From positions 1 to 64,000 of the forward strand of contig JAGABZ010000006.1 of assembly GCA_017614375.1 (NCBI GenBank): 64,000 nucleotides of DNA, given 5' to 3'. A program made the translations under genes and the position numbers. The notes under the pieces are model-generated. The model did no database searches, was not told the origin of the DNA, and saw only the letters and a list, made by a program, of their open reading frames with translations. Each line of letters opens with the position of its first letter. The first letter of the stretch is position 1. Shown piece after piece: positions 1 to 64,000 of this stretch. The DNA is from Spirochaetales bacterium. GTDB lineage: Bacteria > Spirochaetota > Spirochaetia > Sphaerochaetales > Sphaerochaetaceae.

Positions 1-418
1 CGGTCTCCATCTGGGCAATTGAATTGGACAACTCCATCTCGCTGATTACCGAAGGATCGATCTTTTTGTTTTCGGATCCAACCCTTATACGGTATTCTCC
101 GGCAGCCGAATATGGCTTATTGAAACCCTCGGCTTCAAGCACAACCACTACCTGATCTCCATAGACATCCATGTGGATAGATGGGATGATTGCCGGCCTG
201 ATCTGCTCCGCAACCCTTGTGCCGATTTTCTTTATCGTTTCCTGACCGAGCATTCCCTCAAGACCCAGAACTGTTCCGTCATTTGCCACTCCGAAATAGA
301 TTCTTCCCTTCCCGCTTTTGTTGAGCATTGCCGCAAGACTAAGAATTCCCTTGTCCAATTCCGACAATGAAGTCTTGAATTCCTGGGTTTCAGATTCATA
401 ACAGTTCTCAAGTTTCAT
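1..418 (-). CDS. AlbA_2/Schlafen-like ATP-binding protein (N-terminal part)
   Basis: The gene runs off the left edge. The visible 139 residues start MKLENCYESETQEFKTSLSE and carry the AlbA_2 (divergent AAA-4/Schlafen) pattern: an early EFK motif, a helix with LAAMLNKSGKGRIYFGV, and a beta-hairpin region with GEYRIRVGSENK. Proteins of this family usually have a C-terminal winged helix and act as regulators or nucleic-acid/ATP-binding effectors in accessory loci; that half is outside the window. The start is fixed by a GAGGTG Shine-Dalgarno seven bases upstream. A good promoter and a set of repeated GTGGAATAA blocks lie just upstream, suggesting controlled and perhaps autoregulated expression. 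Family assignment is fairly secure; the biochemical role is not known. Confidence 0.75.
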   Translation of the reverse strand, partial: MKLENCYESETQEFKTSLSELDKGILSLAAMLNKSGKGRIYFGVANDGTVLGLEGMLGQETIKKIGTRVAEQIRPAIIPSIHMDVYGDQVVVVLEAEGFNKPYSAAGEYRIRVGSENKKIDPSVISEMELSNSIAQMET

Positions 419-438
419 GGATTCACCTCACAGTCCCA

Positions 439-468
439 ATTCTATCCTTGTAGCAAACGAACTGTCAA
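439..468 (-). promoter_or_regulatory. Promoter of the AlbA_2 gene
   Basis: On the minus strand TTGACA (468-463) and TAGAAT (444-439) are separated by 18 bases, close to the sigma-70 consensus. The start codon follows 20 bases further on with its own Shine-Dalgarno. Confidence 0.7.
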
Positions 469-469
469 T

Positions 470-532
470 TATTATTCCACTTTTATTCCACTTTTTCTTG
501 TTTATTATTCCACTTTTATTCCACTTTTTCTT
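470..532 (-). repeat. Tandem 30-bp repeat with four GTGGAATAA blocks
   Basis: Two identical 30-bp copies (470-499 and 503-532) lie directly upstream of the -35 box. On the minus strand each copy contains GTGGAATAA twice, so four blocks are stacked in about 60 bp. The position suggests an operator or activator array for the AlbA_2 gene. The rest of the 419-775 gap holds no gene that I can support. Confidence 0.75.
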
Positions 533-775
533 CCGATTATTACACCACACCCAGCCTGATGCCGCCGGGCGCAGGCTTAAAACCCCCAGATAATCTCAAA
601 AGTGTAGTTTGAATCACTTCAAAAATCTCAAAAGGTGTTGAATTATGCTCATAGAAAAAGTTAATTTGTGCAAAGAGGCGCCCATGGCTACTCGTTGGGC
701 ATGAAGATAAGGTATACTGATTAAAAAGCCTGCATTCTTACATTGTCGGGGAGTCTGTTTTGACGGGAGGGCCGG

Positions 776-1663
776 ATGATAGTCTTCATAATACTTTCTG
801 AAGTTTTTGTTGCTTTCATGGTTGCAAGAGCCATAATCAGGAAAAAGGGAAAAAACGATGCTCCCGTACGGTCTGATGATTCCGCGCATGAGCGCAAGGC
901 CCCCGAACTGACAGGATATGCCAAACTCTATAGAGACGCTGAATCCGGTAATCCTAAGTCTCAGTATGAACTGGCGAGATACCTGAAAGCATATGATGAC
1001 AATGATTATCTTATGTGGCTTGAAAAGGCCGCAGATAACGGATACGGAAAGGCTCAGTACTTTCTGGCCTTGACACTTTTGCCGGAAGCAGACTCTGAGA
1101 AGAGGGAAAAGATCGAGAAATGCATCAGGCTGTTGTCTGCGGCATCAGAGTCAGGAATTCCCGAGGCTTCAGTTAAACTCGGCTCATTCTATGAACGCGG
1201 TGTGTTTGTGGATAAAGACGAGAGGAAGGCACTTGAACTGTATGAAAAGGGGAAAAGCACACCTGACGGAGCCTGTGCTCTGGGCAACTATTACAAGAAG
1301 GACCATGAAACCGTTCCCCGTGATTTCAAAAAAGCTTTTGAATGCTTTTCTCGTGCGGCAGAACTCGGAAGCATTGAAGCGTATTATTCGCTTGGGATGA
1401 TGTACTGCAACGGCGATGGTGTCCCTAAGGACAACTTCAAGGCAATGAAAGCATTCAAGGTTGCTGCAGATCATCACTATGCCAACTCCGATGTCGTTCT
1501 GTGGGCTTTACAGGCCGGTAACTCCGTCAGGTTTCCCGAAGATGGAGGAATGGAGATAGGTCCCGGAAACGGTGAAGACGATCCCGGTTCACTACGATGG
1601 ATATTGGACAAGTATAAAAAAGAATTCAGTCAGTCCGGTCAATCCGGCCAATCCGATCAATAA
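776..1663 (+). CDS. Membrane-anchored Sel1-repeat protein
   Basis: A 295-residue protein with an N-terminal membrane segment (residues 1-19, MIVFIILSEVFVAFMVARAI) followed by several Sel1-like repeats of about 36 residues, recognisable as A-x-x-GN-x-x-A-x-x-L-A/G and G-x-G-V motifs (for example CNGDGVPKDNFKAMKAF). Sel1 repeats are alpha/alpha solenoids that mediate protein interactions. The C-terminus has the short repeat SGQSGQSDQ. The ATG follows a GGGAGG site. A second Sel1 gene begins 15 bp downstream in the same direction, so the two probably form an operon. The pair is AT-richer than the genes beyond 4.4 kb. The partner is unknown. Confidence 0.85.
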   Translation: MIVFIILSEVFVAFMVARAIIRKKGKNDAPVRSDDSAHERKAPELTGYAKLYRDAESGNPKSQYELARYLKAYDDNDYLMWLEKAADNGYGKAQYFLALTLLPEADSEKREKIEKCIRLLSAASESGIPEASVKLGSFYERGVFVDKDERKALELYEKGKSTPDGACALGNYYKKDHETVPRDFKKAFECFSRAAELGSIEAYYSLGMMYCNGDGVPKDNFKAMKAFKVAADHHYANSDVVLWALQAGNSVRFPEDGGMEIGPGNGEDDPGSLRWILDKYKKEFSQSGQSGQSDQ

Positions 1664-1678
1664 GCGAGGGGGTAAGCT

Positions 1679-3355
1679 TTGCGTATTTTTCCTATCCTAG
1701 CCTTCACAATTGTCTTTTATGTCCTGTATAAAATCCTGACATCCCAGAGTTTCAGGGAGTTGAGGAACAGGGTCGCAAATAACAGGGAAGCATCTGATTC
1801 GGAAAAACGTCAGGACCAGATAGCGCGCAAGTACGGAATAGATGTTGCTGAGCTGTACCATAAGGCGGCAGAGGATTTCGATAAGTTCGCGCAATGCGAC
1901 TATGGGGATCTTTTCTATTATGGTGAAAAAGTACCGCAGGACTACGCCGAAGCATTGAAGTGGTACCGCAAATCATCCGTGCAGGGTTGCAGCAGGGCTG
2001 ATTTCAGACTCGGGAATATGTATCTGATCGGAAAAGGAGTCGGGCAAAGCTATGAAATGGCGTTTGACAAGCTGAACGATGCCTATTCGAGCGAATCGGA
2101 CCCGGAGCTGCAAGAACAGTACTCAAAGAAACTGCTGATCTGCAAGAACGAGCTGAAAGAAAAGTATCACAAGGCAGCAGAAAACGGAGATGCCGCGGCC
2201 CAATACTGGATGGCAAGGAGCCTGGAGCGACTGGCAGATGCGGAAACTATTTTCTATTTCTTGTCAAGTGCGGCAAAGCAAAACCATCCCCTGGCTTGCT
2301 ATTGTATGGGCGATGTTTACCTTGACGGCTTACTGGATCAGAAGAAAGATTGTGCGGAAGCTTTCAAATGGTATGAGAAGAGTTCTGATTTAGGTTATGA
2401 TCAGGCAACGTTCAGAACAGCAGATATGCTTTTTTGCGGAATCGGTGTCAACGAATCAAAGAAGTCTGCAATACAAAGACTTCAAAGACTTGCCGACAAG
2501 GGCTTTACCAACGCTGAGCTTTATCTGGGTCGTTTTTATTACCTTGGGAATGGCGTAAAGGTGGATTATCCCAAAGCTGTCGAGCTGGCCAGAAGGGCCG
2601 CGGATAAGGGCAATACTGAAGCGATGGCTCTCCTGGCCAATGCTTACTATACAGGACGGGGTGTCCATGAAAATGAGGCAAAGGCAGTCAGTCTGGCAAT
2701 GAAAGCTGCAAATAACGGTGCGAGGGAGGCCTTGGATCTTCTGGGCCACGCATATCTGAACGGATTCGGTGTATGCAAAGACATCACCAGGAGCGTTGAG
2801 TTCACAAAGAAAGCCGCGGACAAAGGACACGCCGGATCCATCTACAGACTCGGGCAATTCTATGAGCAGGGAGTATACTTCAGCAAAAACTATTCAAAGG
2901 CTGCCGAAATGTATGAAAAGGCTGCGTCACTGGGAAATAAAGATGCAGCCGCAAGTCTTAAGAGAATCGGAAAAACAATTGAGATAGACAACCTCAAGAA
3001 AGCTGCGGAAAAAGGAGATGCCGTGGCAATGTACAAAGTCGGTGTCTGTTATGAAACCGGTAATGGCGTGAACCGCAGCGATTCGGAGGCCGAGAAATGG
3101 TTCCAGATGGCCTATGAATCCGGTGACCGTGAGGTCTCGTCCGCCGCCTGTGACAAAATACTCGAAATCCACAGGTACAGGAGAGAAAGAGAAGAAAGAA
3201 TCAGAAAGGAAAACGCCAGAATAGCCGAGAGCATCAGGGAAGAAGAGGAGGAAGAAGAGGAAAGGCTCAGACAGCTTAATCAGTTCTACGACGATCAGCG
3301 CAGATGGGAAGAAGAGGAGGAAAGGATACGCCAGTCAGAGGAAAACAACTGGTAG
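1679..3355 (+). CDS. Long Sel1-repeat protein with charged coiled-coil tail
   Basis: 558 residues beginning at a TTG behind a CGAGGGGG Shine-Dalgarno. Residues 1-20 form a membrane segment or uncleaved signal anchor. About eleven Sel1 units follow, with repeated GxGVxxxxxxA and AAxxGxxxA motifs, and then a C-terminal region (about 490-558) extremely rich in Glu and Arg that should form a coiled coil. It is a larger relative of the gene just upstream and is probably co-transcribed with it. Sel1 solenoids act as scaffolds; nothing in the sequence identifies a ligand. Confidence 0.85.
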   Translation: MRIFPILAFTIVFYVLYKILTSQSFRELRNRVANNREASDSEKRQDQIARKYGIDVAELYHKAAEDFDKFAQCDYGDLFYYGEKVPQDYAEALKWYRKSSVQGCSRADFRLGNMYLIGKGVGQSYEMAFDKLNDAYSSESDPELQEQYSKKLLICKNELKEKYHKAAENGDAAAQYWMARSLERLADAETIFYFLSSAAKQNHPLACYCMGDVYLDGLLDQKKDCAEAFKWYEKSSDLGYDQATFRTADMLFCGIGVNESKKSAIQRLQRLADKGFTNAELYLGRFYYLGNGVKVDYPKAVELARRAADKGNTEAMALLANAYYTGRGVHENEAKAVSLAMKAANNGAREALDLLGHAYLNGFGVCKDITRSVEFTKKAADKGHAGSIYRLGQFYEQGVYFSKNYSKAAEMYEKAASLGNKDAAASLKRIGKTIEIDNLKKAAEKGDAVAMYKVGVCYETGNGVNRSDSEAEKWFQMAYESGDREVSSAACDKILEIHRYRREREERIRKENARIAESIREEEEEEEERLRQLNQFYDDQRRWEEEEERIRQSEENNW

Positions 3356-3416
3356 CCCGGCGTTTCGAGGGGTGAAGTGACCCCGGCGCAGTCCCACATC
3401 CGGCCCAAAGCGGGGC

Positions 3417-4193
3417 TTATTTCAGGTTCCGTTCAATCAGCAGGTCTATGTAGTCCGTGTCCAATGGCTGATCCCCGGTCTCGAAAGACACCAGCAGATT
3501 TCTGCCGAGAATCAGGTTGTTTTCCGCATAAAGACAGAGCTTCCTGAATGAAGCCATGCAGTATTTCGGATTATCCAGCCTCCCGAAGTGCTCCCATCTG
3601 AAGACTTGCCTGGTTCTTTTGTTCAGAACCATGAAATCCGGATAACAGAAGCCATGGCCTCTGACCTCGAACGGCGCCTCGTAGTGATAAGGAATCCCTG
3701 CCAGATACAGCCGGTCCGCGATTATGGCTTCGCTTTTTGATCTGACCTTGTCCCCGCGCAATGTCTTGCTGATCTTGTCGGAGTCCATCTTTTTCTGTCC
3801 GAACCGGGTTTCCTGCCACTTTCGGGCGTACGCCTCATCCGTCCCGTTGTACGGCTCGACAAACGGCTTCAGCATCGGAGAAAGCTCCCCGTATGCGTTC
3901 TCGCAGGGTTTTACCTTCTCCAGTAGCTCCAGAGCCGCTTTCAGCCTGCGCCTCTCCATTTCTGCGGCCGCCCTGAGCATGAGCTCATACTTTTTCTGGG
4001 CCAGCAGGCAGATTTCCCTGCGGCGGGCTTGCCCGAGGTAGTGCTCTTTCCCATCTTTTGTGCGCAGACAGAACCTGGCCTTTCCCTTGCTTTTCCTGTA
4101 CACGAGGTATCCCTCCGCGGCAGTGGGCTCCCTTCTGAGGATTGAGTCAATCTCCTTGAGCCTGTCTTGAATCCGGTGTTTCGCTTCCAGCAT
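3417..4193 (-). CDS. PD-(D/E)XK nuclease-like protein, copy 1
   Basis: 258 residues. The N-terminal half is a basic helical region. The C-terminal half has the layout of a PD-(D/E)XK restriction-fold domain: RSKSEAIIADRL (helix Glu), YPDFMVLN (Asp), and WEHFGRLDNPKY in place of the E/QxK strand, ending with a helix and strand. A gene of exactly the same length at 48875-49651 is a clear paralogue. The start has an AAAGGAGAAAG Shine-Dalgarno. It is flanked upstream by palindromic CGGATAC repeats. Known relatives are hypothetical proteins, mostly in accessory DNA. Nuclease activity is inferred from fold motifs only, and the canonical lysine is not obvious. Confidence 0.6.
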   Translation of the reverse strand: MLEAKHRIQDRLKEIDSILRREPTAAEGYLVYRKSKGKARFCLRTKDGKEHYLGQARRREICLLAQKKYELMLRAAAEMERRRLKAALELLEKVKPCENAYGELSPMLKPFVEPYNGTDEAYARKWQETRFGQKKMDSDKISKTLRGDKVRSKSEAIIADRLYLAGIPYHYEAPFEVRGHGFCYPDFMVLNKRTRQVFRWEHFGRLDNPKYCMASFRKLCLYAENNLILGRNLLVSFETGDQPLDTDYIDLLIERNLK

Positions 4194-4269
4194 AGCTTTC
4201 TCCTTTCCCCTCTATCTGCGCGAAACCCCGAATCGCTGAGAAAAACTTTCTTTTTTTGCAGGGCAGGGT

Positions 4270-4401
4270 ATGGGTATCCGAAAACCGGCTTGAGACAGTT
4301 CTTTTCGGATACCGGGTGTCCGAAAAAAACGCTTGTCCGGCGGATTTCGGATACAGGAGTATCCCAAAATACGGAAATGAGGCGGAATTTCGGATACTGC
4401 G
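4270..4401. repeat. CGGATAC palindromic repeat cluster A
   Basis: At least three imperfect palindromes of the form TTTCGGATAC-NNN-GTATCCGAAA are spaced by roughly 17 bp between the nuclease-like gene and the OMP terminator. The same palindrome recurs in clusters at 24844 and 27788. This accounts for most of the intergenic DNA between 4194 and 4440. Confidence 0.7.
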
Positions 4402-4440
4402 GATTAAGGGTGGATGGGCAAGTCCCGGGCCACCGCGGAT

Positions 4441-4469
4441 AAAAAAAGAGCACCGCCTAAGCGATGCTC
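4441..4469 (-). terminator. Rho-independent terminator of the OMP gene
   Basis: On the minus strand GAGCATCGC-TTAG-GCGGTGCTC is followed by seven T. It lies about 20 bp past the stop codon of the beta-barrel gene. Confidence 0.85.
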
Positions 4470-4489
4470 CCTGATTCCGGAGGGGAATC

Positions 4490-4969
4490 TTAGAGGTGAT
4501 AGACCAGGCCGAGGGCCAGGCAGGGGCTGATGCCGCCGGTGAAATTGCCGGAGAGGGCTACAGCGTATCCGATGCCGCCGCGGAGGTAGATTGTGAAGTC
4601 GCCTACGTCCTTCCAGGTCCAGTCATGAGAGGCGGAAACGGTGCCGCGGAAGGCCAGTCCGAGTCCGTTGTTGTCGCCGAGCCAGAGGTTGATTCCGACC
4701 TGGAGACCGGCGTTGAGGTCCCACTGCATCTTGTCAATCTTGAAATCGGAGAACTTGTACTGTCCGCCGATTACAGCGTCGATGTAGGAAACGTTGCCGA
4801 ATCCGAAGGCGACTGTGGTGTATCCGTCCCACTTGTTGTCAAGCTTGTAGTCAAAGGTGATACCGGTGGGCAGACCGAGTTCGAGACCGATGGCGGCAAC
4901 ATTCTTTGCTGCGGCTACGGGAACCAGGACAAGAGCGACGAGCGCGAGCACAATTACGAGTTTCTTCAT
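4490..4969 (-). CDS. Small outer-membrane beta-barrel protein
   Basis: 159 residues. A typical signal peptide (MKKLVIVLALVALVLVPVAAA) ends in Ala-x-Ala-like positions before KNVAAIG. The mature part consists of alternating hydrophobic/polar strands rich in Gly, Tyr and Trp and ends in a hydrophobic strand (ALGLVYHL), as expected of an 8-strand barrel. I chose the internal ATG because it starts the signal peptide and has an AGGAGA Shine-Dalgarno. No specific family is recognised. It is a single-gene unit with its own terminator. Confidence 0.75.
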   Translation of the reverse strand: MKKLVIVLALVALVLVPVAAAKNVAAIGLELGLPTGITFDYKLDNKWDGYTTVAFGFGNVSYIDAVIGGQYKFSDFKIDKMQWDLNAGLQVGINLWLGDNNGLGLAFRGTVSASHDWTWKDVGDFTIYLRGGIGYAVALSGNFTGGISPCLALGLVYHL

Positions 4970-5070
4970 TTTTTTCTCCTGTAAACCCGGACGAATCCGG
5001 TTTATTCTTCGATTGACATTATACGTCCCGATGCCGGGTCTTTTCAAGCAACTTTCACGGATTCCCGATG

Positions 5071-5100
5071 TTGTACCATCCGCCTCATCGGCGTTAGAAT
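5071..5100 (+). promoter_or_regulatory. rlmN promoter, leaderless arrangement
   Basis: TTGTAC and TAGAAT are 18 bp apart, and the -10 box ends six bases before the rlmN ATG. No Shine-Dalgarno fits between, so transcription should begin at or within a base or two of the start codon. Confidence 0.65.
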
Positions 5101-5106
5101 CAGGCT

Positions 5107-6120
5107 ATGGGCAGTCTCTACGGAATCGACCCCCGGGCCATCAGAGAGCGTCTGGGGCTGGAAAAAGATTATCAGGCACGCCAGATCTGGCGGTGGCTGG
5201 CAAAGGGCGTGTACGACCCGCTGAAGATGACCGACCTCAGCCTGGCCCTCAGGCAGTCCCTGGCCGGAGGCGGGAGTTTCATCTCCTCGGAAGTCGTGGC
5301 CAGAAGTACCGATGAGACGGGGGCTATGAAGCTCGGGGTGAGGATGGAGGACGGCCAGGTCATCGAGTGCGTCCTGCTGAGGTCCGAGTCGGGTCATACG
5401 GCGGCGTGCCTGTCCAGTCAGAGCGGCTGCGCGATGGGTTGCAGATTCTGTCGCACCGGGACGATGAAACTGCTCAGGAACCTGCGCCCGTATGAGATCA
5501 TCGAGCAGTACATTCACCTGATGAACCTGGGTGAGGAGATTGACAGCATTGTATTCATGGGGATGGGCGAGCCTCTGGCGAACCTGCCCAACGTGCTTGA
5601 GGCCATAGCCTACCTGCACAACCCCGACGGAATCAATCTCAGTCACAGGAAGATGACAGTCTCAACCTGCGGCATAGTTCCGGGAATCAGGCAGTTCTGC
5701 CGGGCTGATGTGCCGGTGAAACTGGCTGTGTCCCTGGTCACGGCGATCCAGTCCAAGAGGGAGAGCCTGATGCCGGTGGCCAGGACTTTCAGTCTGGGGG
5801 CGCTTCACGATGCCCTGGTGCAGTACCAGAAGCACTTCGGGCGGAGAATCACATTCGAGTGCTGCCTTATAAGCGGAATAAACACCACCGACGCCGACGC
5901 CAGGAGGCTGGCCGAGTACTGTGCCGGGCTGGATGTGATTGTGAACCTTATTCCATACAACCCGGGGGCGGAGCTGGATTTCAGCACACCGACGGACGAG
6001 GAGCTGGAGCGTTTCTGCTCGGCTCTGGACAGGCTGGGGGTCCAGTACACCCGCAGGTTCTCGCGCGGGCGTGGGATCAGCGGGGCCTGTGGCCAGCTGG
6101 CCGTCAGCTACAGGGACTGA
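5107..6120 (+). CDS. rlmN: 23S rRNA/tRNA adenine-C2 methyltransferase RlmN
   Basis: Radical-SAM methylase that makes 2-methyladenosine at A2503 of 23S rRNA and A37 of some tRNAs. 337 residues, normal for the family. The radical-SAM cluster is CxxxCxxC at Cys108, Cys112 and Cys115 (GCAMGCRFCRTG). GMGEPLAN is the SAM-binding GGE-like motif, and the catalytic C-terminal cysteine is Cys328 in SGACGQLA. The 3' end overlaps the convergent hflX gene by 13 bp. The start codon sits directly after a -10 box, so the message appears leaderless. Confidence 0.95.
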   Translation: MGSLYGIDPRAIRERLGLEKDYQARQIWRWLAKGVYDPLKMTDLSLALRQSLAGGGSFISSEVVARSTDETGAMKLGVRMEDGQVIECVLLRSESGHTAACLSSQSGCAMGCRFCRTGTMKLLRNLRPYEIIEQYIHLMNLGEEIDSIVFMGMGEPLANLPNVLEAIAYLHNPDGINLSHRKMTVSTCGIVPGIRQFCRADVPVKLAVSLVTAIQSKRESLMPVARTFSLGALHDALVQYQKHFGRRITFECCLISGINTTDADARRLAEYCAGLDVIVNLIPYNPGAELDFSTPTDEELERFCSALDRLGVQYTRRFSRGRGISGACGQLAVSYRD

Positions 6121-7271
6121 AGGCAGGGGCCCTGTTCCGATTCGGACAGCGGGCTGCGGATTACCTGTGAGATACAGTTGCGGAGGGCTTTGAGGCCGAA
6201 GCCGGTCAGGACGCTTATCTTCTGAACAGGGACCGGAGTGATTTGTGAGGCGCGGGCCTCGAGAATTCCGAGGCGGCCCTCGCGTTCGGGGGTGAGGGCG
6301 TCCATCTTGTTTATTACCACTATTGTTTTCCGGTCCTTGCAGCCGAGTTCCTCAAGGACGCCGATTGCCGTCTCGAAGCACAGCAGCACATCGGGGTGGG
6401 TGGCGTCGCAGATCAGCAGAAGCACGTCGGCGAGGGCGGCCTCCTCGAGGGTGGAGCGGAAAGAGTCGATCAGCTGGTGGGGCAGGTCGCGGACAAAGCC
6501 GACGGTGTCGGTAAGCAGGGCAACGCTTGAGTCAGGCAGGCCCAGGCGCCGGGTCACCGGGTCGAGGGTGGCGAACAGCTTGTCCTGGGCCAGGACATCG
6601 CTGCCGCAGAGGGCGTTGAGCAGGGAGGACTTGCCGCTGTTGGTGTAGCCGACAAGGGCAATCTTGGGGATGTCGCCGCCCATCCTGCTGCCCCGCTGGA
6701 CGGAGCGCTGGCGTTTGACCTTGTCCAGTTCGCGCTGCAGTGAGCGGATGCGGGATTCGACGTAGCGGCGGTCGAGCTCGAGCTGCTTTTCGCCGGCGCC
6801 CTTGCCTCCGCGCACTCCGCCCCTGGTCTGGGAGAGGGAGGTCCACTTGCGGCTGAGGCGGGGCAGGGAGTATTTGAGCCGGGCCAGATCTACCTGGATT
6901 CTGGCCTCGCGGGTGCGGGCCCGGTCGGCGAAGATCTGGATTATCACTTCCTGGCGGTCGATTATGCACAGCCCGGTGGCCTGCTCCAGATTCAGCTGCA
7001 TCGTCGGGCTGAGGTCGCAGTCAAAGACGGCGATGGCGCAGCCGGTTTCATCGGCCAGGGCGGCGAGCTGCTCTACCTTTCCCGAGCCTATGTAGGTGGC
7101 GGCTTTGGGGACTTTGAGGGGGGCGTCGAGGACGGCGATGACGTCCAGGCCCATGGTGCGGCACAAAGCGGCGGTCTCCTCCTGGCGGATGGGGTCGGCC
7201 GAGGGGGTGAAGCGGGGGCAGACAAGGACCGCCTTTGCGTTGAAGACGGCCTCCTCTTTCAATTCAATCAT
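6108..7271 (-). CDS. hflX: Ribosome-associated GTPase HflX
   Basis: 387 residues. An N-terminal HflX domain contains the glycine-rich loop TRGGVRGGKGAGEKQLELDR, followed by a helical linker and a GTPase domain with the P-loop GYTNSGKS (208-215), DTVGF (G3) and NKMD (G4). HflX binds the 50S subunit and splits or rescues stalled ribosomes, particularly under stress. It is slightly short at the C-terminus compared with enterobacterial HflX. It converges on rlmN with a 13-bp overlap. Its -10 box ends six bases before the ATG. Confidence 0.95.
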   Translation of the reverse strand: MIELKEEAVFNAKAVLVCPRFTPSADPIRQEETAALCRTMGLDVIAVLDAPLKVPKAATYIGSGKVEQLAALADETGCAIAVFDCDLSPTMQLNLEQATGLCIIDRQEVIIQIFADRARTREARIQVDLARLKYSLPRLSRKWTSLSQTRGGVRGGKGAGEKQLELDRRYVESRIRSLQRELDKVKRQRSVQRGSRMGGDIPKIALVGYTNSGKSSLLNALCGSDVLAQDKLFATLDPVTRRLGLPDSSVALLTDTVGFVRDLPHQLIDSFRSTLEEAALADVLLLICDATHPDVLLCFETAIGVLEELGCKDRKTIVVINKMDALTPEREGRLGILEARASQITPVPVQKISVLTGFGLKALRNCISQVIRSPLSESEQGPCLQSL

Positions 7272-7277
7272 GTTTCA

Positions 7278-7306
7278 AGTATAATTTCGGCCGTGCAGGG
7301 CGTCAA
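7278..7306 (-). promoter_or_regulatory. hflX promoter, leaderless arrangement
   Basis: Minus-strand TTGACG, 17-bp spacer, TATACT, then TGAAAC and the ATG. There is no ribosome-binding site. Confidence 0.7.
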
Positions 7307-7332
7307 TCAAGGGCGTCCGGAGGGAGGTTCAA

Positions 7333-8442
7333 ATGGCCCTGAACTGCGGTATAGTCGGTCTGCCGAATGTGGGAAAATCTACTCTTTTCTCGGCTCTGAC
7401 CTCGGCTCCGGCTGAGGTGGCCAACTATCCGTTCTGCACGATCAGCCCGAACATAGGAACCGTCAATGTGCCGGACAGGAGGCTGGACGAGATCGTCCGC
7501 CTGATTCCTCCGGCCAGGGTTGTTCCGGCGGTGTTCCAGTTCGTCGATATTGCCGGCCTGGTGGCCGGGGCTTCCAAGGGCGAGGGACTGGGCAACCAGT
7601 TTCTGGCCAACATCAGGGAGGTCGGCGTCATAGCCCATGTGGTGCGCTGCTTCGAGGACCCGGACATTATCCATGTCAGCAACCGCATCGACCCGGCCGA
7701 CGACATCGCCACCATCAACATCGAGCTGGCTCTGGCGGATCTGGAGACTGTGGAAAAGCGTCTGGCAAAGGCCAAAAAGCTGTCCAGAATCTCAAAGGAC
7801 GAGGAAAAGACGGCCGCCGTGCTGATTCCGCTGCTGGAGCGCCTGCAGGGAGCCCTGTCCGACGGGGTGCAGGTGCGCGCCCTGGGGCTGACCGAGGACG
7901 AGACGGCGCTTGTGTCCGATCTGCATCTGATTACCCTCAAGCCTGTCATCTACGTGTGCAACATCGACGAGAACTCAATAGGGGACGACTCCAATCCCTA
8001 TGTGGCCAAGGTCCGCGCAATCGCCGCGGCCGAGGGGGCCGAGGTGGTGGTCGTTTGCGGAAAAATCGAGGCTGAAATCGCCGCACTGGAGAGCCGGGAG
8101 GAACGTCAGGAGTTCCTGGAGTCGGTCGGGCTGGAGGAGAGCGCCCTGGGGCAGCTGATCCGCAGCGCATACAGGACTTTGGGGCTGAGGACCTTCTTCA
8201 CCGCCGGTAGCGACGAGGACAGGGCCTGGACGTTCCGGGACGGGATGAAGGCTCCGCAGACGGCGGGAATCATCCACACCGACTTTGAAAAGGGCTTTAT
8301 CCGCGCCGATGTCTACAACTGCGACGATCTGTTTGCCTACGGTTCGGAGCAGAAGGTCCGCGAAGCGGGAAAGATGCGCCTGGAGGGCCGCGACTACACG
8401 GTCCGGGACGGCGACATCATGCATTTCAGGTTCAACGTATAG
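7333..8442 (+). CDS. ychF: Obg-like ATPase YchF/OLA1
   Basis: 369 residues with the diagnostic N-terminal P-loop GLPNVGKST (9-17), the switch regions PNIGTVNVPD and DIAGLVAGASKGEGLGNQFL, and the C-terminal TGS domain (FFTAGSDEDRAWTFRDGMKA to DGDIMHFRFNV). YchF binds ATP in preference to GTP because NKxD is replaced, here by CNIDE, and it associates with ribosomes and redox-stress responses. Shine-Dalgarno GGGAGG sits upstream of the ATG. A copy of the REP-like motif begins two bases after its stop codon. Confidence 0.95.
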   Translation: MALNCGIVGLPNVGKSTLFSALTSAPAEVANYPFCTISPNIGTVNVPDRRLDEIVRLIPPARVVPAVFQFVDIAGLVAGASKGEGLGNQFLANIREVGVIAHVVRCFEDPDIIHVSNRIDPADDIATINIELALADLETVEKRLAKAKKLSRISKDEEKTAAVLIPLLERLQGALSDGVQVRALGLTEDETALVSDLHLITLKPVIYVCNIDENSIGDDSNPYVAKVRAIAAAEGAEVVVVCGKIEAEIAALESREERQEFLESVGLEESALGQLIRSAYRTLGLRTFFTAGSDEDRAWTFRDGMKAPQTAGIIHTDFEKGFIRADVYNCDDLFAYGSEQKVREAGKMRLEGRDYTVRDGDIMHFRFNV

Positions 8443-8444
8443 GC

Positions 8445-8470
8445 GGGGACGGTCAGGCCTTGGCCGGAAA
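8445..8470 (+). repeat. REP-like motif copy (ychF 3' side)
   Basis: Near-consensus GGGACGGTCAGGCCTTGG-CCGGAAA directly after the ychF stop, between two convergent genes. Confidence 0.65.
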
Positions 8471-8479
8471 TAAAGGAAA

Positions 8480-9214
8480 TCACTCCCAGGACAGATGAAG
8501 CTCGATGTCCTCGTTGAGCAGCAGGAGCCGGATCAGCGGGATGGCAAAGGCCACGGTGTCCGCCGATTCGGGGGTCCCGTTGGTGTCCGTGATGCGGCCG
8601 GGCGCGGTGATGCGGAGGATTATCCGGGAGCCGAGGATCTGGGCTGAGGTTTCGTCGCCGAGGATGAAGTCCATCATCTCAAGGTACTCCTCCTCGTCCT
8701 GACCGTGGTTGTACACGGGGCCGTAGGTTTCGAAGTTCTCCTCGGTCAGGAAGGGCACGAGTTCGGTAAGCACGTGCCAGTTCTCCATGGCTATGCGGAT
8801 CGTCAGGGATTTGTCTTCGAGTCTGAACAGCGAGTCGATGTCGGACCGGTTGGCTTTGGCCCCGAGGTCGGCAATCAGCGCCGGGAGGTTGCTGAAGCTG
8901 ATCTCACCCATGTAGACCCGCTCCGGGGTGCGCCAGAAGTACGAGGATGTCGAGGCGGAGCTCTTTTGGATGTTGGCCCAGAGAGTGCCGATGGAGCGAT
9001 CCAGAAGGACCGTGTCGGGGGTGCGGCCGTCGTCCTCTCCGAGGTCTGTGAAGCTTGTCAGGTCGACAATCAGATCCTTGAAGAAGTCGGTTGTCTCGAG
9101 AGTGACGCCGGTGCTTCCGCCGCCTTTCTGGCCGAGGGACACGGTCTGTGTGACGGTGCAGCCGCAGAGTATGAGAACCGCGGCGATGACGGCAAGAAGG
9201 GCTGTTTTCCTCAT
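8480..9214 (-). CDS. Putative lipoprotein of unknown function
   Basis: 244 residues starting MRKTALLAVIAAVLILCGC, a lipoprotein signal with lipidation at Cys19 or Cys17 (the ILCGC context fits the lipobox loosely). The body has no motif I recognise. It is rich in Asp/Glu/Thr and ends with a predicted beta-rich segment ILRITAPGRITD then IELHLSWE. The start was chosen to begin the signal peptide. The -10 box lies seven bases upstream and there is no Shine-Dalgarno. It is convergent with ychF and divergent from topA. Confidence 0.65.
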   Translation of the reverse strand: MRKTALLAVIAAVLILCGCTVTQTVSLGQKGGGSTGVTLETTDFFKDLIVDLTSFTDLGEDDGRTPDTVLLDRSIGTLWANIQKSSASTSSYFWRTPERVYMGEISFSNLPALIADLGAKANRSDIDSLFRLEDKSLTIRIAMENWHVLTELVPFLTEENFETYGPVYNHGQDEEEYLEMMDFILGDETSAQILGSRIILRITAPGRITDTNGTPESADTVAFAIPLIRLLLLNEDIELHLSWE

Positions 9215-9221
9215 ACCACTT

Positions 9222-9250
9222 AATATGACCCAGAAGGGCGTGAATTGCAA
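9222..9250 (-). promoter_or_regulatory. Lipoprotein promoter, leaderless arrangement
   Basis: Minus-strand TTGCAA, 17-bp spacer, CATATT, seven bases, then the ATG. Confidence 0.5.
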
Positions 9251-9321
9251 CTTGCAGTTGACAAAAGATTTTGAATGTAATCAATATTATCTGCACTGCC
9301 CACCCGTTCACGGAGGTTCCA

Positions 9322-11865
9322 ATGGCGGAAAACACAACGAACAAACTGATCATCGTCGAGTCGCCCACCAAGGCCAGGACCATCTCGAAGTTCCTGCCTT
9401 CGGACTGCACGGTACTGGCCAGCAACGGCCATATCAGGGCGCTCCCTGAGGACAGCCTGTCGATAGATGTGGAGCACGGTTACAAGCCGCGCTTTGAGAT
9501 AATAGAAGGTAAGCAGAAGGTCATCGCCCAGATTCAGAGCGCGCTGAAAAAGGCCGACGAGCTGATTCTGGCAACTGATGAAGACCGCGAGGGGGAGAGC
9601 ATCTCGTGGCATCTGGTCGAGGTGCTCAAGCCCAAGGTGCCGTACCGCAGGATGGTCTTTCACGAGATTACCCGTTCTGCCATCCTCCAGGCCTTTGCCG
9701 GCGGCCGGGACATCGACATGAATCTGGTCAACGCCCAGGAGGCCCGCCGCATTCTGGACAGGCTGTTCGGCTATTCGATCAGCCCGATTCTGTGGAAGAA
9801 ACTGTCCAACAAGAAGCTCTCCGCCGGGCGGGTCCAGTCTCCGGGACTGAGGCTGATCGTCGAGCGCGAAAAGGCCAGGATGGCTTTCCGCCCGGGCTGC
9901 TGGTGGGGACTGAGGGCCCGCTTCTCAAGCGGCCGCTCCGCCTTTGAGGCTAGACTGGTCCAGGTAGGTGAGCGCAGGGTCGCCGACGGCAAGTCCTTTG
10001 ACGCCGAGACGGGTGAGTACAAGGGTAAGAAGAACACCCTCCTGTTGGACGAGGCCTCCGCTTCCGAGCTGGCCTCAAGGCTCCGCGACGGTGTCTGGAC
10101 GGTGAGTTCCACGCTCCAGCGTCCTCTTTTGCTGCACCCGGCCGCTCCGTTTACAACCTCGACCCTTCAGCAGGAAGGCAACCGCAAGCTCCGCCTCAGC
10201 GCAAAGGACACGATGAGAATCGCCCAGACGCTGTACGAGCGCGGATTCATCACATACATGAGAACCGACAGCCCGGCACTCTCATCCGAGGGCACCAAGG
10301 CGGCCAGGGCTGAGGTCGCCTCCGTTTTCGGCGAGGAGTACCTCTCCGCTTCGGTCCGCCGCTACTCGGCCAGAAGCGCCAATGCCCAGGAGGCGCACGA
10401 GGCAATCCGCCCCGCCACCGTAGACGGGCATTTCACCAGACCGGAGGACACCGGCCTGAGCGGCCGCGAGCTGGGTCTGTATTCGATGATTTACAAGCGC
10501 ACGGTGGCCTGCCAGATGGCCGACGCCAGGAAAACGGCGGTGACCATGGCCATCGCCGTGGACGACTGTCTGTTTGAGTGCACCGGAACCAGGACCGACT
10601 TCCCCGGATTCATCCGGGTCTATGTCGAGGGCAGGGACGAGGACGAGACCGAGGAAAACGGCGCCATCCCCGAACTGGCCGACGGCACTGTGCTGGCTGC
10701 CCAGTCACTCGAGCCGGTTTCGCACGAGACCAAGATGCCGGTGCGCTACACCGAGGCCACGCTGGTCCAGGCCCTTGAGAAGATGGGCATCGGCCGGCCT
10801 TCGACCTACGCGGCAATCATCGACCGGATCATGGAGAAGCAGTACGTGGTCAAGGAGTCCAACTCCCTGGTTCCGACTTTCTCCGGATTCGGCGTAATCC
10901 AGCTTCTGCAGGCCAACTTCCCCGGGCTGATCGACTATGACTTCACAAAGGACATGGAGAACAGCCTGGACCTGCTGGCCCGCGGCGAGATGGACGAGCT
11001 GAGTTATCTCAAGCAGTTCTACGAGGGCGAGAACGGCCTGCGCCACCGCTGCGCCGTGGCACTCAAGGCAATTGACGCTGCCAGCGCCAAGCAGATTGTT
11101 CTGCCGCAGCTTTCGCCGGAAAACCAGGTCTTCATCGGGCCCTATGGCGCCTACGTAAAGAGCGGCTCGAAGAATATCTCCATACCCCCGGGAACCTTCC
11201 CGTCTTCGGTGACCGATGAGGCGATCGAGGCCCTGCGCAGCGGCGAAAGCCAGTCATCCGACACCGGGCCCAGAAGCGTATGCACCTTGCCCACCGGAGA
11301 GGAGGTCTATCTCATGGAGGGCCGCTACGGCAAATACTGGCAGATCGGCCTGGGCCAGAACGGCCAGAGACCCCGCCGCGTCTCCGTTCCCCCGCGCCTC
11401 AGGCCCGAGTCGGTCACCCCGGAGATGATCAGCAACTTCTTTGAGCTCCCGAAGGTTCTTGGACAGAACCCCGAGGGCACCGACGTGAGCATCGGAATCA
11501 GCAAATACGGCCCGTACGTGGCCTGCGGCAAGGAATTCCGCAGCGTCGCGAACTACGATATCCTCTTCAGCCTCTCGCTGGAGACCGCCCTTCAGACCCT
11601 GTCCGCACCGAAGCCGGAACGCCGCTCTTCTTCGTCAAAAAAGGGCAAGACCTCATCGTCTGCCCCGGCGGGCGGCAAAAAGCAGCCTGTGGTCGATTTC
11701 GGTGACCACGAGGGACAGAATCTGGCCATCCTCTTCGGCAGGTACGGCTACTACCTCAGGCACGGGGACAAGAACTACCGCCTGCCGGCCGACTGCCGGA
11801 GCGATGAGGCAGCCTGCCGCGCCCTGACAAAGGAACAGGCCGTCGCCTGCCTGAGTCAAAACTGA
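9322..11865 (+). CDS. topA: DNA topoisomerase I
   Basis: 847 residues from the ATG behind GGAGG; an earlier in-frame start lacks a Shine-Dalgarno. The TOPRIM domain opens with IIVESPTKARTISKFL and has the acidic TDEDREGE motif at 85-92. The catalytic tyrosine is Tyr312 in FITYMRTDSP. Type IA topoisomerase relaxes negative supercoils. The C-terminus has four glycine-rich TopA C-terminal repeats (GPYGAYVKSG, GRYGKYWQIG, SKYGPYVACG, GRYGYYLRHG) and no CxxC zinc-finger pairs, unlike E. coli TopA. The smr gene starts two bases after the stop. Confidence 0.95.
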   Translation: MAENTTNKLIIVESPTKARTISKFLPSDCTVLASNGHIRALPEDSLSIDVEHGYKPRFEIIEGKQKVIAQIQSALKKADELILATDEDREGESISWHLVEVLKPKVPYRRMVFHEITRSAILQAFAGGRDIDMNLVNAQEARRILDRLFGYSISPILWKKLSNKKLSAGRVQSPGLRLIVEREKARMAFRPGCWWGLRARFSSGRSAFEARLVQVGERRVADGKSFDAETGEYKGKKNTLLLDEASASELASRLRDGVWTVSSTLQRPLLLHPAAPFTTSTLQQEGNRKLRLSAKDTMRIAQTLYERGFITYMRTDSPALSSEGTKAARAEVASVFGEEYLSASVRRYSARSANAQEAHEAIRPATVDGHFTRPEDTGLSGRELGLYSMIYKRTVACQMADARKTAVTMAIAVDDCLFECTGTRTDFPGFIRVYVEGRDEDETEENGAIPELADGTVLAAQSLEPVSHETKMPVRYTEATLVQALEKMGIGRPSTYAAIIDRIMEKQYVVKESNSLVPTFSGFGVIQLLQANFPGLIDYDFTKDMENSLDLLARGEMDELSYLKQFYEGENGLRHRCAVALKAIDAASAKQIVLPQLSPENQVFIGPYGAYVKSGSKNISIPPGTFPSSVTDEAIEALRSGESQSSDTGPRSVCTLPTGEEVYLMEGRYGKYWQIGLGQNGQRPRRVSVPPRLRPESVTPEMISNFFELPKVLGQNPEGTDVSIGISKYGPYVACGKEFRSVANYDILFSLSLETALQTLSAPKPERRSSSSKKGKTSSSAPAGGKKQPVVDFGDHEGQNLAILFGRYGYYLRHGDKNYRLPADCRSDEAACRALTKEQAVACLSQN

Positions 11866-11867
11866 GC

Positions 11868-12284
11868 ATGGCCGATTTCGGTTCCATCCTTGAGCAGTGG
11901 GAAAAGGACAACCGCGCCTCTGTTTCCCGCCTTATCCGTGAAAAAGGCGACGACAGGTCACAGAACAGGCCGACGGCGCCCACCGTCACCCAGTTGCGGG
12001 CTATGGAACCGCAGGACAGCATCGACCTCCACGGGCTTAAGCGCGACGCGGCGCTGGCCAGCCTGGAGGCGTTCATTTCCAACTGCGTTTCAAAGGGCCT
12101 GAGAAAGGTCGCCGTCGTCACCGGCAAGGGGATTCACTCGGAGCAGGGGGCGCCGGTGCTCAGACAGGCGGCGGCGGACTATCTCGCCGGCTGCGGCAAG
12201 GTCAGCCGGATTCTGACCCCGCCGGCCCAAAGCGGCGGCAGCGGCGTGCTCTGGGTCATTCTCAAGGGCCCGGTTTCCCACTGA
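11868..12284 (+). CDS. Smr-domain protein
   Basis: 138 residues. The C-terminal 85 residues are a Smr (MutS2 C-terminal) domain: SIDLHGL, then a helix, then KVAVVTGKGIHS as the H/TGKG loop, ending GGSGVLWVILKGP. Smr domains are DNA or RNA nicking or binding modules. The N-terminal 45 residues are charged and probably flexible. It is tightly coupled to topA (2-bp gap), so both are likely translated from one message. Confidence 0.9.
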   Translation: MADFGSILEQWEKDNRASVSRLIREKGDDRSQNRPTAPTVTQLRAMEPQDSIDLHGLKRDAALASLEAFISNCVSKGLRKVAVVTGKGIHSEQGAPVLRQAAADYLAGCGKVSRILTPPAQSGGSGVLWVILKGPVSH

Positions 12285-12299
12285 TTGCGGACCCGGCGG

Positions 12300-13115
12300 T
12301 CAGCCTTTATTTGTAATTATTCCTTTTATGATTCTGTTCTGCAGGCGCAGCGGCAGGAGGTTCAGAAGCAGCAGGCCGGGGTTGCGGTTTACCTTGTAGA
12401 CGTAGGCCGGCCGGGAGGACTCAAGGGCCCTGAGGACCAGTTTTCCGATTCTTTGCGGCGGGATTGTCCTGCTTTCGACCCGGTCGACGACCCGTTTGAA
12501 GTTGGCGGCGTTGACCTTGTACAGCTTCGTTTCATTTACAAAGCGCTCCAGACACTGTTGCGACCGGGACACCATCCCCGTGTCAACCGCGCCGGGCCGG
12601 ATCACCGAGACAAAGCAGCCTTTGGTCTGGACCTCCTGCCTGAGGGCCTGGGCGTATTTCTCGATTGCCGACTTGGTCACAGCGTACAGTCCTGTGAACG
12701 GAAGCGGGTCCAATGGGGCGAGTTCGCTCGATACGATGACGATCGACCCGGAATCGCCCTGATTTGCCAGAAGGGGGAAGAGGGCCTTGTTGACCCGGTA
12801 GATGCCGAAAAGATTGACGTTCCAGATCCGGATGAAGTCCTCCTCGCTGATTTCAAGCAGCGAATTGAGGTCGTAGATGCCGGCGGTGTGGACGATTGCC
12901 CTCAGCGGACCTATGGCTGAAACCGCGAGGGCGGCCTTTTCGACTGAGGATGGGTCGGTGATGTCGGTGGGAATGAAACGCCCGGGGAAGTCAACAGGCT
13001 CCCTGATGTCCAGGCCTATGACCTGATAGCCGGCCTGGTTGAGCACCCGGGCGACGGCTGTCCCCATGCCTCCGGCCGCGCCGGTGAGAACCACGTTTGC
13101 TTTGGATTCCTGCAT
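12300..13115 (-). CDS. Short-chain dehydrogenase/reductase
   Basis: 271 residues with a Rossmann GAAGGMGTAVA motif near the N-terminus, an active-site SS preceding YAVTKSA (YxxxK) and a HTAGIYD variant of NNAG. The substrate is not predictable. The C-terminal tail is hydrophobic/basic (LLLNLLPLRLQNRIIKGI), which may associate with membrane. It converges on smr. The start codon is six bases after a strong -10 box, with no Shine-Dalgarno. Confidence 0.9.
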   Translation of the reverse strand: MQESKANVVLTGAAGGMGTAVARVLNQAGYQVIGLDIREPVDFPGRFIPTDITDPSSVEKAALAVSAIGPLRAIVHTAGIYDLNSLLEISEEDFIRIWNVNLFGIYRVNKALFPLLANQGDSGSIVIVSSELAPLDPLPFTGLYAVTKSAIEKYAQALRQEVQTKGCFVSVIRPGAVDTGMVSRSQQCLERFVNETKLYKVNAANFKRVVDRVESRTIPPQRIGKLVLRALESSRPAYVYKVNRNPGLLLLNLLPLRLQNRIIKGIITNKG

Positions 13116-13121
13116 ACCTGA

Positions 13122-13150
13122 ATCCTAGCCCCGAGTGCCTGGCCGGTCAA
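13122..13150 (-). promoter_or_regulatory. SDR promoter, leaderless arrangement
   Basis: Minus-strand TTGACC, 17-bp spacer, TAGGAT, TCAGGT, ATG. Confidence 0.7.
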
Positions 13151-13171
13151 TCCGGCACGGTGAAAGGGCAC

Positions 13172-13199
13172 AAAAAAAGGACCCTCATCAGGTCCTTTT
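13172..13199 (-). terminator. tRNA-Asp terminator
   Basis: Minus strand AAAGGACC-TGATGAG-GGTCCTTT followed by a T run, immediately after the tRNA 3' end. Confidence 0.85.
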
Positions 13200-13273
13200 C
13201 GAGAGAGACGGGGCTCGAACCCGCGATCTCCGGCGTGACAGGCCAGCGCGATAACCAGCTTCGCTACTCCCTC
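13200..13273 (-). tRNA. tRNA-Asp(GUC)
   Basis: 74 nt cloverleaf: acceptor GAGGGAG/CUCUCUC, anticodon stem CUGGC/GCCGG with loop CUGUCAC giving anticodon GUC, and T-loop UUCGAGC. CCA is not encoded. It has its own strong promoter and terminator. Confidence 0.95.
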
Positions 13274-13284
13274 AAGCAAGACAG

Positions 13285-13314
13285 ATACTAGCATTTAGCT
13301 CCGAATCTTGTCAA
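13285..13314 (-). promoter_or_regulatory. tRNA-Asp promoter
   Basis: Minus-strand TTGACA, 18-bp spacer, TAGTAT, ending 11 bp upstream of the mature 5' end. Confidence 0.8.
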
Positions 13315-13380
13315 CATCATGTGGATTCGGGGTGCCTTCATGGATTAAAATATGGAAAAACCTTGAGTCAGGGGGATTCT

Positions 13381-14166
13381 ATGAGAGTTGTCATCCAGAA
13401 AGATTATGAGAAGATGTGCGCCTGGACCGCACAGTACATTGCCGATGCGATCAATGCCAGGGGCGGGGAGAAATTCGTCCTCGGACTTCCCACCGGTTCG
13501 ACTCCGCTCGGAGTGTACCGCGAGCTGATCCGCCTCAACAAAGAGGGCAAGGTCAGCTTCAGGAACGTCGTCACCTTCAACATGGACGAGTACGTCGGCC
13601 TGCCGCGTGACCACGAGCAGAGCTACTGGTACTTCATGTGGAGCAACTTCTTCAACCATATCGACATAAAGAAGGAAAACGTCAACATCCTCAACGGAAT
13701 GGCGACGGACCTGCAGGCCGAGTGCGACGGCTATGAGAAGCGCATCGCCCAGGCCGGCGGAATCGACCTCTTCATGGGCGGAATCGGAGTCGACGGACAC
13801 ATCGCCTTCAACGAGCCGTTCTCCAGCCTCACCAGCCGCACCAGGGTAAAGACCCTGACCGAGGACACCCGCATCGTCAATTCCCGCTTCTTCGACCATG
13901 ACGTGTCAAAGGTCCCGACCACCGCGCTGACAGTAGGCGTCGGAACCGTCACAGCCTCAAAGGAAGTGATCATCCTCATCAACGGCCACGCAAAGGCCCG
14001 CGCCCTGGCCGCCGTCGTCGAGGGCGGAGTCAGCCAGAGCTGGACCTGCAGCGCCCTGCAGATGCATCCCAAGGCCATCATCGCCTGTGACGACGCCGCC
14101 TGCGACGAACTGAAGGTCGGAACCTACCGCTACTTCCTCGACATAGAGAGAGAGGCCAGAATCTGA
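13381..14166 (+). CDS. nagB: Glucosamine-6-phosphate deaminase
   Basis: 261 residues. It converts glucosamine-6-phosphate to fructose-6-phosphate and ammonia. It carries the family motifs [26 protein letters not shown] (general-base Asp), [13 protein letters not shown] (catalytic Asp/His pair) and the ring-opening Glu region. The ATG after CAGGGGGAT was preferred to an upstream in-frame start because the protein begins [10 protein letters not shown], as in relatives. Its stop overlaps the PAP2 start by one base. No nagA is visible nearby. Confidence 0.95.
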
Positions 14167-15089
14167 TGCAGCAGAACATCCTCCTTTTTTTCCAGCGCAT
14201 CGGAAACGGGACTTTGGACAAGGCCGCGTCGCTCATCACCTGGATGGGGCAGGATGTTGCCGCCATGGCCATCATCGCCCTGGTCCTGTGGTGTATAAAC
14301 AAGCGCAAAGGTCTGGTGATGGGTCTCATCCTGATTTCGGCAAACACGGTGATGAACATCGTAAAGGCCATCGTCCGCTACCCCAGACCCTTTACGGTAA
14401 TCGAGGGCCTGACCGGAAAGGAGCTCGAGGGCGCTACCGGTTACAGCTTTCCCAGCGGCCACAGCACAAACGCCGCCTCGCTGTACTCCTCCGTGGCGGT
14501 CAACTTCCGCAAAAAGGGCCTGTCCTTCATCTGCGCCGCGATGATTGTCCTGGTCGGCCTGTCGCGCCTGTATCTGGGCGTCCACTGGCCGACTGATGTC
14601 CTGTGCGGAATCATCCTGGGAATCTGCATGACCTTCGGCCTCAACGAGTTCCTGACCAGACTGATGAGCGACACCGAAAAAGCGGTCCGCATCGGCTGGT
14701 TCGTGGGAGGATTCCTCTTCGCCGCCGGTCTGTTTTTCGGCATCCTTGTCGACTTCGCCGGCGCGGACAAGACGGCCTTCAGGGACCTGGTGACCGTGCT
14801 TGCCATGTTCGGAGGAGCCCTGCTCGGATTCGGGCTTGAGGAAAAGACGGTGCCGTTCTCCGTCGAGGGCAACGTCCGCGCGAAGTTCTTCAGATACATC
14901 ATCGGGCTGATTACCCTGATTCTTCTGCGCGCCGGGCTGAAGGCAATCCTTCCGACGGCTGTCACCAGCGACGGGTTCAGATACGGGATTCTCGGATTCT
15001 GGATTTACGGCGGCTATCCGGTGCTCGGGGTCAAGGTCAGACTGTTCCAGGCCGAGGAGAAGCAGGCCGAGCAGCCTCAGGCCGAGTGA
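14166..15089 (+). CDS. PAP2-family membrane phosphatase
   Basis: 307 residues, six or more membrane helices. It carries the three-part PAP2 signature: KAIVRYPRPF (KxxxxxxRP), PSGHSTN (PSGH) and SRLYLGVHWPTD (SRxxxxxHxxxD). Such enzymes dephosphorylate undecaprenyl pyrophosphate or phosphatidate/PGP at the membrane. The tail beyond the core adds about three extra helices and an acidic end. It is translationally coupled to nagB by a one-base overlap. A strong bidirectional terminator follows. Confidence 0.9.
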   Translation: MQQNILLFFQRIGNGTLDKAASLITWMGQDVAAMAIIALVLWCINKRKGLVMGLILISANTVMNIVKAIVRYPRPFTVIEGLTGKELEGATGYSFPSGHSTNAASLYSSVAVNFRKKGLSFICAAMIVLVGLSRLYLGVHWPTDVLCGIILGICMTFGLNEFLTRLMSDTEKAVRIGWFVGGFLFAAGLFFGILVDFAGADKTAFRDLVTVLAMFGGALLGFGLEEKTVPFSVEGNVRAKFFRYIIGLITLILLRAGLKAILPTAVTSDGFRYGILGFWIYGGYPVLGVKVRLFQAEEKQAEQPQAE

Positions 15090-15090
15090 T

Positions 15091-15174
15091 GGCCTCGAAA
15101 TTGAAAAAATGAAAAAAAGAGGCCAGTCGATTGGCCTCGAAATTGCGAAATTGAAAAAAAGAGGCCAGTTTTTT
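15091..15174. repeat. Two 42-bp tandem GGCCTC repeats
   Basis: Units 15091-15132 and 15133-15174 start GGCCTCGAAATTG and end GAGGCCAGT(C/T)(G/T)(A/T)TT, with an A-rich centre. A third GGCCTC follows. Each junction forms a GAGGCCA...TGGCCTC hairpin. The last hairpin doubles as the terminator. Confidence 0.8.
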
Positions 15175-15185
15175 GGCCTCTTTTT
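15161..15185. terminator. Bidirectional terminator (PAP2 / dksA-like)
   Basis: GAGGCCA-GTTTTT-TGGCCTC with TTTTT on the plus strand and a T7 run on the minus strand, so it can end both convergent transcripts. Confidence 0.85.
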
Positions 15186-15227
15186 ACAAATTCTCTCCAA
15201 ACCAGGCCAAAAGGCCCGGCGCCTGGC

Positions 15228-15590
15228 CTACTTGCCGGCTTCCTCCTGGTTCTTGCAGCTGATGCACAGCACGGCATAGGGGATGGCGCGGAGCCTCTCC
15301 TCAGGGATGCGGCAACCGCACTTGGGGCAGATTCCGTAGCGGCCTTCGCGGATGCGGATTATCGCGTAGTCGACCGATCTGAGAACCGAAGCTTCGTGCT
15401 GGTTCATCGCCTCCATCTTTTTGAAGACGAGTGATTCGACGGACATGTCGATTGAGTCCTTGGCACCCATCTGAGAGGCCAGGGCCTGGAAATCCTCATT
15501 GCTCTTGGCCAGTTTTTCCAGGATGTCCTGCCTCTTTTTCAGCAGGATTTCCTGCATTTCCTCCTCAAACGGGGTAAGTTCCTTCTGCAT
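15228..15590 (-). CDS. DksA/TraR-type zinc-finger protein
   Basis: 120 residues: a helical coiled-coil hairpin (about 1-80) and a C4 zinc finger CPKCGCRIP...AVLCISC near the C-terminus. DksA-family proteins enter the RNA polymerase secondary channel and modulate transcription, often with ppGpp. The coiled-coil tip has DSIDMS, lacking a clear DxxDxA, so DksA-like potency is uncertain. Start supported by GGAGGG. It is the last gene before the bidirectional terminator. Confidence 0.85.
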   Translation of the reverse strand: MQKELTPFEEEMQEILLKKRQDILEKLAKSNEDFQALASQMGAKDSIDMSVESLVFKKMEAMNQHEASVLRSVDYAIIRIREGRYGICPKCGCRIPEERLRAIPYAVLCISCKNQEEAGK

Positions 15591-15659
15591 TCAGCACCCT
15601 CCGGTCCGGCGCCGTCGTCGACGTCGGTCTAGGTAATATGCAGGCAGTTTATCTTTTTG

Positions 15660-16805
15660 TCAAGTCTGCCGGTCGCTTTTTGATTCGGGCAGTACGATGC
15701 TGTCTATGAAATCCTGCTGGGGGTTGTCTTTTTTGTGCCTGTGCTCCCTGCGCCTGACGCTGCCGGCGAGGAACTTCGCCAGGGGTTTGGTCTGTTCGAA
15801 GTTGGCGAAGCAGATCTGGGACATGCTCATCATCGGGACGGCGAGGAACATCCCCAGCACTCCCCAGATGTAGCCCCAGACCGTCAGGGAAAACAGGATG
15901 ATGACCGGGCTGAGGTTGAGCTGGTTCCCCTGGACCCGCGGGTCGAGGATGTTGCCCAGGACCATCTGGGCCACTATGGCGGACACTGTGATGAAGAGAA
16001 TCGGGTTCCAGAGGGGGAAGAACTGCAGCACCGCCATCAGAATGGTCAGCAAAGTGACGACGATGCTTCCGATGGTCGGGATGAAGTTCATAACAAAGGC
16101 CAGAACACCGATGAGTACGGCGAATTCAAGTCCCGGTACCCTGCATATTACGTAAAAGGCCACGCCGGTTACGGCGCTTATCAGGGTCTTGAGGGCCAGG
16201 TACTTGGAAATCTGTCTGTTGACCCTGGCAAAAATCTGGGCGACGGTCTCCGGGTCCTTTGAGCGCACCAGCAGGGTCAGCTTCGGAACGACCGCCTCGC
16301 GCTCGATCAGCAGGAACACGACAAAGAGAATCACCAACGCCCCGCGGCTGACGATTGTCACCGCCATCGATGAGACCTGTCTCAGGGCCGTGACCGCCAC
16401 TCCGATCCAGTCGATGTTCAGATCGCTGCTCAGGGAGAAGTTCTCCGGCAGGTCGACTATGCTGCCGAGCCACACAGTGGCGATATGCTCGATCTCTGCC
16501 AGCCTGCCGCTGTACTTGGGCAATGTCCTCAGCAGCTGGTTGACCGCGTTGAAAAAGAACATCACGGCCGCGGCAATCACGATGAAGAAGATAATCACCG
16601 ACAGCAGGGTGGAAAGCCAGCGGGGAAACCTGGCCCCGTCCATCTTGCGCGTCAGCGGGGACAGGAGCAGAAACAGGAAGACCGACAGGACTATCTCAAG
16701 CGTCACCTCCCGCGCCACCTTCAACACGCAGAGCACCAGAATCGCCGCGATGACGATCAGCGCGGTTCGTATGTGCTTCAGATTCCTTGCGTTGCCTTCT
16801 TCCAT
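15660..16805 (-). CDS. AI-2E-family transporter (PF01594 type)
   Basis: 381 residues, about eight membrane helices, with the conserved central region PGLEFAVLIGVLAFVMNFIPTIGS and LNLSPVIILFSLTVWGYIWGVLGMFLAVP typical of the TqsA/YdiK/PerM family. Members export autoinducer-2 or act as Na+/H+ antiporters, so the substrate is open. It sits 10 bp downstream of the TrmJ-like gene and is probably co-transcribed. Start behind GGGGGCTGCC. Confidence 0.9.
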   Translation of the reverse strand: MEEGNARNLKHIRTALIVIAAILVLCVLKVAREVTLEIVLSVFLFLLLSPLTRKMDGARFPRWLSTLLSVIIFFIVIAAAVMFFFNAVNQLLRTLPKYSGRLAEIEHIATVWLGSIVDLPENFSLSSDLNIDWIGVAVTALRQVSSMAVTIVSRGALVILFVVFLLIEREAVVPKLTLLVRSKDPETVAQIFARVNRQISKYLALKTLISAVTGVAFYVICRVPGLEFAVLIGVLAFVMNFIPTIGSIVVTLLTILMAVLQFFPLWNPILFITVSAIVAQMVLGNILDPRVQGNQLNLSPVIILFSLTVWGYIWGVLGMFLAVPMMSMSQICFANFEQTKPLAKFLAGSVRRREHRHKKDNPQQDFIDSIVLPESKSDRQT

Positions 16806-16814
16806 GGCAGCCCC

Positions 16815-17543
16815 CTATGTATGATGGACCCTGATCCGGGACAGTTTGGAAAACACCTTTTCGATTCTGGCCAGTTCACTGTCCGCCGGACCGCTGCGGG
16901 CTATCATGTCCCGGATGAAGACCGTCGTCAGCCGGCGTTCGTCGTCCGTCTTGAAATAGCCCGTCTGAGCGATTTCCTCAATTATCCGCCCGACCGCCTG
17001 CTCCTGCTTTTCGCGGGAGGCGACGACCATACCCGACGGCCACTGCCGCAGCCCGGTGTACAGTTCGTAGCAGATGATCTGCACAGCCTGGGCCAGGTTG
17101 AGCGAGGGGAAAAGGTCGCTCGTCGGTATGGTGACCACGGCGTCGCAGAGGTTTACCTCTTCATCGGTCAGCCCGTCCGACTCCCTGCCGAACACAATCG
17201 AGACCGTTCCCTCGCCGAGGTCGGAAACCTTTTGTGTCAGCTGTTTCGGCGACAGGGCGGCGGCCTTTCTGAACTTGCCCTTGCGTCTGGTTGAGGCCAC
17301 GCTGAGGATGCTGTCCTTCAGCGCCTCTTGCAGTGTCGGAAACTCGACCCGGTTCTCCCACAGATCTGACGCGTGCAGAGCCAGCGTCCGGACCCTGTCC
17401 TCGGAGTACTCCCGGCCCGTGACCAGCACCAGCTGCGTCAGGCCCATGGTCTTCATGGCCCTGCACACGCTGCCGATGTTCGCCCCGTCCTGGGTGTCGA
17501 CGAGCACGATTCTTATTCTCCGGGCGGGAAGTTCTTCATTCAT
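16815..17543 (-). CDS. TrmJ/SpoU-family RNA methyltransferase
   Basis: 242 residues with the SPOUT trefoil-knot motifs: NIGSVCRAMKTMG (motif 1), VFGRESDGLTDEE (motif 2) and IPTSDLFPSLNLAQAVQIICYEL (motif 3). It resembles TrmJ, which 2'-O-methylates position 32 of tRNAs. The ATG at 17543 was chosen over a TTG two codons earlier because it stands six bases after a -10 box. The C-terminal 80 residues are helical. Confidence 0.88.
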   Translation of the reverse strand: MNEELPARRIRIVLVDTQDGANIGSVCRAMKTMGLTQLVLVTGREYSEDRVRTLALHASDLWENRVEFPTLQEALKDSILSVASTRRKGKFRKAAALSPKQLTQKVSDLGEGTVSIVFGRESDGLTDEEVNLCDAVVTIPTSDLFPSLNLAQAVQIICYELYTGLRQWPSGMVVASREKQEQAVGRIIEEIAQTGYFKTDDERRLTTVFIRDMIARSGPADSELARIEKVFSKLSRIRVHHT

Positions 17544-17549
17544 GGGCAA

Positions 17550-17578
17550 ATAATAGCACTATAAAAGTCCGGCTCCAA
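17550..17578 (-). promoter_or_regulatory. trmJ-like promoter, leaderless arrangement
   Basis: Minus-strand TTGGAG, 17-bp spacer, TATTAT, TTGCCC, ATG. Confidence 0.6.
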
Positions 17579-17595
17579 GCCGGGATTTGATCCGG

Positions 17596-17618
17596 TTTCC
17601 GGGCAAGACCCGACCGTC
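17596..17618 (-). repeat. REP-like motif copy (MBL gene 3' end)
   Basis: Minus-strand ACGGTCGGGTCTTGCCCGGAAA; the stop codon of the MBL-fold gene lies within the first bases of the motif. Confidence 0.65.
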
Positions 17619-18243
17619 AGCACATCGCAAGCGAGGACTCCAGCGCGAAGGAAGCCTTTCCCTCCGCCCCGTGACCGGGAAGGATCCGGGTGTCCGGCCG
17701 GATGATGGTCTGAAGCTTCAGAAGAGATTTCCGCATCTGTGCCGGCGAGCTGCCTTTCAGGTCGGTCCGCCCGCAGCAGTCGGCAAACAGGGTGTCGCCG
17801 GAGAACAGAACGTTCTCATCCCTCAGGTAATAGCAGACGCATCCGGGTTCGTGGCCCGGGGTGTGGATCACTTCAAACGGCCCGACCGTCTCACCGTCGC
17901 GCGGCCTGACGTCGGCAGGAGGGAGGTTCCCGACCTTGGAGGCGCAGTGCCGGGCCAGGGCAGGGTCGATGGCCTGCATCAGGCCCACAATATCGTCGGT
18001 GTTGTACATCGCTGCAGGATGAACGCAGATTGCGGCCTGCGGGAAACGTTTGTGAAGCTCCTCCAGAGCCAGCAGATGATCCCAGTGGGCGTGGGTGAGC
18101 AAAAAGAAATCCGGGTTCGGCGCCGCATCTTCGATTCTCTGCGCGGCGTCACCCGGATCTATTACGTATGTCTTTCCGTCATCAGGGCGTATGATGTAGC
18201 AGTTGGTGCCTATCAGTCCGACCTGCAGACGGGTGATTGTCAT
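17617..18243 (-). CDS. Metallo-beta-lactamase-fold hydrolase (glyoxalase II-like)
   Basis: 208 residues. Metal ligands are visible in THAHWDH (HxHxDH), HTPGHEPG, SGDTLFADCCGR and PGHGAEG. Such YcbL/GloB-like enzymes hydrolyse thioesters such as S-lactoylglutathione or act on unknown metabolites. Its ATG overlaps the stop of the upstream DbpA-domain gene (ATGA), so the two are translationally coupled, although the functional link is not obvious. The 3' end merges with a REP-like motif. Confidence 0.9.
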   Translation of the reverse strand: MTITRLQVGLIGTNCYIIRPDDGKTYVIDPGDAAQRIEDAAPNPDFFLLTHAHWDHLLALEELHKRFPQAAICVHPAAMYNTDDIVGLMQAIDPALARHCASKVGNLPPADVRPRDGETVGPFEVIHTPGHEPGCVCYYLRDENVLFSGDTLFADCCGRTDLKGSSPAQMRKSLLKLQTIIRPDTRILPGHGAEGKASFALESSLAMC

Positions 18244-19607
18244 TCCTGCGTATCCGCCGGTGCCTCTTCGGCCGGTTCGGGCGCGGGCTCGGGTTCCTGT
18301 ACGGGCTCCGGTGTGCTTTCAGGCGCCACGACGGGTTCGGAAACCGGCTCGGCAACTGTGGGAGCTGCATCTTCCGCAGCAGGGGCCTCGGCGCGGTCCT
18401 TCTTGGGGCCGTTGGCGTAGTTGACCTTGATCTGTTTGTATCCGGTGGACTTGCCCTCCAGCGAGGGGATGATCCTGTCGGCAAGTTCCTCAGCGACGCT
18501 GAAGAACGAGTAGGAACCCTTCATCGAGATGGCGCAGACCTGGTCGGGGCTGATTCCCGCTGCCTGGGCGATGAACGAGGCCAGCTTGGCGGGGTTCATC
18601 CTGTCCTGGCCGCCGAGGTTGATGTAGAAGTTTTTGGCGTTTTCGGGAGCCTTGCGTACGGCGGGGCGCTCGCGCTGGGGACGGTCGGCCTTGCGGGCTG
18701 GCTCATCAGTCCGGGCCTTGGTTTTTGCTGCAGGCGCGGGTCTGTCGGCGCGGTCGTTTCTCTGGCGGGGCTGGTTGTCGCGGGGCTTGCGCTCCTGACG
18801 GGGTGCCGGGGTGCCGGCGGCCCTCAGCAGGAGATAGGCGGCGAAGTAGGTTCTGCGTCCGAACGGGACGTTCTTTCGGATCATCTGCTTGATCTGCTCG
18901 AGTTCCTCCGGCTCGGGGTAGGCAAGCGTCTGTTCCAGAGTCTGCCGTATCCTCTCCGGCATCGAGGTCAGATCGACCTTTTCGGGTTTTCTGTTCTGCA
19001 TTTTGGGGTACTCCTTGCGGGGCGCTTGCTGGCCGGGCTTTGATTCCGGTCTGCGCCCTTCGGCGGGCTGCTTCCGCTCGGGCCGGGCCGCCTGGGGCTG
19101 CCATGCCTTTTTCTCGGCGGAAGAGAAAATCACAGGGAGTTCTTCACGGTCGGTGAAAAGATGAACCTCAATCGTCCGGTTGCTCACCTTGCTGATGATG
19201 AAGCTCAGGTCGTTGAGGAAAATGCCGTTTGACTCTTCGTCCAGACCGATGCCGAAAACGATAATCCGTCCGAAGGTGTTGAGATCGAGATCCTCCCGGT
19301 GCAGGTGGTCGATGATTCTCTGCGCGGGGGCGGCTATGCTGGAGGCCGGGTCCTGGATGGCAATCAGGTCATCCTGATTCCACGCCTCGGGATCCAGACA
19401 GGAAAGGTTCCCGGTTTTCTTTGCGGTTTTGATGGCCGCAGAAAGGATATACAGGCTTCTTTTCTGGACGGGAACCTGAATGAAGCCATTGTTTATCAGA
19501 CTGCTGACGCTGTCCAGCTTGGCGGCGGAATCCGGGGAAATGGTGAACACCCAGGGTCTTTCGACGGTCGCCTTAGGGGCTTCTGTTCTGTTTCCGTATC
19601 TTTCCAT
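18240..19607 (-). CDS. RNA-binding protein with DbpA domain
   Basis: 455 residues. The N-terminal 160 residues form an unassigned globular part. About 165-325 is low-complexity Arg/Pro/Gln/Lys linker with a helical island (210-265). About 326-397 matches the DbpA RNA-binding domain (NFYINLGG...ISPDQVCAISMKGSYSFFSV). About 405-455 is an acidic Pro/Glu/Ala tail. There is no DEAD helicase core, although in DbpA/CsdA helicases this domain binds rRNA hairpin 92. Stand-alone versions are known in spirochaetes as hypothetical proteins. A promoter TTGACA-N17-TATCCT lies about 40 bp upstream and diverges from the coiled-coil gene. Confidence 0.8.
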   Translation of the reverse strand: MERYGNRTEAPKATVERPWVFTISPDSAAKLDSVSSLINNGFIQVPVQKRSLYILSAAIKTAKKTGNLSCLDPEAWNQDDLIAIQDPASSIAAPAQRIIDHLHREDLDLNTFGRIIVFGIGLDEESNGIFLNDLSFIISKVSNRTIEVHLFTDREELPVIFSSAEKKAWQPQAARPERKQPAEGRRPESKPGQQAPRKEYPKMQNRKPEKVDLTSMPERIRQTLEQTLAYPEPEELEQIKQMIRKNVPFGRRTYFAAYLLLRAAGTPAPRQERKPRDNQPRQRNDRADRPAPAAKTKARTDEPARKADRPQRERPAVRKAPENAKNFYINLGGQDRMNPAKLASFIAQAAGISPDQVCAISMKGSYSFFSVAEELADRIIPSLEGKSTGYKQIKVNYANGPKKDRAEAPAAEDAAPTVAEPVSEPVVAPESTPEPVQEPEPAPEPAEEAPADTQE

Positions 19608-19665
19608 AGACTTTGTATTTGTCCTCGTGATTGTTCTGACCGTAGGATATTGATACCTCCTTTGT

Positions 19666-19695
19666 TTGTCAAGGAACGCTCCGGTATGTTAGTAT
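19666..19695 (+). promoter_or_regulatory. Coiled-coil gene promoter, leaderless arrangement
   Basis: TTGTCA, 18-bp spacer, TAGTAT, TAACCG, ATG. It overlaps the divergent promoter of the DbpA-domain gene. Confidence 0.6.
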
Positions 19696-19701
19696 TAACC
19701 G

Positions 19702-20814
19702 ATGGCCCCGATTTTCACCGAAATCCAAAGCCCTGAAAAGGACGCCGCGAACCTCCGCGCGGAGCTCGATTCCCTGTACCGCGACCTCTGCCGGCTGTTT
19801 CTGTCGCACCCTGAACCGACCGTCGTTTCGGACGACCGGACCCTGCTCGAGGGGGTGCTCGCGGCACGTCGGGGTGAGCAGGCGGTTCGGACCCGTCTGG
19901 AGGGGATGCAACTTGCCCTGAACGACATTTCCGAGGCCACTCCCGCCATCTCCAAAGCCCATTCGACCATCCGCTCCCTGGAAGAGAAGCGGACCCGCCT
20001 GTTTGCCATGCTGGGTGCGGTCTGCAGCGAAATCTACGACAGCGGGACCTTTCCCGGCGAACTGGAGCCGGCCCTGGAGCCGCTTCTGGTCCATCGCTCC
20101 GAAATCTCCGCCCTGGAGGAACGTCTCGAACAGGCCGGCACACCGGTGGCGGCGATGGTCGCAAACGGACGTCTGAAGGCTGCCAGAAAGAGGCAGGAAC
20201 AGGCCTTTGTCGATACCGGCAGGCTGGTGGAGGGCTGCGGCGAGGCCGAACTCCTGCCCGGCCCGAAGGCCGCCTCAATTGTCTCCGACCTGGCCGAAAG
20301 CAGCCGGCAGCTTCTGGCTCTCAGGCAGGAAATCAGCGAAAAAAACGAGACGATCAGCCGGGCCCGCCTGTCGCTGGGCTCCGGGGCGCGCAACACCAGA
20401 CTCAAGAACCTCGAACTGGAACTCAAGCAAAAGGAGGACCAGACCCGCCTGGCCGAGGAACAGTACGGAAAGTTCCTCTACCGAAACCGCGAACGCTGGC
20501 AGGACGCCCCGGAGAACGCAGATCTGGTCCGTTGCGTCTCCGCCATAGCCGCTGCCCGGCACAACCTCTACATCGAGCAGCTCCGCTCCCGGATCGACGC
20601 CCTTGAGCAGGCACGCAGAATCTGCTCGGAGCGCATCGGTCATTTCACCCAGAGGATGGACTACCTCGACGGGGAGATTTCCAAACTCAACCGCCAGAAG
20701 GAGGACCTTCAGGCAAAGGTCGAGTCGGAAAAGTTCAACATCGAGTCGATCCGCACCCAGCAGCAGGCCCTGAGGGCACGCTTTGACGAGGAGGGTGACG
20801 GCCTTGACGAGTGA
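19702..20814 (+). CDS. Long coiled-coil protein of unknown function
   Basis: 370 residues, almost entirely heptad-rich helix (for example LKNLELELKQKEDQTRLAEE and HFTQRMDYLDGEISKLNRQK), no signal peptide or membrane segment, so probably a cytoplasmic scaffold or filament. It overlaps mltG by 11 bp, which ties it to a cell-wall enzyme; a role in envelope organisation is an inference from that. No family recognised. The ATG lies six bases after a -10 box. Confidence 0.75.
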   Translation: MAPIFTEIQSPEKDAANLRAELDSLYRDLCRLFLSHPEPTVVSDDRTLLEGVLAARRGEQAVRTRLEGMQLALNDISEATPAISKAHSTIRSLEEKRTRLFAMLGAVCSEIYDSGTFPGELEPALEPLLVHRSEISALEERLEQAGTPVAAMVANGRLKAARKRQEQAFVDTGRLVEGCGEAELLPGPKAASIVSDLAESSRQLLALRQEISEKNETISRARLSLGSGARNTRLKNLELELKQKEDQTRLAEEQYGKFLYRNRERWQDAPENADLVRCVSAIAAARHNLYIEQLRSRIDALEQARRICSERIGHFTQRMDYLDGEISKLNRQKEDLQAKVESEKFNIESIRTQQQALRARFDEEGDGLDE

Positions 20815-21928
20815 GAACCCCGCCCCGAAGCCCAAGGCTCCTCCCAAAGCCCCTTCCAAAAAGGCTCCGGCCAAAAAGCCTGCGCCGGCTTCACCGGCAA
20901 AAAAACCCTCGGCATCCGCCAAAAAGCCGGCCGCGCCGGGGGCAAAAAAGCCCCGGGCCCCGAAGACCGACAGGACTTCGGGGAAACCGGCCCCGGAACC
21001 GGCAGCCAAAGTTGCCGCCGCAACGGTTACCGTCCCTGCAAAGCCTGAGCGTACTCTCTGGGGGACAATCAAGGCCTTTTTCGTACCGTTCTCACTTTTG
21101 CACGCGGTAATCGTCTGCCTCGGGGTGTTGCTTCTCGCCCTGGTTGTGCTCCTGATGGTGCTCAACAGGGACACCGCCGCCCGACCCGCGGCCTCACAGA
21201 CCCCGGTCATCCAGAGTGCTGTCCAGCCGGAAACCGTCTCGCAGAATGTCGTGCAGTCCAACAGCGGGGCAACCCTGTCAATCAAGATGTTCAACGGCTG
21301 GACGATTGCCGACATCGACAACGCCCTGGCGACCCGCAACCTGGCCGCCGCGGGAGCTTTCATAGAGGCGGCGGGGGCCGTGGCGGAGGAAAAGGGGCTG
21401 CCCTTCGCCGAGGGCTTCTTCCTGGCAGGGGACTACACGGTTCAGAGGGGCAGGAACTTTGCCTACGACCTGGCTTCGCAGATGGCTCAGGCGTGGATGG
21501 ACGCAGCCCGGGCGCTGTTCGACGATGTTTCACAGGGGGCGTACAGCCTGGCCCAGTACGCGGTGATTGCGAGCATGATCTCGGCCGAGACGAAGAATCC
21601 TGACGAGTTCGCCCTGATCAGCTCGGTGATCCACAACCGCCTGGAGGCGGGTATGCCGTTGGGAATCGACGCCACTACCAGATACGAGACCGGTGACTGG
21701 ACAAACCCGCTGACGCCTGAAATCCTCGAGAACCTCACCCCGTACAATACCAGACGCAAGGTCGGGCTGCCCCCGACAGGCATCTGCTGTCCGTCGGAGG
21801 AGACTCTGCGTGCCGCTGTCCTGCCTGCCCGGACCGACTATTTCTACTACAGGCACGACAAAAGCGGCACAATCCACCTGTCGCGCACATACGAGGAACA
21901 CCTCCTCTCCCAGACAGAGAACCCCTGA
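20804..21928 (+). CDS. mltG: Endolytic murein transglycosylase MltG (YceG family)
   Basis: 374 residues from a TTG placed eight bases after GAGGAGGG. The cytoplasmic N-terminus (1-85) is Lys/Pro/Ala-rich, with repeated AKKP motifs. One membrane helix follows (about 91-116), then a periplasmic YceG domain: ASMISAETKNPDEF keeps the second, conserved Glu of the family, with NRLEAGMPLGIDATTRY and SPYNT-like TPYNTRRKVGLPPTGI. MltG cleaves nascent glycan strands near the membrane. The LysM module of some homologues is absent. It is coupled to the coiled-coil gene. Confidence 0.88.
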   Translation: MTSENPAPKPKAPPKAPSKKAPAKKPAPASPAKKPSASAKKPAAPGAKKPRAPKTDRTSGKPAPEPAAKVAAATVTVPAKPERTLWGTIKAFFVPFSLLHAVIVCLGVLLLALVVLLMVLNRDTAARPAASQTPVIQSAVQPETVSQNVVQSNSGATLSIKMFNGWTIADIDNALATRNLAAAGAFIEAAGAVAEEKGLPFAEGFFLAGDYTVQRGRNFAYDLASQMAQAWMDAARALFDDVSQGAYSLAQYAVIASMISAETKNPDEFALISSVIHNRLEAGMPLGIDATTRYETGDWTNPLTPEILENLTPYNTRRKVGLPPTGICCPSEETLRAAVLPARTDYFYYRHDKSGTIHLSRTYEEHLLSQTENP

Positions 21929-21966
21929 GCCAAGATGATGTCACCGGCCTTTCCTGTCGAAAAGGT

Positions 21967-21984
21967 GGGGCCTTCTGAGGCCCC
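21967..21984. terminator. Hairpin between mltG and the immunity-like gene
   Basis: GGGGCCT-TCTG-AGGCCCC, a perfect 7-bp stem between convergent genes. The T-tract is poor on both strands (ACCTTTTC on the minus side), so termination strength is uncertain. Confidence 0.45.
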
Positions 21985-21991
21985 CATGCCT

Positions 21992-22606
21992 TCAGTCCTC
22001 GGACTCCAGGGCATTGGTTCCTGTGAAAACTCTTTCCTCAACTGTCTTGAGCGTTCCGGACAGATAGTCGAAGGATTGCCTTTTCACTGTAATCGGAGAG
22101 TCTTCTCCACAACCTTCCCACATGTCTTCCAAAGAGAAAACCATTTCCGATGTGGCGTTCCTGAACTCTGCATCCAGCCATGTTCCATTAATCATGTCTC
22201 TGCAGATGCCGATGGAACGAAGAGGCGTCCTTATGAAAAGCGCAACGGGGAAGACGCAGGTTTCAGATTTGTCTTCAGGGGAGATTTCGTCGAAAAAGAC
22301 CTCAATCGATTGGGGTTTTTCTCCGACAAGTACAGTAGCCATCTCCAGGCCATCCAGATTGCTTTTTGCAATATGGTTTCGACACTCGCGAATTGAGAAA
22401 ACGGCATCCTCATCAATTCCGAAAAATGTCTCAACATCTTCAAATCCTGAAGTAACGACAAGTTGCATGCCGTCCTCAAAGTTCAGCACGACCTCATCGC
22501 TTACATGATTGACTCCAGTAGCCCACTGAGGTACCGCCTGAATTGAAGAAAGCCGCCTTTTCCCATAGTCTTTCAGAAATTCGAATCTGGAAAACATCGA
22601 CTTCAT
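21992..22606 (-). CDS. Acidic protein, putative immunity/antitoxin partner
   Basis: 204 residues, acidic overall, no membrane segment and no recognised domain. It starts inside the stop codon of the basic toxin-like gene (ATGA overlap) with its own AGGAGGCG site, the usual arrangement for a toxin followed by its immunity protein. Codon and base usage is clearly AT-richer than the chromosome either side. An immunity role is inferred from position, coupling and charge alone. Confidence 0.5.
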   Translation of the reverse strand: MKSMFSRFEFLKDYGKRRLSSIQAVPQWATGVNHVSDEVVLNFEDGMQLVVTSGFEDVETFFGIDEDAVFSIRECRNHIAKSNLDGLEMATVLVGEKPQSIEVFFDEISPEDKSETCVFPVALFIRTPLRSIGICRDMINGTWLDAEFRNATSEMVFSLEDMWEGCGEDSPITVKRQSFDYLSGTLKTVEERVFTGTNALESED

Positions 22607-23028
22607 AATTTCGCCTCCTTGTGGTAGAAGTGGATCTTCTGTGATTTCAAGCCACTTCTTCTGCTGCTGATATTGATATCAACCACAGTACTGTTGTCGG
22701 ACGAACGCCTGGGGCGGTATGTAATTACATCGCCGCCAAGCATTGTCCTTGTCCAACCCTTCACTCCGCCATTATTATCACGGATTACCCTTTGTACTCC
22801 ACCCCGTCCAAGACTTCTGAATAGTTTTTGGGCATCTTCAACTGGGTTGTCTGATGCATATCTACGGTAGAAACGATTCCCGTTTGATTTGTACTTCGTG
22901 GCTAGAAATCCGTTTTTGAATTGAAAGCTTGATTTGACGGATTTCAGGTTCCCCTTCAAAGAATGGGATGGTATTCCCTGCCTGCTGGTATTTCTCAACC
23001 CCGGAAAACCAAAACTACGTTTACCCAT
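22603..23028 (-). CDS. Basic toxin-like protein
   Basis: 141 residues from an ATG behind GGGAGGTG, overlapping the DUF4417 gene by eight bases. It is strongly basic. The last 70 residues have the look of a polymorphic-toxin C-terminal RNase module: a Phe/Leu helix, VKGWTRTMLGGDVITYRPR, an SS pair, a VDINI strand and a terminal KIHFYHKEAKL, similar in layout to BECR-fold toxins that end in KIHF. There is no secretion or delivery domain, so it would act as a stand-alone cytoplasmic effector or be a remnant of a larger toxin. Function is an inference. Confidence 0.45.
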   Translation of the reverse strand: MGKRSFGFPGLRNTSRQGIPSHSLKGNLKSVKSSFQFKNGFLATKYKSNGNRFYRRYASDNPVEDAQKLFRSLGRGGVQRVIRDNNGGVKGWTRTMLGGDVITYRPRRSSDNSTVVDINISSRRSGLKSQKIHFYHKEAKL

Positions 23029-23716
23029 GAAGCACCTCCCTCGTGATGAAGGATCCATCCCATACGGGAGTGAAAACATGAAGAATAGTTCCGTACTCTT
23101 CACATAAACCTCGAGCATCTTCGGAGTCTGTACCAAAAAGAATCAGATCGGACGGAGCCAGTTTTCCGAGTATTACTCCTAACCCTCTGAGGAATAGTTC
23201 ACGTTCTTCAGGGTTCTTCATAGTCCCAAGGCTTCCTGTGGCAATGACACTTCCTCTAGGAATACCCTCGGTACAGAAATCGAAAGTTCTGGCATCACCG
23301 AATGAGGCATTCATCACCACAGGAATCCCATTCGAAGACATTATAAAACCGAGAACCCGGTTCCTGTAGCAGTTGTACAACTGGAGCGGATACGGGAAAT
23401 CATAGCAGAGGCTGAAGTCCGGCATTATGCAACCGGCAAACTTCTTCAGTTGGGGAATGTACTTCCCTGGATTACGCCAAAAGCGCTCAAAGCAAACATC
23501 CTGCAAGAAGAAATGGACAAAAGCACCATAATCATCCTTCTTTGCTCGGAAAATCTTATCAAAAGGGATAAGCTTTTCAGGAATCAGTTTTGAAGCTTTG
23601 AAGAGTGGAAAATTGTAAGGGAAGGAAAAACTTGCTCCCAACAATTCTGAGGCTTTGAACAAATCCGTATACTTCGGATTCATTCCCGACTGAGTAATTA
23701 CGTGCTCGCAGTTCAT
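23021..23716 (-). CDS. DUF4417 protein
   Basis: 231 residues from the ATG after AAGGAGGTG; a longer in-frame start has no Shine-Dalgarno. It matches the DUF4417 layout: an early aromatic-rich segment (FPYNFPLF), CIMPDFSLCYDFPYPLQLYN, the strand VIATGSLGTMKN followed by a helix, and the closing SDLILFGT. DUF4417 proteins are common in phages and mobile elements and have no known activity. A short hairpin plus U-tract lies between promoter and ribosome-binding site. It is the first gene of a three-gene overlapping set with the toxin-like and immunity-like genes. Confidence 0.75.
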   Translation of the reverse strand: MNCEHVITQSGMNPKYTDLFKASELLGASFSFPYNFPLFKASKLIPEKLIPFDKIFRAKKDDYGAFVHFFLQDVCFERFWRNPGKYIPQLKKFAGCIMPDFSLCYDFPYPLQLYNCYRNRVLGFIMSSNGIPVVMNASFGDARTFDFCTEGIPRGSVIATGSLGTMKNPEERELFLRGLGVILGKLAPSDLILFGTDSEDARGLCEEYGTILHVFTPVWDGSFITREVLHG

Positions 23717-23731
23717 AGGCGGCACCTCCTT

Positions 23732-23754
23732 AAAAAAACTTGCAACCCGCAAGT
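23732..23754 (-). terminator. Possible attenuator ahead of DUF4417
   Basis: Minus strand ACTTGC-GGGTT-GCAAGT followed by a T7 run, ending just before the AAGGAGGTG site. A 6-bp stem is weak, so partial termination or an attenuator is the more likely reading. Confidence 0.45.
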
Positions 23755-23840
23755 CGGTGCCGCTATAATGAATTTTGCAGTATCAATAGACGGCAAAGTC
23801 TTGCGATTTTGACGCGTTGCTCAGGCAATGCGTCATTTTT
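23740..23840 (+). ncRNA. Putative small RNA opposite the DUF4417 leader
   Basis: On the plus strand TTGCAA (23740-23745) and a perfect TATAAT (23764-23769) are 18 bp apart. About 65 nt downstream a strong hairpin (GACGCGTTGC-TCAG-GCAATGCGTC) is followed by ATTTTTAT. No gene lies in this direction, so the promoter-terminator pair would yield a short RNA between the ImmA and DUF4417 genes. Confidence 0.4.
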
Positions 23841-24348
23841 ATATCTTGCTCAACTGTAGTTTTGCTGCCTCCTCTGAAACGCCACATTTTCTTGCGACTT
23901 CAGCACTTGTCATCCCAGCAATGTAGCGGGAATCCATCATCAGTTCGCCCGCAAGGCATTTGGCTTGCCATTCAGGGTCGGAATAAGCTTTGACCTTATC
24001 CCTGAAAGAACGGGTCAGTCTGAAACCAAGACCACGCAACATAATCAAGTGCGCGATTTCGTGTACAACTGTCATCCGGTCACGACCATTTCCTGCGCAA
24101 GCCCGGTCGTAGATGTCTTCTCGGATGCGTATGATGGATTTTGTGATTTCAGTTTCTGCATGAGCGCCCTTGCCCAATTCATCCTCTTCCACAATCTCAA
24201 AAAAAGCATCTGGAACCCAAATATCTAGCAGTTCAAGCATTTCCACAGCAGGAAAGGCATCAGACGGTTTTAACCTCAGTCGGTCTCTGATATGATGTGC
24301 AAGCAGTCTTAAATCCTTACGGCTTTTTGCCTCGACAGAGTATTTCAT
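23839..24348 (-). CDS. ImmA/IrrE-type metallopeptidase
   Basis: 169 residues with the zinc motif HEIAH (VVHEIAHLIMLRG) in the middle and a C-terminal helix-turn-helix-like segment (SAEVARKCGVSEEAAKLQLS). ImmA/IrrE proteases cleave partner XRE repressors to derepress mobile elements or stress regulons. Here the partner is the XRE gene immediately upstream, whose stop overlaps this start (ATGA). Such pairs commonly control phage or ICE genes, consistent with the adjacent DUF4417/toxin-like genes being the regulated cargo. Confidence 0.88.
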   Translation of the reverse strand: MKYSVEAKSRKDLRLLAHHIRDRLRLKPSDAFPAVEMLELLDIWVPDAFFEIVEEDELGKGAHAETEITKSIIRIREDIYDRACAGNGRDRMTVVHEIAHLIMLRGLGFRLTRSFRDKVKAYSDPEWQAKCLAGELMMDSRYIAGMTSAEVARKCGVSEEAAKLQLSKI

Positions 24349-24713
24349 GTTGATTTCCGACCTCCCTTACTCAGAAGATTCCTGATTCTACGAGCAGTCT
24401 CATCGTCAATGGAGTCAAAGGTTCTCGCAAACTTCAGGACTAATTCATGCTTCTCATGGGATAGACCATCCACCTGCAATTCGATTGTCTTCAACGATTC
24501 CTGACGTGCAATTTCCAATGCGGCCTCTTCTTTATCTGACAGTTTGTAAACCTCTTTCAGGTCTCCAATCAGTGATGGCGGAATGTTCCTTTTCCCGCAT
24601 TCGATTGCCGAAAGATAAGAAGATGTCATTCCCAAATGATCCGCCATATTCTTCAGTATTTCACCCTTGTTAATCCGGAGTTTCCTCAACTCCTTTCCGA
24701 AAGCGGTCAGCAT
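24345..24713 (-). CDS. XRE-family transcriptional regulator
   Basis: 122 residues from the ATG after AGGAGG. An N-terminal helix-turn-helix (LRKLRINKGEILKNMADHLGMTSSYLSAIE) is followed by a helical C-terminus that probably dimerises or is the ImmA target. It starts the leftward operon. A perfect 8-bp inverted repeat spans its -35 box, which suggests autorepression. The preceding in-frame Met would lengthen the protein by 22 residues but has no ribosome-binding site. Confidence 0.88.
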   Translation of the reverse strand: MLTAFGKELRKLRINKGEILKNMADHLGMTSSYLSAIECGKRNIPPSLIGDLKEVYKLSDKEEAALEIARQESLKTIELQVDGLSHEKHELVLKFARTFDSIDDETARRIRNLLSKGGRKST

Positions 24714-24747
24714 AGTTTCCTCCTGTACTGTGTAGTCCTCGCATGGG

Positions 24748-24791
24748 AGTGTACAACAATCAGAATGATAAATCAACATGTTTTGTTGATT
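24748..24791 (-). promoter_or_regulatory. XRE promoter and operator
   Basis: Minus-strand TTGATT (24776-24771), 17-bp spacer, TACACT (24753-24748). The inverted repeat AATCAACA-N5-TGTTGATT (24771-24791) covers the -35 region and is the likely binding site of the XRE protein. Confidence 0.65.
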
Positions 24792-24843
24792 ATATTAACA
24801 ACAGTAGTTTTGCCTGTGTGTCCCCAAATGCCCCTTCGGAAGC

Positions 24844-24966
24844 ATTTTTCGGATACAGGCGTATCCGAAAACCAGCGTCAGTGCCTTCTTTTCGGATACA
24901 GGTGTATCCCAGAAAGCTCAACGCATACAATTCACGTATACAAGGGATACAAGGGATACAAGGGGC
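24844..24966. repeat. CGGATACA palindromic repeat cluster B
   Basis: Two palindromes (CGGATACAGGCGTATCCG at 24850-24867 and a one-ended copy at 24893-24909) are separated by a spacer containing CAGCGTCAGTGCC, followed by short GGATACAA direct repeats. Cluster C carries the same spacer in inverted orientation. Confidence 0.8.
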
Positions 24967-25005
24967 AGGCAGGGGTCTGAGAATCAGATTGAAATCAGGG
25001 GGATT

Positions 25006-25089
25006 TACCGGCGATCGGGCTCGAACCGATACGGCATCGCTGCCGACAGATTTTGAGTCTGTTGTGTCTGCCAATTTCACCACGCCGGC
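25006..25089 (-). tRNA. tRNA-Leu(CAA)
   Basis: 84 nt with a long variable arm. Acceptor GCCGGCG/CGCCGGU, anticodon stem ACAGA/UCUGU, loop CUCAAAA giving CAA, T-loop UUCGAGC. CCA not encoded. Confidence 0.93.
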
Positions 25090-25103
25090 AAAAAAGCATG
25101 GGA

Positions 25104-25132
25104 AGTCTAGACTATTTCATTGAAAAAAGCAA
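25104..25132 (-). promoter_or_regulatory. tRNA-Leu promoter
   Basis: Minus-strand TTGCTT, 17-bp spacer, TAGACT, 14 bp upstream of the mature 5' end. Confidence 0.6.
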
Positions 25133-25163
25133 CCGAAGCGATGTCGCGGTGTCCTGCTTCATG

Positions 25164-25169
25164 TATAAT
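25164..25169 (+). promoter_or_regulatory. -10 box of the patatin gene
   Basis: A perfect TATAAT ends nine bases before the ATG of the patatin gene, leaving room for at most about 3 nt of leader. No convincing -35 hexamer is visible. Confidence 0.5.
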
Positions 25170-25178
25170 GGATTCGAT

Positions 25179-27224
25179 ATGCTCAGACGCGCTTTTGTGT
25201 TTTTCCTGCTTGCTGTTTTCTGTGTAACACCGCTGCTCGCGGCGGACAATCTCCTATTGCTGGACACCCCGTTTGTCTACGGCGGGGAGGAGTTTGTGAA
25301 GAAGATCGAAGAGCGCACCGGAGGACAGCGTGAACCGGTGGGTCTGGTCCTCTCCGGCGGCTCGGCGCGGGCCTGGGCACACATCGGGGTTCTGAAGTAT
25401 CTGGAAGAGAAGGGAATGGTTCCGGATTTCATCATCAGCAACTCGATGGGCAGCATCATTGCCATGCTCTACAGCGCAGGCTTCTCCCCTGACCAGATTC
25501 TCAGACTTACCACGGAGATCAACATATCTGAGCTGTTCGCCCTGGCCTTGCCCGTAAACCGGGGGCTGCTGGACGTCGAGCAGTTCAAGGCGATGATCAA
25601 CGTGTTTCTCCCGGACGACCTGAAGGTCGAGGACCTGTACATTCCGGTGATGATCATCTGCGAAGACCTGACCACCAAGCGTCAGGTCAGGATAACCGAG
25701 GGGGATTTCACCACTGTCATGGCGGCCAGCTTCGCCCTGCCGGTGTACTTCGACTCGGTCAGCTACAACGGGCACCTGCTGACCGACGGCGGGCAGGTCA
25801 ACCTGGCTCCGCTGGAGGTGGCCTACAACTACGCGCCGTTCAATATCCTCTCTACGACATTCAACAGCAATTCCGATGTCAATCTTAAGAATCCGATTAC
25901 CGCGCTGAACGTGAGCATCGACATCGGCAAGAGCCGCAACGGCATCGAGGAGATTTTCAGCCACAGCGATGATTCGATCTGGATCCGCTGCGACGTCGAG
26001 GGCTTTTCCTTCATGGACTTCGACAACACCGCCGAAATCGCCGGACGCGGCTACGACAGCGCCAAGGCAACCCTAGAGGCAGAGGAGACCGCCGCGAAAC
26101 TTGCGGGAATCAGCTTCGGGACTCTGCCTGAGGCCTTTGCCGAAACCAGGAGTGAAATCGGGGAAAGGATCGACCGATTCGAGCGTTCATATTCGTATTA
26201 TCACCACACCGGCTCGATCGGCCTGAGCGCCTCGGTCGGACTCGGCGGCCGGAGCTATGCCTACCCCGGCGACTCCTACGCCCTGCGTAACGATGTGCTG
26301 ACGGGTCTGCGGTACGATGTGCGGTACAAAGACCTGGAGTTGTCGGCTGTCGGCGGGCTTTCGGCCCGGACATACAACTTCGCCTACATCGCCCCGGCGG
26401 CTGAGGTGTTTGCCCGCCTTTATCTGTTCGATGCGGTCAGGATCGAGGCCGATGCGGGGCTGATTCTGGACACTGATCTCAGCATCCCGGCGCTTAGGCC
26501 GCAGTTGTATGTGACCCTCCGCGGAACTTATGTCCTTCCGGTTTTCGATCCCTGCCGCATCAGTCTGGACGGGAGTTGGGAGATGGCCTGGGACTTCGGG
26601 AAGGGAAACAGGGTCACACCGTGGACAGGCTACAGCCAGTTGTTCACCTATGCCACCGCCTTTTCATTCAGCGGCCCGGAGCTGAGTACGCAGGCGCAGG
26701 CGGGAATCAACGCCACCCTGGTTGACAGCATCACCCGCGTTTTCGGGTTTGTCAGATTCAGGGCCGACTACTCCCGTGGCAGCCTCAGGCTCGGGAGCAG
26801 GGTAAGCGGCCGTTTCGCCTTTGACAGTCAGGGCGATGTCCCGTATCTCGTCGGGGACGGTTTCTACACAAACAGCGATGAAATCCTCAGACAGGGCAGT
26901 CCCTCCGGTCAGGCCCACAATCAGCGCAACAGCCTGGTCGGGGCCGGGGTGAGCGTGGGGCTGAACCTCAACGGCGGCCGTCCTGTCTCCATGGGCGAAA
27001 TCCTCCTGATGGAGGGCTCATCGGTCAGCCTCTACTGCGACCTGCTGTGGTACAGGCAGGCTGAGGGCTGGCAGGCGTTTGTGCCGGCGGTTTCAAGCGG
27101 AGTTCAGTTCGAGACGGACCTTTCGCTTATCGGGCTGAGAAAGGTCTCTCTGGCCCTGTACGCAGGCTACGACGGACCCATGCGGGGCTTCATCTGCGGC
27201 CTCTGGTTCAAATCAGAGTATTGA
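25179..27224 (+). CDS. Patatin-like phospholipase with outer-membrane barrel
   Basis: 681 residues. The signal peptide is MLRRAFVFFLLAVFCVTPLLAA. The patatin domain (about 35-260) has the oxyanion loop GLVLSGGSARAWAHIGVLKYL, the nucleophile motif SNSMGSIIAM (GxSxG variant) and the catalytic Asp in LLTDGGQVN. A C-terminal region of about 320 residues is rich in alternating Gly/Tyr/Leu strands, resembling the BamA-like beta-barrel of PlpD-type autotransporter patatins. It would lie in the outer membrane with lipase activity exposed or released. The start is set by the signal peptide; earlier starts overlap tRNA-Leu. queH follows after two bases. Confidence 0.88.
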   Translation: MLRRAFVFFLLAVFCVTPLLAADNLLLLDTPFVYGGEEFVKKIEERTGGQREPVGLVLSGGSARAWAHIGVLKYLEEKGMVPDFIISNSMGSIIAMLYSAGFSPDQILRLTTEINISELFALALPVNRGLLDVEQFKAMINVFLPDDLKVEDLYIPVMIICEDLTTKRQVRITEGDFTTVMAASFALPVYFDSVSYNGHLLTDGGQVNLAPLEVAYNYAPFNILSTTFNSNSDVNLKNPITALNVSIDIGKSRNGIEEIFSHSDDSIWIRCDVEGFSFMDFDNTAEIAGRGYDSAKATLEAEETAAKLAGISFGTLPEAFAETRSEIGERIDRFERSYSYYHHTGSIGLSASVGLGGRSYAYPGDSYALRNDVLTGLRYDVRYKDLELSAVGGLSARTYNFAYIAPAAEVFARLYLFDAVRIEADAGLILDTDLSIPALRPQLYVTLRGTYVLPVFDPCRISLDGSWEMAWDFGKGNRVTPWTGYSQLFTYATAFSFSGPELSTQAQAGINATLVDSITRVFGFVRFRADYSRGSLRLGSRVSGRFAFDSQGDVPYLVGDGFYTNSDEILRQGSPSGQAHNQRNSLVGAGVSVGLNLNGGRPVSMGEILLMEGSSVSLYCDLLWYRQAEGWQAFVPAVSSGVQFETDLSLIGLRKVSLALYAGYDGPMRGFICGLWFKSEY

Positions 27225-27226
27225 GC

Positions 27227-27742
27227 ATGACCCCTGTTCTTCTGCATTGCTGCTGCGGACCTTGTTCCACCGCCTCGATCGAGCGTCTGCTCTCGGAGGG
27301 GTACGAGCCTGTGCTGTACTTCTGCAACAGCAATATCTTCCCCAGAGAGGAAAACGAAAAGCGTTGGGGCGAACTGCTCAAAGTGGCGGCCCTGCACAAC
27401 CTGAAGACAATCCGCGGCGAGTATGACCATCAGGCCTGGTTGGATTTCATCCATGGCCTGGAGGACTGTCCGGAGCACGGGGATCGTTGCCTGAAGTGCT
27501 TTGAGTTCAACCTCTCCCAGGCGGCAGAGGAGGCTCAGCGCCTCGGGATCGGCCTGTTTACGACGACGCTCACAGTCAGCCGCTTCAAAAAGTCCCAGTC
27601 CATATTCGCCGTCGGGGAGGCCTGGCCGGGCTTTCTGAAAATCGACTTCAAGAAAAAGAACGGCTTCGCCCGCTCGGTGCAGCTCAGCAAGGAAATGGGG
27701 CTCTACCGCCAGGAGTACTGCGGCTGCGAGTTCTCGATGTAA
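27227..27742 (+). CDS. queH: Epoxyqueuosine reductase QueH
   Basis: 171 residues with the QueH (DUF208) cysteines: HCCCGPCSTA at the N-terminus, DRCLKCFEF in the middle and EYCGCEFS at the C-terminus. These hold a [4Fe-4S] cluster and an adjacent metal. The enzyme performs the last step of queuosine synthesis, reducing epoxyqueuosine in tRNA. It follows the patatin gene with a two-base gap, so it is co-transcribed, though not functionally related. Confidence 0.93.
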   Translation: MTPVLLHCCCGPCSTASIERLLSEGYEPVLYFCNSNIFPREENEKRWGELLKVAALHNLKTIRGEYDHQAWLDFIHGLEDCPEHGDRCLKCFEFNLSQAAEEAQRLGIGLFTTTLTVSRFKKSQSIFAVGEAWPGFLKIDFKKKNGFARSVQLSKEMGLYRQEYCGCEFSM

Positions 27743-27787
27743 AGCCGACTGCAGAATCTGATTCCCAAGATACCCCCCTTTTGTCCC

Positions 27788-27947
27788 TTGTATCCGAAAA
27801 ACGTGCGGTTCGCATTGATTTTGGATACACCTGTATCCGAAATGAGGGCACTGACGCCGGTTTAGGGATACGCGTGTATCCGAAAAACCTCAATAAGCGT
27901 CATTTTAGGGATACTCTGGGGATACTCAGGAGGGATACTCAGGAGGG
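27788..27947. repeat. CGGATACA palindromic repeat cluster C
   Basis: Three palindromic units (for example GGATACACCTGTATCCG) with a spacer GGCACTGACGCC, the reverse complement of the cluster B spacer, then three GGATACTC direct repeats. It fills the gap between queH and fumC. Confidence 0.8.
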
Positions 27948-27951
27948 AGTG

Positions 27952-29325
27952 TCAGATCATCTGCTCAGGGCGGACTGTTCGGTCGAAGGTCTCGCCGTCG
28001 AGGAAGCCGAGCTTCAGGCAGGCCTCGCGCAGGGTGATGCCCTCTTTGAGGGCGGTCTGGGCGACGACGGCGCTCTTTTCGTAGCCGATGACCGGGCTGA
28101 GGGCGGTGACGAGCATCAGCGAGGAGTTGAGGTTCTGCCTCATCCTGTCGGCCACCGGCCTGATTCCGTCGGCGCAGTGATCGGCGAAACTGAGCATTGC
28201 CTGGGACAGCAGGCGGGCCGACTGGAGGAAGTTGTACGCCATCACAGGCAGATAGACGTTCAGCTCGAAGTTGCCCTGGCTGGAGGCGATACCGATTGCG
28301 GTGTCGTTTCCCATCACCTGGACGGCGACCATCGTCAGCGCCTCGCACTGGGTCGGGTTGACCTTTCCGGGCATGATGCTGGAGCCCGGCTCGTTGGCCG
28401 GCAGTTCCAGTTCGCCCAGGCCGGTGCGCGGACCGCTTCCCATCAGACGGATGTCGTTGGCGATTTTCATCAGGTCGCCGGCGAGGGCTTTAAGCGCGCC
28501 GTGGGCAAAGACCACCTCGTCATGGCTGGTCAGGGCGTGGAATTTGTTTCCGGCCGGAGTAAAGACGATGTCCTCTGCCTTTGAAATCAGATCGCAGACC
28601 GCGCTGTCAAAGCCTGCCGGGGCATTGAGCCCGGTACCGACGGCGGTGCCGCCGATTGCCAGGGCGCAGAGCGGGGGCAGGGAGGAGACGATCATCTCCC
28701 TGTCGCGTTCTAGGGAGGCGCGCCATCCGCTGACCTCCTGTGAAAAGGCAATCGGGGTGGCATCCATCAGGTGGGTCCTGCCGCTTTTTATGATTCCCGC
28801 GCTGCGTTTCTCCAGAGAGGAGAATGATGCGCACAGCCTGTCGATTGCCGGGAGCACTTCCCGGACCAGGGCGGCAGCCGCGGCCATGTGAAGGGCAGTG
28901 GGAAAGGTATCGTTGGACGACTGGCCCATGTTCACATCGTCGTTCGGATGAAGGGGAGTTGAGGGGTCCAGAATCCGGGCGCGGTTGGCGATGACCTCGT
29001 TTACGTTCATGTTGGTCTGAGTACCGCTGCCGGTCTGCCAGACCACCAGAGGGAAATGTCCGTCCAGTTCCCCGGTTAGGATTTCGTCGCAGACGCGGAC
29101 AATCAGGGCGGCCTTTTCGGAAGTCATCTTCGGATTGAGAGCCAGATTGGCTTGGGCGCAGGCGCGCTTGAGGACGGCAAAGGCCCGGATGATCCGGATG
29201 GGCATGATCTCCTCAGGCCTGCCGATGGGGAAGTTCTCCACGCTGCGCTGGGTCTGCGCACCCCAGAGGGCAGCGGCCGGGACCTTGACCTGTCCCATGC
29301 TGTCGTGTTCGATCCGGTAATCCAT
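27952..29325 (-). CDS. fumC: Class II fumarate hydratase
   Basis: 457 residues, iron-independent fumarase interconverting fumarate and malate. Signature GSSIMPGKVNPTQ and other family blocks: SSNDTFPTALHMAAA, SGRTHLMDATPIAFSQEVSGW, GGTAVGTGLNAP. Start supported by AAGGAGGAAAC. The cardiolipin synthase gene is 22 bp upstream in the same direction, so the two probably share a transcript. Confidence 0.95.
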   Translation of the reverse strand: MDYRIEHDSMGQVKVPAAALWGAQTQRSVENFPIGRPEEIMPIRIIRAFAVLKRACAQANLALNPKMTSEKAALIVRVCDEILTGELDGHFPLVVWQTGSGTQTNMNVNEVIANRARILDPSTPLHPNDDVNMGQSSNDTFPTALHMAAAAALVREVLPAIDRLCASFSSLEKRSAGIIKSGRTHLMDATPIAFSQEVSGWRASLERDREMIVSSLPPLCALAIGGTAVGTGLNAPAGFDSAVCDLISKAEDIVFTPAGNKFHALTSHDEVVFAHGALKALAGDLMKIANDIRLMGSGPRTGLGELELPANEPGSSIMPGKVNPTQCEALTMVAVQVMGNDTAIGIASSQGNFELNVYLPVMAYNFLQSARLLSQAMLSFADHCADGIRPVADRMRQNLNSSLMLVTALSPVIGYEKSAVVAQTALKEGITLREACLKLGFLDGETFDRTVRPEQMI

Positions 29326-29347
29326 GTTTCCTCCTTGCGGGAAGCTC

Positions 29348-30886
29348 TCAGAGAAGCGGGGCGAGCTGGTTGATGATGCTTCTCCAGGCGCGCTTGTACC
29401 AGGGAACCCTCATGATGTCGTCATGGGTCACCTGGCGGCTGATTTCCAGCGTCTGCTCATAGTCCCTGCGGATGTCCGGGATGCAGGAACTGCCCATCAG
29501 AATCGTTCCGCACTCGAAGTGAAGGTAGAACGAGCGGTAGTCCATGTTGGTCGTGCCCACGACGGCGATTTCGTCGTCGGAGACGAAGACCTTTGAGTGG
29601 ATGAAGCCCGGAGTGTACTCGTAGATCTTCACACCCTGCCGGACGAGAGGCTTGTAGTTGGCCCTGGTGAGGGCGAAGACCAGTTTCTTGTCCGGATAGT
29701 GCGGGGTGATGATCCGCACGTCCACTCCGCTCTGGGCTGCGGTGGTCAGGGCGGTGATCATCTCGTTGTCCAGGATCAGATACGGGGTGGTGATCCACAC
29801 ATAGCGCCTGGCCGAGGAGATTATGTTGAGATAGACGTTCTCGCTGACGTTGTGTTCGTCCAGCGGGCTGTCCCCGAAGGCCAGCACCGTTCCGTCATCC
29901 GGCACGGTCCAGGTCGGGACGAACTTCTGGATTTCAAAGGCGTTCTCGTCTTCTTTGGCGAACGACCAGAGCTGGATGAACATCAGGGTGTAGTTCCAGA
30001 CCGCCCGGCCTTCGAGCATGATGACGGTGTCCTTCCAGTGGCCGAAGCGGATGATGCGGTTGAAGTATTCGTCGGCGAAATTCAGACCGCCGTTGAAACC
30101 GATGTTGCCGTCGATGACGCAGATTTTGCGGTGGTCGCGGAAGTTGAGCTTCGGGTTGAGGCGGAAGTGGATCGGGTTGAACTTCACCGCGTGGATTCCG
30201 TAGCCTTCGAGCAGCCTGTCGTAGTGCAGCGGCAGGGTGTTGATGCTGCCCATGTCGTCGTAGATGAGATAGACTTCGACGCCCTCGGCGACCTTGCGCC
30301 TGAGCAGGGTCAGAAGTTCATTCCAGACAGTGCTTTGGGCATCGTAGATGAACGACTCGAGGAAAATGAACTTCCTGGCCGCTGAAAGCTTTTCCATCAT
30401 CACGGGCAGAATCCTGTCGCCCAGATCGAAATATGTGGCTTGCGTCCCGGCGAAGGGCTCGTATTCGGAAATGTTGCGAACATAGGAGGACAGGCGGCGG
30501 AAGCGCTCATCCTTCAGGGTTTCGGGCTTGAGTCCCTCGGGAAGGGCCCTGCGGCGGACGCTCTTGCGGATTTCGCTGTACGGGCGGATTTTTCTCCGGC
30601 CCCAGGCGCCGAGGTTCTTGTTGCCGAAGAACAGATAGAACAGGGTGCCGGCCAGGGGCATGGCGATGATGAAGATCAGCCAGGCCTGGCGGTAGGAGGG
30701 GTTGGTTCCGTTTACCGAGATGATTATGGCCAGAACGACTCCGACGGCGGTGCTGGTGATGAAGTAGGCTTCGCTGCTCCAGGTGTAGTACGCGCTCACC
30801 GAGACCACGAGCAGAATCTGGAGCAACGCCAGGATGGCGAAGACAAACAGTCTGCTTGTGATGAATTTGAACAGCTTTTTGAGCAA
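29348..30886 (-). CDS. cls: Cardiolipin synthase (PLD family)
   Basis: 512 residues. Two N-terminal membrane helices (about 10-32 and 40-85) precede two phospholipase-D motifs: HRKICVIDG (HxKx4D with FNGG) and HSKVFVSDD (with GTTN). It condenses two phosphatidylglycerols into cardiolipin at the membrane. Length and topology match ClsA-type enzymes. It is 8 bp downstream of the TPR gene and 22 bp upstream of fumC, within one leftward operon. Confidence 0.93.
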   Translation of the reverse strand: MLKKLFKFITSRLFVFAILALLQILLVVSVSAYYTWSSEAYFITSTAVGVVLAIIISVNGTNPSYRQAWLIFIIAMPLAGTLFYLFFGNKNLGAWGRRKIRPYSEIRKSVRRRALPEGLKPETLKDERFRRLSSYVRNISEYEPFAGTQATYFDLGDRILPVMMEKLSAARKFIFLESFIYDAQSTVWNELLTLLRRKVAEGVEVYLIYDDMGSINTLPLHYDRLLEGYGIHAVKFNPIHFRLNPKLNFRDHRKICVIDGNIGFNGGLNFADEYFNRIIRFGHWKDTVIMLEGRAVWNYTLMFIQLWSFAKEDENAFEIQKFVPTWTVPDDGTVLAFGDSPLDEHNVSENVYLNIISSARRYVWITTPYLILDNEMITALTTAAQSGVDVRIITPHYPDKKLVFALTRANYKPLVRQGVKIYEYTPGFIHSKVFVSDDEIAVVGTTNMDYRSFYLHFECGTILMGSSCIPDIRRDYEQTLEISRQVTHDDIMRVPWYKRAWRSIINQLAPLL

Positions 30887-30894
30887 AGCCGGCC

Positions 30895-32079
30895 TCAGTT
30901 CACGTCGGTGTTGGGTTCGCGGTCGTCATCATCGCCGACGCTGGTGTCCATGGCCCTCAGATCGTCGTCGGTAATCACGGTCTCCGTGGCAACGGCGGTG
31001 TCATCCTCGAACGGGGTCAGGTCGTCCTCGTTGAGGTCGGTGTTGGGCTCGCGGTCGTCGTCCAGGTCGTCGTAGACCTTCTTTTTATCGCGGGCCTCGG
31101 CCTGTTTTTTGGCCTTGAGCGCCTTTTGGGCGACACCCTCGTCGACGACCTTGAAGTTCTTGCCTCCGTTCTCGTCGACGTCAAAGGCCCTGCCCGAGGC
31201 AACCGCGACGGGGTTGTCGTCGATGGCCTGGGCCCAGGCGAGCCTGCGCTGCGGGTCGGAAAGGGCGTCGATGAGGTCGTTCAGGTACTTCTGGTCCATC
31301 GAGCCGTTGTTGGTGAACTTCTGTTCCGCCCCGCTGCGGAGGTAGGTCACAGCCTGGTCGAGTCTGCCCTGGTGGACCATCACCTGGGCGCAGTGGAGAT
31401 AGGCCTCGGGGAAGCGGGGCTTGCGCTCGTCCATCAGCTCGGTGACCAGAGGCTGGCACTCGTCCCATTTGTTGCGGACAATCAGGGCCCAGAGCTTGTT
31501 GTCAAGCATGCCGTGGTTGAGCATGCCGTTTTCCTCTGCCTTTCGGATGACCTTCAGGGCTTCGTCGACATCCCCGTGCTCGAGCAGATAGGTCGAGAGG
31601 TTGATCTCCAGCGTCCGGTTGGTGTAGCCGCCCGCCTGGAGGTCCTTGAGGATTTTAATCGCCTGCTCCAGGTCGTTCTTAACCCACAGGCCCATCGAGA
31701 GGGTGACGGCGGCCATGTGCCCGTCGTCGGTGTCAGGCTGTTTGGCGACGATGTCCCGGACAATCGAGATTCCGTAGTCGACGTCGTTCTGCTTGATGAA
31801 CGCGGTGGCAATGTACAGCGCCTGATTGGACGGGATTCTGGCGTCGATGGCCTTTTTGAACAGGGCCCAGCAGCGGTCGTCGTTCTTCTCGAACTTGCGC
31901 GCGCCGCGGACGAAGTAGATGAAGGCCCGGCGGATGAAGAAGTAGAGCAGGACTATCAGGAGCGCCACGCCGGTTCTCACCCAGGGTGATTCGAACGGGA
32001 TGAAAAAGGTTCCCGCGATGGCCGCCAGGAAGATGTAAAGCGTCAGTTTGTTCTTTGTTGTCTGTTTCATCTGTTTCAA
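30895..32079 (-). CDS. Membrane TPR protein with acidic repeated tail
   Basis: 394 residues from a TTG spaced seven bases from GGAGG; an ATG three codons later lacks good spacing. Two membrane helices (about 11-55) are followed by TPR-like helical pairs (about 60-280) and a Lys-rich stretch. The last 60 residues are very acidic and contain DDREPNTD twice, including the extreme C-terminus, which looks like a recent internal duplication. Probably a membrane scaffold. It has its own promoter (TTGTAG-N17-TATATT). Confidence 0.75.
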   Translation of the reverse strand: MKQMKQTTKNKLTLYIFLAAIAGTFFIPFESPWVRTGVALLIVLLYFFIRRAFIYFVRGARKFEKNDDRCWALFKKAIDARIPSNQALYIATAFIKQNDVDYGISIVRDIVAKQPDTDDGHMAAVTLSMGLWVKNDLEQAIKILKDLQAGGYTNRTLEINLSTYLLEHGDVDEALKVIRKAEENGMLNHGMLDNKLWALIVRNKWDECQPLVTELMDERKPRFPEAYLHCAQVMVHQGRLDQAVTYLRSGAEQKFTNNGSMDQKYLNDLIDALSDPQRRLAWAQAIDDNPVAVASGRAFDVDENGGKNFKVVDEGVAQKALKAKKQAEARDKKKVYDDLDDDREPNTDLNEDDLTPFEDDTAVATETVITDDDLRAMDTSVGDDDDREPNTDVN

Positions 32080-32119
32080 AGTCCGGCCTCCGGGTGTGTA
32101 TCGATGTCTTGTCCGTTCA

Positions 32120-32148
32120 AATATATACAGAATCAGCGGAAACTACAA
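32120..32148 (-). promoter_or_regulatory. Promoter of the TPR-cls-fumC operon
   Basis: Minus-strand TTGTAG (overlapping the stop codon of the zinc-ribbon gene), 17-bp spacer, TATATT. Confidence 0.6.
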
Positions 32149-32427
32149 GTTGAACAGGGCGTCGAAACGGGCCTTGTCGGCGGCCCTGCGGTCGGCCCCG
32201 GCGGCGGTTTCCAGGTGCCTGTCGGTCAGGGCGAAGCTGTCGCAGAAGTTCGGTCGGGACTTGTCCGCAACCGGCTCGTCGACGTCCTCGGAGCAGTCGT
32301 AGTGGGCACCGGGACTGTAGAATCGGCAGGCGGCGCAGGTGTGCAGTTCTTTCGAGCAGGCGGGGCAGATGGTCGTGCGACCGATGGTGAAGTCGATGGG
32401 CTTTCCGCAGTAAGGGCAGGTTTTCAC
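32143..32427 (-). CDS. Small zinc-ribbon protein
   Basis: 94 residues. Three cysteine pairs near the N-terminus (CPYC, CPAC, CAAC) could bind one or two zinc ions. The remainder follows the pattern CxFYSPGAHYDCSEDVDEPVADKxRPNFCDSF found in a conserved uncharacterised family. It overlaps the HIT gene by four bases (ATGA). Function unknown; a nucleic-acid or protein-binding role is the usual guess for zinc ribbons. Confidence 0.8.
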   Translation of the reverse strand: MKTCPYCGKPIDFTIGRTTICPACSKELHTCAACRFYSPGAHYDCSEDVDEPVADKSRPNFCDSFALTDRHLETAAGADRRAADKARFDALFNL

Positions 32428-33872
32428 AGCGTGAAGCGGAGCCTTTCGCCGTAGGAGGCCATCTCGCCGTCGGAGTAGGAGGTGTGGGGCAGGGCGGTTC
32501 TGATGCCGTCGCCGTTGTAGCGCGGGATGACGTGGATGTGAAGCTGCGGCACCTCCTGTCCCGATGCCGGCCCGTTGTTGATCATCAGGTTGGTCGCGTC
32601 GCAGCCGAGGACGGAGCGCATCACCGAGTCGAGTTTCTTGGCCACCAGAATCATGTGGGTCAGCACGGCGTCGTCGGTTTCGGCGGTGGTGGCGGTGACG
32701 GCCTTGGAGATGACCAGCGCGTGTCCCTTTGCCACCGGGTTGATGTCGAGGATGACGATGCAGATATCGTCCTCGTAGAGTTTTGTCGAGGGGATTTCCC
32801 CCTTGATGATCTTTGTGAAAACGGTTTCCATGGTTTCTCCGTCCTTTTTATTTTCGGGCAAGACTTTACCGTCTCCCCCCGTTCTCTTTGCCCCGAGACC
32901 GGCCGCGGTCAGCCCGCAGAGGATGACCAGATAGAGGCTGATCATCCTCCAGATGAGCATCGCGACGTTTAGGTCGGTGCCGTAGATACTGCTCATTATA
33001 CGCGTATAGGCCGCGTCCACTATGCCGATTCCGCCGGGAATCGGTGAAATCTGCTGGATTATCTGGCAGATGGCGTTTCCGGTGATTACAAACCGAACCG
33101 GCAGTCCGCCCCCGCAGAAGCCGAGATAGATGAACCACGAGATGAAGTACAGGCTCAGGAAAGCCGCGGCGCAGCAGACAAACAGCAGGGCCGCCCGCCA
33201 GGGAGCCAGCCTCACGGCGGAAAGCCTGGCCTTGAGGCTGCGGATTTCCTCCCGGGCCTTTTCCCCGGTTCCGTCGGGGTTCCTGATGAACCTGAGCTTT
33301 CCGCCGAAGCGGATCAGGCCGCAGGCTACGGCGGTAATGGTCTTTTCAAAGCGGGCGACCAGCATGAGAAAGACCATGTACAGACCCGCCAGCGCAATTC
33401 CCGCCGCGGCCAGGACCGAAATCACCGGCGGCAGTTCGAAAAGTCGGGCGTTGAAGACCAGCAGGAGTATGTTGGTGACGATGGCGGCGCCGGTGTAGTA
33501 GATCTGCTTTTTCAGGGTGACGGCGCTGGCCTCGGAGGCCCTGAGCCCGTCGGAGGTCAGGCAGGTTATTGCCCCGGCGAGGTAGCCCGTCTGAAACGGG
33601 GTGACATAGCCCAGGGCTGTCGCAATCAAACTGCACCTGACCGAGTTCAGGGTGCGGGCGCCGGGTTGGAACACTGTCCGCACGATATGGATGGCCAGAC
33701 CGTCGGCGATGACCGAGGTGACCATGCAGAGCACACCCAGGGCTATGAAGCGGTAGTCCGCGGCGGCGAGTTTGTCCTCAAGCCCGGCTATGCCCTCGGT
33801 GATGAATACATAGGCAAACAGGGCCACAAGCCCGGCAATGACAACGATGGCCCTGATTGCTTTGCGTTTCAT
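32424..33872 (-). CDS. LPG-synthase-TM flippase-like / HIT hydrolase in-frame fusion
   Basis: 482 residues in one uninterrupted frame. Residues 1-335 are a polytopic membrane domain of the lysylphosphatidylglycerol-synthase/AglD family (AALGYVTPFQTGYLAGAIT, SPIPGGIGIVDAAYTRIM). Residues 348-482 are a complete HIT nucleotide hydrolase with the triad QLHIHVIPRY. The linker is encoded by a copy of the REP-like motif, and an internal ATG (32831) has its own AAAGGACGGAGAAACC site, so HIT may also be made separately. The two activities have no obvious link. The start overlaps the TrpR-like stop by one base. Confidence 0.75.
   Translation of the reverse strand: MKRKAIRAIVVIAGLVALFAYVFITEGIAGLEDKLAAADYRFIALGVLCMVTSVIADGLAIHIVRTVFQPGARTLNSVRCSLIATALGYVTPFQTGYLAGAITCLTSDGLRASEASAVTLKKQIYYTGAAIVTNILLLVFNARLFELPPVISVLAAAGIALAGLYMVFLMLVARFEKTITAVACGLIRFGGKLRFIRNPDGTGEKAREEIRSLKARLSAVRLAPWRAALLFVCCAAAFLSLYFISWFIYLGFCGGGLPVRFVITGNAICQIIQQISPIPGGIGIVDAAYTRIMSSIYGTDLNVAMLIWRMISLYLVILCGLTAAGLGAKRTGGDGKVLPENKKDGETMETVFTKIIKGEIPSTKLYEDDICIVILDINPVAKGHALVISKAVTATTAETDDAVLTHMILVAKKLDSVMRSVLGCDATNLMINNGPASGQEVPQLHIHVIPRYNGDGIRTALPHTSYSDGEMASYGERLRFTL
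32851..32874 (-). repeat. REP-like motif copy inside the LPG/HIT linker
   Basis: Minus-strand AGACGGTAAAGTCTTGCCCG then AAAA, encoding the linker residues GDGKVLPENK between the two domains. Confidence 0.6.
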
Positions 33873-34156
33873 CAGACGTGATACTGGTCGTCGAAGAGTT
33901 CCCTCAGGATGCGCAGGAACTCGGAGTTGTCCTGCTTCAGAATTTTCGAGCCCCTGGTGATTTTGCAGAGGGAAATCTCCATCTCGCTGGCGATTTTGCG
34001 CTGGGGCTTGCCCTTGTAGAGTTCCTTCATCAGGTACCACCTCTTACAGAGGTCCTCAAGCTCGGCCTTTGTCAGCAGCTCCTCAAACAGTTTGCGGATA
34101 ACCCTCTTGTCCGTTTCCTTTGCGAAGATTTCCGCGAGTTCCTCAAGATTGTCCAT
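33872..34156 (-). CDS. TrpR-family regulator
   Basis: 94 residues, all helical, with the Trp-repressor layout: LLTKAELEDLCKRWYLMKELYKGKPQRKIASEM followed by the recognition helix ISLCKITRGSKILK, close to the TrpR motif ATITRGSNSLK. Such proteins bind DNA as dimers in response to tryptophan. No trp genes are in view and the neighbour is a membrane protein, so the effector is uncertain. The -10 box TAGAGT ends seven bases before the ATG, another leaderless-looking start. Confidence 0.8.
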   Translation of the reverse strand: MDNLEELAEIFAKETDKRVIRKLFEELLTKAELEDLCKRWYLMKELYKGKPQRKIASEMEISLCKITRGSKILKQDNSEFLRILRELFDDQYHV

Positions 34157-34193
34157 GGAACATACTCTACCACAAGGCCCGCGGCATTTCCAG

Positions 34194-35654
34194 TCAGTTC
34201 ACCGGCCAGCTGATTGTCACCCGGACAACCCCCGGGCTCTCCTGGACAATCCGGGCCTCTCCCCTGTGCAGGGTGCGGATGATCCGCGCGACCACCGCCA
34301 GTCCCAGACCCGGGCCGCCCTCGTGGCGTGACCAGTCGCCCCTGGCCCACGGCTCGAAAAAGTCCGTGTCCGAAGGCAGTGTTCCCGCGTTTGTCAGGCT
34401 GATGTCAAAGGTCGGGCCAGAGCAGCCGATGCTCAGAGTGATGTCGGATGCGTCCGGGTCGCTGGAGCCGGCATTCCTGATCAGTTCGGTCAGGGCTTCC
34501 TTAAGCAGGTCATAGTCGGCGTTGATGGTCTGAACGTTGATTTCGCGCTTGATTTTCGATGTGAATGCGGCAGGGAAGGGACTGAGGACGTCCTCGACAA
34601 ACTCCCCGGCGCTGAAGTCGGCGCGGTTGATTTCCTGGATTGCCTCGAGCTTGGCATAGGCGGTGACGGCCTGTACCCGGCTTTCGAGGGCGGCAGTCCC
34701 GAGTATGAGATTCTGAAGCACCTGGGCATCGGAGGGGGAGAACACCCCGTCACGGATGCCTTCGATTGTAATCTTGAGCGAGGTCAGTGGTGTGTTCAAA
34801 TCGTGGGAAATCGTCCTGAGCCATTCGTTGCGGCTCTTCTGGTTTTCCCTGAGTGTCCGGTCGAGTTCTCCGATTGCGGTGTAGATTTCGCGGACGAAGG
34901 GGATGGACTCCCGGGGTGCCGAGGGACTTTCGTGTCCCGGCTCCGTCAGGCTGAGCAGCGCCGAGCGTATCGACGCGATCCTCTGTGTGTTGCGGTACGA
35001 ATATACCCAGGCGATGATCAGCGAGATCAGAAGGGCTACCGGGACGATCAGCAGCAGGTACCTCAAAAGGTCCTCGAGAATTTCCCCGGATACCGTGTAG
35101 GTCCTCGGCGAGTGAACCAGAACGTAGACGGTGCCTTTTCTCGTGCCGTTTACGATGAAACTGACCGAGCCGGCGATGTCGGAGCCCCTGACCCCGCGGG
35201 GAAGGTCGACCGTGACGGTCTTTTTCTCCGTCTCGGTGGTGACATCCATCTGGCCGTAGGCAGTGTAGGTGATGAGAAAGCGGGTTTCGGTGAGCTTTAT
35301 CCGCGCCTCTCTTGAGCCCTCCTGCGTGCCGGAATCGGGGAGGGTGAGGCCTATCGGGGTGGCACCGACGGCGAACGAGGCTCCGGTGGACTCGTCTGTG
35401 TACATAAGCCCGGTGACCTTGTCGGTCGGAAGAATCTGCAGTTTCACCCGGGCACCGGCCGGGCCTCCGAGGACGTTGAAGCTCCCGTCCTCGAGCATGG
35501 AGCCGATGTATGAGACGTACTCATCATAGGCTTCGGATTTCCACTGCCTCTCCTCGGCCGCGTAGCCCGCGGATATGGCGATTCCGGCGAGCAGGAACGT
35601 AATCAGCGTCACCGAGAGCACCGTAATCAGGGATGTGAAGAAGAGCCGCTTCAT
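34194..35654 (-). CDS. Sensor histidine kinase
   Basis: 486 residues. TM1 (about 8-30), periplasmic sensor (about 31-185), TM2 (about 190-215), then HisKA with the phospho-accepting His in TISHDLNTPL and a HATPase domain with LTELIRNAG (N box) and GGPGLGLAVVA (G box). It starts one base after the response-regulator stop. Ligand unknown. Confidence 0.93.
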   Translation of the reverse strand: MKRLFFTSLITVLSVTLITFLLAGIAISAGYAAEERQWKSEAYDEYVSYIGSMLEDGSFNVLGGPAGARVKLQILPTDKVTGLMYTDESTGASFAVGATPIGLTLPDSGTQEGSREARIKLTETRFLITYTAYGQMDVTTETEKKTVTVDLPRGVRGSDIAGSVSFIVNGTRKGTVYVLVHSPRTYTVSGEILEDLLRYLLLIVPVALLISLIIAWVYSYRNTQRIASIRSALLSLTEPGHESPSAPRESIPFVREIYTAIGELDRTLRENQKSRNEWLRTISHDLNTPLTSLKITIEGIRDGVFSPSDAQVLQNLILGTAALESRVQAVTAYAKLEAIQEINRADFSAGEFVEDVLSPFPAAFTSKIKREINVQTINADYDLLKEALTELIRNAGSSDPDASDITLSIGCSGPTFDISLTNAGTLPSDTDFFEPWARGDWSRHEGGPGLGLAVVARIIRTLHRGEARIVQESPGVVRVTISWPVN

Positions 35655-35655
35655 T

Positions 35656-36348
35656 TCAGTCCTTTGTGTACCCTATGAAGCGGTACCCGAATCCCCGGAT
35701 CGTCTCGATCCAACGGTTCTCCGACCCGAGTTTGGCCCGGATGTTCTTTATGTGGGTATCGACGATCCGCTCGTACGACTCAAACGAGTAGTCGAAACAT
35801 TTGTCCAGGATGTAGGCCCGTGTCACCTGCTCCGGCGCGAACTCCAGCAGTGTCTCCAGGATTCTCCACTCGGCGGCGGTCAGATACACCTCGCTGCCGT
35901 TGAGGGCGACCTTATGCTGCTTTCTGTCCCATGTCAGCCTGGCCTCCCCGGTATAGAAATCGATGACCGGCCGGTCGGACTTCGGGGATTCGACCCTGCG
36001 CAGCACCGCCTGGACCCTGAGAACCAGCTCCCGCGGGGAGAACGGCTTTGTGATGTAGTCGTCCGCGCCGAGCTCGAATCCGGCAATCCGGTCGCTCTCG
36101 GCAACCCGTGCCGTCATGAAAATCACCGGGATGTCCTTTGTCTGTCTGAGATTCCTGATGAACTCGAAACCGTCCCCGTCGGGAAGCATCACGTCCTGGA
36201 TTATCAGGTCCGGGGTGGTTTCCTCCAGAGCCCTGCCTGCGGCGGAGAGTGTGGGGAAAGTGTGGGCCTCATAGCCTGAAATCCGCAGGTACTGGGCCAC
36301 GCCCTCGGCAATGGCGGTATGGTCTTCGACGATGAAGATGGTTTTCAT
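35656..36348 (-). CDS. OmpR-family response regulator
   Basis: 230 residues from MKTIFIVEDH. The receiver domain has the phospho-Asp in IIQDVMLPDGDG, the conserved Thr/Lys region (MTARVAES, KPFSPRELV), and a C-terminal winged helix (AAEWRILETLLEFAPEQVTRAYIL...RIVDTHIKNIRAKLG). It is the first gene of the two-component operon. A longer in-frame start lacks a ribosome-binding site. The chosen ATG stands seven bases after a -10 box. Confidence 0.93.
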   Translation of the reverse strand: MKTIFIVEDHTAIAEGVAQYLRISGYEAHTFPTLSAAGRALEETTPDLIIQDVMLPDGDGFEFIRNLRQTKDIPVIFMTARVAESDRIAGFELGADDYITKPFSPRELVLRVQAVLRRVESPKSDRPVIDFYTGEARLTWDRKQHKVALNGSEVYLTAAEWRILETLLEFAPEQVTRAYILDKCFDYSFESYERIVDTHIKNIRAKLGSENRWIETIRGFGYRFIGYTKD

Positions 36349-36355
36349 GCTGTCA

Positions 36356-36384
36356 ATCCTATGCCCCCTCGGCCGTTTCTTCAA
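36356..36384 (-). promoter_or_regulatory. Response-regulator promoter, leaderless arrangement
   Basis: Minus-strand TTGAAG, 17-bp spacer, TAGGAT, seven bases, ATG. Confidence 0.65.
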
Positions 36385-36426
36385 CAGGAATCCCCTCCGG
36401 GCCCCCGAACTTCACACAAATACATA

Positions 36427-36456
36427 TTCGACACCCGGCTTTTGCAATGCTACAAT
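36427..36456 (+). promoter_or_regulatory. NusG-II gene promoter, leaderless arrangement
   Basis: TTCGAC, 18-bp spacer, TACAAT, CGGCT, ATG. Divergent from the response-regulator promoter. Confidence 0.55.
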
Positions 36457-36461
36457 CGGCT

Positions 36462-36815
36462 ATGCTCAAAAAGGCCGACATCATTATCGCCCTGGTCTGC
36501 GTCCTGACCGTCGCGGGCCTGAGTCTGCTGATCCTGCCCTCCCGCGCCCCAGCGCAAAATGTCATCATCACCTGTGACGGTGGCCGCTACATCTATCAGC
36601 TCGGGCAAGACCTGACCGTCTCCGTCCCCGGGCCGCTCGGACTGACGGTCATACAGATTTCCGGCTCATCGGTGAGGGTCCTGAGCTCACCCTGCCCGGG
36701 AGGGGACTGCATGCGCATGAGCGCCTCGAAAAGCGGAGACTTCATCGCCTGCCTGCCCAACAGGGTGATGATTACCATCGGCGGGGACGGGGAGGTTGAC
36801 GATGTCGCCTACTAG
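36462..36815 (+). CDS. NusG domain II-containing membrane protein
   Basis: 117 residues: a membrane anchor (MLKKADIIIALVCVLTVAGL) then an extracytoplasmic NusG-II beta-barrel domain with SSPCPGGDCMRM and FIACLPNRVMITI. Despite the name it is not a transcription factor. It is regularly paired with Gx transporters, as here, where the next gene overlaps by 14 bp. The internal ATG was chosen because it begins the anchor and is placed five bases after a -10 box. Confidence 0.88.
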   Translation: MLKKADIIIALVCVLTVAGLSLLILPSRAPAQNVIITCDGGRYIYQLGQDLTVSVPGPLGLTVIQISGSSVRVLSSPCPGGDCMRMSASKSGDFIACLPNRVMITIGGDGEVDDVAY

Positions 36816-37854
36816 GCCGGCCCAGGGCCTGCGTGCGACCGGCAGGCATCTGTCATTTCTGACGGCGACGGTAATGCTCTTTTCCCTGGCGGAGGCCTCG
36901 CTTCCCAGGATTGTGCCGTTCTTCAGAATCGGCCTGTCAAACCTCAGTCTGATGCTCGCCCTGCAGACAGGGTTCTGTTTCCCGTCCTTCATGGTCCTCG
37001 CCGGGCTCAAAGTGCTGGTTCAGGGCATCGTCGGAGGCACTCTGCTGTCCTATGTGACGGTCCTGTCGGCGGCCTCGACCCTCGGATCATCGCTGACGAT
37101 GTTTCTCATAAGCCGGCTTCGCGCCGGGGACAAGGGGCCCGGATGGGTCGGAATCAGCATGGCCGGTGCTCTGGTCGGAAACATATCCCAGACCCTGGCC
37201 GGAACGCTTTTTCTGGGCAGGCAGGCTCTGTATCTTTTCCCGCTGATCGGCGGGCTCGGGCTGGTGTCATCCGCCGCCCTCGGGCTGTGGGCGGAGCGCT
37301 TTTTTGCCGTTTCGGATTTTCCCGCCGTGCTGAGGGAAACCTGCCCGGCCCCGGCCATGTCCCCGGCTGCGGAAAACAACGGGCACCGGATACCCGCGCC
37401 CCGGCTGGCCGCCGCTGTCATCCTGGTCGCCGCCGAGCTGGCGATGCTGGTTCTGAGAAACATCTGGCTCAGCCTGGGACTGCTGCTGGCCTCGGCGGTA
37501 TTCAGACTGGCCGTCGGGCTGAAAGTCAGGCCGCTTCGGAGCATCATCCTCCTGACAGCCCTGGCTCTGCTTTCGCTGTTCACGCCATCCGGAAAGGTTC
37601 TGCTTGATCTCGGAGCACTTTCGTTTACGTCCGGAGCCCTCCTTGGCGCCCTGACCCGGGGGCTGACACTGTGTGCGTCGGTCGGAATCAGCCGGCTCGT
37701 CCTGTTCTGCCTGGACGCCCGTAACCTGGGCGCGCTGGGAGGGGTAATGTCATATCTGGGGGCGATGACCGGGGCATTTTCCCCTGCCCGGGACGGAGGA
37801 TTCACAGAGGCCGCGGACAAAGCCCTGCGCGCTGCCTGGCGCGGTGATGTATGA
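36802..37854 (+). CDS. Gx transporter family protein (HepT-like)
   Basis: 350 residues, multi-pass membrane. The N-terminal half matches the Gx/HepT family: ASLPRIVPFFRIGLSNLSLMLAL, GTLLSYVTVLSAAST, GALVGNISQTLAGT. The C-terminal half adds further helices resembling an ECF-type T component. Such proteins are thought to import isoprenoid or vitamin precursors, possibly together with the NusG-II partner. ATG chosen six bases after GGGGAGG. Confidence 0.85.
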   Translation: MSPTRPAQGLRATGRHLSFLTATVMLFSLAEASLPRIVPFFRIGLSNLSLMLALQTGFCFPSFMVLAGLKVLVQGIVGGTLLSYVTVLSAASTLGSSLTMFLISRLRAGDKGPGWVGISMAGALVGNISQTLAGTLFLGRQALYLFPLIGGLGLVSSAALGLWAERFFAVSDFPAVLRETCPAPAMSPAAENNGHRIPAPRLAAAVILVAAELAMLVLRNIWLSLGLLLASAVFRLAVGLKVRPLRSIILLTALALLSLFTPSGKVLLDLGALSFTSGALLGALTRGLTLCASVGISRLVLFCLDARNLGALGGVMSYLGAMTGAFSPARDGGFTEAADKALRAAWRGDV

Positions 37855-37876
37855 TAGACTTGTTACGGAGAAGCAT

Positions 37877-38917
37877 ATGCAACATGAAGTGACATTGGGC
37901 CAGCCGTTGCTGGATTCAAAGGGAATGATCGCCGAGGAAGGCTGGGCCCGCCACCCGGTCTGGCACTACGAACGCAAGGCCGTCAGAGCCTCTGCTCTGA
38001 GGATCAAGGAGTGGGACTACTACGCCCTGACCTCGATGTCCGGGGAATGGACGCTGGCCCTGACAATCAGCGACCTGGGTTACAGCGCCCTGTACAGCAT
38101 CGCCTTTGTCGATTACAGGCGGGGGGCCTTCGCCCAGACCGACGCGATGCGGTTTTTCACCATGCACCGCACCGGACTGGCGCCCTCGAGCACCGAAGAC
38201 AACCAGGTCAGCGTCTCTGACAGCAAACTCCGCATCGCCTTTATCAAGCGCGGCGGGCAGAGAATCCTCGTTTTCGGCGCCCCGGCCCTGGTTCTGCCCG
38301 ACGGGGGTGTCGGAATCGAGGGACAGATTACCCTGCATCAGGAAAAAGGCGCCGAGTCGATGAACATTGCCACCTCATGGAAGGAAAACCGCCGGGCTTT
38401 CTACCTCAACGAGAAGGTCAACTGCATGCCGGCCTCCGGAACACTCCGCCTGGGAGGTGATGAGCAGACTCTGGCCGAAAACGACGTCTGGGGCGTGCTG
38501 GACTGGGGTAGGGGCAGGTGGACCTACACCAACCGCTGGTTCTGGGGCAGCGCGAGCGGCATCATCGACGGGGTTCCGTTCGGCTTCAACATCGGATACG
38601 GTTTCTCGGACCGCACTCCGGCCTCGGAGAACGTCGTTTTCTACGACGGCAAGATCCACAAGCTTGAGGATGTCGATTTCGGCATCCCCGCTTCGGGCTA
38701 CACCGACACATGGCACATGACCAGCTCCGACGGACGCTTCATGATGGACTTCACACCGGCTGTGGACAGGCACACCTGCACCGACTTCAGAATTATAAAA
38801 AGCGACCAGCACCAGGTCTTCGGTTATTACGACGGCAAGGTGGTTTTGGACGACGGGCGTGTAATCACCGTTTCCCGTTTGCCCGCGTTTGCCGAGGACG
38901 TGTTCAACCGCTGGTAA
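37877..38917 (+). CDS. DUF2804 protein
   Basis: 346 residues matching the DUF2804 architecture: a C-terminal-type lipocalin-like beta fold with WGVLDWGRGRWTYTNRWFWGSASG, PFGFNIGYGFSDR and ENVVFYDGKIHKLEDV. Function unknown. Shine-Dalgarno GGAGAAG precedes the ATG. Its last 91 bp are overlapped on the other strand by a truncated zinc-ribbon gene. Confidence 0.88.
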   Translation: MQHEVTLGQPLLDSKGMIAEEGWARHPVWHYERKAVRASALRIKEWDYYALTSMSGEWTLALTISDLGYSALYSIAFVDYRRGAFAQTDAMRFFTMHRTGLAPSSTEDNQVSVSDSKLRIAFIKRGGQRILVFGAPALVLPDGGVGIEGQITLHQEKGAESMNIATSWKENRRAFYLNEKVNCMPASGTLRLGGDEQTLAENDVWGVLDWGRGRWTYTNRWFWGSASGIIDGVPFGFNIGYGFSDRTPASENVVFYDGKIHKLEDVDFGIPASGYTDTWHMTSSDGRFMMDFTPAVDRHTCTDFRIIKSDQHQVFGYYDGKVVLDDGRVITVSRLPAFAEDVFNRW

Positions 38918-39264
38918 AGGGGCAGGGCGAAAAAGGCGTCTGCACTCTTGCTCCCGCGTTTGATGCGGGTTTTCACCATGCTCGTGGTGCAGTGGAACTT
39001 CCTGGCCAGCTGGTTGACGCTGGCGCCTGAGCACCAGAGGCGGAAAAGCTCACCGATGTCGATGTCGTCCCTGTGCAAGCGGTAGTTCCTGGATTCCAGG
39101 CGCTCGGTGAACGTCTTTCCGCAGAAGCGGCATCTGTAGCGCCTTACTCTGCCGCAGGCTGCCGATTCGTAGGTCCCGTGAAGGGCCTTCCAATCGTTTT
39201 TCCGGGCAATCAGATAATCGTGACAGGGACATTCCGGGTTCGGGCATGTCTGGGGCGTCTTCAT
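38827..39264 (-). pseudogene. Truncated IS1/InsA-like zinc-ribbon HTH protein
   Basis: 145 codons with a good AGGAGG start. Residues 1-60 form a zinc ribbon (CPNPECPCH...YRCRFCGKTF) and 70-105 a helix-turn-helix (GASVNQLARKFHCTTSMVKTRI), the N-terminal layout of IS1-type transposases. The last 30 residues are the antisense of the DUF2804 3' end, which suggests the reading frame continues into unrelated DNA after a deletion. No catalytic domain remains. An intact small regulator is possible. Confidence 0.5.
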
Positions 39265-39427
39265 GGGATTCCTCCTTGGAGTTTTTTGCCTCAAGATACC
39301 ACCGTTTTTCCCCTCTTGTGGGAAAATAGCCCCAAATAGGGAACAAAATTGCTCTTCATGTTTCCTCCCGGGGATGGACTTGCCCGGAGCATTGCGCCGG
39401 CCTGCCCCCAGAGCCTGCCACATCGTT

Positions 39428-39550
39428 TTCAGAATAAAACCTGAAAATCCGGGCTCCGATTCTGAAATTTCAGAATAAAACCCCGAAAATCTGCCTCCAA
39501 TTCGGAAATTTCAGAATAAACCCCGAGAATCCGGCTTCCAATTCTGAAAA
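39428..39550. repeat. Three 41-bp tandem repeats
   Basis: Units begin at 39428, 39469 and 39510. Each starts TTCAGAAT and ends ATTCTGAA or a close variant, so every unit is itself a long inverted repeat, with a centre such as AAAACCCCGAAAATCTGCC. Together with the terminator at 39618 this accounts for the 400-bp gap between the zinc-ribbon remnant and the foldase gene. Confidence 0.85.
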
Positions 39551-39617
39551 CCCTGCCACGGATGAGCCGGTCAGCCAGTCCGGAGTTGTTCTATCCCCCG
39601 GGAAACATGAAGAGCCC

Positions 39618-39644
39618 AAAAAAAGGGAGTCCCGGAGGACTCCC
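39618..39644 (-). terminator. Terminator of the PpiD-like gene
   Basis: Minus strand GGGAGTCC-TCCG-GGACTCCC followed by TTTTTTT. Confidence 0.88.
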
Positions 39645-39665
39645 GTGTGTCTGCAAGCCTGAAAC

Positions 39666-41186
39666 TCAGTTGCCCATGTAGAGCGACAGGAATGTCGAGA
39701 GGAAGTTGTTCTCGTGTTTGTCGCTGTAAAGGACGCTGTAGAAGAAGTCGGAGACCAGGTTCTGTCCGCCGTAGTAGGCGTAGAACAGAGCCACGGTCTG
39801 GGCCGCGGAGGCATCCTCGTCCTCGCCGGTGATCTTGATGACCATGTAGCTTCCGTCGCTGTTCTGGATGGCGTTGGTCACGAAGCCGACTTCCTCGGTG
39901 TAGAGGGTCTTCATCAGGTCTTCGTTGATGTAGTTGGCCAGAACTCCGTCGCTGTCGGTGTAGCTGAAGCTGCTCATGTACTGGCTGCCGCCGATGTTGG
40001 CCGGGGTGGCGCCGACGGTGGAAACGGTGAGGTTGTAGTCGGCTGCCGCCTTGTCGAAATCGGTCTGAGCGATGTTGGCGACGTTGACTGCCGCGTCTCC
40101 GATGATGGCGGACACGGCGTCGGCCTCGTAGCTGGCCATGTAGTACTTGATGTTCATCCGGGTGTTCTCATCGGTGATGTCGGCATCCTGGGCGGCGCCG
40201 TCAACCTTGAAGATCCTGTAGCCGGCGGAGGTGTCCATCACTTCGGTGAATGAGCCCTCGGCGGTGGCGTAGAGGGCCTGGACCTGCTCGTCGGAAAGAA
40301 TCGAGGACATGCCGTAGTAGTAGACCACTCCGACTGCACCTCCGTTTTCGGCATAGCTGTCCTCGGAGTACTGGGCGACTACGTCTGCCCATGCGGTTCC
40401 GTCGGAAAGGGCCTGATAGGCAAGCTTGGCCTTATCCTCGGTGCTGGTGGTCAGAATAGAGATGTCGATTGACTTGAACTTGGCCGGATCGGCGTTCAGG
40501 TAAGCCTCTGCCGCAGTGTCGGGGATGCTCCTGTAGTCGACGGTGATGTAGGAAAAGGTTCTGGTCCTGGCAGCCTGGGCTCCGACGAAATCAAGCTCGC
40601 CCTGAGGAGTGAAGGTGGTTGCCTGGTCGTTGTACACGATGTCGAACGGGAGCATCCGCTTGTAGTAGTTGCTGACACTCGTTCTGACGTCGTTGCCCGC
40701 GTTGTTGTAGACGTCGGCGGAAAAGGTGTTGCCCTCTTCGTCCGCGAAGTAACCGGACTTGATGATGGCCTGATCGATCAGTTCCTGGGGAACCTTGACT
40801 CCGGAGCGGTTGGCCATCTGGGTGGCGGCGGTGATGATTACGGCGTTGGAGTAGGCCTGGTTCCAGAGCTGGTACTGGCTGGAAAGGTCGGCGGAGTTGG
40901 CCAGGTCGGTGTTGGAATTGGCCAGCTGGGTGTACTGCTCGTAAATGATGCTGTTTTGCTCGAGGACGATGTCCTCGCCGTCGTAGGAACCGAATACTAT
41001 CTGGTTCTTCTTTTCGATTCTGGGGAGAATCACGTAGAAGATGCTCGTGCCCAGGAGGGCCACGACGATGATTACGATGATTACGGTCGCGAAGATTTTG
41101 CTGGCGCTGACGGGCTCGCGGTTGGCCTTTGCCTTTGTGCCGCCCTTGACTTCCGGCTGCTTCTTCTTTTCGTTACTTTCTGACAT
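39666..41186 (-). CDS. SurA/PpiD-like periplasmic foldase
   Basis: 506 residues: a charged cytoplasmic start, one membrane anchor (about 30-55, IFATVIIVIIVVALLGTSIFY), a SurA_N-like helical region (about 60-230) and a parvulin-like region around SILTTSTEDKAKLAYQALSDGTAWADVVAQYSED...GGAVGVVYYYGM. It is rich in Ser/Thr/Ala. It probably assists folding of exported proteins. The parvulin core looks divergent, so isomerase activity is uncertain. A single-gene unit with a strong terminator. Confidence 0.8.
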   Translation of the reverse strand: MSESNEKKKQPEVKGGTKAKANREPVSASKIFATVIIVIIVVALLGTSIFYVILPRIEKKNQIVFGSYDGEDIVLEQNSIIYEQYTQLANSNTDLANSADLSSQYQLWNQAYSNAVIITAATQMANRSGVKVPQELIDQAIIKSGYFADEEGNTFSADVYNNAGNDVRTSVSNYYKRMLPFDIVYNDQATTFTPQGELDFVGAQAARTRTFSYITVDYRSIPDTAAEAYLNADPAKFKSIDISILTTSTEDKAKLAYQALSDGTAWADVVAQYSEDSYAENGGAVGVVYYYGMSSILSDEQVQALYATAEGSFTEVMDTSAGYRIFKVDGAAQDADITDENTRMNIKYYMASYEADAVSAIIGDAAVNVANIAQTDFDKAAADYNLTVSTVGATPANIGGSQYMSSFSYTDSDGVLANYINEDLMKTLYTEEVGFVTNAIQNSDGSYMVIKITGEDEDASAAQTVALFYAYYGGQNLVSDFFYSVLYSDKHENNFLSTFLSLYMGN

Positions 41187-41268
41187 TACAGACCCCTGTA
41201 TAAATAAGGATGTGCCATTGGCGCAAACTACAAGATACCATCACACAAATCGAGTGTCAATGCGAACA

Positions 41269-41291
41269 AAAAGCCCCGCGTGAGCGGGGCA
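41269..41291 (-). terminator. Terminator of the iron-type ABC operon
   Basis: Minus strand GCCCCGC-TCAC-GCGGGGC then TTTTTG, about 40 bp past the permease stop. Confidence 0.85.
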
Positions 41292-41295
41292 GCGG

Positions 41296-41320
41296 GGTGG
41301 GTCAGGTCTTGCCCGGGAAT
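41296..41320 (+). repeat. REP-like motif copy (ABC operon 3' side)
   Basis: GGTGGGTCAGGTCTTGCCCG then GGAAT, between the permease stop codon and its terminator. Confidence 0.7.
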
Positions 41321-41331
41321 ACCAAGAGTAC

Positions 41332-43005
41332 CTAGAGCGAGACTTCCTTGTTTCCCGTCACCTTCATGTAGATGAGCAGGGAGATGATGGTGGTGACGGT
41401 CAGGATTGTGGCGTAGGCTGCGGCGATTCCGTAGTTTCCGCGGCTGACGTAGGTGTACACCGCCAGAGTGAGGGTGATTGTGTTGAGGTTGTAGAGGATG
41501 ATCGCCGTCGACAGCTCGGTGATGATCGTCACCCAGGAGAGGATCGCTCCGGACATGATGCCGTTTCCCATCATCGGGACGGTTATGCGGAAGAACGTCT
41601 TCATCTTGCTCGCGCCGAGGCTTATCGAGGCCTCCTCAATCGACATCGGAATCTGCTGCAGCGTGGCCACCGATGAGCGGATCGTGTACGGGATACGCCG
41701 GATTATCAGGGCCAGGATCATGATTGTCGCCGTACCGGTGAGCATCAGCGGCTTGGTGTTGAAGGCCAGGACCAGGGCGATGCCGACTACCGAGCCGGGG
41801 ATGATGTACGGAATCATCGAAATCGTGTCGATGGCCTTGTTCGCGGTGCTGCTCCTGCGGACGACCAGATACGCGATCAGGATGGCCAGCACCACGACCA
41901 GCACAAGTGCCGCCGCGCCAATGAGGAAGGTATTGGGAATGGCTTTCTTCAGATGGCTGAAGGCGAACCTGTAGCTGTCCAATGAGTAGCCTTCGACGAA
42001 CAGCTTGCCGCTTGTCTTCTGGAACGAAGAGTAGATGACGTAAATCTGCGGCATGAACGAAAGCAGGACGACGAACCAGCAGTAGAAGTTGATCAGCACC
42101 GCCTTCAGTCCGTGGATCTGCTTGCGCTCGATGGTGTGCATCGCGTTCATGGTGAAGCGGTGGCGGTTGTTTATGTACCTCTGCACCAGGAAGATGATTG
42201 CCGTGATGACGATGGCTATGACCGAGACGGCGGCGCCGAATGTGTGGTCGCTTCCGGTCTCGTTGAAGTAGGCATCATAGATGACCACCGGGAAGGTCTG
42301 GTAGCCCTCGCCGATCAGCAGCGGAGTACCGAAGTCCGCGAAGGCCCTCATGAACACCAGCAGCGTCGCGGCGATGATCGTCGGCATGCAGAGGGGTATG
42401 ACCACCTTGAAGAACCGCTTCACGCCGCTGCAGCCCATGTTCTCCGAGGCCTCGAGCAGGGAGTTGTCGATGTTCTTCAACGCTCCGCAGAGGTAGAGGA
42501 ATACCAGGGGGAACAGCTGCAGGGACAGAACCAGCACGATGCCTTTGAAGCCGTAGATGTTCCCGACCTGGATGCCGAAGACATTGTGCAGGAAGTTCGA
42601 GATGATTCCGTTCCGGCCCAGCAGGACTATCCAGGAATAGGCTCCGATGAAGGGGGCTGACATGCTGCAGAGGATGACGAGAATCTGCAGAAGCGATTTC
42701 CCCTTTATCTCGTACATCTGGTAGAAATAGGCCAGCGGAATCCCGATGATCAGCGTGATGATTGTCGTCGTGACGGTTACCTTCAGGCTGTTGAAAATCG
42801 TTTCGATGTAGTAGGGGCGGCTGAAGAAGGTCCTGAATGCCTCCAGCGTGAAGCGCCTGGTTTCGCCCTCACCGACGAACACCGACTGCCGAAGCAGGAT
42901 GAACAGCGGATAGATCAGGATCAGGCCGTACATGGCTATCACGCCGAGGGATACCAGGCTCCAGACATCTCCCTTCTTTTTCTTGAGACTCTTCTCTCCG
43001 GCCAT
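41332..43005 (-). CDS. Iron(III)-type ABC transporter permease, double domain
   Basis: 557 residues, about twelve membrane helices in two fused permease halves. Each half has an EAA loop: EASENMGCSGVKRFFKVVIPLCMPTI and EASISLGASKMKTFFRITVPMMGN. This is the FbpB/ThiP-like arrangement. It forms the channel with the ATPase immediately upstream (overlapping ends) and the binding protein. The ATG behind GGAGAG is preferred to the GTG one codon earlier. Confidence 0.92.
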   Translation of the reverse strand: MAGEKSLKKKKGDVWSLVSLGVIAMYGLILIYPLFILLRQSVFVGEGETRRFTLEAFRTFFSRPYYIETIFNSLKVTVTTTIITLIIGIPLAYFYQMYEIKGKSLLQILVILCSMSAPFIGAYSWIVLLGRNGIISNFLHNVFGIQVGNIYGFKGIVLVLSLQLFPLVFLYLCGALKNIDNSLLEASENMGCSGVKRFFKVVIPLCMPTIIAATLLVFMRAFADFGTPLLIGEGYQTFPVVIYDAYFNETGSDHTFGAAVSVIAIVITAIIFLVQRYINNRHRFTMNAMHTIERKQIHGLKAVLINFYCWFVVLLSFMPQIYVIYSSFQKTSGKLFVEGYSLDSYRFAFSHLKKAIPNTFLIGAAALVLVVVLAILIAYLVVRRSSTANKAIDTISMIPYIIPGSVVGIALVLAFNTKPLMLTGTATIMILALIIRRIPYTIRSSVATLQQIPMSIEEASISLGASKMKTFFRITVPMMGNGIMSGAILSWVTIITELSTAIILYNLNTITLTLAVYTYVSRGNYGIAAAYATILTVTTIISLLIYMKVTGNKEVSL

Positions 43006-43007
43006 CA

Positions 43008-44174
43008 CTACTCTCCGTCGGCTTCGGCCGCTTTGTCTTCACCGTCCTCCTGGGGTTGACGGTATATGTCCAGGTCGTTCTTCACTCCCTCGACGAGGTT
43101 CTTTTCTCCCTCCTCGTCAAAGATGTTGATCTTCTCCTTCTTGACGGCCAGCCGGATTTCGGTGCCCTTCTCGATGATGCTGTCGATCTGGGACTCCTGA
43201 ACGATCTCGACCTTGGTTCCGTCCTCGAGATGGACGAAGTAGTGGGTGTTCAGACCGAGGAAGACCGCGTCGTCCACCGTCGCCTTCATCCCCTGCGAAG
43301 AAGCCGGGCTCACGACCAGCTCCTCAGGGCGGATCGAGGCGATGACCCGGCGTTCCCGGATTTCCTCCGGAATGATATTCGGCATCCTGACCGAGTAACC
43401 GCTGGGCAGCAGCAGCTCGGCCTGCCCGTTGCTTTCATCCAGGGTGGCGCTGATTACGTTCGTGTGCCCGATAAAGGTGGCTACGAACAGGTTCGCCGGC
43501 CTCTGGTAGAGGATCTTCGGGGTGCCGATCTGCTGTATGTCACCGCCGTTCATGACCGCGATGCGGTCAGAGACAGCCATGGCCTCTTCCTGATCGTGGG
43601 TGACATACACCGTGGTGATTCCGATGCTGTTCTGGATTTCCTTGATGACGGTCCGCATCTCGATTCTGAGTTTGGCGTCGAGATTGGACAGCGGTTCGTC
43701 CATCAGAAGGACATCCGGGGTGATTGCCAGGGCGCGTGCCAGGGCTACGCGCTGTTGCTGCCCTCCGGAGAGGCGTTCAGGCATACGATCGCGGTATTCC
43801 TCAATCTTCATCAGCCTGAGGAACTGGTCCGTCTTTGATTTGATTTCCTCTTTCGGCAGCTTCCTGTTCTTCAGGCCGAACGCGACGTTCTTCTCGACAG
43901 TCATGTTCGGGAAGATGGCGTAGTTCTGGAAAACCATTCCGATTTTCCGCTTCACCGGGTCCATGTCGTTGATCCGGGTGTCGTTGAAGAAGAAATCTCC
44001 CCCCTCGATTGAGTTGAATCCCGCAATCATGCGCAAGAGCGTGGTCTTGCCGCAGCCGGATGGACCAAGGAGGGTGAAGAACTCACCCTCCTTGATGTCC
44101 AGTGATAAGTCAGAAATGATTGTGTTGTCGCCGTACTTCTTTACGGCGTCCCTGATTTTGATTCTTACACTCAC
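43008..44174 (-). CDS. ABC transporter ATP-binding protein (FbpC/PotA type)
   Basis: 388 residues: Walker A GPSGCGKTT, Q loop VFQNYAIFPNM, signature LSGGQQQRVALARAL, Walker B VLLMDEPLSNLD, H loop VTHDQEEA, and a C-terminal TOBE domain (VSPASSQGMKATVDDAVFLG). The tail is acidic. It energises the iron-type importer encoded on both sides. Confidence 0.93.
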   Translation of the reverse strand: MSVRIKIRDAVKKYGDNTIISDLSLDIKEGEFFTLLGPSGCGKTTLLRMIAGFNSIEGGDFFFNDTRINDMDPVKRKIGMVFQNYAIFPNMTVEKNVAFGLKNRKLPKEEIKSKTDQFLRLMKIEEYRDRMPERLSGGQQQRVALARALAITPDVLLMDEPLSNLDAKLRIEMRTVIKEIQNSIGITTVYVTHDQEEAMAVSDRIAVMNGGDIQQIGTPKILYQRPANLFVATFIGHTNVISATLDESNGQAELLLPSGYSVRMPNIIPEEIRERRVIASIRPEELVVSPASSQGMKATVDDAVFLGLNTHYFVHLEDGTKVEIVQESQIDSIIEKGTEIRLAVKKEKINIFDEEGEKNLVEGVKNDLDIYRQPQEDGEDKAAEADGE

Positions 44175-44199
44175 GGCTTCTGACCTCTCGGTTTAAGTC

Positions 44200-45240
44200 T
44201 TATTTGGTCTTCTGGACGATTTCGTCGAACCTGGCCTGCCATGCGGCCTTGTTGGCTCCGCAGAGCTCGAGGTCCTCATACACCACGTGTATGGTGGAGA
44301 AGGCCGGCATGTTGGCTGACTCGTTCGGGATGTCGGGGTTGACCGGTCTGGCGGTCGACTTTCCGATTTCCCTCTGTCCTTCGTCCGAAATCAGCCAGTC
44401 CATGAACAGTTTGGCGTTGTCCATGTTCTTGGCGCCCTTGAGGATGGCGGCTCCGGCTGCGAGCCATACGGCTCCTTCCTCGGGGTAGACCAGTTTGACG
44501 TTGGTGGCGCCGTCATCGAGCAGGCCCACGCAGGGGTCCTCGTAGGACACGCCGACGGCGTACTCACCGCTGACGGTTCCCTTGTAGATTGCCGAAGAAG
44601 AGGAGAGGATGATTCCGTTGAGCTGAGCGCAGAACTTCTCGACCCATTCCCAGGCCTTCTCGTCGTACGGCTGGTCGCCCATCACCAGGAGCATGTTGGT
44701 CAGTTCGGCCCACGCGGAAGACGAAGTGGCGGCGTTGCCCATCGCGATCTTGCCCTTCAGTTCCGGCCAAAGCAGATCCTTGTAGCCCTTGAAGTCGTCC
44801 GGGTTGCGGCCGAGGGACTTGATGACGTCGACATTGATCAACAGCGCGGCCGAACCGTCAAGGCAGTAACGGGTGACGCATCCGTTCTGGTTCTGATAGG
44901 CCTCGGGGAGCTTTTCATTTCCCTTGGCCACATACGGCTCAAAGTAGTCCTTGTAGGTGTTGCCGTTGGCGAAGTTTACGCCGCCGTACCAGACATCGGC
45001 CTGCGGATTGCCGGCTTCGGACTTGACTCTCTCGATGACCTGTCCGGTTCCCATCGAAAGGACTTCGACCTCGATGCCGTACTTTTCGCCGAAGGTGTAG
45101 GCCGCATCGACCAGCTTGTCCGAGTTCGGTGAATAAATCACCAGCTTCCCGCCGCCATTGGCGGCTTCAGTTCTGCCCTGGGCGAACACGCCGGTCATGG
45201 CAATTGCCAGAACGAGCAGTACAACCGAAAGTTTCTTCAT
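44200..45240 (-). CDS. Iron(III)-type periplasmic binding protein
   Basis: 346 residues beginning MKKLSVVLLVLAIAMTGVFA, a signal peptide. It is related to FbpA/AfuA binding proteins (KLVIYSPNSDKLVDAAYTFGEKYGIEVEV, ADVWYGG, NAATSSSAWAELTNML, DWLISDEGQREIGKSTARPVNP). Ferric iron is the usual ligand, but phosphonate- and thiamine-binding relatives look similar. First gene of the operon. Its leader contains two palindromes that may be regulatory. Start behind AGGAGGAAAC. Confidence 0.88.
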   Translation of the reverse strand: MKKLSVVLLVLAIAMTGVFAQGRTEAANGGGKLVIYSPNSDKLVDAAYTFGEKYGIEVEVLSMGTGQVIERVKSEAGNPQADVWYGGVNFANGNTYKDYFEPYVAKGNEKLPEAYQNQNGCVTRYCLDGSAALLINVDVIKSLGRNPDDFKGYKDLLWPELKGKIAMGNAATSSSAWAELTNMLLVMGDQPYDEKAWEWVEKFCAQLNGIILSSSSAIYKGTVSGEYAVGVSYEDPCVGLLDDGATNVKLVYPEEGAVWLAAGAAILKGAKNMDNAKLFMDWLISDEGQREIGKSTARPVNPDIPNESANMPAFSTIHVVYEDLELCGANKAAWQARFDEIVQKTK

Positions 45241-45250
45241 GTTTCCTCCT

Positions 45251-45298
45251 TTTGACAAAGTCAAACAAAACACAACAGTTCCTCCCCGTGACGGGGAG
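45251..45298 (-). promoter_or_regulatory. Two palindromes in the ABC operon leader
   Basis: TTTGAC-AAA-GTCAAA (45251-45265) abuts the ribosome-binding site, and CTCCCCG-TGA-CGGGGAG (45282-45298) lies 17 bp upstream. Either could be an operator for a metal-responsive repressor or a leader hairpin that controls access to the ribosome-binding site. Confidence 0.5.
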
Positions 45299-45360
45299 AA
45301 TCAATTGAGATTATCAAACGGTTTTACCCTGTGGTCAATGAAAAACTGCTGTCCGTGCTT

Positions 45361-46050
45361 TCATCGGACCTCTGTTTCCGCTCTGCCGACTGACGCGGCG
45401 ATTGCTCTCAGTTCCGCTTCGGTGTAAGCTGAGGCCCGGCCGAACTCCGGATCGAGGGTTTTCCTGGGATTGAAGGTCTGAAGATACCATTTGGCATTGT
45501 TTCCGATTAGTTTTGCCATCTTCGGGAAATCATCCGGCTCGAGCAGACCCTTGGGACAGGTGGTCCGGTACTCATGCCCGATTCCGGACCGTTCCAGAAT
45601 TCCGATCGATTTCCCGATCGCCGCGGTATCGGCAAAGCCGAAGAGGCCGTACTTCTCAAACGGGGCCTTGATGTCCATAGCCACGTAGTCGACCAGGCCG
45701 GAGCAAATCAGGGACTTCAGCACGGCCGGCCTGCTTCCGTTGGTGTCGAGCTTGATTTTCAGTCCCAGCGGCCGGACCCGGCGCAGAAAAGCCGGCAGGT
45801 CCGGGTGCAGCGTGGGCTCACCGCCGGAGACCACCAGGGCGTCGAGCATGGCAGAGCGCCTGGTCAGATAGGCGAGTATTTCTTCTTCGGTGTAGGTCTC
45901 GTCCGAGTAGGCCGGGTCCGAGCCGGGAACGACGAACTCCGGATTGTGGCAGTAGGGGCAACGGAAATTGCAGCCGCCGGTGAACACGGCGGCTGCCACG
46001 AGACCCGGATAGTTTACCAGGTCGGTCTTGATGAAGCCTGAAAAGGTCAT
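45361..46050 (-). CDS. nrdG: Anaerobic ribonucleotide reductase activating protein
   Basis: 229 residues, radical-SAM enzyme with GGCNFRCPYCHNPE (CxxxCxxC), VSGGEPTLHPDL and a MDIKAPFEKY segment. It generates the glycyl radical on NrdD. Its start overlaps the NrdD stop by four bases. It is longer than enterobacterial NrdG and of the type used by class III reductases with a fused redoxin. Confidence 0.93.
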   Translation of the reverse strand: MTFSGFIKTDLVNYPGLVAAAVFTGGCNFRCPYCHNPEFVVPGSDPAYSDETYTEEEILAYLTRRSAMLDALVVSGGEPTLHPDLPAFLRRVRPLGLKIKLDTNGSRPAVLKSLICSGLVDYVAMDIKAPFEKYGLFGFADTAAIGKSIGILERSGIGHEYRTTCPKGLLEPDDFPKMAKLIGNNAKWYLQTFNPRKTLDPEFGRASAYTEAELRAIAASVGRAETEVR

Positions 46051-48362
46051 GCCCTGCGGCCGTTGGCCTGTGCCCAGGCCGCTATCGCCGGAGCGCCGCT
46101 GATTGCCGATGCCGGGTCGGACGGGTCGGGAATCAGGGTCGGTACGGACTTCACGCCGTACTTTTCCGTCATCTCACGGTTTTCCATGGCGTCGACGACC
46201 TTGTAGGCGATTCCCTTGCGCTCAAGGTTGGCCTTGGCTCCCGGGCAGTTCGGACAGGTCTTTGACGTGAACAGCAGGGGCAGTCCGGCGCGGATCTCGG
46301 TGCTGTAGGTCTTTCTTTCCTTGAACTCCTGGGTCTTTCCGGTGTTCCAGTTCTGGACGGGGCGGTAGTAGCCGGTGATGCGGGAATAGACCTCGGTCCT
46401 CTTGTGGCAAATCGGGCACTCCCACTGCTCGCCGACGAGGTACCCGTGGTCCTGGCAGACGGAGTAGGTCGGGGAGATGGTGTAGTAGGGCAGCTTGTGG
46501 TTCTCGGCGATCTTGCGCACCAGGGTCCTGGTGGCGGTCCAATCGGCGATCTTCTGTCCGAGGAAGACGTGGAATACAGTTCCGGAGGTGTACTTGACCT
46601 GCAGCGGGTCCTGGATGTCCATCGCCTCGAAGATGTCGTCGGTGAATCCGACCGGCAGGTTGGATGAGTTGGTGTAGTACGGCGCAGCCGGGGTTCCGGA
46701 AGTGATGATGTCCGGATAGCGCTTCTTGTCGTGCTTGGCCAGGCGGTAGGCGGTGGACTCGGCAGGAGTGGCCTCGAGGTTGTACAGGTCGCCGTACTTG
46801 ACCTGGTAGTCGGACAGGCGGTCGCGCATGTGGTCCAGGACCTCGGCGGCAAACTTCTGCGATTCGGGATGGGTCAGGTCTTGCCCAATCCACTTCGCGT
46901 TGAGGCAGACCTCGTTCATGCCGACCAGACCGATGGTGGAGAAGTGGTTGTTGAACGTCCCCAGATAGCGCTTGGTGTACGGATACAGGCCGTTCTCCAG
47001 ATAGGCGGTGACGACCTCGCGCTTGGTCTTCAGGCTGCGGGCGGCGACGTCCATCAGGTGGTCGAGGCGGGCGTAGAAGTCCTTTTCGTCCTGGGCGAGG
47101 TAGGCAATCCTCGGGAGGTTGAGCGTCACGACGCCGATCGAGCCGGTCGACTCGCCGCTGCCGAAGAATCCGCCGCTCTTCTTGCGCAGTTCACGCAAAT
47201 CGAGTCTGAGGCGGCAGCACATGGAGCGCACGTCGGAGGGCTGCATCTCGGTGTTTCCGATGTAGTTGGAGAAATACGGGGTGCCGTACTTGCCGGTCAT
47301 TTCGAACAGGAGCCTGTTGTTCTCCGTGTCGGACCAGTCGAAGTCCTTGGTCAGCGAGTAGGTCGGAATCGGGTACTGGAATCCTCTGCCGTTGGCATCG
47401 CCCTCGATCATGATCTGGAGAAATGCCTTGTTGACCATGTCCATCTCGGCCTTGCAGTCGCCGTAGGTGAAGTCCTGGTCCTTTCCGCCGACGATTGCCG
47501 GCAGGTCCTTAAGGTCATCGGGCACGGTCCAGTCGAGGGTGATGTTGGAGAACGGAGCCTGGGTGCCCCACCGGGAGGGGGTGTTTACTCCGAAGACGAA
47601 CGACTCGATGCACTGCTTGACTTCCTTGAACTCGAGGTGGTCGGCCTTTACGAACGCCGAGAGGTAGGTGTCGAAGCTGGAAAAGGCCTGGGCGCCTGCC
47701 CATTCGTTCTGCATGATTCCGATGAAGTTGACCATCTGGTTGCACAGGGTGGACAGGTGCTTGGCCGGGGCGGAGGAAATCTTTCCGTCCACTCCGCCGA
47801 GTCCCTCGCGGATCAACTGCTTGAGGCTCCAGCCGGCACAGTATCCGGAGAGCATCGACAAATCGTGCAGGTGCAGATCGCAGTTGCGGTGGGCGTCGCC
47901 GATTTCCTGGTCGTAGATTTCCGAGAGCCAGTAGTTGGCGGTGACGGCGCCGCTGTTGGACAGGATCAGGCCGCCGATCGAGTAGTTGACGGTGCTGTTC
48001 TCCTTGACGCGCCAGTCGTTGGCACCGAGGTAGTTGTCGATGATCGCCTTGTAGTCGACGAGGGTCCGGCCGGCCTGGCGGACGTTCTCATGCTGCTTGC
48101 GGTAGAGGATGTAGGCCTTTGCCACGTCCTCGTAGCCGGCCTGGGCCAGGGTGCTCTCGACGGCGTCCTGAATGTCTTCGATCGACACGGCGCCTTCCTT
48201 GACCTTGTCGGAGAATCTGGCGCTGGCCCTGAGGGCGAGCATCTGGATCACGTCGTCGTTGTAATTCTTGTTGGTTGATACGAAGGCGCGTACAATCGCG
48301 TTCTCGATCTTCTTTATGTCGAAGCCGACTTTCTCTCCGGTCCTCTTTACTACCTGATACAT
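46047..48362 (-). CDS. nrdD: Anaerobic ribonucleoside-triphosphate reductase with C-terminal redoxin
   Basis: 771 residues. Residues 1-90 are an ATP-cone (VVKRTGEKVGFDIKKIENAIVRAF), followed by the class III catalytic barrel. The zinc site is visible as VCQDHGYLVGEQWECPICHKR and the glycyl-radical loop as RITGYYRPVQNWNTGK. The last 75 residues are a glutaredoxin/NrdH-like domain (LLFTSKTCPNCPGAKANLERKGIAYKVVDA), a fusion that could supply the reductant directly. The start is the ATG after GGGAGG; an upstream in-frame Met has no such site. Tandem NrdR boxes lie about 140 bp upstream. Confidence 0.93.
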   Translation of the reverse strand: MYQVVKRTGEKVGFDIKKIENAIVRAFVSTNKNYNDDVIQMLALRASARFSDKVKEGAVSIEDIQDAVESTLAQAGYEDVAKAYILYRKQHENVRQAGRTLVDYKAIIDNYLGANDWRVKENSTVNYSIGGLILSNSGAVTANYWLSEIYDQEIGDAHRNCDLHLHDLSMLSGYCAGWSLKQLIREGLGGVDGKISSAPAKHLSTLCNQMVNFIGIMQNEWAGAQAFSSFDTYLSAFVKADHLEFKEVKQCIESFVFGVNTPSRWGTQAPFSNITLDWTVPDDLKDLPAIVGGKDQDFTYGDCKAEMDMVNKAFLQIMIEGDANGRGFQYPIPTYSLTKDFDWSDTENNRLLFEMTGKYGTPYFSNYIGNTEMQPSDVRSMCCRLRLDLRELRKKSGGFFGSGESTGSIGVVTLNLPRIAYLAQDEKDFYARLDHLMDVAARSLKTKREVVTAYLENGLYPYTKRYLGTFNNHFSTIGLVGMNEVCLNAKWIGQDLTHPESQKFAAEVLDHMRDRLSDYQVKYGDLYNLEATPAESTAYRLAKHDKKRYPDIITSGTPAAPYYTNSSNLPVGFTDDIFEAMDIQDPLQVKYTSGTVFHVFLGQKIADWTATRTLVRKIAENHKLPYYTISPTYSVCQDHGYLVGEQWECPICHKRTEVYSRITGYYRPVQNWNTGKTQEFKERKTYSTEIRAGLPLLFTSKTCPNCPGAKANLERKGIAYKVVDAMENREMTEKYGVKSVPTLIPDPSDPASAISGAPAIAAWAQANGRRA
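46870..46888 (+). repeat. REP-like motif match inside nrdD
   Basis: GGGTCAGGTCTTGCCCAAT matches the intergenic motif core exactly but lies in the nrdD coding sequence, encoding IGQDLTHP on the other strand. It may be coincidence. Confidence 0.4.
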
Positions 48363-48498
48363 TGGAACCTCCCGGTATCTCGAGGGCAAGGTGCGAAACA
48401 ATCCCGCATTCACCGCACAGGAACGGAGGAACCGCGAGAGCCCCCTGTTTCTCCCCATACGGAATGCATTTGTGTTGCTTTACGTTAATTTACGCCAA

Positions 48499-48546
48499 AC
48501 ACAAAATGTAGCGTACCGATGCGCTCTGTGACGCTATATTAAGGGG
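48499..48546 (-). promoter_or_regulatory. Tandem NrdR boxes upstream of nrdD
   Basis: Minus-strand ACGCTACATTTTGTGT (48514-48499) and CCCCTTAATATAGCGT (48546-48531) resemble the NrdR consensus ACACTATATATAGTGT at about 12 and 11 of 16 positions. They are separated by 16 bp, the canonical three-turn spacing. NrdR represses reductase genes when dATP is high. Confidence 0.65.
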
Positions 48547-48663
48547 CCGCCGGAGCGTTGTCAATACGCTTTTTCAGAAAAAATCAGCCGATTTCCAGCG
48601 CCCCTCCGTCACGCCCGCCACAACCGTCCGTCATCGGAAGAATTGCCCCCGCCGCCCGCTCCT

Positions 48664-48690
48664 TTCCCCGGGCAAGGCCTGACCGTCTCC
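48664..48690 (-). repeat. REP-like motif copy upstream of nrdD
   Basis: Minus-strand GGAGACGGTCAGGCCTTGCC then CGGGGAA. The 48547-48874 gap otherwise contains only the left 101-bp repeat. Confidence 0.7.
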
Positions 48691-48736
48691 ACCCCGCGCC
48701 CCTTGCACCTCCCTTCACTGTCCTCGGTCTGCCGAG

Positions 48737-48837
48737 AACGCGCGGAGGTAGTCCGTTTTCGGCCTCGATTGGTGAAAAATTTACGGAGCGAGGACGAAAA
48801 TGGCCTCGCTGCACGCAAAAACGGCGAAGCGAGGCCG
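48737..48837 (+). repeat. 101-bp direct repeat, left copy
   Basis: 98 of 101 positions match the copy at 49758-49858. It contains an inverted repeat GGCCTCGCT/AGCGAGGCC and an A/T-rich centre. The two copies bracket the nuclease-like gene. Confidence 0.9.
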
Positions 48838-48874
48838 TTTCAGTATGCCTTCTGCTGAAAAGGGTCGCCTCCGT

Positions 48875-49651
48875 TCAGAGCAGGTATTCGTCGATCAGCC
48901 TATCGGCTTCGGTGGTGTCGAACACATGTTCCGGGCTTTCGAATGTCATCAGGAAGTTTTTTCCGAGTTCATACCCGTGCTTTTTGTAAATCCGGATCTT
49001 CCTGAACGACTTGTAGGCGTAGTCGGAGTCACCCAGCCGCCCGAAATGTTCCCATATGAACACCTGCCGGGTGCGCTTGTTGAGCACCAGAAAGTCCGGA
49101 TAGTACACCCCGTCATCTTTGAGATCGAGTTCGGCCTCATAGTGGTAGGGGATGCCGGCTTTGAGCAGCCTGTCGGCAATCAGGGCCTCGCTTTTGGACC
49201 GCACCTTTTCCCCGCGCGCGGTTACAATGCTGTCTTTCTTTTCCTTTTTGTTTGTGCGGTATCTGACTTTCTGCCAGCGCGCGGCGTAGTCCTCATCTTT
49301 TCCGCCCCAGGGCACGACGAACCGCATTATGTCGCCGGGGACAGCCGAGGCGGCAGTTTCAAAGGGCAAGGCCTTGGCCAGAACCCGGATTGCCCTCAGA
49401 ATCGCCGCTTTTTCCCTCAGCGCGAACTTGCGCAGCGTCTGCTCGTACCTCTTCTGGGCAAGCAGCCTGATCTGTGCTTCCTGCCGGCTGCTGAGGGGCA
49501 CTGCGTGGTCTCCTGCTTTTTTGTAGTACTTTACTTGAGCGCCCTTGCGGTGGTAGAGCAGATTGCCTTCAGTTCCGGGGATTTCCCTTAATAGGACGCT
49601 CTCAATCGTTGCCAGCCTGGCTTCAGCCCGGCTCAGGATTTCTTTGCTCAT
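48875..49651 (-). CDS. PD-(D/E)XK nuclease-like protein, copy 2
   Basis: 258 residues, the same length as the protein encoded at 3417-4193 and clearly homologous, especially across KVRSKSEALIADRLLKAGIP, YYPDFLVLNKRTRQVFIWEH and FGRLGDSDYAYKSFRKIRIY. These blocks have the Glu, PD-like Asp and a third acidic/His strand of a restriction-endonuclease fold. The N-terminal half is basic and helical. Start at ATG after AGGAGGAG. The gene lies between two 101-bp direct repeats, as if the whole 1.1-kb block were a unit. Function is inferred from motifs. Confidence 0.62.
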   Translation of the reverse strand: MSKEILSRAEARLATIESVLLREIPGTEGNLLYHRKGAQVKYYKKAGDHAVPLSSRQEAQIRLLAQKRYEQTLRKFALREKAAILRAIRVLAKALPFETAASAVPGDIMRFVVPWGGKDEDYAARWQKVRYRTNKKEKKDSIVTARGEKVRSKSEALIADRLLKAGIPYHYEAELDLKDDGVYYPDFLVLNKRTRQVFIWEHFGRLGDSDYAYKSFRKIRIYKKHGYELGKNFLMTFESPEHVFDTTEADRLIDEYLL

Positions 49652-49757
49652 AGCAACTCCTCCTGCATCACATATCCGCGCGCAGGGGCTTTTCGCTGAG
49701 AACAATTCGGAGTTTTTTGCTCTTTTTTCCGGTGGCCTGTGTCCTCGCCCGGACAAA

Positions 49758-49858
49758 AACGCGCGGAGGTAGTCCGTTTTTGGCCTCGAATGGTGTAAAA
49801 TTTACGGAGCGAGGACGAAAATGGCCTCGCTGCACGCAAAAACGGCGAAGCGAGGCCG
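49758..49858 (+). repeat. 101-bp direct repeat, right copy
   Basis: Partner of the 48737-48837 repeat with three mismatches, including the 9-bp inverted repeat near its end. Confidence 0.9.
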
Positions 49859-49902
49859 CAATCTCAGTCAAGCTGAGTCAGGGATTTGAAGGGGAAGGGG
49901 AA

Positions 49903-50175
49903 TCAGTCTCCCTGCCTTTTCAGGACTTTGTCCATCTTTTCGTTGATGGCGATAATCTGGGCCATCAGGCCGAAGACGATTATCACAAACACGAAAGAGA
50001 CAACGAATCCGGCAAGCCCGCCGAGAATTATGCATGCCACATCGCTGCGGATGCCCGTCATCCAATAGAGCTCCTCTCCTCCGAAATACCCTCCGCCGAT
50101 TGTCCCGGCCAGGATAATAAGGATGGAAAGGAAACCGAGCATCTTGGAAAACGCCTTTGCGATAAACTTCATCAT
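49903..50175 (-). CDS. Small two-helix membrane protein
   Basis: 90 residues starting MMKFIAKAFSKM with AGGAGG upstream. Two membrane helices (about 13-32 and 47-74) are separated by a Gly-rich turn and followed by a short basic helix (NEKMDKVLKRQGD). It resembles many small uncharacterised membrane proteins. No partner is visible. Confidence 0.65.
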   Translation of the reverse strand: MMKFIAKAFSKMLGFLSILIILAGTIGGGYFGGEELYWMTGIRSDVACIILGGLAGFVVSFVFVIIVFGLMAQIIAINEKMDKVLKRQGD

Positions 50176-50268
50176 CTGAATGCCTCCTAGAAACATTATT
50201 CAGCAGTATGTTAATGCAAGTGTTTTGGGCGCACAACTATAAAAACACAGAAATTGAAGCGGGGGCGG

Positions 50269-50390
50269 GGGCAGAGTGGATTTGCCTTCGCCTCCCGGAG
50301 GTCCGGCTCAGGCCGCCTCCGCTTCGGGCGCTCATCGAATCGCGTCCGAGTACGCTCCGGTTCAAATCCCCGTTCTCGCCTATAAACGCC
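50269..50390 (-). repeat. tRNA-Pro-linked palindromic element (copy P)
   Basis: The plus-strand outer stem GGATTTG (50278-50284)/CAAATCC (50363-50369) copies the tRNA-Pro T-arm. Middle stem CCGGAG (50295-50300)/CTCCGG (50355-50360); inner stem GGGCGC (50326-50331)/GCGTCC (50342-50347). The distal end carries a second copy of the tRNA 3' end, GGGCAGAGTGGATTTG. Homologous to the elements beside tRNA-Val. Confidence 0.7.
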
Positions 50391-50391
50391 A

Positions 50392-50417
50392 AGAGGACCA
50401 GCTGATGCTGATCCTCT
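50392..50417 (-). terminator. Displaced tRNA-Pro terminator-like hairpin
   Basis: Minus strand AGAGGATCAGC-ATCA-GCTGGTCCTCT, an 11-bp stem (one G-U pair) followed by TTGGCGTTTAT. Confidence 0.6.
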
Positions 50418-50423
50418 CGTCGT

Positions 50424-50466
50424 TTCGGGCAGAGTGGATTTGAACCACCGACCCCTTGGTCCCGAA
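50424..50466 (-). repeat. att repeat: displaced 3' half of tRNA-Pro
   Basis: 43 bp identical to 53666-53708, covering the tRNA from the anticodon loop to the 3' end. It marks the distal boundary of the integrated element and lacks the 5' half of the tRNA, so it is not a functional tRNA. Confidence 0.9.
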
Positions 50467-50568
50467 GGCACACCGTCCGTCAAGCCACTTGTTATGTCAA
50501 AGGCAGTATGTTACATGACAAAAGGATAGTCAAGCGAGATGTTAAGAGAAAGGAGGGAAAGAAAGCCT

Positions 50569-50611
50569 ACACACTGTGTTTTTTATACACAGTTTTGACA
50601 CACAGTGTGTC
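50569..50611. promoter_or_regulatory. ACACAGTGTGT inverted repeats
   Basis: ACACACTGTGT (50569-50579) and ACACAGTGTGT (50600-50610) are an 11-bp inverted repeat with a second, nested ACACAGT between them. The 15-bp palindrome GACACACAGTGTGTC lies at 50597-50611. Possible operator or terminator within the element, next to the 3' end of the coiled-coil gene. Confidence 0.4.
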
Positions 50612-50620
50612 GAGAAAAAA

Positions 50621-51178
50621 TCACCACGTCCAGCGGAAGCCTGCGGATACGGTCCACTTGCCGTCAAGATTGAGCCCCGCCCCGGCTATGACCTGCCACT
50701 GGCCTTTGCCCAGGCCCATCTGCAACTCGATGCCCGGAGTGAACCGGGCTTCGATAGGGTGGGTGATCAGGCTCGCAACAGAGAAGTGCAGTTGCTCTCC
50801 TTTTTCGTCTTTGAGGGCTTCGTACTTTGCCTTCCAGTCGGTCATCAGCGACAGCGTCTGCTGTAGGTCGGCGATCTGGGCCTGTAGCGCGAGGTTTGCC
50901 TCTTGGACGATGTCAAGGTCGTCCCGGGCCTGTGCGACGAAAATCTCGGCCTCCTGCGCTGTCTGACGGGCTTCTGCGGTTTCCGCCGTAAGCGAGGCGA
51001 GCCGGTGGTCCTTCTCGGTGACTACACCCTCGAGCTCGGATACCTGCGCCTCCAGCTCACTGATGCGCCCCTCGATTTCTACGGCGTACTCTCCGCCCTT
51101 TGCCCATATGACAAGGCTCTCCGGGTAGGAGACGAAGAAAAACTTTACCGCGGCGATCAGGGCGCAGATCACAAGCAT
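50621..51178 (-). CDS. Membrane-anchored coiled-coil protein of the integrated element
   Basis: 185 residues: an N-terminal membrane helix (MLVICALIAAVKFFFVSY), a long coiled coil (about 38-115, ISELEAQVSELEGVVTEKD), and a C-terminal beta-rich segment ending LNLDGKWTVSAGFRWTW. Layout recalls spanin-like or tail-associated phage proteins but no family is recognised. It diverges from the MuF-like gene. Upstream in-frame hydrophobic codons mean the true start could be slightly earlier. Confidence 0.6.
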   Translation of the reverse strand: MLVICALIAAVKFFFVSYPESLVIWAKGGEYAVEIEGRISELEAQVSELEGVVTEKDHRLASLTAETAEARQTAQEAEIFVAQARDDLDIVQEANLALQAQIADLQQTLSLMTDWKAKYEALKDEKGEQLHFSVASLITHPIEARFTPGIELQMGLGKGQWQVIAGAGLNLDGKWTVSAGFRWTW

Positions 51179-51207
51179 GAGGGTGATGACTACTATATGG
51201 GAGTGAC

Positions 51208-51786
51208 ATGCTCTATCAGAACGACATCACCCCCGAAGATAACGCCGTAGCAGAGGCCAAGACATTCTCCTCGTGGGAGGACTGGCACGGCTACGCCACA
51301 TTCATGCTTGAACTGGACGAGAACGAAACCGCCAGGGCATGGGACGAGGCTCACGCCGTACCCAAGGAAAATATTGATTTGGATACAATCGGGCTTGCTG
51401 TAATGTCAATATCCGATCCGCTGGCTGTATTTGACTCTGTGGATTCTAAAGGCGATATCCGTAAAAACCAGCTTGTAGTTGTTACTGAAGTTGAAAACGA
51501 CAAAGGAGAAAAGGTTGTTGTTCCTCTTCATATGCAGGAAACGGCAGACAGAATTGAAGTTGATATCATAGCAAGTGCATACTTCAAGGGGTCTTCTGGG
51601 GTATATGATAAGTGGGCTTCGCTTGGAGCATTAAAGTATCTTAAAAACAATGAGGTCGGTTCTCAGCTTATGCCGCTCCAATTGCGGGGAAGGGAGAACC
51701 AACCTCTACTTCAGAAAGTACTTCAAAGAACTGATGTTGTCAACAAGTATTCATGGATGCCCATACCGCCATCTGTGGAATTGTAA
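51208..51786 (+). CDS. MuF C-terminal-like phage protein fragment
   Basis: 192 residues. The segment from DPLAVFDSVDSKGDIRKNQLVVVTEVEND through VVVPLHMQ to IASAYFKGSSGVYDKW and ALKYLKNNE follows the pattern of the phage MuF C-terminal domain, a region often found at the end of large phage capsid-associated or toxin-like proteins. Here it stands alone after a 55-residue lead, so it may be a cargo effector or a remnant of a larger phage gene. Start behind GGGAGTGAC. The second half is AT-richer than the first. Confidence 0.55.
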   Translation: MLYQNDITPEDNAVAEAKTFSSWEDWHGYATFMLELDENETARAWDEAHAVPKENIDLDTIGLAVMSISDPLAVFDSVDSKGDIRKNQLVVVTEVENDKGEKVVVPLHMQETADRIEVDIIASAYFKGSSGVYDKWASLGALKYLKNNEVGSQLMPLQLRGRENQPLLQKVLQRTDVVNKYSWMPIPPSVEL

Positions 51787-51796
51787 GGAGAAGTAA

Positions 51797-52009
51797 ATGA
51801 CAAAAACTTTCTGTAACATTTGTGGAAAAGAAATCAAGCCATCACATGAGGGAGAACCGCACAAACTCACATTCAAATTCAAGGACTTGGACGAGCATTT
51901 CTGCTCTCTTGATTGCCTTCGAGTTGGTCTTGGAAAATGGTTTGACCCGAGAAGTCCGCAGAAGGTAACGATTGATTATGAGTGGAGTCGGGTTGAGTCT
52001 AATAAATGA
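51797..52009 (+). CDS. Small zinc-finger protein
   Basis: 70 residues with CNICGKEI near the start and HFCSLDCL later, a likely four-cysteine zinc site. It starts ten bases after the MuF-like stop, preceded by AAGGAGAAG, so it is in the same operon. AT-rich. Unknown function. Confidence 0.65.
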   Translation: MTKTFCNICGKEIKPSHEGEPHKLTFKFKDLDEHFCSLDCLRVGLGKWFDPRSPQKVTIDYEWSRVESNK

Positions 52010-52019
52010 GAATAAAAAT

Positions 52020-52340
52020 ATGGAAGAAGTAACTGGCAAACAAAGACTTGAAAGGCTTTACGAGAGACTGAAGAAGAACTATCCAAATGAGGATATCCGC
52101 TTTGAGGATGAGACGCTGATTATCGGCAAGTACAAGCTTGTAAAATTCAAGGTGGCGTACTATATCAACGGTAGGCAGATGTGTGATGCCGTGTGGGGTG
52201 ATGGCTCGTATGGCTTTAAGGAAAATTTGCTTGAGTTTTATAATTGGGATGAACCCATCGGCAATATAACAGAACACAAAGCGTACAAATTTTTCGAGGC
52301 GTGCATTGAGACGGAAAGGAGAGTGGAAGCAAACAAATGA
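52020..52340 (+). CDS. Hypothetical protein of the integrated element
   Basis: 106 residues from MEEVTGKQRLERLYERLKKN. Alternating charged helix and beta strands (DETLIIGKYKLVKFKVAYYINGR) are followed by a helical C-terminus. No family recognised. It follows the zinc-finger gene by ten bases; the ribosome-binding site is weak, so translation may depend on coupling. Confidence 0.6.
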   Translation: MEEVTGKQRLERLYERLKKNYPNEDIRFEDETLIIGKYKLVKFKVAYYINGRQMCDAVWGDGSYGFKENLLEFYNWDEPIGNITEHKAYKFFEACIETERRVEANK

Positions 52341-52516
52341 CAAGGCGGGAGATCATGGCAAAGTACGGCATCGAGCGCTATGCGGTACCCAACCTCGACC
52401 AGGAATTGACCGAGGCCGAGGCTCAGGAGTTTGAGCACTTCTGTATGCTGATCAGATGGCATCTGGCTAAACTAAAGTCATCGCCGGAAGCGCCCGCAGA
52501 GCATCCTCGTAGGTGA
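52337..52516 (+). CDS. Small protein overlapping the integrase 3' end
   Basis: 59 codons, MTRREIMAKYGIERYAVPNL at the start and a helical middle, ending PAEHPRR. It begins in the stop codon of the previous gene (ATGA) and its last 50 bp are antisense to the integrase gene. The coupling argues for a real gene, whereas the antisense overlap and GC-rich composition argue some caution. Confidence 0.45.
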   Translation: MTRREIMAKYGIERYAVPNLDQELTEAEAQEFEHFCMLIRWHLAKLKSSPEAPAEHPRR

Positions 52517-53567
52517 TGTGAGTATAGCGCTCCGTCATCTCCTGCGTAGCGTGCCCGGTAATCTCCTGTGTAAGGACGTCAGGTAGCCCCGCAAGACGTA
52601 ACCGACTATTGAGATAGTGCCGCCAGGAATGAAACGTAATCCGGCGGCTCTTTCTTTCTGCCGGCCCTATGCCTATCTTGTCCATGGCCGCATAGAGGCT
52701 CCCGAGGATGTAGCTGCGGGTAATCGGAGTTTCCTTGTAGGGCGAGCAGAAGATAAACTCCTCCGGCTCTCGCGGAAGCTCCATGAGCAGGTCGTACAAG
52801 CCGTCGGATATGGGGATCTCCCGGACCACACCTGTCTTTGTTTCCTTGAGGATGTGGAGGTCTTCGCACCATGAGCAGGCGCAGGTAATCTTGCCGGGCT
52901 GGATGTCACAGGGGCGCAGGGCCTGTATCTCTCCCATGCGCATCGCGGTCGAGGCCGACAGGATGTTGGCAAGGTAGGCCTCCGGGCTCTTCCAGTTGTA
53001 GATGTCCGAAAACAGCCGTTGCACCTCTTCCGGTGTCATTATCCCCCGAGGTGTGCTCTTCTTGATGTGGTACCGCTTTACCTTCTTGCAGGGGTTTTCC
53101 GGTATCAGGTCCCGCCGCCACCAGTAGTCGAACATCACATTGAGGGCAGAGAGGTAGGTATTGGCCGACTTCGGGGAGAGGTGCTGTTTCTCTACAAGCC
53201 AATACTTCCAATCATCGACCATGTAGGGCTTGATGTCCGTGATGTCCAGCGCCGCAAAGCAATCACAGTATCGGTCGAGCATAGAGCGGTTGTGCCCGAT
53301 AGTGCACGCCGAGATGACGCGTCCGTTCCGGTAGGCTTCCTTGCAATAAGGGCACTCTTGTGTCCACCAAAACTTCGTCGCCTCAATCCACGAAGTACGT
53401 CTCTCCGGTGGTTTCTGCAACTCCAAAAATTTTCTCTTTGCCCAGGCCCTCGCGGCCTTTTCGTCGGTCTGTTTTGTTGAGATTCTGTACGGCGGAGTCT
53501 TCGGACCCGTGTAAAAAGCCGCCTGCCAAACGTTGCCGCGCTTGTATAAGTTCATTTGTTGATGCAA
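52467..53567 (-). CDS. Tyrosine-family site-specific integrase
   Basis: 366 residues from a TTG six bases after AAGGGGG; an ATG four codons later is the alternative. N-terminal arm-binding region, then a core-binding domain with an unusual CPYC...CTIGH possible zinc site. The catalytic domain has Arg in TAMRMGEIQALRP, HxxR in FHSWRHYLNSRL, His in ITGHATQEM and the nucleophile Tyr in ERYTHI. It lies next to the intact tRNA-Pro whose 3' half is duplicated 3.2 kb away, so it should be the recombinase of this element. Confidence 0.93.
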   Translation of the reverse strand: MHQQMNLYKRGNVWQAAFYTGPKTPPYRISTKQTDEKAARAWAKRKFLELQKPPERRTSWIEATKFWWTQECPYCKEAYRNGRVISACTIGHNRSMLDRYCDCFAALDITDIKPYMVDDWKYWLVEKQHLSPKSANTYLSALNVMFDYWWRRDLIPENPCKKVKRYHIKKSTPRGIMTPEEVQRLFSDIYNWKSPEAYLANILSASTAMRMGEIQALRPCDIQPGKITCACSWCEDLHILKETKTGVVREIPISDGLYDLLMELPREPEEFIFCSPYKETPITRSYILGSLYAAMDKIGIGPAERKSRRITFHSWRHYLNSRLRLAGLPDVLTQEITGHATQEMTERYTHITYEDALRALPAMTLV

Positions 53568-53665
53568 CTTACGCCCCCTTTTCAACACAAAAATCATACA
53601 CACCTGTGCATGACAAAGGCGGACGGCATAAGCAATAAGTTGTTACACAACAACGCTTTGTGTAT

Positions 53666-53708
53666 TCGGGCAGAGTGGATTTGAACCACCGACCCCTTGG
53701 TCCCGAAC
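53666..53708 (-). repeat. att repeat within intact tRNA-Pro
   Basis: 43 bp identical to 50424-50466. It spans the tRNA-Pro anticodon loop to the 3' end plus one flanking base, the usual crossover segment for tRNA-targeting integrases. Confidence 0.9.
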
Positions 53709-53739
53709 CAAGTGCGCTAGCCCCTGCGCTACTACCCGA
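53667..53739 (-). tRNA. tRNA-Pro(CGG)
   Basis: 73 nt. Acceptor CGGGUAG/CUGCCCG, anticodon stem CUUGG/CCAAG, loop UUCGGGA giving CGG, T-loop UUCAAAU. It is reconstituted at the integrase end of the element. Confidence 0.94.
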
Positions 53740-53750
53740 TGCAAGCAAGA

Positions 53751-53780
53751 ATATACTTTCAATCACAGAATAAAGTCAAC
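53751..53780 (-). promoter_or_regulatory. tRNA-Pro promoter
   Basis: Minus-strand TTGACT, 18-bp spacer, TATATT, 11 bp upstream of the mature 5' end. Confidence 0.75.
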
Positions 53781-53876
53781 ACACAACTCCGGCCCGGGCG
53801 GCGCATCAAAGTATTCGGGGAGTTCCGTTGACTCTGAGGCAAAGGGCTTTTTATAATCGCTGCAAGAGGTGAAAAC

Positions 53877-54650
53877 ATGAAGAACTACTTTGATCTTTCC
53901 GGCCGCGTTGCCGTCGTTACGGGTTGTTCCTCCGGGCTCGGAGTGCAGATGGCCAGGGCATTGGCCAGCCAGGGGTGCAGGATTGTCGCTCTGGCGCGGA
54001 GAAAGGAAAAGGTAGACGAGGTTGCCGCCGCCGTCACCGCCGATTTCGGGGTGGAGGCTGTGGGAATCCGCTGTGACATCACCGACACCGCCAGCGTCGA
54101 GGCCGCGGTGGATGAGGTCCTCGCCAGATTCGGCAGGATTGACATCCTGGTCAACAATGCCGGCACCGGCGGGGTTGTTCCGGCCGAGAAGATGCCTGAC
54201 GAGGTGTTCCTCAATGAGGTCAACGTGGATCTCACCGGGACTTTCAAAATGGCCCGCACCGTGGCGGCAAAGGCAATGCTTCCCGCCGGCTACGGACGCA
54301 TCATCAACATCGCATCGATGTACGGCCTGGTCGGCAACAAGATTGCTCCGGCGGCGGCCTACCATGCAGCCAAGGGCGGAGTGGTCAACCTGACCAGGGC
54401 TCTGGCAGCCGAGTGGGGAGAGCGCGGGATCACCGTGAACGGAATCTGCCCGGGTTACTTCTATACCCCGCTTACGACCGAGACGCTCAACAGCGACTTC
54501 TTCAAGGAGTATGCCAAGACCATGATTCCGCTGTCGCGCTACGGAAAGGAAGGGGAGTTGGACACCTGTGTTCTCTTCCTGGCTTCGCCGTTCTCGACCT
54601 ATGTCAACGGGCAGAACATATCCGTTGACGGCGGATACACCTGTATGTAA
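53877..54650 (+). CDS. SDR oxidoreductase (gluconate-5-dehydrogenase-like)
   Basis: 257 residues with TGCSSGLGVQMA (cofactor loop), ILVNNAGTGG, active-site Ser in NIASMYG and YHAAKGG (YxxxK). The C-terminus ends SVDGGYTCM as in gluconate 5-dehydrogenase and KduD-like enzymes; the exact substrate is open. The ATG follows AAGAGGTG. A monocistronic gene with a REP-like motif after the stop. Confidence 0.9.
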   Translation: MKNYFDLSGRVAVVTGCSSGLGVQMARALASQGCRIVALARRKEKVDEVAAAVTADFGVEAVGIRCDITDTASVEAAVDEVLARFGRIDILVNNAGTGGVVPAEKMPDEVFLNEVNVDLTGTFKMARTVAAKAMLPAGYGRIINIASMYGLVGNKIAPAAAYHAAKGGVVNLTRALAAEWGERGITVNGICPGYFYTPLTTETLNSDFFKEYAKTMIPLSRYGKEGELDTCVLFLASPFSTYVNGQNISVDGGYTCM

Positions 54651-54658
54651 TCCGGCCC

Positions 54659-54683
54659 GGGAGGGTCCGGACTTGCCCGAAAA
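54659..54683 (+). repeat. REP-like motif copy (SDR 3' side)
   Basis: GGGAGGGTCCGGACTTGCCC followed by GAAAAC, between the SDR stop and the cysK promoter. Confidence 0.65.
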
Positions 54684-54702
54684 CTAAAACATAGAAAACC
54701 TA

Positions 54703-54731
54703 TTGACATAGTAGGCAAACTGTTTTACCCT
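54703..54731 (+). promoter_or_regulatory. cysK promoter
   Basis: TTGACA, 17-bp spacer, TACCCT. An imperfect inverted repeat CCTATTGACATAGTAGG covers the -35 box and could be the binding site of the Rrf2 regulator encoded downstream. Confidence 0.65.
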
Positions 54732-54754
54732 ATCGTAAACACAGGAGGCACGCT

Positions 54755-55687
54755 ATGGCGAGAATCTACAAGGGAACGCTGGATCTGGTGGGGAACACCC
54801 CGCTGGTGGAGGTTGTCAACATCGAGAAGGAGCTCGGGCTGGAGGCGACGATTCTCGTCAAGCTTGAGTATTTCAATCCGGCCGGGAGCGTGAAGGACCG
54901 CATCGCAAAGGCGATGATTGAGGACGCGGAGGCCAGTGGTGAGCTCAGGCCGGGTTCGGTCATAATCGAGCCGACCAGCGGAAATACCGGCATCGGACTG
55001 GCTGCGATTGCCGCCTCGAAGGGCTACAAGGTGATTCTGACGATGCCGGAAACCATGAGCGTGGAGCGCAGAAGCATTCTCAAAAGCTACGGAGCGGAGA
55101 TTGTTCTGACCGAGGGCTCGCGCGGCATGAAGGGTGCCATAGAAAAGGCCGAGGCTCTGGCCAGGGAGATTCTGGGCGGCTTCATCCCGGGACAGTTCGT
55201 CAATCCCGCCAATCCTGCGATTCACAAGGCCACCACCGGCCCCGAGATCTGGAATGACACCGACGGGAAGGTGGATATCTTCATCGCGGGCGTCGGAACG
55301 GGCGGTACGATCACGGGCACGGGCGAGTATCTGAAGGAGCAGAACCCTGCGGTAAAGGTTGTCGCCCTCGAGCCGGAGGACTCGCCGGTGCTCTCGGAGG
55401 GACGCTCCGGCGCCCACAAGATCCAGGGCATCGGGGCCGGCTTTGTCCCGAAGGTACTGAACACCGCGGTCTATGACGAGGTCTTCAAGGCCCCGGCAAA
55501 GGAGGCGTTCGAGACGGCGAAACTGCTGGCCAGAAAGGAGGGAATCTCCGTGGGAATTTCTTCCGGGGCCGCGCTTTACGGGGCAATTGTGCTGGCCCGC
55601 CGGCCGGAGAACAAGGGCAAGGTGATTGTCGCCCTCCTCCCGGACAGCGGCGACCGGTATTATTCGACTCCGCTGTTTGCCGACTGA
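54755..55687 (+). CDS. cysK: Cysteine synthase A
   Basis: 310 residues, PLP enzyme making cysteine from O-acetylserine and sulfide. The PLP lysine lies in NPAGSVKDRIAKAM, with the substrate loop EPTSGNTGIGLA, the glycine-rich phosphate loop GVGTGGTITGTGEYL and C-terminal LLPDSGDRYYSTPLF. Shine-Dalgarno CAGGAGGC. A terminator follows, then an Rrf2-type regulator. In several bacteria CysK also binds the Rrf2 protein CymR as a cysteine sensor, and this gene order would fit that. Confidence 0.95.
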   Translation: MARIYKGTLDLVGNTPLVEVVNIEKELGLEATILVKLEYFNPAGSVKDRIAKAMIEDAEASGELRPGSVIIEPTSGNTGIGLAAIAASKGYKVILTMPETMSVERRSILKSYGAEIVLTEGSRGMKGAIEKAEALAREILGGFIPGQFVNPANPAIHKATTGPEIWNDTDGKVDIFIAGVGTGGTITGTGEYLKEQNPAVKVVALEPEDSPVLSEGRSGAHKIQGIGAGFVPKVLNTAVYDEVFKAPAKEAFETAKLLARKEGISVGISSGAALYGAIVLARRPENKGKVIVALLPDSGDRYYSTPLFAD

Positions 55688-55695
55688 AACAATCT

Positions 55696-55728
55696 GCCCC
55701 GGGCAACATTGCGTCCGGGGCTTTTTTT
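55696..55728 (+). terminator. cysK terminator
   Basis: GCCCCGG-N12-CCGGGGC followed by TTTTTTT. A weak promoter (TTGCGT-N17-TAGATT) overlapping it may serve the Rrf2 gene. Confidence 0.88.
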
Positions 55729-55754
55729 GTGTAGATTGGCAATACGAGGCAGAA

Positions 55755-56201
55755 ATGAAAGTATCCACCAGGGTTGAGTACGGGGTGTTGGCGCTGGCCG
55801 ACATCGCGATCTACGGAGGGGCCGGTATCAGCGTCACGGCGCTGGAGATTTCCGGACGGCAGGGCATATCCAAGAAGTACCTTGAGCAGATTCTGCCGCT
55901 TCTCAGGCAGGCCGGCCTGATTCGGGCGCTCAAGGGGCAGCGGGGTGGATATCTGCTGGCCCGCTCACCTCAGCAGATTCTTATGTCCGATGTTCTCAAC
56001 GCGTTGGACCCCTCGGTTCTCGAGCCGATGGAGATTCCGGGAGGGGACAGCCCCCGCGACCTGCGCCTGGCAGTCGTTGATTGCCTGTGGAGGCCGCTCA
56101 ATGCTCTGCTTTCCGATTTCGCCGCGGGCAAGACTTTGGCCTCCTTCCTCATCGAGTGCCAGGCCCTGATGCCGGATGGCTCGGATATGTACGTGATCTG
56201 A
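55755..56201 (+). CDS. Rrf2-family regulator (CymR-like)
   Basis: 148 residues. Winged helix with the Rrf2 hallmark KVSTRVEYGVLALADIA, ISKKYLEQILPLLRQAGLI and GQRGGYLLARSP. It lacks the three clustered cysteines of IscR/NsrR, so an Fe-S cofactor is unlikely and a CymR-type cysteine-metabolism repressor is favoured by the adjacent cysK. The ATG has GAGGC upstream; longer in-frame starts would run back through the terminator. Confidence 0.85.
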   Translation: MKVSTRVEYGVLALADIAIYGGAGISVTALEISGRQGISKKYLEQILPLLRQAGLIRALKGQRGGYLLARSPQQILMSDVLNALDPSVLEPMEIPGGDSPRDLRLAVVDCLWRPLNALLSDFAAGKTLASFLIECQALMPDGSDMYVI

Positions 56202-56210
56202 GTCCGGGGC

Positions 56211-56236
56211 GGGGACGGTCAGGACTTGCCCGGAAA
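56211..56236 (+). repeat. REP-like motif copy (Rrf2 3' side)
   Basis: The best match in the window: GGGGACGGTCAGGACTTGCC followed by CGGAAA, ten bases after the Rrf2 stop. Confidence 0.75.
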
Positions 56237-56295
56237 GAAAAAACGGACGGAAACCTCCGATTGTGTGTTATGCTTGAAAAAAGCGAGGTAACGTC

Positions 56296-56964
56296 ATGTT
56301 CGTATTCTGGGGCGATGGTTCGCAGACGGCAAAGGACCTGGTCGACAGCATCCGGGTCCGGAGTACCGAAAACTTCAACTGGACTTTTATTTTCATTCTG
56401 GCCGTAGTTTTCTATGTCTACTGGTCGGAGATTCACAAGAAGAACACCGAGGTGGTCTGCGCCGGGGTCGCCCTGTACGGGGTCCACTGGCTGTATGAGA
56501 TTGCCAACGCGGTGATCGGGCGGGTCTTCGGATATCCGCTGTGGTCGGTGTCCAACGCCTCGACAACGTTCATTCTGCTGATCGGCGTCTGCTGGGAGCT
56601 TTCGATGATGTTCTCGCTGGCCGGAATCATTTCATTCAAGATGCTTCCGAAGGACCGCAATACCCGCTATTTTGCCAAAAACGGGCGCAAGGGCATCAGC
56701 TGCAAGCTGGTCGGGGCTATTGAGATGGCCCTGCTGTTCGCCCTGTTCGAGTCCTTTCTTGCCGGCACGAGCAACCACTCGTTCATCTGGGTCTACAAAT
56801 GGTGGGGCGTGGTGCCGGTGTTCATCACAACCTATGTGCCGTTCTTTCTGGCGAGCAACTACGTCCCGGACATGGAGCCCGCCAAACGCCGCAGATTCCT
56901 CATCATCGAGTGGTCGCTGGTGGCCCTGCTGCTGGTAATCCTGATTCCGGCCGGAGTCATCTGA
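56296..56964 (+). CDS. Multi-pass membrane protein of unknown function
   Basis: 222 residues with about six membrane helices (for example WTFIFILAVVFYVYW, TTFILLIGVCWELSMMFSLAG, KWWGVVPVFITTYVPFFL). No transport motif recognised. A conserved-looking Trp/His-rich stretch (VALYGVHWLYEIAN) stands in helix 2. Start behind CGAGGTAACGTC. The macrodomain gene follows after 19 bp and is probably in the same operon. Confidence 0.75.
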   Translation: MFVFWGDGSQTAKDLVDSIRVRSTENFNWTFIFILAVVFYVYWSEIHKKNTEVVCAGVALYGVHWLYEIANAVIGRVFGYPLWSVSNASTTFILLIGVCWELSMMFSLAGIISFKMLPKDRNTRYFAKNGRKGISCKLVGAIEMALLFALFESFLAGTSNHSFIWVYKWWGVVPVFITTYVPFFLASNYVPDMEPAKRRRFLIIEWSLVALLLVILIPAGVI

Positions 56965-56983
56965 CGGAGCCGGGGAGGGCGAT

Positions 56984-57505
56984 ATGGGCACAATTCATGT
57001 GGTTCAGGGCAGCGTCGTCGACATGCCCACCGATGCCATTGTAAACGCCGCGAACAGTTCGCTGCTCGGCGGCGGGGGTGTGGACGGCGCGATTCACAGC
57101 GCGGCGGGGCCGGAGCTTTACAAAGAGTGCCTGACCCTGGGCGGCTGTGAAACCGGGCAGGCGAAGATCACCAAGGGCTACAGGCTCAAGGCCAAGTACG
57201 TCATCCACACGGTCGGGCCGGTTTACTGCGGCCGGGAGAAGGACGCGCTCCTGCTGGCTTCATGCTACAAAAACAGCATGGACCTGGCCCTGGAACACGA
57301 CCTCAAGAGCATTTCGTTCTGCTGCATCTCGACCGGGGTGTACGGCTACCCGCTGAGGGATGCCTCGGAAATCGCTTTATCTACGGTCAAGGCTTGGTTG
57401 AACTCCCATCCTGAGGCCGGAATCGACGTGTACTTCTGCTGCTTCAGCCCCCGTGAGTACGCTGTTTACACCGAGCTCATGGAAAAGGCAGGGTTCTCAA
57501 GTTAG
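56984..57505 (+). CDS. Macrodomain ADP-ribose hydrolase
   Basis: 173 residues. Macrodomain with VDAIVNAANSSLLGGGGVDGAIH-like loop (here DAIVNAANSSLLGGGG), the catalytic Asp-Gly region VDGAIHSAAG, GCETGQAKITKGY and SISFCCISTGVYGYP. It resembles YmdB/MacroD-type enzymes that hydrolyse O-acetyl-ADP-ribose or remove ADP-ribose from proteins or nucleic acids. Shine-Dalgarno GGAGGGCG. It is followed by the tRNA-Val repeat region. Confidence 0.93.
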   Translation: MGTIHVVQGSVVDMPTDAIVNAANSSLLGGGGVDGAIHSAAGPELYKECLTLGGCETGQAKITKGYRLKAKYVIHTVGPVYCGREKDALLLASCYKNSMDLALEHDLKSISFCCISTGVYGYPLRDASEIALSTVKAWLNSHPEAGIDVYFCCFSPREYAVYTELMEKAGFSS

Positions 57506-57508
57506 TCA

Positions 57509-57637
57509 GGTTTGCCCTCCGGGCCGGCCCCGCTTCGGACGCTCGACGTCTCGCGTCCTCCTACCGCGGGGCTTCAAACCCAAATTTCGTCGCAATAAAC
57601 ACCAAAGGACCGGAAAGACCCGGTCCTTTGCTGTTTT
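57509..57637 (-). repeat. tRNA-Val-linked palindromic element (copy V1, distal)
   Basis: Plus-strand outer stem GGTTTG (57509-57514)/CAAACC (57575-57580), middle stem CCCCGC (57528-57533)/GCGGGG (57566-57571), inner stem GGACGC (57537-57542)/GCGTCC (57553-57558). The tail shares a second terminator-like hairpin (57604-57629) with V2. Confidence 0.8.
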
Positions 57638-57654
57638 GGGCGCGATTGGGTTTG
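57638..57654 (-). repeat. Duplicated tRNA-Val 3' end
   Basis: GGGCGCGATTGGGTTTG, identical to the acceptor/T-arm 3' part of the intact tRNA-Val, separates the two element copies. Confidence 0.85.
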
Positions 57655-57803
57655 CCCTCCGGCGCTTAAAGGGTGGGGCGCGCCTCCGGGCCGTCCCCGC
57701 TTCGGATGCTCGACGTCTCGCATCCTCCTACCGCGGGGCTTCAAACCCAAATTTCGTCGCAATAAACACCAAAGGACCGGAAAGACCCGGTCCTTTGCTG
57801 TTT
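57648..57803 (-). repeat. tRNA-Val-linked palindromic element (copy V2, proximal)
   Basis: Outer stem GGGTTTG (57648-57654)/CAAACCC (57742-57748), middle stem CCCCGC (57695-57700)/GCGGGG (57733-57738), inner stem GGATGC (57704-57709)/GCATCC (57720-57725). The inner stem differs from V1 by a compensatory C-G to T-A change. About 27 extra bases lie between outer and middle stems compared with V1. Confidence 0.8.
57771..57796 (-). terminator. tRNA-Val terminator-like hairpin
   Basis: Minus strand AAAGGACCGG-GTCTTT-CCGGTCCTTT, ten-bp stem with a short T-tract. An identical hairpin stands at 57604-57629 in the distal copy. Confidence 0.65.
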
Positions 57804-57875
57804 TGGGCGCGATTGGGTTTGAACCAACGACTTCCACCGTGTGAAGGTGACACTCTCCCGCTGAGTTACGCGCCC
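57804..57875 (-). tRNA. tRNA-Val(CAC)
   Basis: 72 nt. Acceptor GGGCGCG/CGCGCCC, D-stem ACUC/GAGU, anticodon stem UCACC/GGUGG with loop UUCACAC giving CAC, T-loop UUCAAAC. Confidence 0.93.
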
Positions 57876-57885
57876 GAGTGTGGAC

Positions 57886-57915
57886 ATCATACATTGCCTG
57901 CGGGGGGTGTGTCCA
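57886..57915 (-). promoter_or_regulatory. tRNA-Val promoter
   Basis: Minus-strand TGGACA, 18-bp spacer, TATGAT, ten bp upstream of the mature 5' end. Confidence 0.65.
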
Positions 57916-57992
57916 GTACGGTTTCCCGGCGTGGCGGGCTTGATAAACCACTTTCGGTGGGTCATAATTTCCCGTGTTTACAGGGGGCTGAA

Positions 57993-59495
57993 ATGGACGA
58001 CGGACTGGTATTGGCATTCGATCTGGGTACAAGCGGAGTTAAGGCCGTCCTGGTCGATTTCAAAGGCAGGGTGGTTGACCATGCGTCCGAGTCATACTGC
58101 CTGATAATGCCCCATCCCGGCTGGGCCGAACAGGTGCCTGAGGATTATTGGGTCGCCTGTTGCAGGGCAAGCCGCGCAGTCTGCGCAGCCGGGGCCGGGG
58201 AAAGAGTACGCGCAGTGGTTTTCGCCACTCAGTGGAAAGGTATGATTCCCCTGGACGCCGAGGGGAACGTGCTTCACAACAGCCTGATCTGGATGGACGC
58301 CAGGACAGGCGAAGAGGCAGCGGAGCTTGCCCGATCTTACGGGAAGCCGATAACCCACCTGCACTACTGGCCGAGGGTGATGTGGTTCCGCAAGCACTTC
58401 CCCGAACTGTTTTCAAAGACACGCGCGATTCTAGAGGCCAACAGCTTTCTCAAGTACAGGTGCTGCGGTGTCATGGCCACCGACGTCAGCAACAATTTCA
58501 TTCATTCGCCGCTCCCTCAGACCGATGAATTCTTCAGAGGGGCCATGGAGGCTGCCGAATTGGACAGGGATTTGTTCCCTCCGCTGTGCATGCCTTCGGA
58601 TTGTCTGGGACCGGTGACACCGCAGGCCGCTGCGGAACTGGGAATCACGACCGGGGCGAAGGTATTCGGCGGGCTTTGTGACATACCGGCTGTGGCCATC
58701 GGCTCGGGGGCGATTTCGCCGGGGGACTGCCACATGTATCTCGGGACTTCGGGATGGGTGGCTGTGACCGAGTCGGTGAAGGACTGCCCGCCGCCTCTGA
58801 TGCCGTCGTTGATGAGCGCAGAACGATGGGTGTGCCACGGGGATCTCAGGGCCTGCTGCTTTGCCTTTGAGTGGGGGATAAGGACCTTCTATGCCGAGGA
58901 AAAGAGCAGGTTGGGGGAGGACATCTATGCCTTTGTCGAAAAGGAGATGGACGCTGTGCCTGCCGGTTCGGACGGCTTGGTGTGCATCCCGACTTTGGAC
59001 GGGGTTACGAAGATGTTCGGAACCTCGATGAACGCTTCGTTTGTCAACCTCCGCCCGGACCACGGCAGGGCGCACATGCTCAACTCCCTGCTTGAGGGCA
59101 TATGCATGATATACCGTAGCCGCAAGGAAACCCTCGAGCAGCGGTTCGACAGGAAGTTTGAGGCCATCAACGCCGTAGGCGGCGGGGCCCTGAGCCGGCA
59201 TTGGATGCAGATCATGGCTGACAGTCTGGGCTGTGAAATCAGGGTTCCCGAAGGTACACGGTTCGCCGGCGCCCTCGGCGCGGCCTGCGCCGCCCTGATC
59301 GGGCTGGGTGTGTACCGTGACGAGGATGAATGCAAAAAGGCAATCTCAGGATTGCATGCCGATGTCTTTACCCCTGATCCGGAGAAAAAGGCCGTGTACG
59401 ATGCCCTCTATGAGCGGATGCGCAGGCTGTACGGTTTCAAGGCGGCAGAGCAGAACCCTCAGGGTGCGTCTTCGGCCTCAGCACCGGCCAACTGA
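57993..59495 (+). CDS. FGGY-family carbohydrate kinase (xylulokinase-like)
   Basis: 500 residues. ATP-binding FGGY fold: N-terminal LAFDLGTSGVKAVLVDF (phosphate 1), HPGWAEQVPEDYW, the LIWMDARTGEEAAEL substrate loop, the MYLGTSGW phosphate-2 motif and NAVGGGALSRHWMQIMAD adenosine loop. It phosphorylates a pentulose or related sugar; xylulose is the closest guess. No sugar isomerase or transporter lies beside it. The start was taken after AGGGGGCTGAA; any longer frame runs through the tRNA-Val region. Confidence 0.9.
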   Translation: MDDGLVLAFDLGTSGVKAVLVDFKGRVVDHASESYCLIMPHPGWAEQVPEDYWVACCRASRAVCAAGAGERVRAVVFATQWKGMIPLDAEGNVLHNSLIWMDARTGEEAAELARSYGKPITHLHYWPRVMWFRKHFPELFSKTRAILEANSFLKYRCCGVMATDVSNNFIHSPLPQTDEFFRGAMEAAELDRDLFPPLCMPSDCLGPVTPQAAAELGITTGAKVFGGLCDIPAVAIGSGAISPGDCHMYLGTSGWVAVTESVKDCPPPLMPSLMSAERWVCHGDLRACCFAFEWGIRTFYAEEKSRLGEDIYAFVEKEMDAVPAGSDGLVCIPTLDGVTKMFGTSMNASFVNLRPDHGRAHMLNSLLEGICMIYRSRKETLEQRFDRKFEAINAVGGGALSRHWMQIMADSLGCEIRVPEGTRFAGALGAACAALIGLGVYRDEDECKKAISGLHADVFTPDPEKKAVYDALYERMRRLYGFKAAEQNPQGASSASAPAN

Positions 59496-59498
59496 GGT

Positions 59499-59526
59499 TT
59501 GCAACTCCCTGATACGGGGGTATAAT
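59499..59526 (+). promoter_or_regulatory. Phosphatase-lipoprotein promoter, leaderless arrangement
   Basis: TTGCAA, 16-bp spacer, TATAAT, seven bases, ATG. Confidence 0.6.
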
Positions 59527-59533
59527 GGTTCAC

Positions 59534-60694
59534 ATGAAAACAAACCGTATCTTCCGGACGGCAGCCGTGTTCCTGTGCGCGCTGCTTGTCACCCTGTGTC
59601 TGCTGACAGGTTGTGCCACGGCGGCGCAGCCCTCGCTGGTTTCCGAGGCACCGGTCACGATCAAACTGGCCGGGTACACCGAGCCGTTTGAAATCCACAC
59701 CCAGCTTCAGAAAAACTTCCTGGAGGCTTCAAACGTGGCTTTCATTTCCAAGTACGCCGCGGGCGCCTATGAAAAGAGTTACCCCCAGGCGGTGACGCTG
59801 GGATGGGAACCTGAGAAGGACGCGCCTTCGTACCGGATCCTGGTCAGCGAGAACGAAGACCTTTCCGGGTACTGGGTGTTCACTTCTACCGGAACCGAGG
59901 CTGAGATCTACAACCTCAAGATCGGTACGAAGTACTACTGGAGGGTCTACAGCCTCTCGGCAAGCGGTGCAGTGACCGGTATGTCGGAAACGGGGAGTTT
60001 TACCACCGACCCGACGCCCCCGCGCAACCTTTATGTGGACGGAATCACCAACGTCCGCGACCTGGGCGGCTGGCCTACCGAGGACGGCGGTGTGATCAGG
60101 CAGGGGCTGGCCTACCGCACCGGCAGGCTCAACCAGAACAAGACCGACACAATCGAGCCGATCATCACCGATGAAGGCATTGCCGTCATGGTCGGACAGC
60201 TCGGCGTCAGGACCGAAATCGATCTGCGCGAGCTGGAGAACAACGAGGTCGGCTCGCTGACCAAAAAGAGCGTGCTGGGCAACAGCGTCAATTATGTCCA
60301 ATGCCCGATGATCGGCACGGCGAATTTCATCCAGCCGCGCAGTTACGAGAGCATTGGCCGGGCCCTGTCGCTTTTCGCCGACGAGAAGAACTACCCGATA
60401 TTCTTCCACTGCTCGATCGGCACCGACAGAACGGGGGTGATCGCCTTTCTGATTCTCGGCCTCTGCGGGGTTTCCGAGGACACTCTGTACAGGGACTACC
60501 TGTTCTCAAACTACGGGCTTATCAACGCGGTGCGCATCCCGGCGAACCTCAGGCCGTACTTCGACGTGATCAACATGTATGAGGGTGCCACCCTGTCCGA
60601 GAGAATCAGGACATTCCTCAGAACGGAGTGCGCCGTGACCGACAGGCAGATGGACAGCATCGTGAGGATCATGCGCGCCGACGCGCAGTTGTAA
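59534..60694 (+). CDS. Tyrosine-phosphatase lipoprotein with FN3-like domain
   Basis: 386 residues. Lipoprotein signal with CLLTGC (Cys27). About 45-155 is a fibronectin-III-like domain (TLGWEPEKDAPSYRILVSEN...YYWRVYSLSASG). About 165-380 is a Y_phosphatase3-type catalytic domain with NVRDLGG and the P-loop HCSIGTDRTG (292-301, Cys293, Arg299). Such secreted phosphatases act on phosphotyrosine, phosphoserine or phosphoinositides, sometimes of a host. Here it would be tethered outside the inner membrane. A start three codons earlier would overlap the -10 box. Confidence 0.9.
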   Translation: MKTNRIFRTAAVFLCALLVTLCLLTGCATAAQPSLVSEAPVTIKLAGYTEPFEIHTQLQKNFLEASNVAFISKYAAGAYEKSYPQAVTLGWEPEKDAPSYRILVSENEDLSGYWVFTSTGTEAEIYNLKIGTKYYWRVYSLSASGAVTGMSETGSFTTDPTPPRNLYVDGITNVRDLGGWPTEDGGVIRQGLAYRTGRLNQNKTDTIEPIITDEGIAVMVGQLGVRTEIDLRELENNEVGSLTKKSVLGNSVNYVQCPMIGTANFIQPRSYESIGRALSLFADEKNYPIFFHCSIGTDRTGVIAFLILGLCGVSEDTLYRDYLFSNYGLINAVRIPANLRPYFDVINMYEGATLSERIRTFLRTECAVTDRQMDSIVRIMRADAQL

Positions 60695-60714
60695 GAAGAC
60701 GGAACATCAACTGT

Positions 60715-60740
60715 GGGGTCGGTCAGGCCTTGCCCCGCAA
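60715..60740 (+). repeat. REP-like motif copy (phosphatase 3' side)
   Basis: GGGGTCGGTCAGGCCTTGCC followed by CCGCAA, between the phosphatase and ygeY. Confidence 0.65.
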
Positions 60741-60814
60741 CAGAATGCAACAAATTGTGGACAAACGACAGGGGCAATGCTAAAGTCTCGATGGATAGAA
60801 CCGGAGGCGAAACA

Positions 60815-62191
60815 ATGGATTTTGATGCCGTAAAAAGGGCCGCGCAGGCGTATCAGGGAGCGATGACCGCGTTTCTGAGGGACATGATTGCAATCCCCTC
60901 TGAAAGTTGCGGGGAAAAGGATGTTGTTGCCAGAATCCGTCTGGAGATGGAGAAACTCGGGTTCGACAGTGTTGAAATCGACGGGCTCGGAAACGTAATC
61001 GGATGGATGGGCAGCGGGGAAAAGATCATCGCCATCGACTCGCACATCGATACCGTGGGCATCGGAAACATCGCCAACTGGACGGCTGATCCGTACAAGG
61101 GCTGGGAGGACGAAAAGGTCATCTACGGCCGCGGCGGTTCGGACCAGGAGGGCGGCATGGCCTCGGCGGTCTACGGGGCCAAGATAATGAAGGACCTCGG
61201 CCTGATTCCCGAGGGATACCGGATCATGGTCGTCGGCTCGGTCCAGGAAGAGGACTGCGACGGGATGTGCTGGCAGTACATCTACAACGTCGACAAAATC
61301 GTTCCGGAGTTCGTGATTTCAACCGAACCGACGGACGGCGGAATCTACCGCGGGCATCGGGGCAGGATGGAGATCCGGGTGGACGTGAAGGGCGTCTCCT
61401 GCCACGGCAGCGCTCCGGAGCGGGGTGACAACGCCATCTACAAGATGGCCGACATCCTTCAGGACGTCAGGGCGCTCAATGAGAACCCGGCGGACGACAG
61501 CGTTCAGATCAAGGGTCTGGTGAAGATGCTCGACCCGAAGTACAACCCGGAGCACTGGGAGGACGCCAGATTCCTCGGCAGGGGAACCTGCACCACGTCT
61601 GAGATCTTCTTTACCTCGCCCTCGCGCTGCGCCGTGGCGGACAGCTGCTCCGTTTCAATCGACCGGAGGATGACGGCGGGCGAGACTTACCAGTCCTGCC
61701 TGAAGGAAATCGAGGACCTGCCTGCGGTGCGCAGGTACGCCAAGGACGTGAAGGTCTCGATGTACTGGTACGACAGGCCCTCCTGGACGGGCGAGCAGTA
61801 TAAAACCGAGTGCTTCTTCCCGACGTGGATAAACAAGGAGACAGCCCCGCACGTGCAGGCTCTGGTCGACGCCTACCACGCCCTTTGGGGAAAAGAGAGA
61901 ATCTGGGCGGACGACACGGCCCGCGCAAAGAGGGAAGGCCGGCCGCTTACCGACAAGTGGACCTTCTCGACCAACGGCGTCTCGATCCAGGGCCGCTACG
62001 GAATCCCCTGCGTGGGTTTCGGGCCGGGTGCCGAGTCACAGGCCCATGCCCCGAACGAGATAACCTGGAAGCAGGACCTGGTCGTATGTGCCGCGCTGTA
62101 CGCCGTGGTTCCGATGCTCTACAGGCCCGGCGAAAAGCAGGAGAGCGCCACCTCGTTCCGCCAGGAACTTACCGGAAACGATATCCGCTGA
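60815..62191 (+). CDS. ygeY: YgeY-type M20 peptidase/hydrolase
   Basis: 458 residues, M20 metallohydrolase: metal-site regions [33 protein letters not shown] (catalytic Glu) and [19 protein letters not shown], with a dimerisation domain in the middle. It matches the YgeY group, usually found with ygeW, ygeX or selenium-dependent molybdenum hydroxylase genes, and thought to deacylate a nitrogenous intermediate. ATG after GGAGGCGAAACA; an in-frame ATG eight codons earlier lacks a ribosome-binding site. ygeW follows 33 bp later. Confidence 0.88.
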
Positions 62192-62224
62192 TTTGATGAT
62201 GTAAACAATACAGGAGCAGAAACC

Positions 62225-63415
62225 ATGGCAAAGACCACCGAACTGGCAGCACATCTTAAGAGTCTCAACATCGCCTCGATGTATAAGAACGACTTTTTCT
62301 GGACCTGGGACAAGACGGACGACGAAATCGACGCCGTGTTCACCGTCGCCGACGCACTGAGGGACCTCAGGGAGAGAAACAAGAGCATCCGCGTCTTTGA
62401 CTCGGGGCTGGGCATCTCGATTTTCCGCGACAACTCGACCCGTACCCGCTTCTCCTTCGCCTCGGCGTGCAACCTCCTGGGGCTTGAGGAACAGGTGCTG
62501 GATGAAAAGGTCAGCCAGATCGCCCACGGCGAGACGGTCCGCGAGACGGCCAACATGGTCAGCTTCATGGCCGACGTGGTCGGAATCCGCGACGACATGT
62601 TCATCGGCGAGGGACACAAGTACCAGAAGACCTTCATCGACGCATGCGACTACGGCTACCGTCACGGCATCCTCGAGCAGCGTCCGACCCTGGTCAACCT
62701 CCAGTGCGACGTCGACCATCCGACCCAGTGCATGGCCGATTTGCTCCATGTGATCCACACCTTCGGCGGTGTGGAAAACCTCAAGGGCAAAAAAGTCGCG
62801 ATGACCTGGGCCTACAGCCCCTCCTACGGCAAGCCCTTGTCCGTCCCCCAGGGGGTGATCGGGCTTTTCACCCGCTTCGGCATGGACGTGACGCTGGCCC
62901 ATCCCCAGGGCTACGAGGTGATGCCCGAGTGCATCGAGGTGGCAAAAAAGAACGCTGAGCACAGCGGCGGCAGTTTCAGGCAGTGTAACAGCATGGACGA
63001 GGCCTTCAGGGACGCCGACATCGTCTATCCGAAATCCTGGGCGCCGTTCGCCGCGATGGAGGAGCGTACCAGACTCTATCAGAAGGGGGACAAGGCCGGA
63101 ATCGACGCCCTCGAGAAACGGCTGCTTGCCCAGAACGCCGAGCACAAGGACTGGACCTGCAGCGAGGAAAAGATGAAGCTCACGCGCGACGGAAAGGCTC
63201 TGTATCTCCACTGCCTGCCGGCCGACATCTCGGGCCTGAGCTGCCCCGAGGGCGAGGTCGATTCCTCCGTCTTTGACCGCTACCTCGACCCGCTGTACAA
63301 GCAGGCGAGCTTCAAGCCCTACATAATCGCCGCCATGATCTTCCTCGCCCAGATCAAGGACCCCGCCCGGGCCCTGCTTGCCCTGGACAGCGCCCCGGAG
63401 CGCAAGAGGTTCTAG
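62225..63415 (+). CDS. ygeW: YgeW-type knotted carbamoyltransferase
   Basis: 396 residues of the aspartate/ornithine carbamoyltransferase superfamily, YgeW branch. The carbamoyl-phosphate loop is DNSTRTRFSFASA, with HPTQCMADLLHVIH and LHCLPADISG. The substrate remains unsettled in the family; a ureido or oxamate-type intermediate of purine or diaminopropionate breakdown has been proposed. Shine-Dalgarno ACAGGAGC. Together with ygeY it forms a two-gene catabolic unit lacking ygeX and the xanthine dehydrogenase genes in this window. Confidence 0.9.
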   Translation: MAKTTELAAHLKSLNIASMYKNDFFWTWDKTDDEIDAVFTVADALRDLRERNKSIRVFDSGLGISIFRDNSTRTRFSFASACNLLGLEEQVLDEKVSQIAHGETVRETANMVSFMADVVGIRDDMFIGEGHKYQKTFIDACDYGYRHGILEQRPTLVNLQCDVDHPTQCMADLLHVIHTFGGVENLKGKKVAMTWAYSPSYGKPLSVPQGVIGLFTRFGMDVTLAHPQGYEVMPECIEVAKKNAEHSGGSFRQCNSMDEAFRDADIVYPKSWAPFAAMEERTRLYQKGDKAGIDALEKRLLAQNAEHKDWTCSEEKMKLTRDGKALYLHCLPADISGLSCPEGEVDSSVFDRYLDPLYKQASFKPYIIAAMIFLAQIKDPARALLALDSAPERKRF

Positions 63416-63431
63416 ATTCACCCGGGACGTG

Positions 63432-63460
63432 TTGAACAACACGGACCTTTCGGCTATAGT
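63432..63460 (+). promoter_or_regulatory. metK promoter
   Basis: TTGAAC, 17-bp spacer, TATAGT. The predicted start site, about 63467, is at the first bases of the riboswitch. Confidence 0.75.
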
Positions 63461-63466
63461 TGGCTC

Positions 63467-63550
63467 ACCATTAAGAGTGTGCGAGAGACAAGCTCTGTGA
63501 CCACACAGCAACCTGCCCGGGGCAAGGTGCTAATGCTTGACGGCGATGGG
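63467..63550 (+). promoter_or_regulatory. SAM-I-clan riboswitch aptamer upstream of metK
   Basis: The order TTAAGAG, GAGAGAC-AAGCTCT-GTGACC, ACACAGCAACCTG, CCCGGGG hairpin, AAGGTGCTAA follows the SAM-I/IV aptamer core (AAGAG, kink region, GCAACC, AAGGUGCUAA). P1 can be drawn as CCATT (63468-63472) with GATGG (63545-63549). It deviates from textbook SAM-I in the P2/P4 regions, so a variant class is possible. Confidence 0.75.
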
Positions 63551-63570
63551 AAGATTCAACTGTTGCTCGA

Positions 63571-63596
63571 CCCATCCGCCCGATGGGTTTCTTTTT
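63571..63596 (+). terminator. Riboswitch terminator
   Basis: CCCATC-CGCCC-GATGGG followed by TTTCTTTTT. The upstream GATGGG (63545-63550) can pair instead with CCCATC, giving an antiterminator when P1 is open, so SAM binding should switch transcription off. Confidence 0.75.
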
Positions 63597-63635
63597 GGGC
63601 TCGGGGGCCTGAGGCCCGCAACCTGGGAGGGAAAA

Positions 63636-64000
63636 GTGAGCAAAATCATTTCAAGTGAATCCGTAAACATCGGACATCCGGACAAGACCTGCGACACCAT
63701 CGCCGACGCGTTTCTCGACGAAGCGCTGAGGCAGGATCCCGACAGCCAGATGGCAGTCGAGTGCGCAATCAAGAGCGACAGGCTCTTTATCTACGGCGAA
63801 GCCACGACCAAGGCCAGCATCGACTACGAGGCCATAGCCCGCTCCGTGCTGAAGGACATCGGCTACAAGAACGAGTTCATAATCGACAAATACATAACGG
63901 AGCAGAGCCCCGACATCCATCAGGCAGTGGTCAAGACCGAGCTGATGGCCAACGACCAGGGCATGGTCTACGGCTATGCCACCGACGAGACCCCGCAGTT
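63636..64000 (+). CDS. metK: S-adenosylmethionine synthetase (N-terminal part)
   Basis: The gene runs off the right edge; 121 codons are visible from a GTG after GGGAGGGAAAA. It starts SKIISSESVNIGHPDKTCD, matching the ATP-binding SVxxGHPDK motif, and later has NDQGMVYGYATDET, the GDQGxxFGYA motif. MetK makes SAM from methionine and ATP. It is controlled by the SAM-sensing leader directly upstream, a closed feedback loop. Confidence 0.93.
   Translation, partial: MSKIISSESVNIGHPDKTCDTIADAFLDEALRQDPDSQMAVECAIKSDRLFIYGEATTKASIDYEAIARSVLKDIGYKNEFIIDKYITEQSPDIHQAVVKTELMANDQGMVYGYATDETPQ

Follow-up and report, generated by a model that had tools for sequence, protein, structure and literature searches.

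RtT-like repeats behind spirochaete tRNA genes, with arms that follow the local tRNA and a probable single-stranded DNA fold

Results

The window, the 64,000 nucleotides analysed from a Spirochaetales bacterium (GenBank GCA_017614375.1, contig JAGABZ010000006.1, positions 1 to 64,000), holds three short palindromic elements, two behind tRNA-Val and one behind tRNA-Pro, all on the minus strand. Along that strand the first locus consists of tRNA-Val(CAC) (57804..57875; ARAGORN, and Rfam tRNA at 61.9 bits), a terminator hairpin with complementary arms (57764..57803), the element Val1, a copy of the tRNA 3' end, a near-identical second terminator and the element Val2. Val1, placed at 57749-57647 by covariance-model search, has a left arm (57740..57763) whose T-arm part (57740-57749) is an inverted copy of the T-arm 3' strand and whose acceptor part (57750-57763) is an inverted acceptor copy with an internal loop. 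It continues with hairpin 1 (57694..57739; GCCCCGC - GGTAGGA - GGATGC..GCATCC - GAA - GCGGGG, assigned from fold and covariation), hairpin 2 (57654..57692), which carries a GGA/GGA (GNA/GNA) internal loop, and the right arm (57637..57654), a direct copy of the tRNA-Val 3' end (CAAACCCAATCGCGCCCA). The second terminator (57597..57636) was recognised from repeat units that are 98% identical. Behind it lies Val2 (57507..57582; covariance-model match of 84.2 bits), in which hairpin 2 has collapsed. An earlier note on this DNA had described the two tandem elements with these stems and a compensatory change between their inner stems (GGATGC/GCATCC in Val1, GGACGC/GCGTCC in Val2), and both are present; its claim that each element is bounded by a tRNA 3'-end copy holds for Val1 but not for Val2, whose outer end has no acceptor copy.

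The Pro-type element (50277..50370, minus; 36.5 bits) is preceded by a terminator hairpin (50384..50426) and has a left arm that inverts the T-arm (GGATTTGAA, 50361..50369) and a right arm that repeats the tRNA-Pro 3' end (CAAATCCACTCTGCCC, 50269..50284). It had been placed beside tRNA-Pro; the element is indeed there, but the adjoining tRNA-Pro is only a duplicated 3' half (50424..50466, minus). The intact tRNA-Pro(CGG) gene (53665..53739, minus; ARAGORN, Rfam) is separated from the repeat by a 3.2-kb integrative element (50467..53664), which is bounded by identical 43-nt att repeats and encodes a tyrosine integrase (52467-53603, minus; PF00589, 5.5e-18). The 3' half next to the repeat represents the island's far att repeat, so the Pro-type repeat belongs to the intact gene and was separated from it. 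The island is not a component of the repeat, and its att repeats are distinct from the Pro-type element. One ORF of the island (51208-51786, plus) has a phage MuF C-terminal domain (PF18819).

With the help of a homologous element behind tRNA-Ala (L003), the full structure can be drawn as an outer stem around two hairpins, the first with an asymmetric GGTAGGA/GAA loop and the second with a GNA/GNA loop. The outer stem does match the T-arm, as had been noted, but the complementarity of the left arm is longer, running on into the acceptor stem and then the terminator, so that tRNA 3' end, terminator and left arm form a single long imperfect palindrome; at tRNA-Val the first terminator is the continuation of the palindrome made by the tRNA 3' end and the left arm. 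A unit is therefore the tRNA 3' end from T54, a terminator, the left arm, the two-hairpin core, the right arm and often a second terminator, which in many loci is identical to the first or a diverged relative of it. Most left arms contain 3-5 extra nt near tRNA position 64. The left arms of five loci (L046, L056, L072, L082, L084) read CGAGAAGC where the exact inverted T-arm would be CTCGAA, a reading that may be compared with GAGAAGC in RtT repeats.

When 60 relatives were searched at the DNA level, tRNAs dominated the matches, and a covariance model built from three copies was used instead. The model gave four matches in this genome and 56 copies in 16 of the 139 genomes of the family, most of them within one genus, which bears out the idea of an element family at tRNA 3' ends; the named carriers are Sphaerochaetaceae/Spirochaetales gut MAGs. 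Across 393 genomes of the phylum it reached just one further family, with a two-unit array and an exact inverted arm, and a core-independent scan of tRNAs found more elements with other cores in further spirochaete families. By census, elements stand at 7 of the 45 tRNA genes of this genome: Ala-cgc, Arg-gcg, Arg-ccg (truncated), Leu-gag (at a contig end), Met, Val-cac and Pro-cgg (behind the island). An eighth call, at Ser-tga, was false and was caused by a neighbouring tRNA-Ser. A second genome (G161) carries them at about 10 of 41 tRNA genes, and the spirochaete copies together cover about a dozen tRNA types and tmRNA. Tandem arrays occur at tRNA-Val (two units), at Arg-gcg (two, the second truncated) and at tRNA-Met of G161. 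Repeats of the AAAACCACCA/TGGTGGTTTT type also lie behind two tRNA-Arg genes here (L003:1230-1380, and downstream of tRNA-Arg(ccg) in L194).

The elements lie, with few exceptions, on the strand of the tRNA and past its terminator. An ARAGORN tRNA lies 47-58 nt upstream of 46 of the 56 matches (69 nt in one of these), and two elements follow tmRNA 3' ends (L058, L075). The remaining matches are mostly second units, behind the island, or at contig ends; three (L062, L064, L078) have no recognisable tRNA, so the expectation that matches always lie downstream of tRNAs is borne out for most copies rather than all. On average, 13.98 of 16 right-arm bases agree with the element's own tRNA, compared with 7.87 for other tRNAs. 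Summed over elements, the own-tRNA match reaches 643 for right arms (maximum in 10,000 permutations, 452) and 414 for left arms (maximum, 355), and the proposal that the outer stem adopts the local tRNA sequence stands for both arms.

In a model-fitted alignment of 54 distinct sequences, on which all pair counts rest, the stems are 91% paired and 27 of the 30 stem pairs show two-sided changes. Such changes number 326, against 107 in shuffled alignments. The covariation score is 0.482, compared with 0.175 for shuffled alignments and 0.06-0.08 when partners are slid by 1-3 columns, in agreement with the suggested selection for a folded structure. The stems are maintained almost purely as Watson-Crick pairs: G-T occupies 4 of 961 cells (0.4%) and A-C 11 of 961, whereas the tRNAs that host the elements have 8.5% G-U in their acceptor and T stems (Fisher 3e-17). 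The 5'-side triplet of hairpin 2 is GNA in 41 of 47 cases, with N free. RNA folds of the elements also beat shuffles (z -1.1 to -4.4).

Similarity among cores does not track tRNA type. The cores at Arg-gcg, Met and Pro of this genome share 87-92% identity (the Pro-type core 88% with the Arg-gcg element and 87% with the Met element), and across two genomes the Cys, Pro-ggg and Leu-gag elements are 90-94% identical while their terminators are unrelated. Since near-identical cores stand at Arg, Met and Pro genes with arms that match the local tRNA, we conclude that the core moves and the arms are rewritten. Sister genomes differ in content: the Asp locus has an element in G153 and the terminator alone in G161, and the Pro-tgg locus of G153 has an internal deletion that left only a remnant of the left arm. 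Units tandemise and get lost. The differences represent turnover in which insertion and loss are not told apart, and they could be losses; neither an intermediate of transposition nor a naive insertion was seen.

Discussion

The earlier note could not match these elements to a known class, but the RtT repeats of Escherichia coli and Salmonella (RF00391) are built in the same way: units repeated in tandem behind a tRNA, with an inverted tRNA arm, a hairpin core and the tRNA 3' end copied in direct orientation. In those bacteria RtT stands at tRNA-Tyr, tRNA-Pro and, as a remnant, tRNA-Lys, and its arms vary with the tRNA as they do in spirochaetes; the remnant between lysT and valT terminates in the tRNA-Lys 3' end. 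The tyrT/tyrV units of E. coli (178-bp repeats) form their outer stem by pairing the left arm with the tRNA 3' copy, again as in spirochaetes. The proK units of Salmonella and E. coli share with the spirochaete loci an intervening terminator and have tRNA-Pro arms, whereas the tyrT/tyrV units lack such a terminator and are reported as transcribed. RtT unit number varies in Salmonella (PMC2658671), and at proK the difference between E. coli strains amounts to exactly one unit. RtT occupies 1-9 places per E. coli genome, and 755 of 5426 genomes in a collection have no near match to the tyrT unit; 18 places in the collection are on plasmids. RtT has been reported at further tRNAs in Pasteurellaceae (PMC4986893).

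The spirochaete elements share four features of RtT, namely a position behind a tRNA, a 3'-end copy at the end, a pairing outer stem and tandem units in variable number. The RF00391 model nevertheless fails on the window copies, and for this reason we call the elements RtT-like rather than RtT members: it gave no match to the window elements or their sister loci even at E<=10 and none above cut-off in 149 genomes of the phylum, where a single sub-threshold match (G295, 29.1 bits) lies behind a tRNA-Ser and has tRNA-Ser arms. A search of the window and sister loci with Rfam at permissive thresholds likewise returned nothing at the elements. Judged by sequence and layout, the window elements are an RtT-like variant in another phylum.

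REP/BIME sequences are likewise short, palindromic, non-coding and variable DNA repeats; unlike the spirochaete elements, they are not known to be tied to tRNA ends or to track a neighbour in their arms.

The near-absence of G-U pairs and the recurring variable GNA triplets favour a DNA fold over an RNA fold, and we infer that the conserved entity is a fold of single-stranded DNA. RtT hairpins also carry GNA or GNNA loops (e.g. GTCA, GCCA) rather than GNRA, and loops of this type are known as extraordinarily stable DNA mini-hairpins (PMC4686876). The small-RNA sequencing suggested in the earlier note presupposes an RNA, whereas these two features point to DNA. Depletion of G-U could also arise, without function, from correction of a palindrome.

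Our leading interpretation, to which we give about an even chance, is that these are RtT-like tRNA-linked DNA repeats with a conserved single-strand DNA fold, whose core spreads by template switching and which are likely selfish or neutral. A growing DNA strand would switch templates, folding back at the palindromic terminator and copying the local tRNA 3' end in inverted form as far as the T-loop. From there it would jump, through T-loop microhomology (TTCRA, common to tRNAs and tmRNA), to a core elsewhere, copy that distant core and return into the local T-loop. Together these steps would rewrite both arms and duplicate the local terminator. The tRNA would survive because its 3' end is copied, so that insertions would be tolerated. 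We favour template switching as the putative means of arm rewriting because the T-loop is common to all target genes and each terminator is copied from its own locus. Most likely the element is selfish or neutral DNA, and it needs to confer no host benefit. However, the 3-5 extra nt that recur at one position in most left arms look selected, and plain copying does not explain them.

The main alternative to template switching, which we consider rather doubtful, is that the elements are sites for a single-strand DNA recombinase (integron integrase-, Xer- or HUH-like) acting on the folded outer stem and T-loop. The internal-loop outer stem and forked double hairpin, the strict Watson-Crick stems, the T-loop junctions and the DNA-type loops would all suit such an enzyme, and folded single-strand recombination has a precedent in integron attC, compared with CTX-phi attP, where structure is likewise conserved over sequence in a partly unpaired stem (PMC4792948). 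Unlike those sites, however, the spirochaete elements have no integrase or cassette gene, a T-loop target and arms that copy the local tRNA; no linked recombinase or integrase gene was seen beside the elements we read, and a fixed arm would hold a lineage to one tRNA, yet cores change tRNA with new arms. Also unlikely in our estimation is a self-retargeting mobile element of spirochaetes and gammaproteobacteria, in which an enzyme would move the folded single-strand core, its own recognition arm would be built by copying the tRNA at the landing site, and RtT RNA would be a by-product. An RNA function comes next after the recombinase and seems distinctly improbable for the spirochaete copies. 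Here the element would be transcribed together with the tRNA and act as a small RNA or in processing, which is the accepted reading of E. coli RtT: transcripts of tyrT and other tRNAs are reported to release its RNA, which is also reported to be overproduced with antibiotics and linked to stress (PMC4986893), and the RNA folds that beat shuffles are compatible with it. Against it stand the terminator between tRNA and element in spirochaetes and at proK, the scarcity of G-U on either strand, and the GNA/GNNA loops. An RNA role may exist, at least in E. coli.

We regard as very improbable that the elements are remnants or decoys of tRNA-targeting integrative elements. Duplicated tRNA 3' ends and the integrase element at tRNA-Pro in the window point that way, but an inverted arm and a covarying core are unexpected of att leftovers, a common core recurs at many tRNA types, and the Pro island has att repeats of its own. 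At an att site of a tRNA island the repeated tRNA 3' ends enclose an integrase gene, but the elements, about 100 nt long, have none. Lineages of tRNA-specific integrases were rejected because cores change tRNA type, and an intron because the elements leave a complete tRNA and duplicate its end; neither a bridge-RNA guide nor tRNA-primed reverse transcription has a supporting gene or boundary. Carriage by phages was rejected as well: the core gave no match there, and the sole RtT match was on a contig of a Salmonella genome that had been classed with phages.

What is new relative to known RtT is the tracking of arms across tRNAs and the DNA-level signature. RtT repeats have been regarded as small RNAs of enterics and their relatives. 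On the present evidence they belong to a wider class that spans phyla and bears a DNA-type structural signature; in it, one and the same core turns up at many tRNA genes and at tmRNA, with both arms rewritten on each visit. This raises the testable question of how a gene-less element of 100 nt copies its neighbour's sequence into its own arms, and the polymorphisms of sister genomes and the unit-number variants of E. coli are material for testing arm rewriting.

Several candidate extensions of the family were set aside. A 19-base pattern, searched in genome and viral collections, also matched a handful of contigs from outside the spirochaetes and one of viral origin, but those matches that were tested are unsupported as elements by the covariance model. 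At two contig ends (L052, L066) the 120-155 nt upstream of the left arm encode a similar transposase-like C-terminus that stops shortly before the arm; it has no Pfam match and is probably a separate IS within the terminator, not part of the element. The gene directly behind the tandem fragments of L061 and L069 was considered as an autonomous element, but its protein, read by eye, is probably a host acyl-ACP thioesterase. In L069, about 115 nt past the point where the first element starts, the truncated second unit finishes with GGTAGGAGG; the start codon of the probable acyl-ACP thioesterase gene follows within a few bases, as if this sequence served as a ribosome-binding site.
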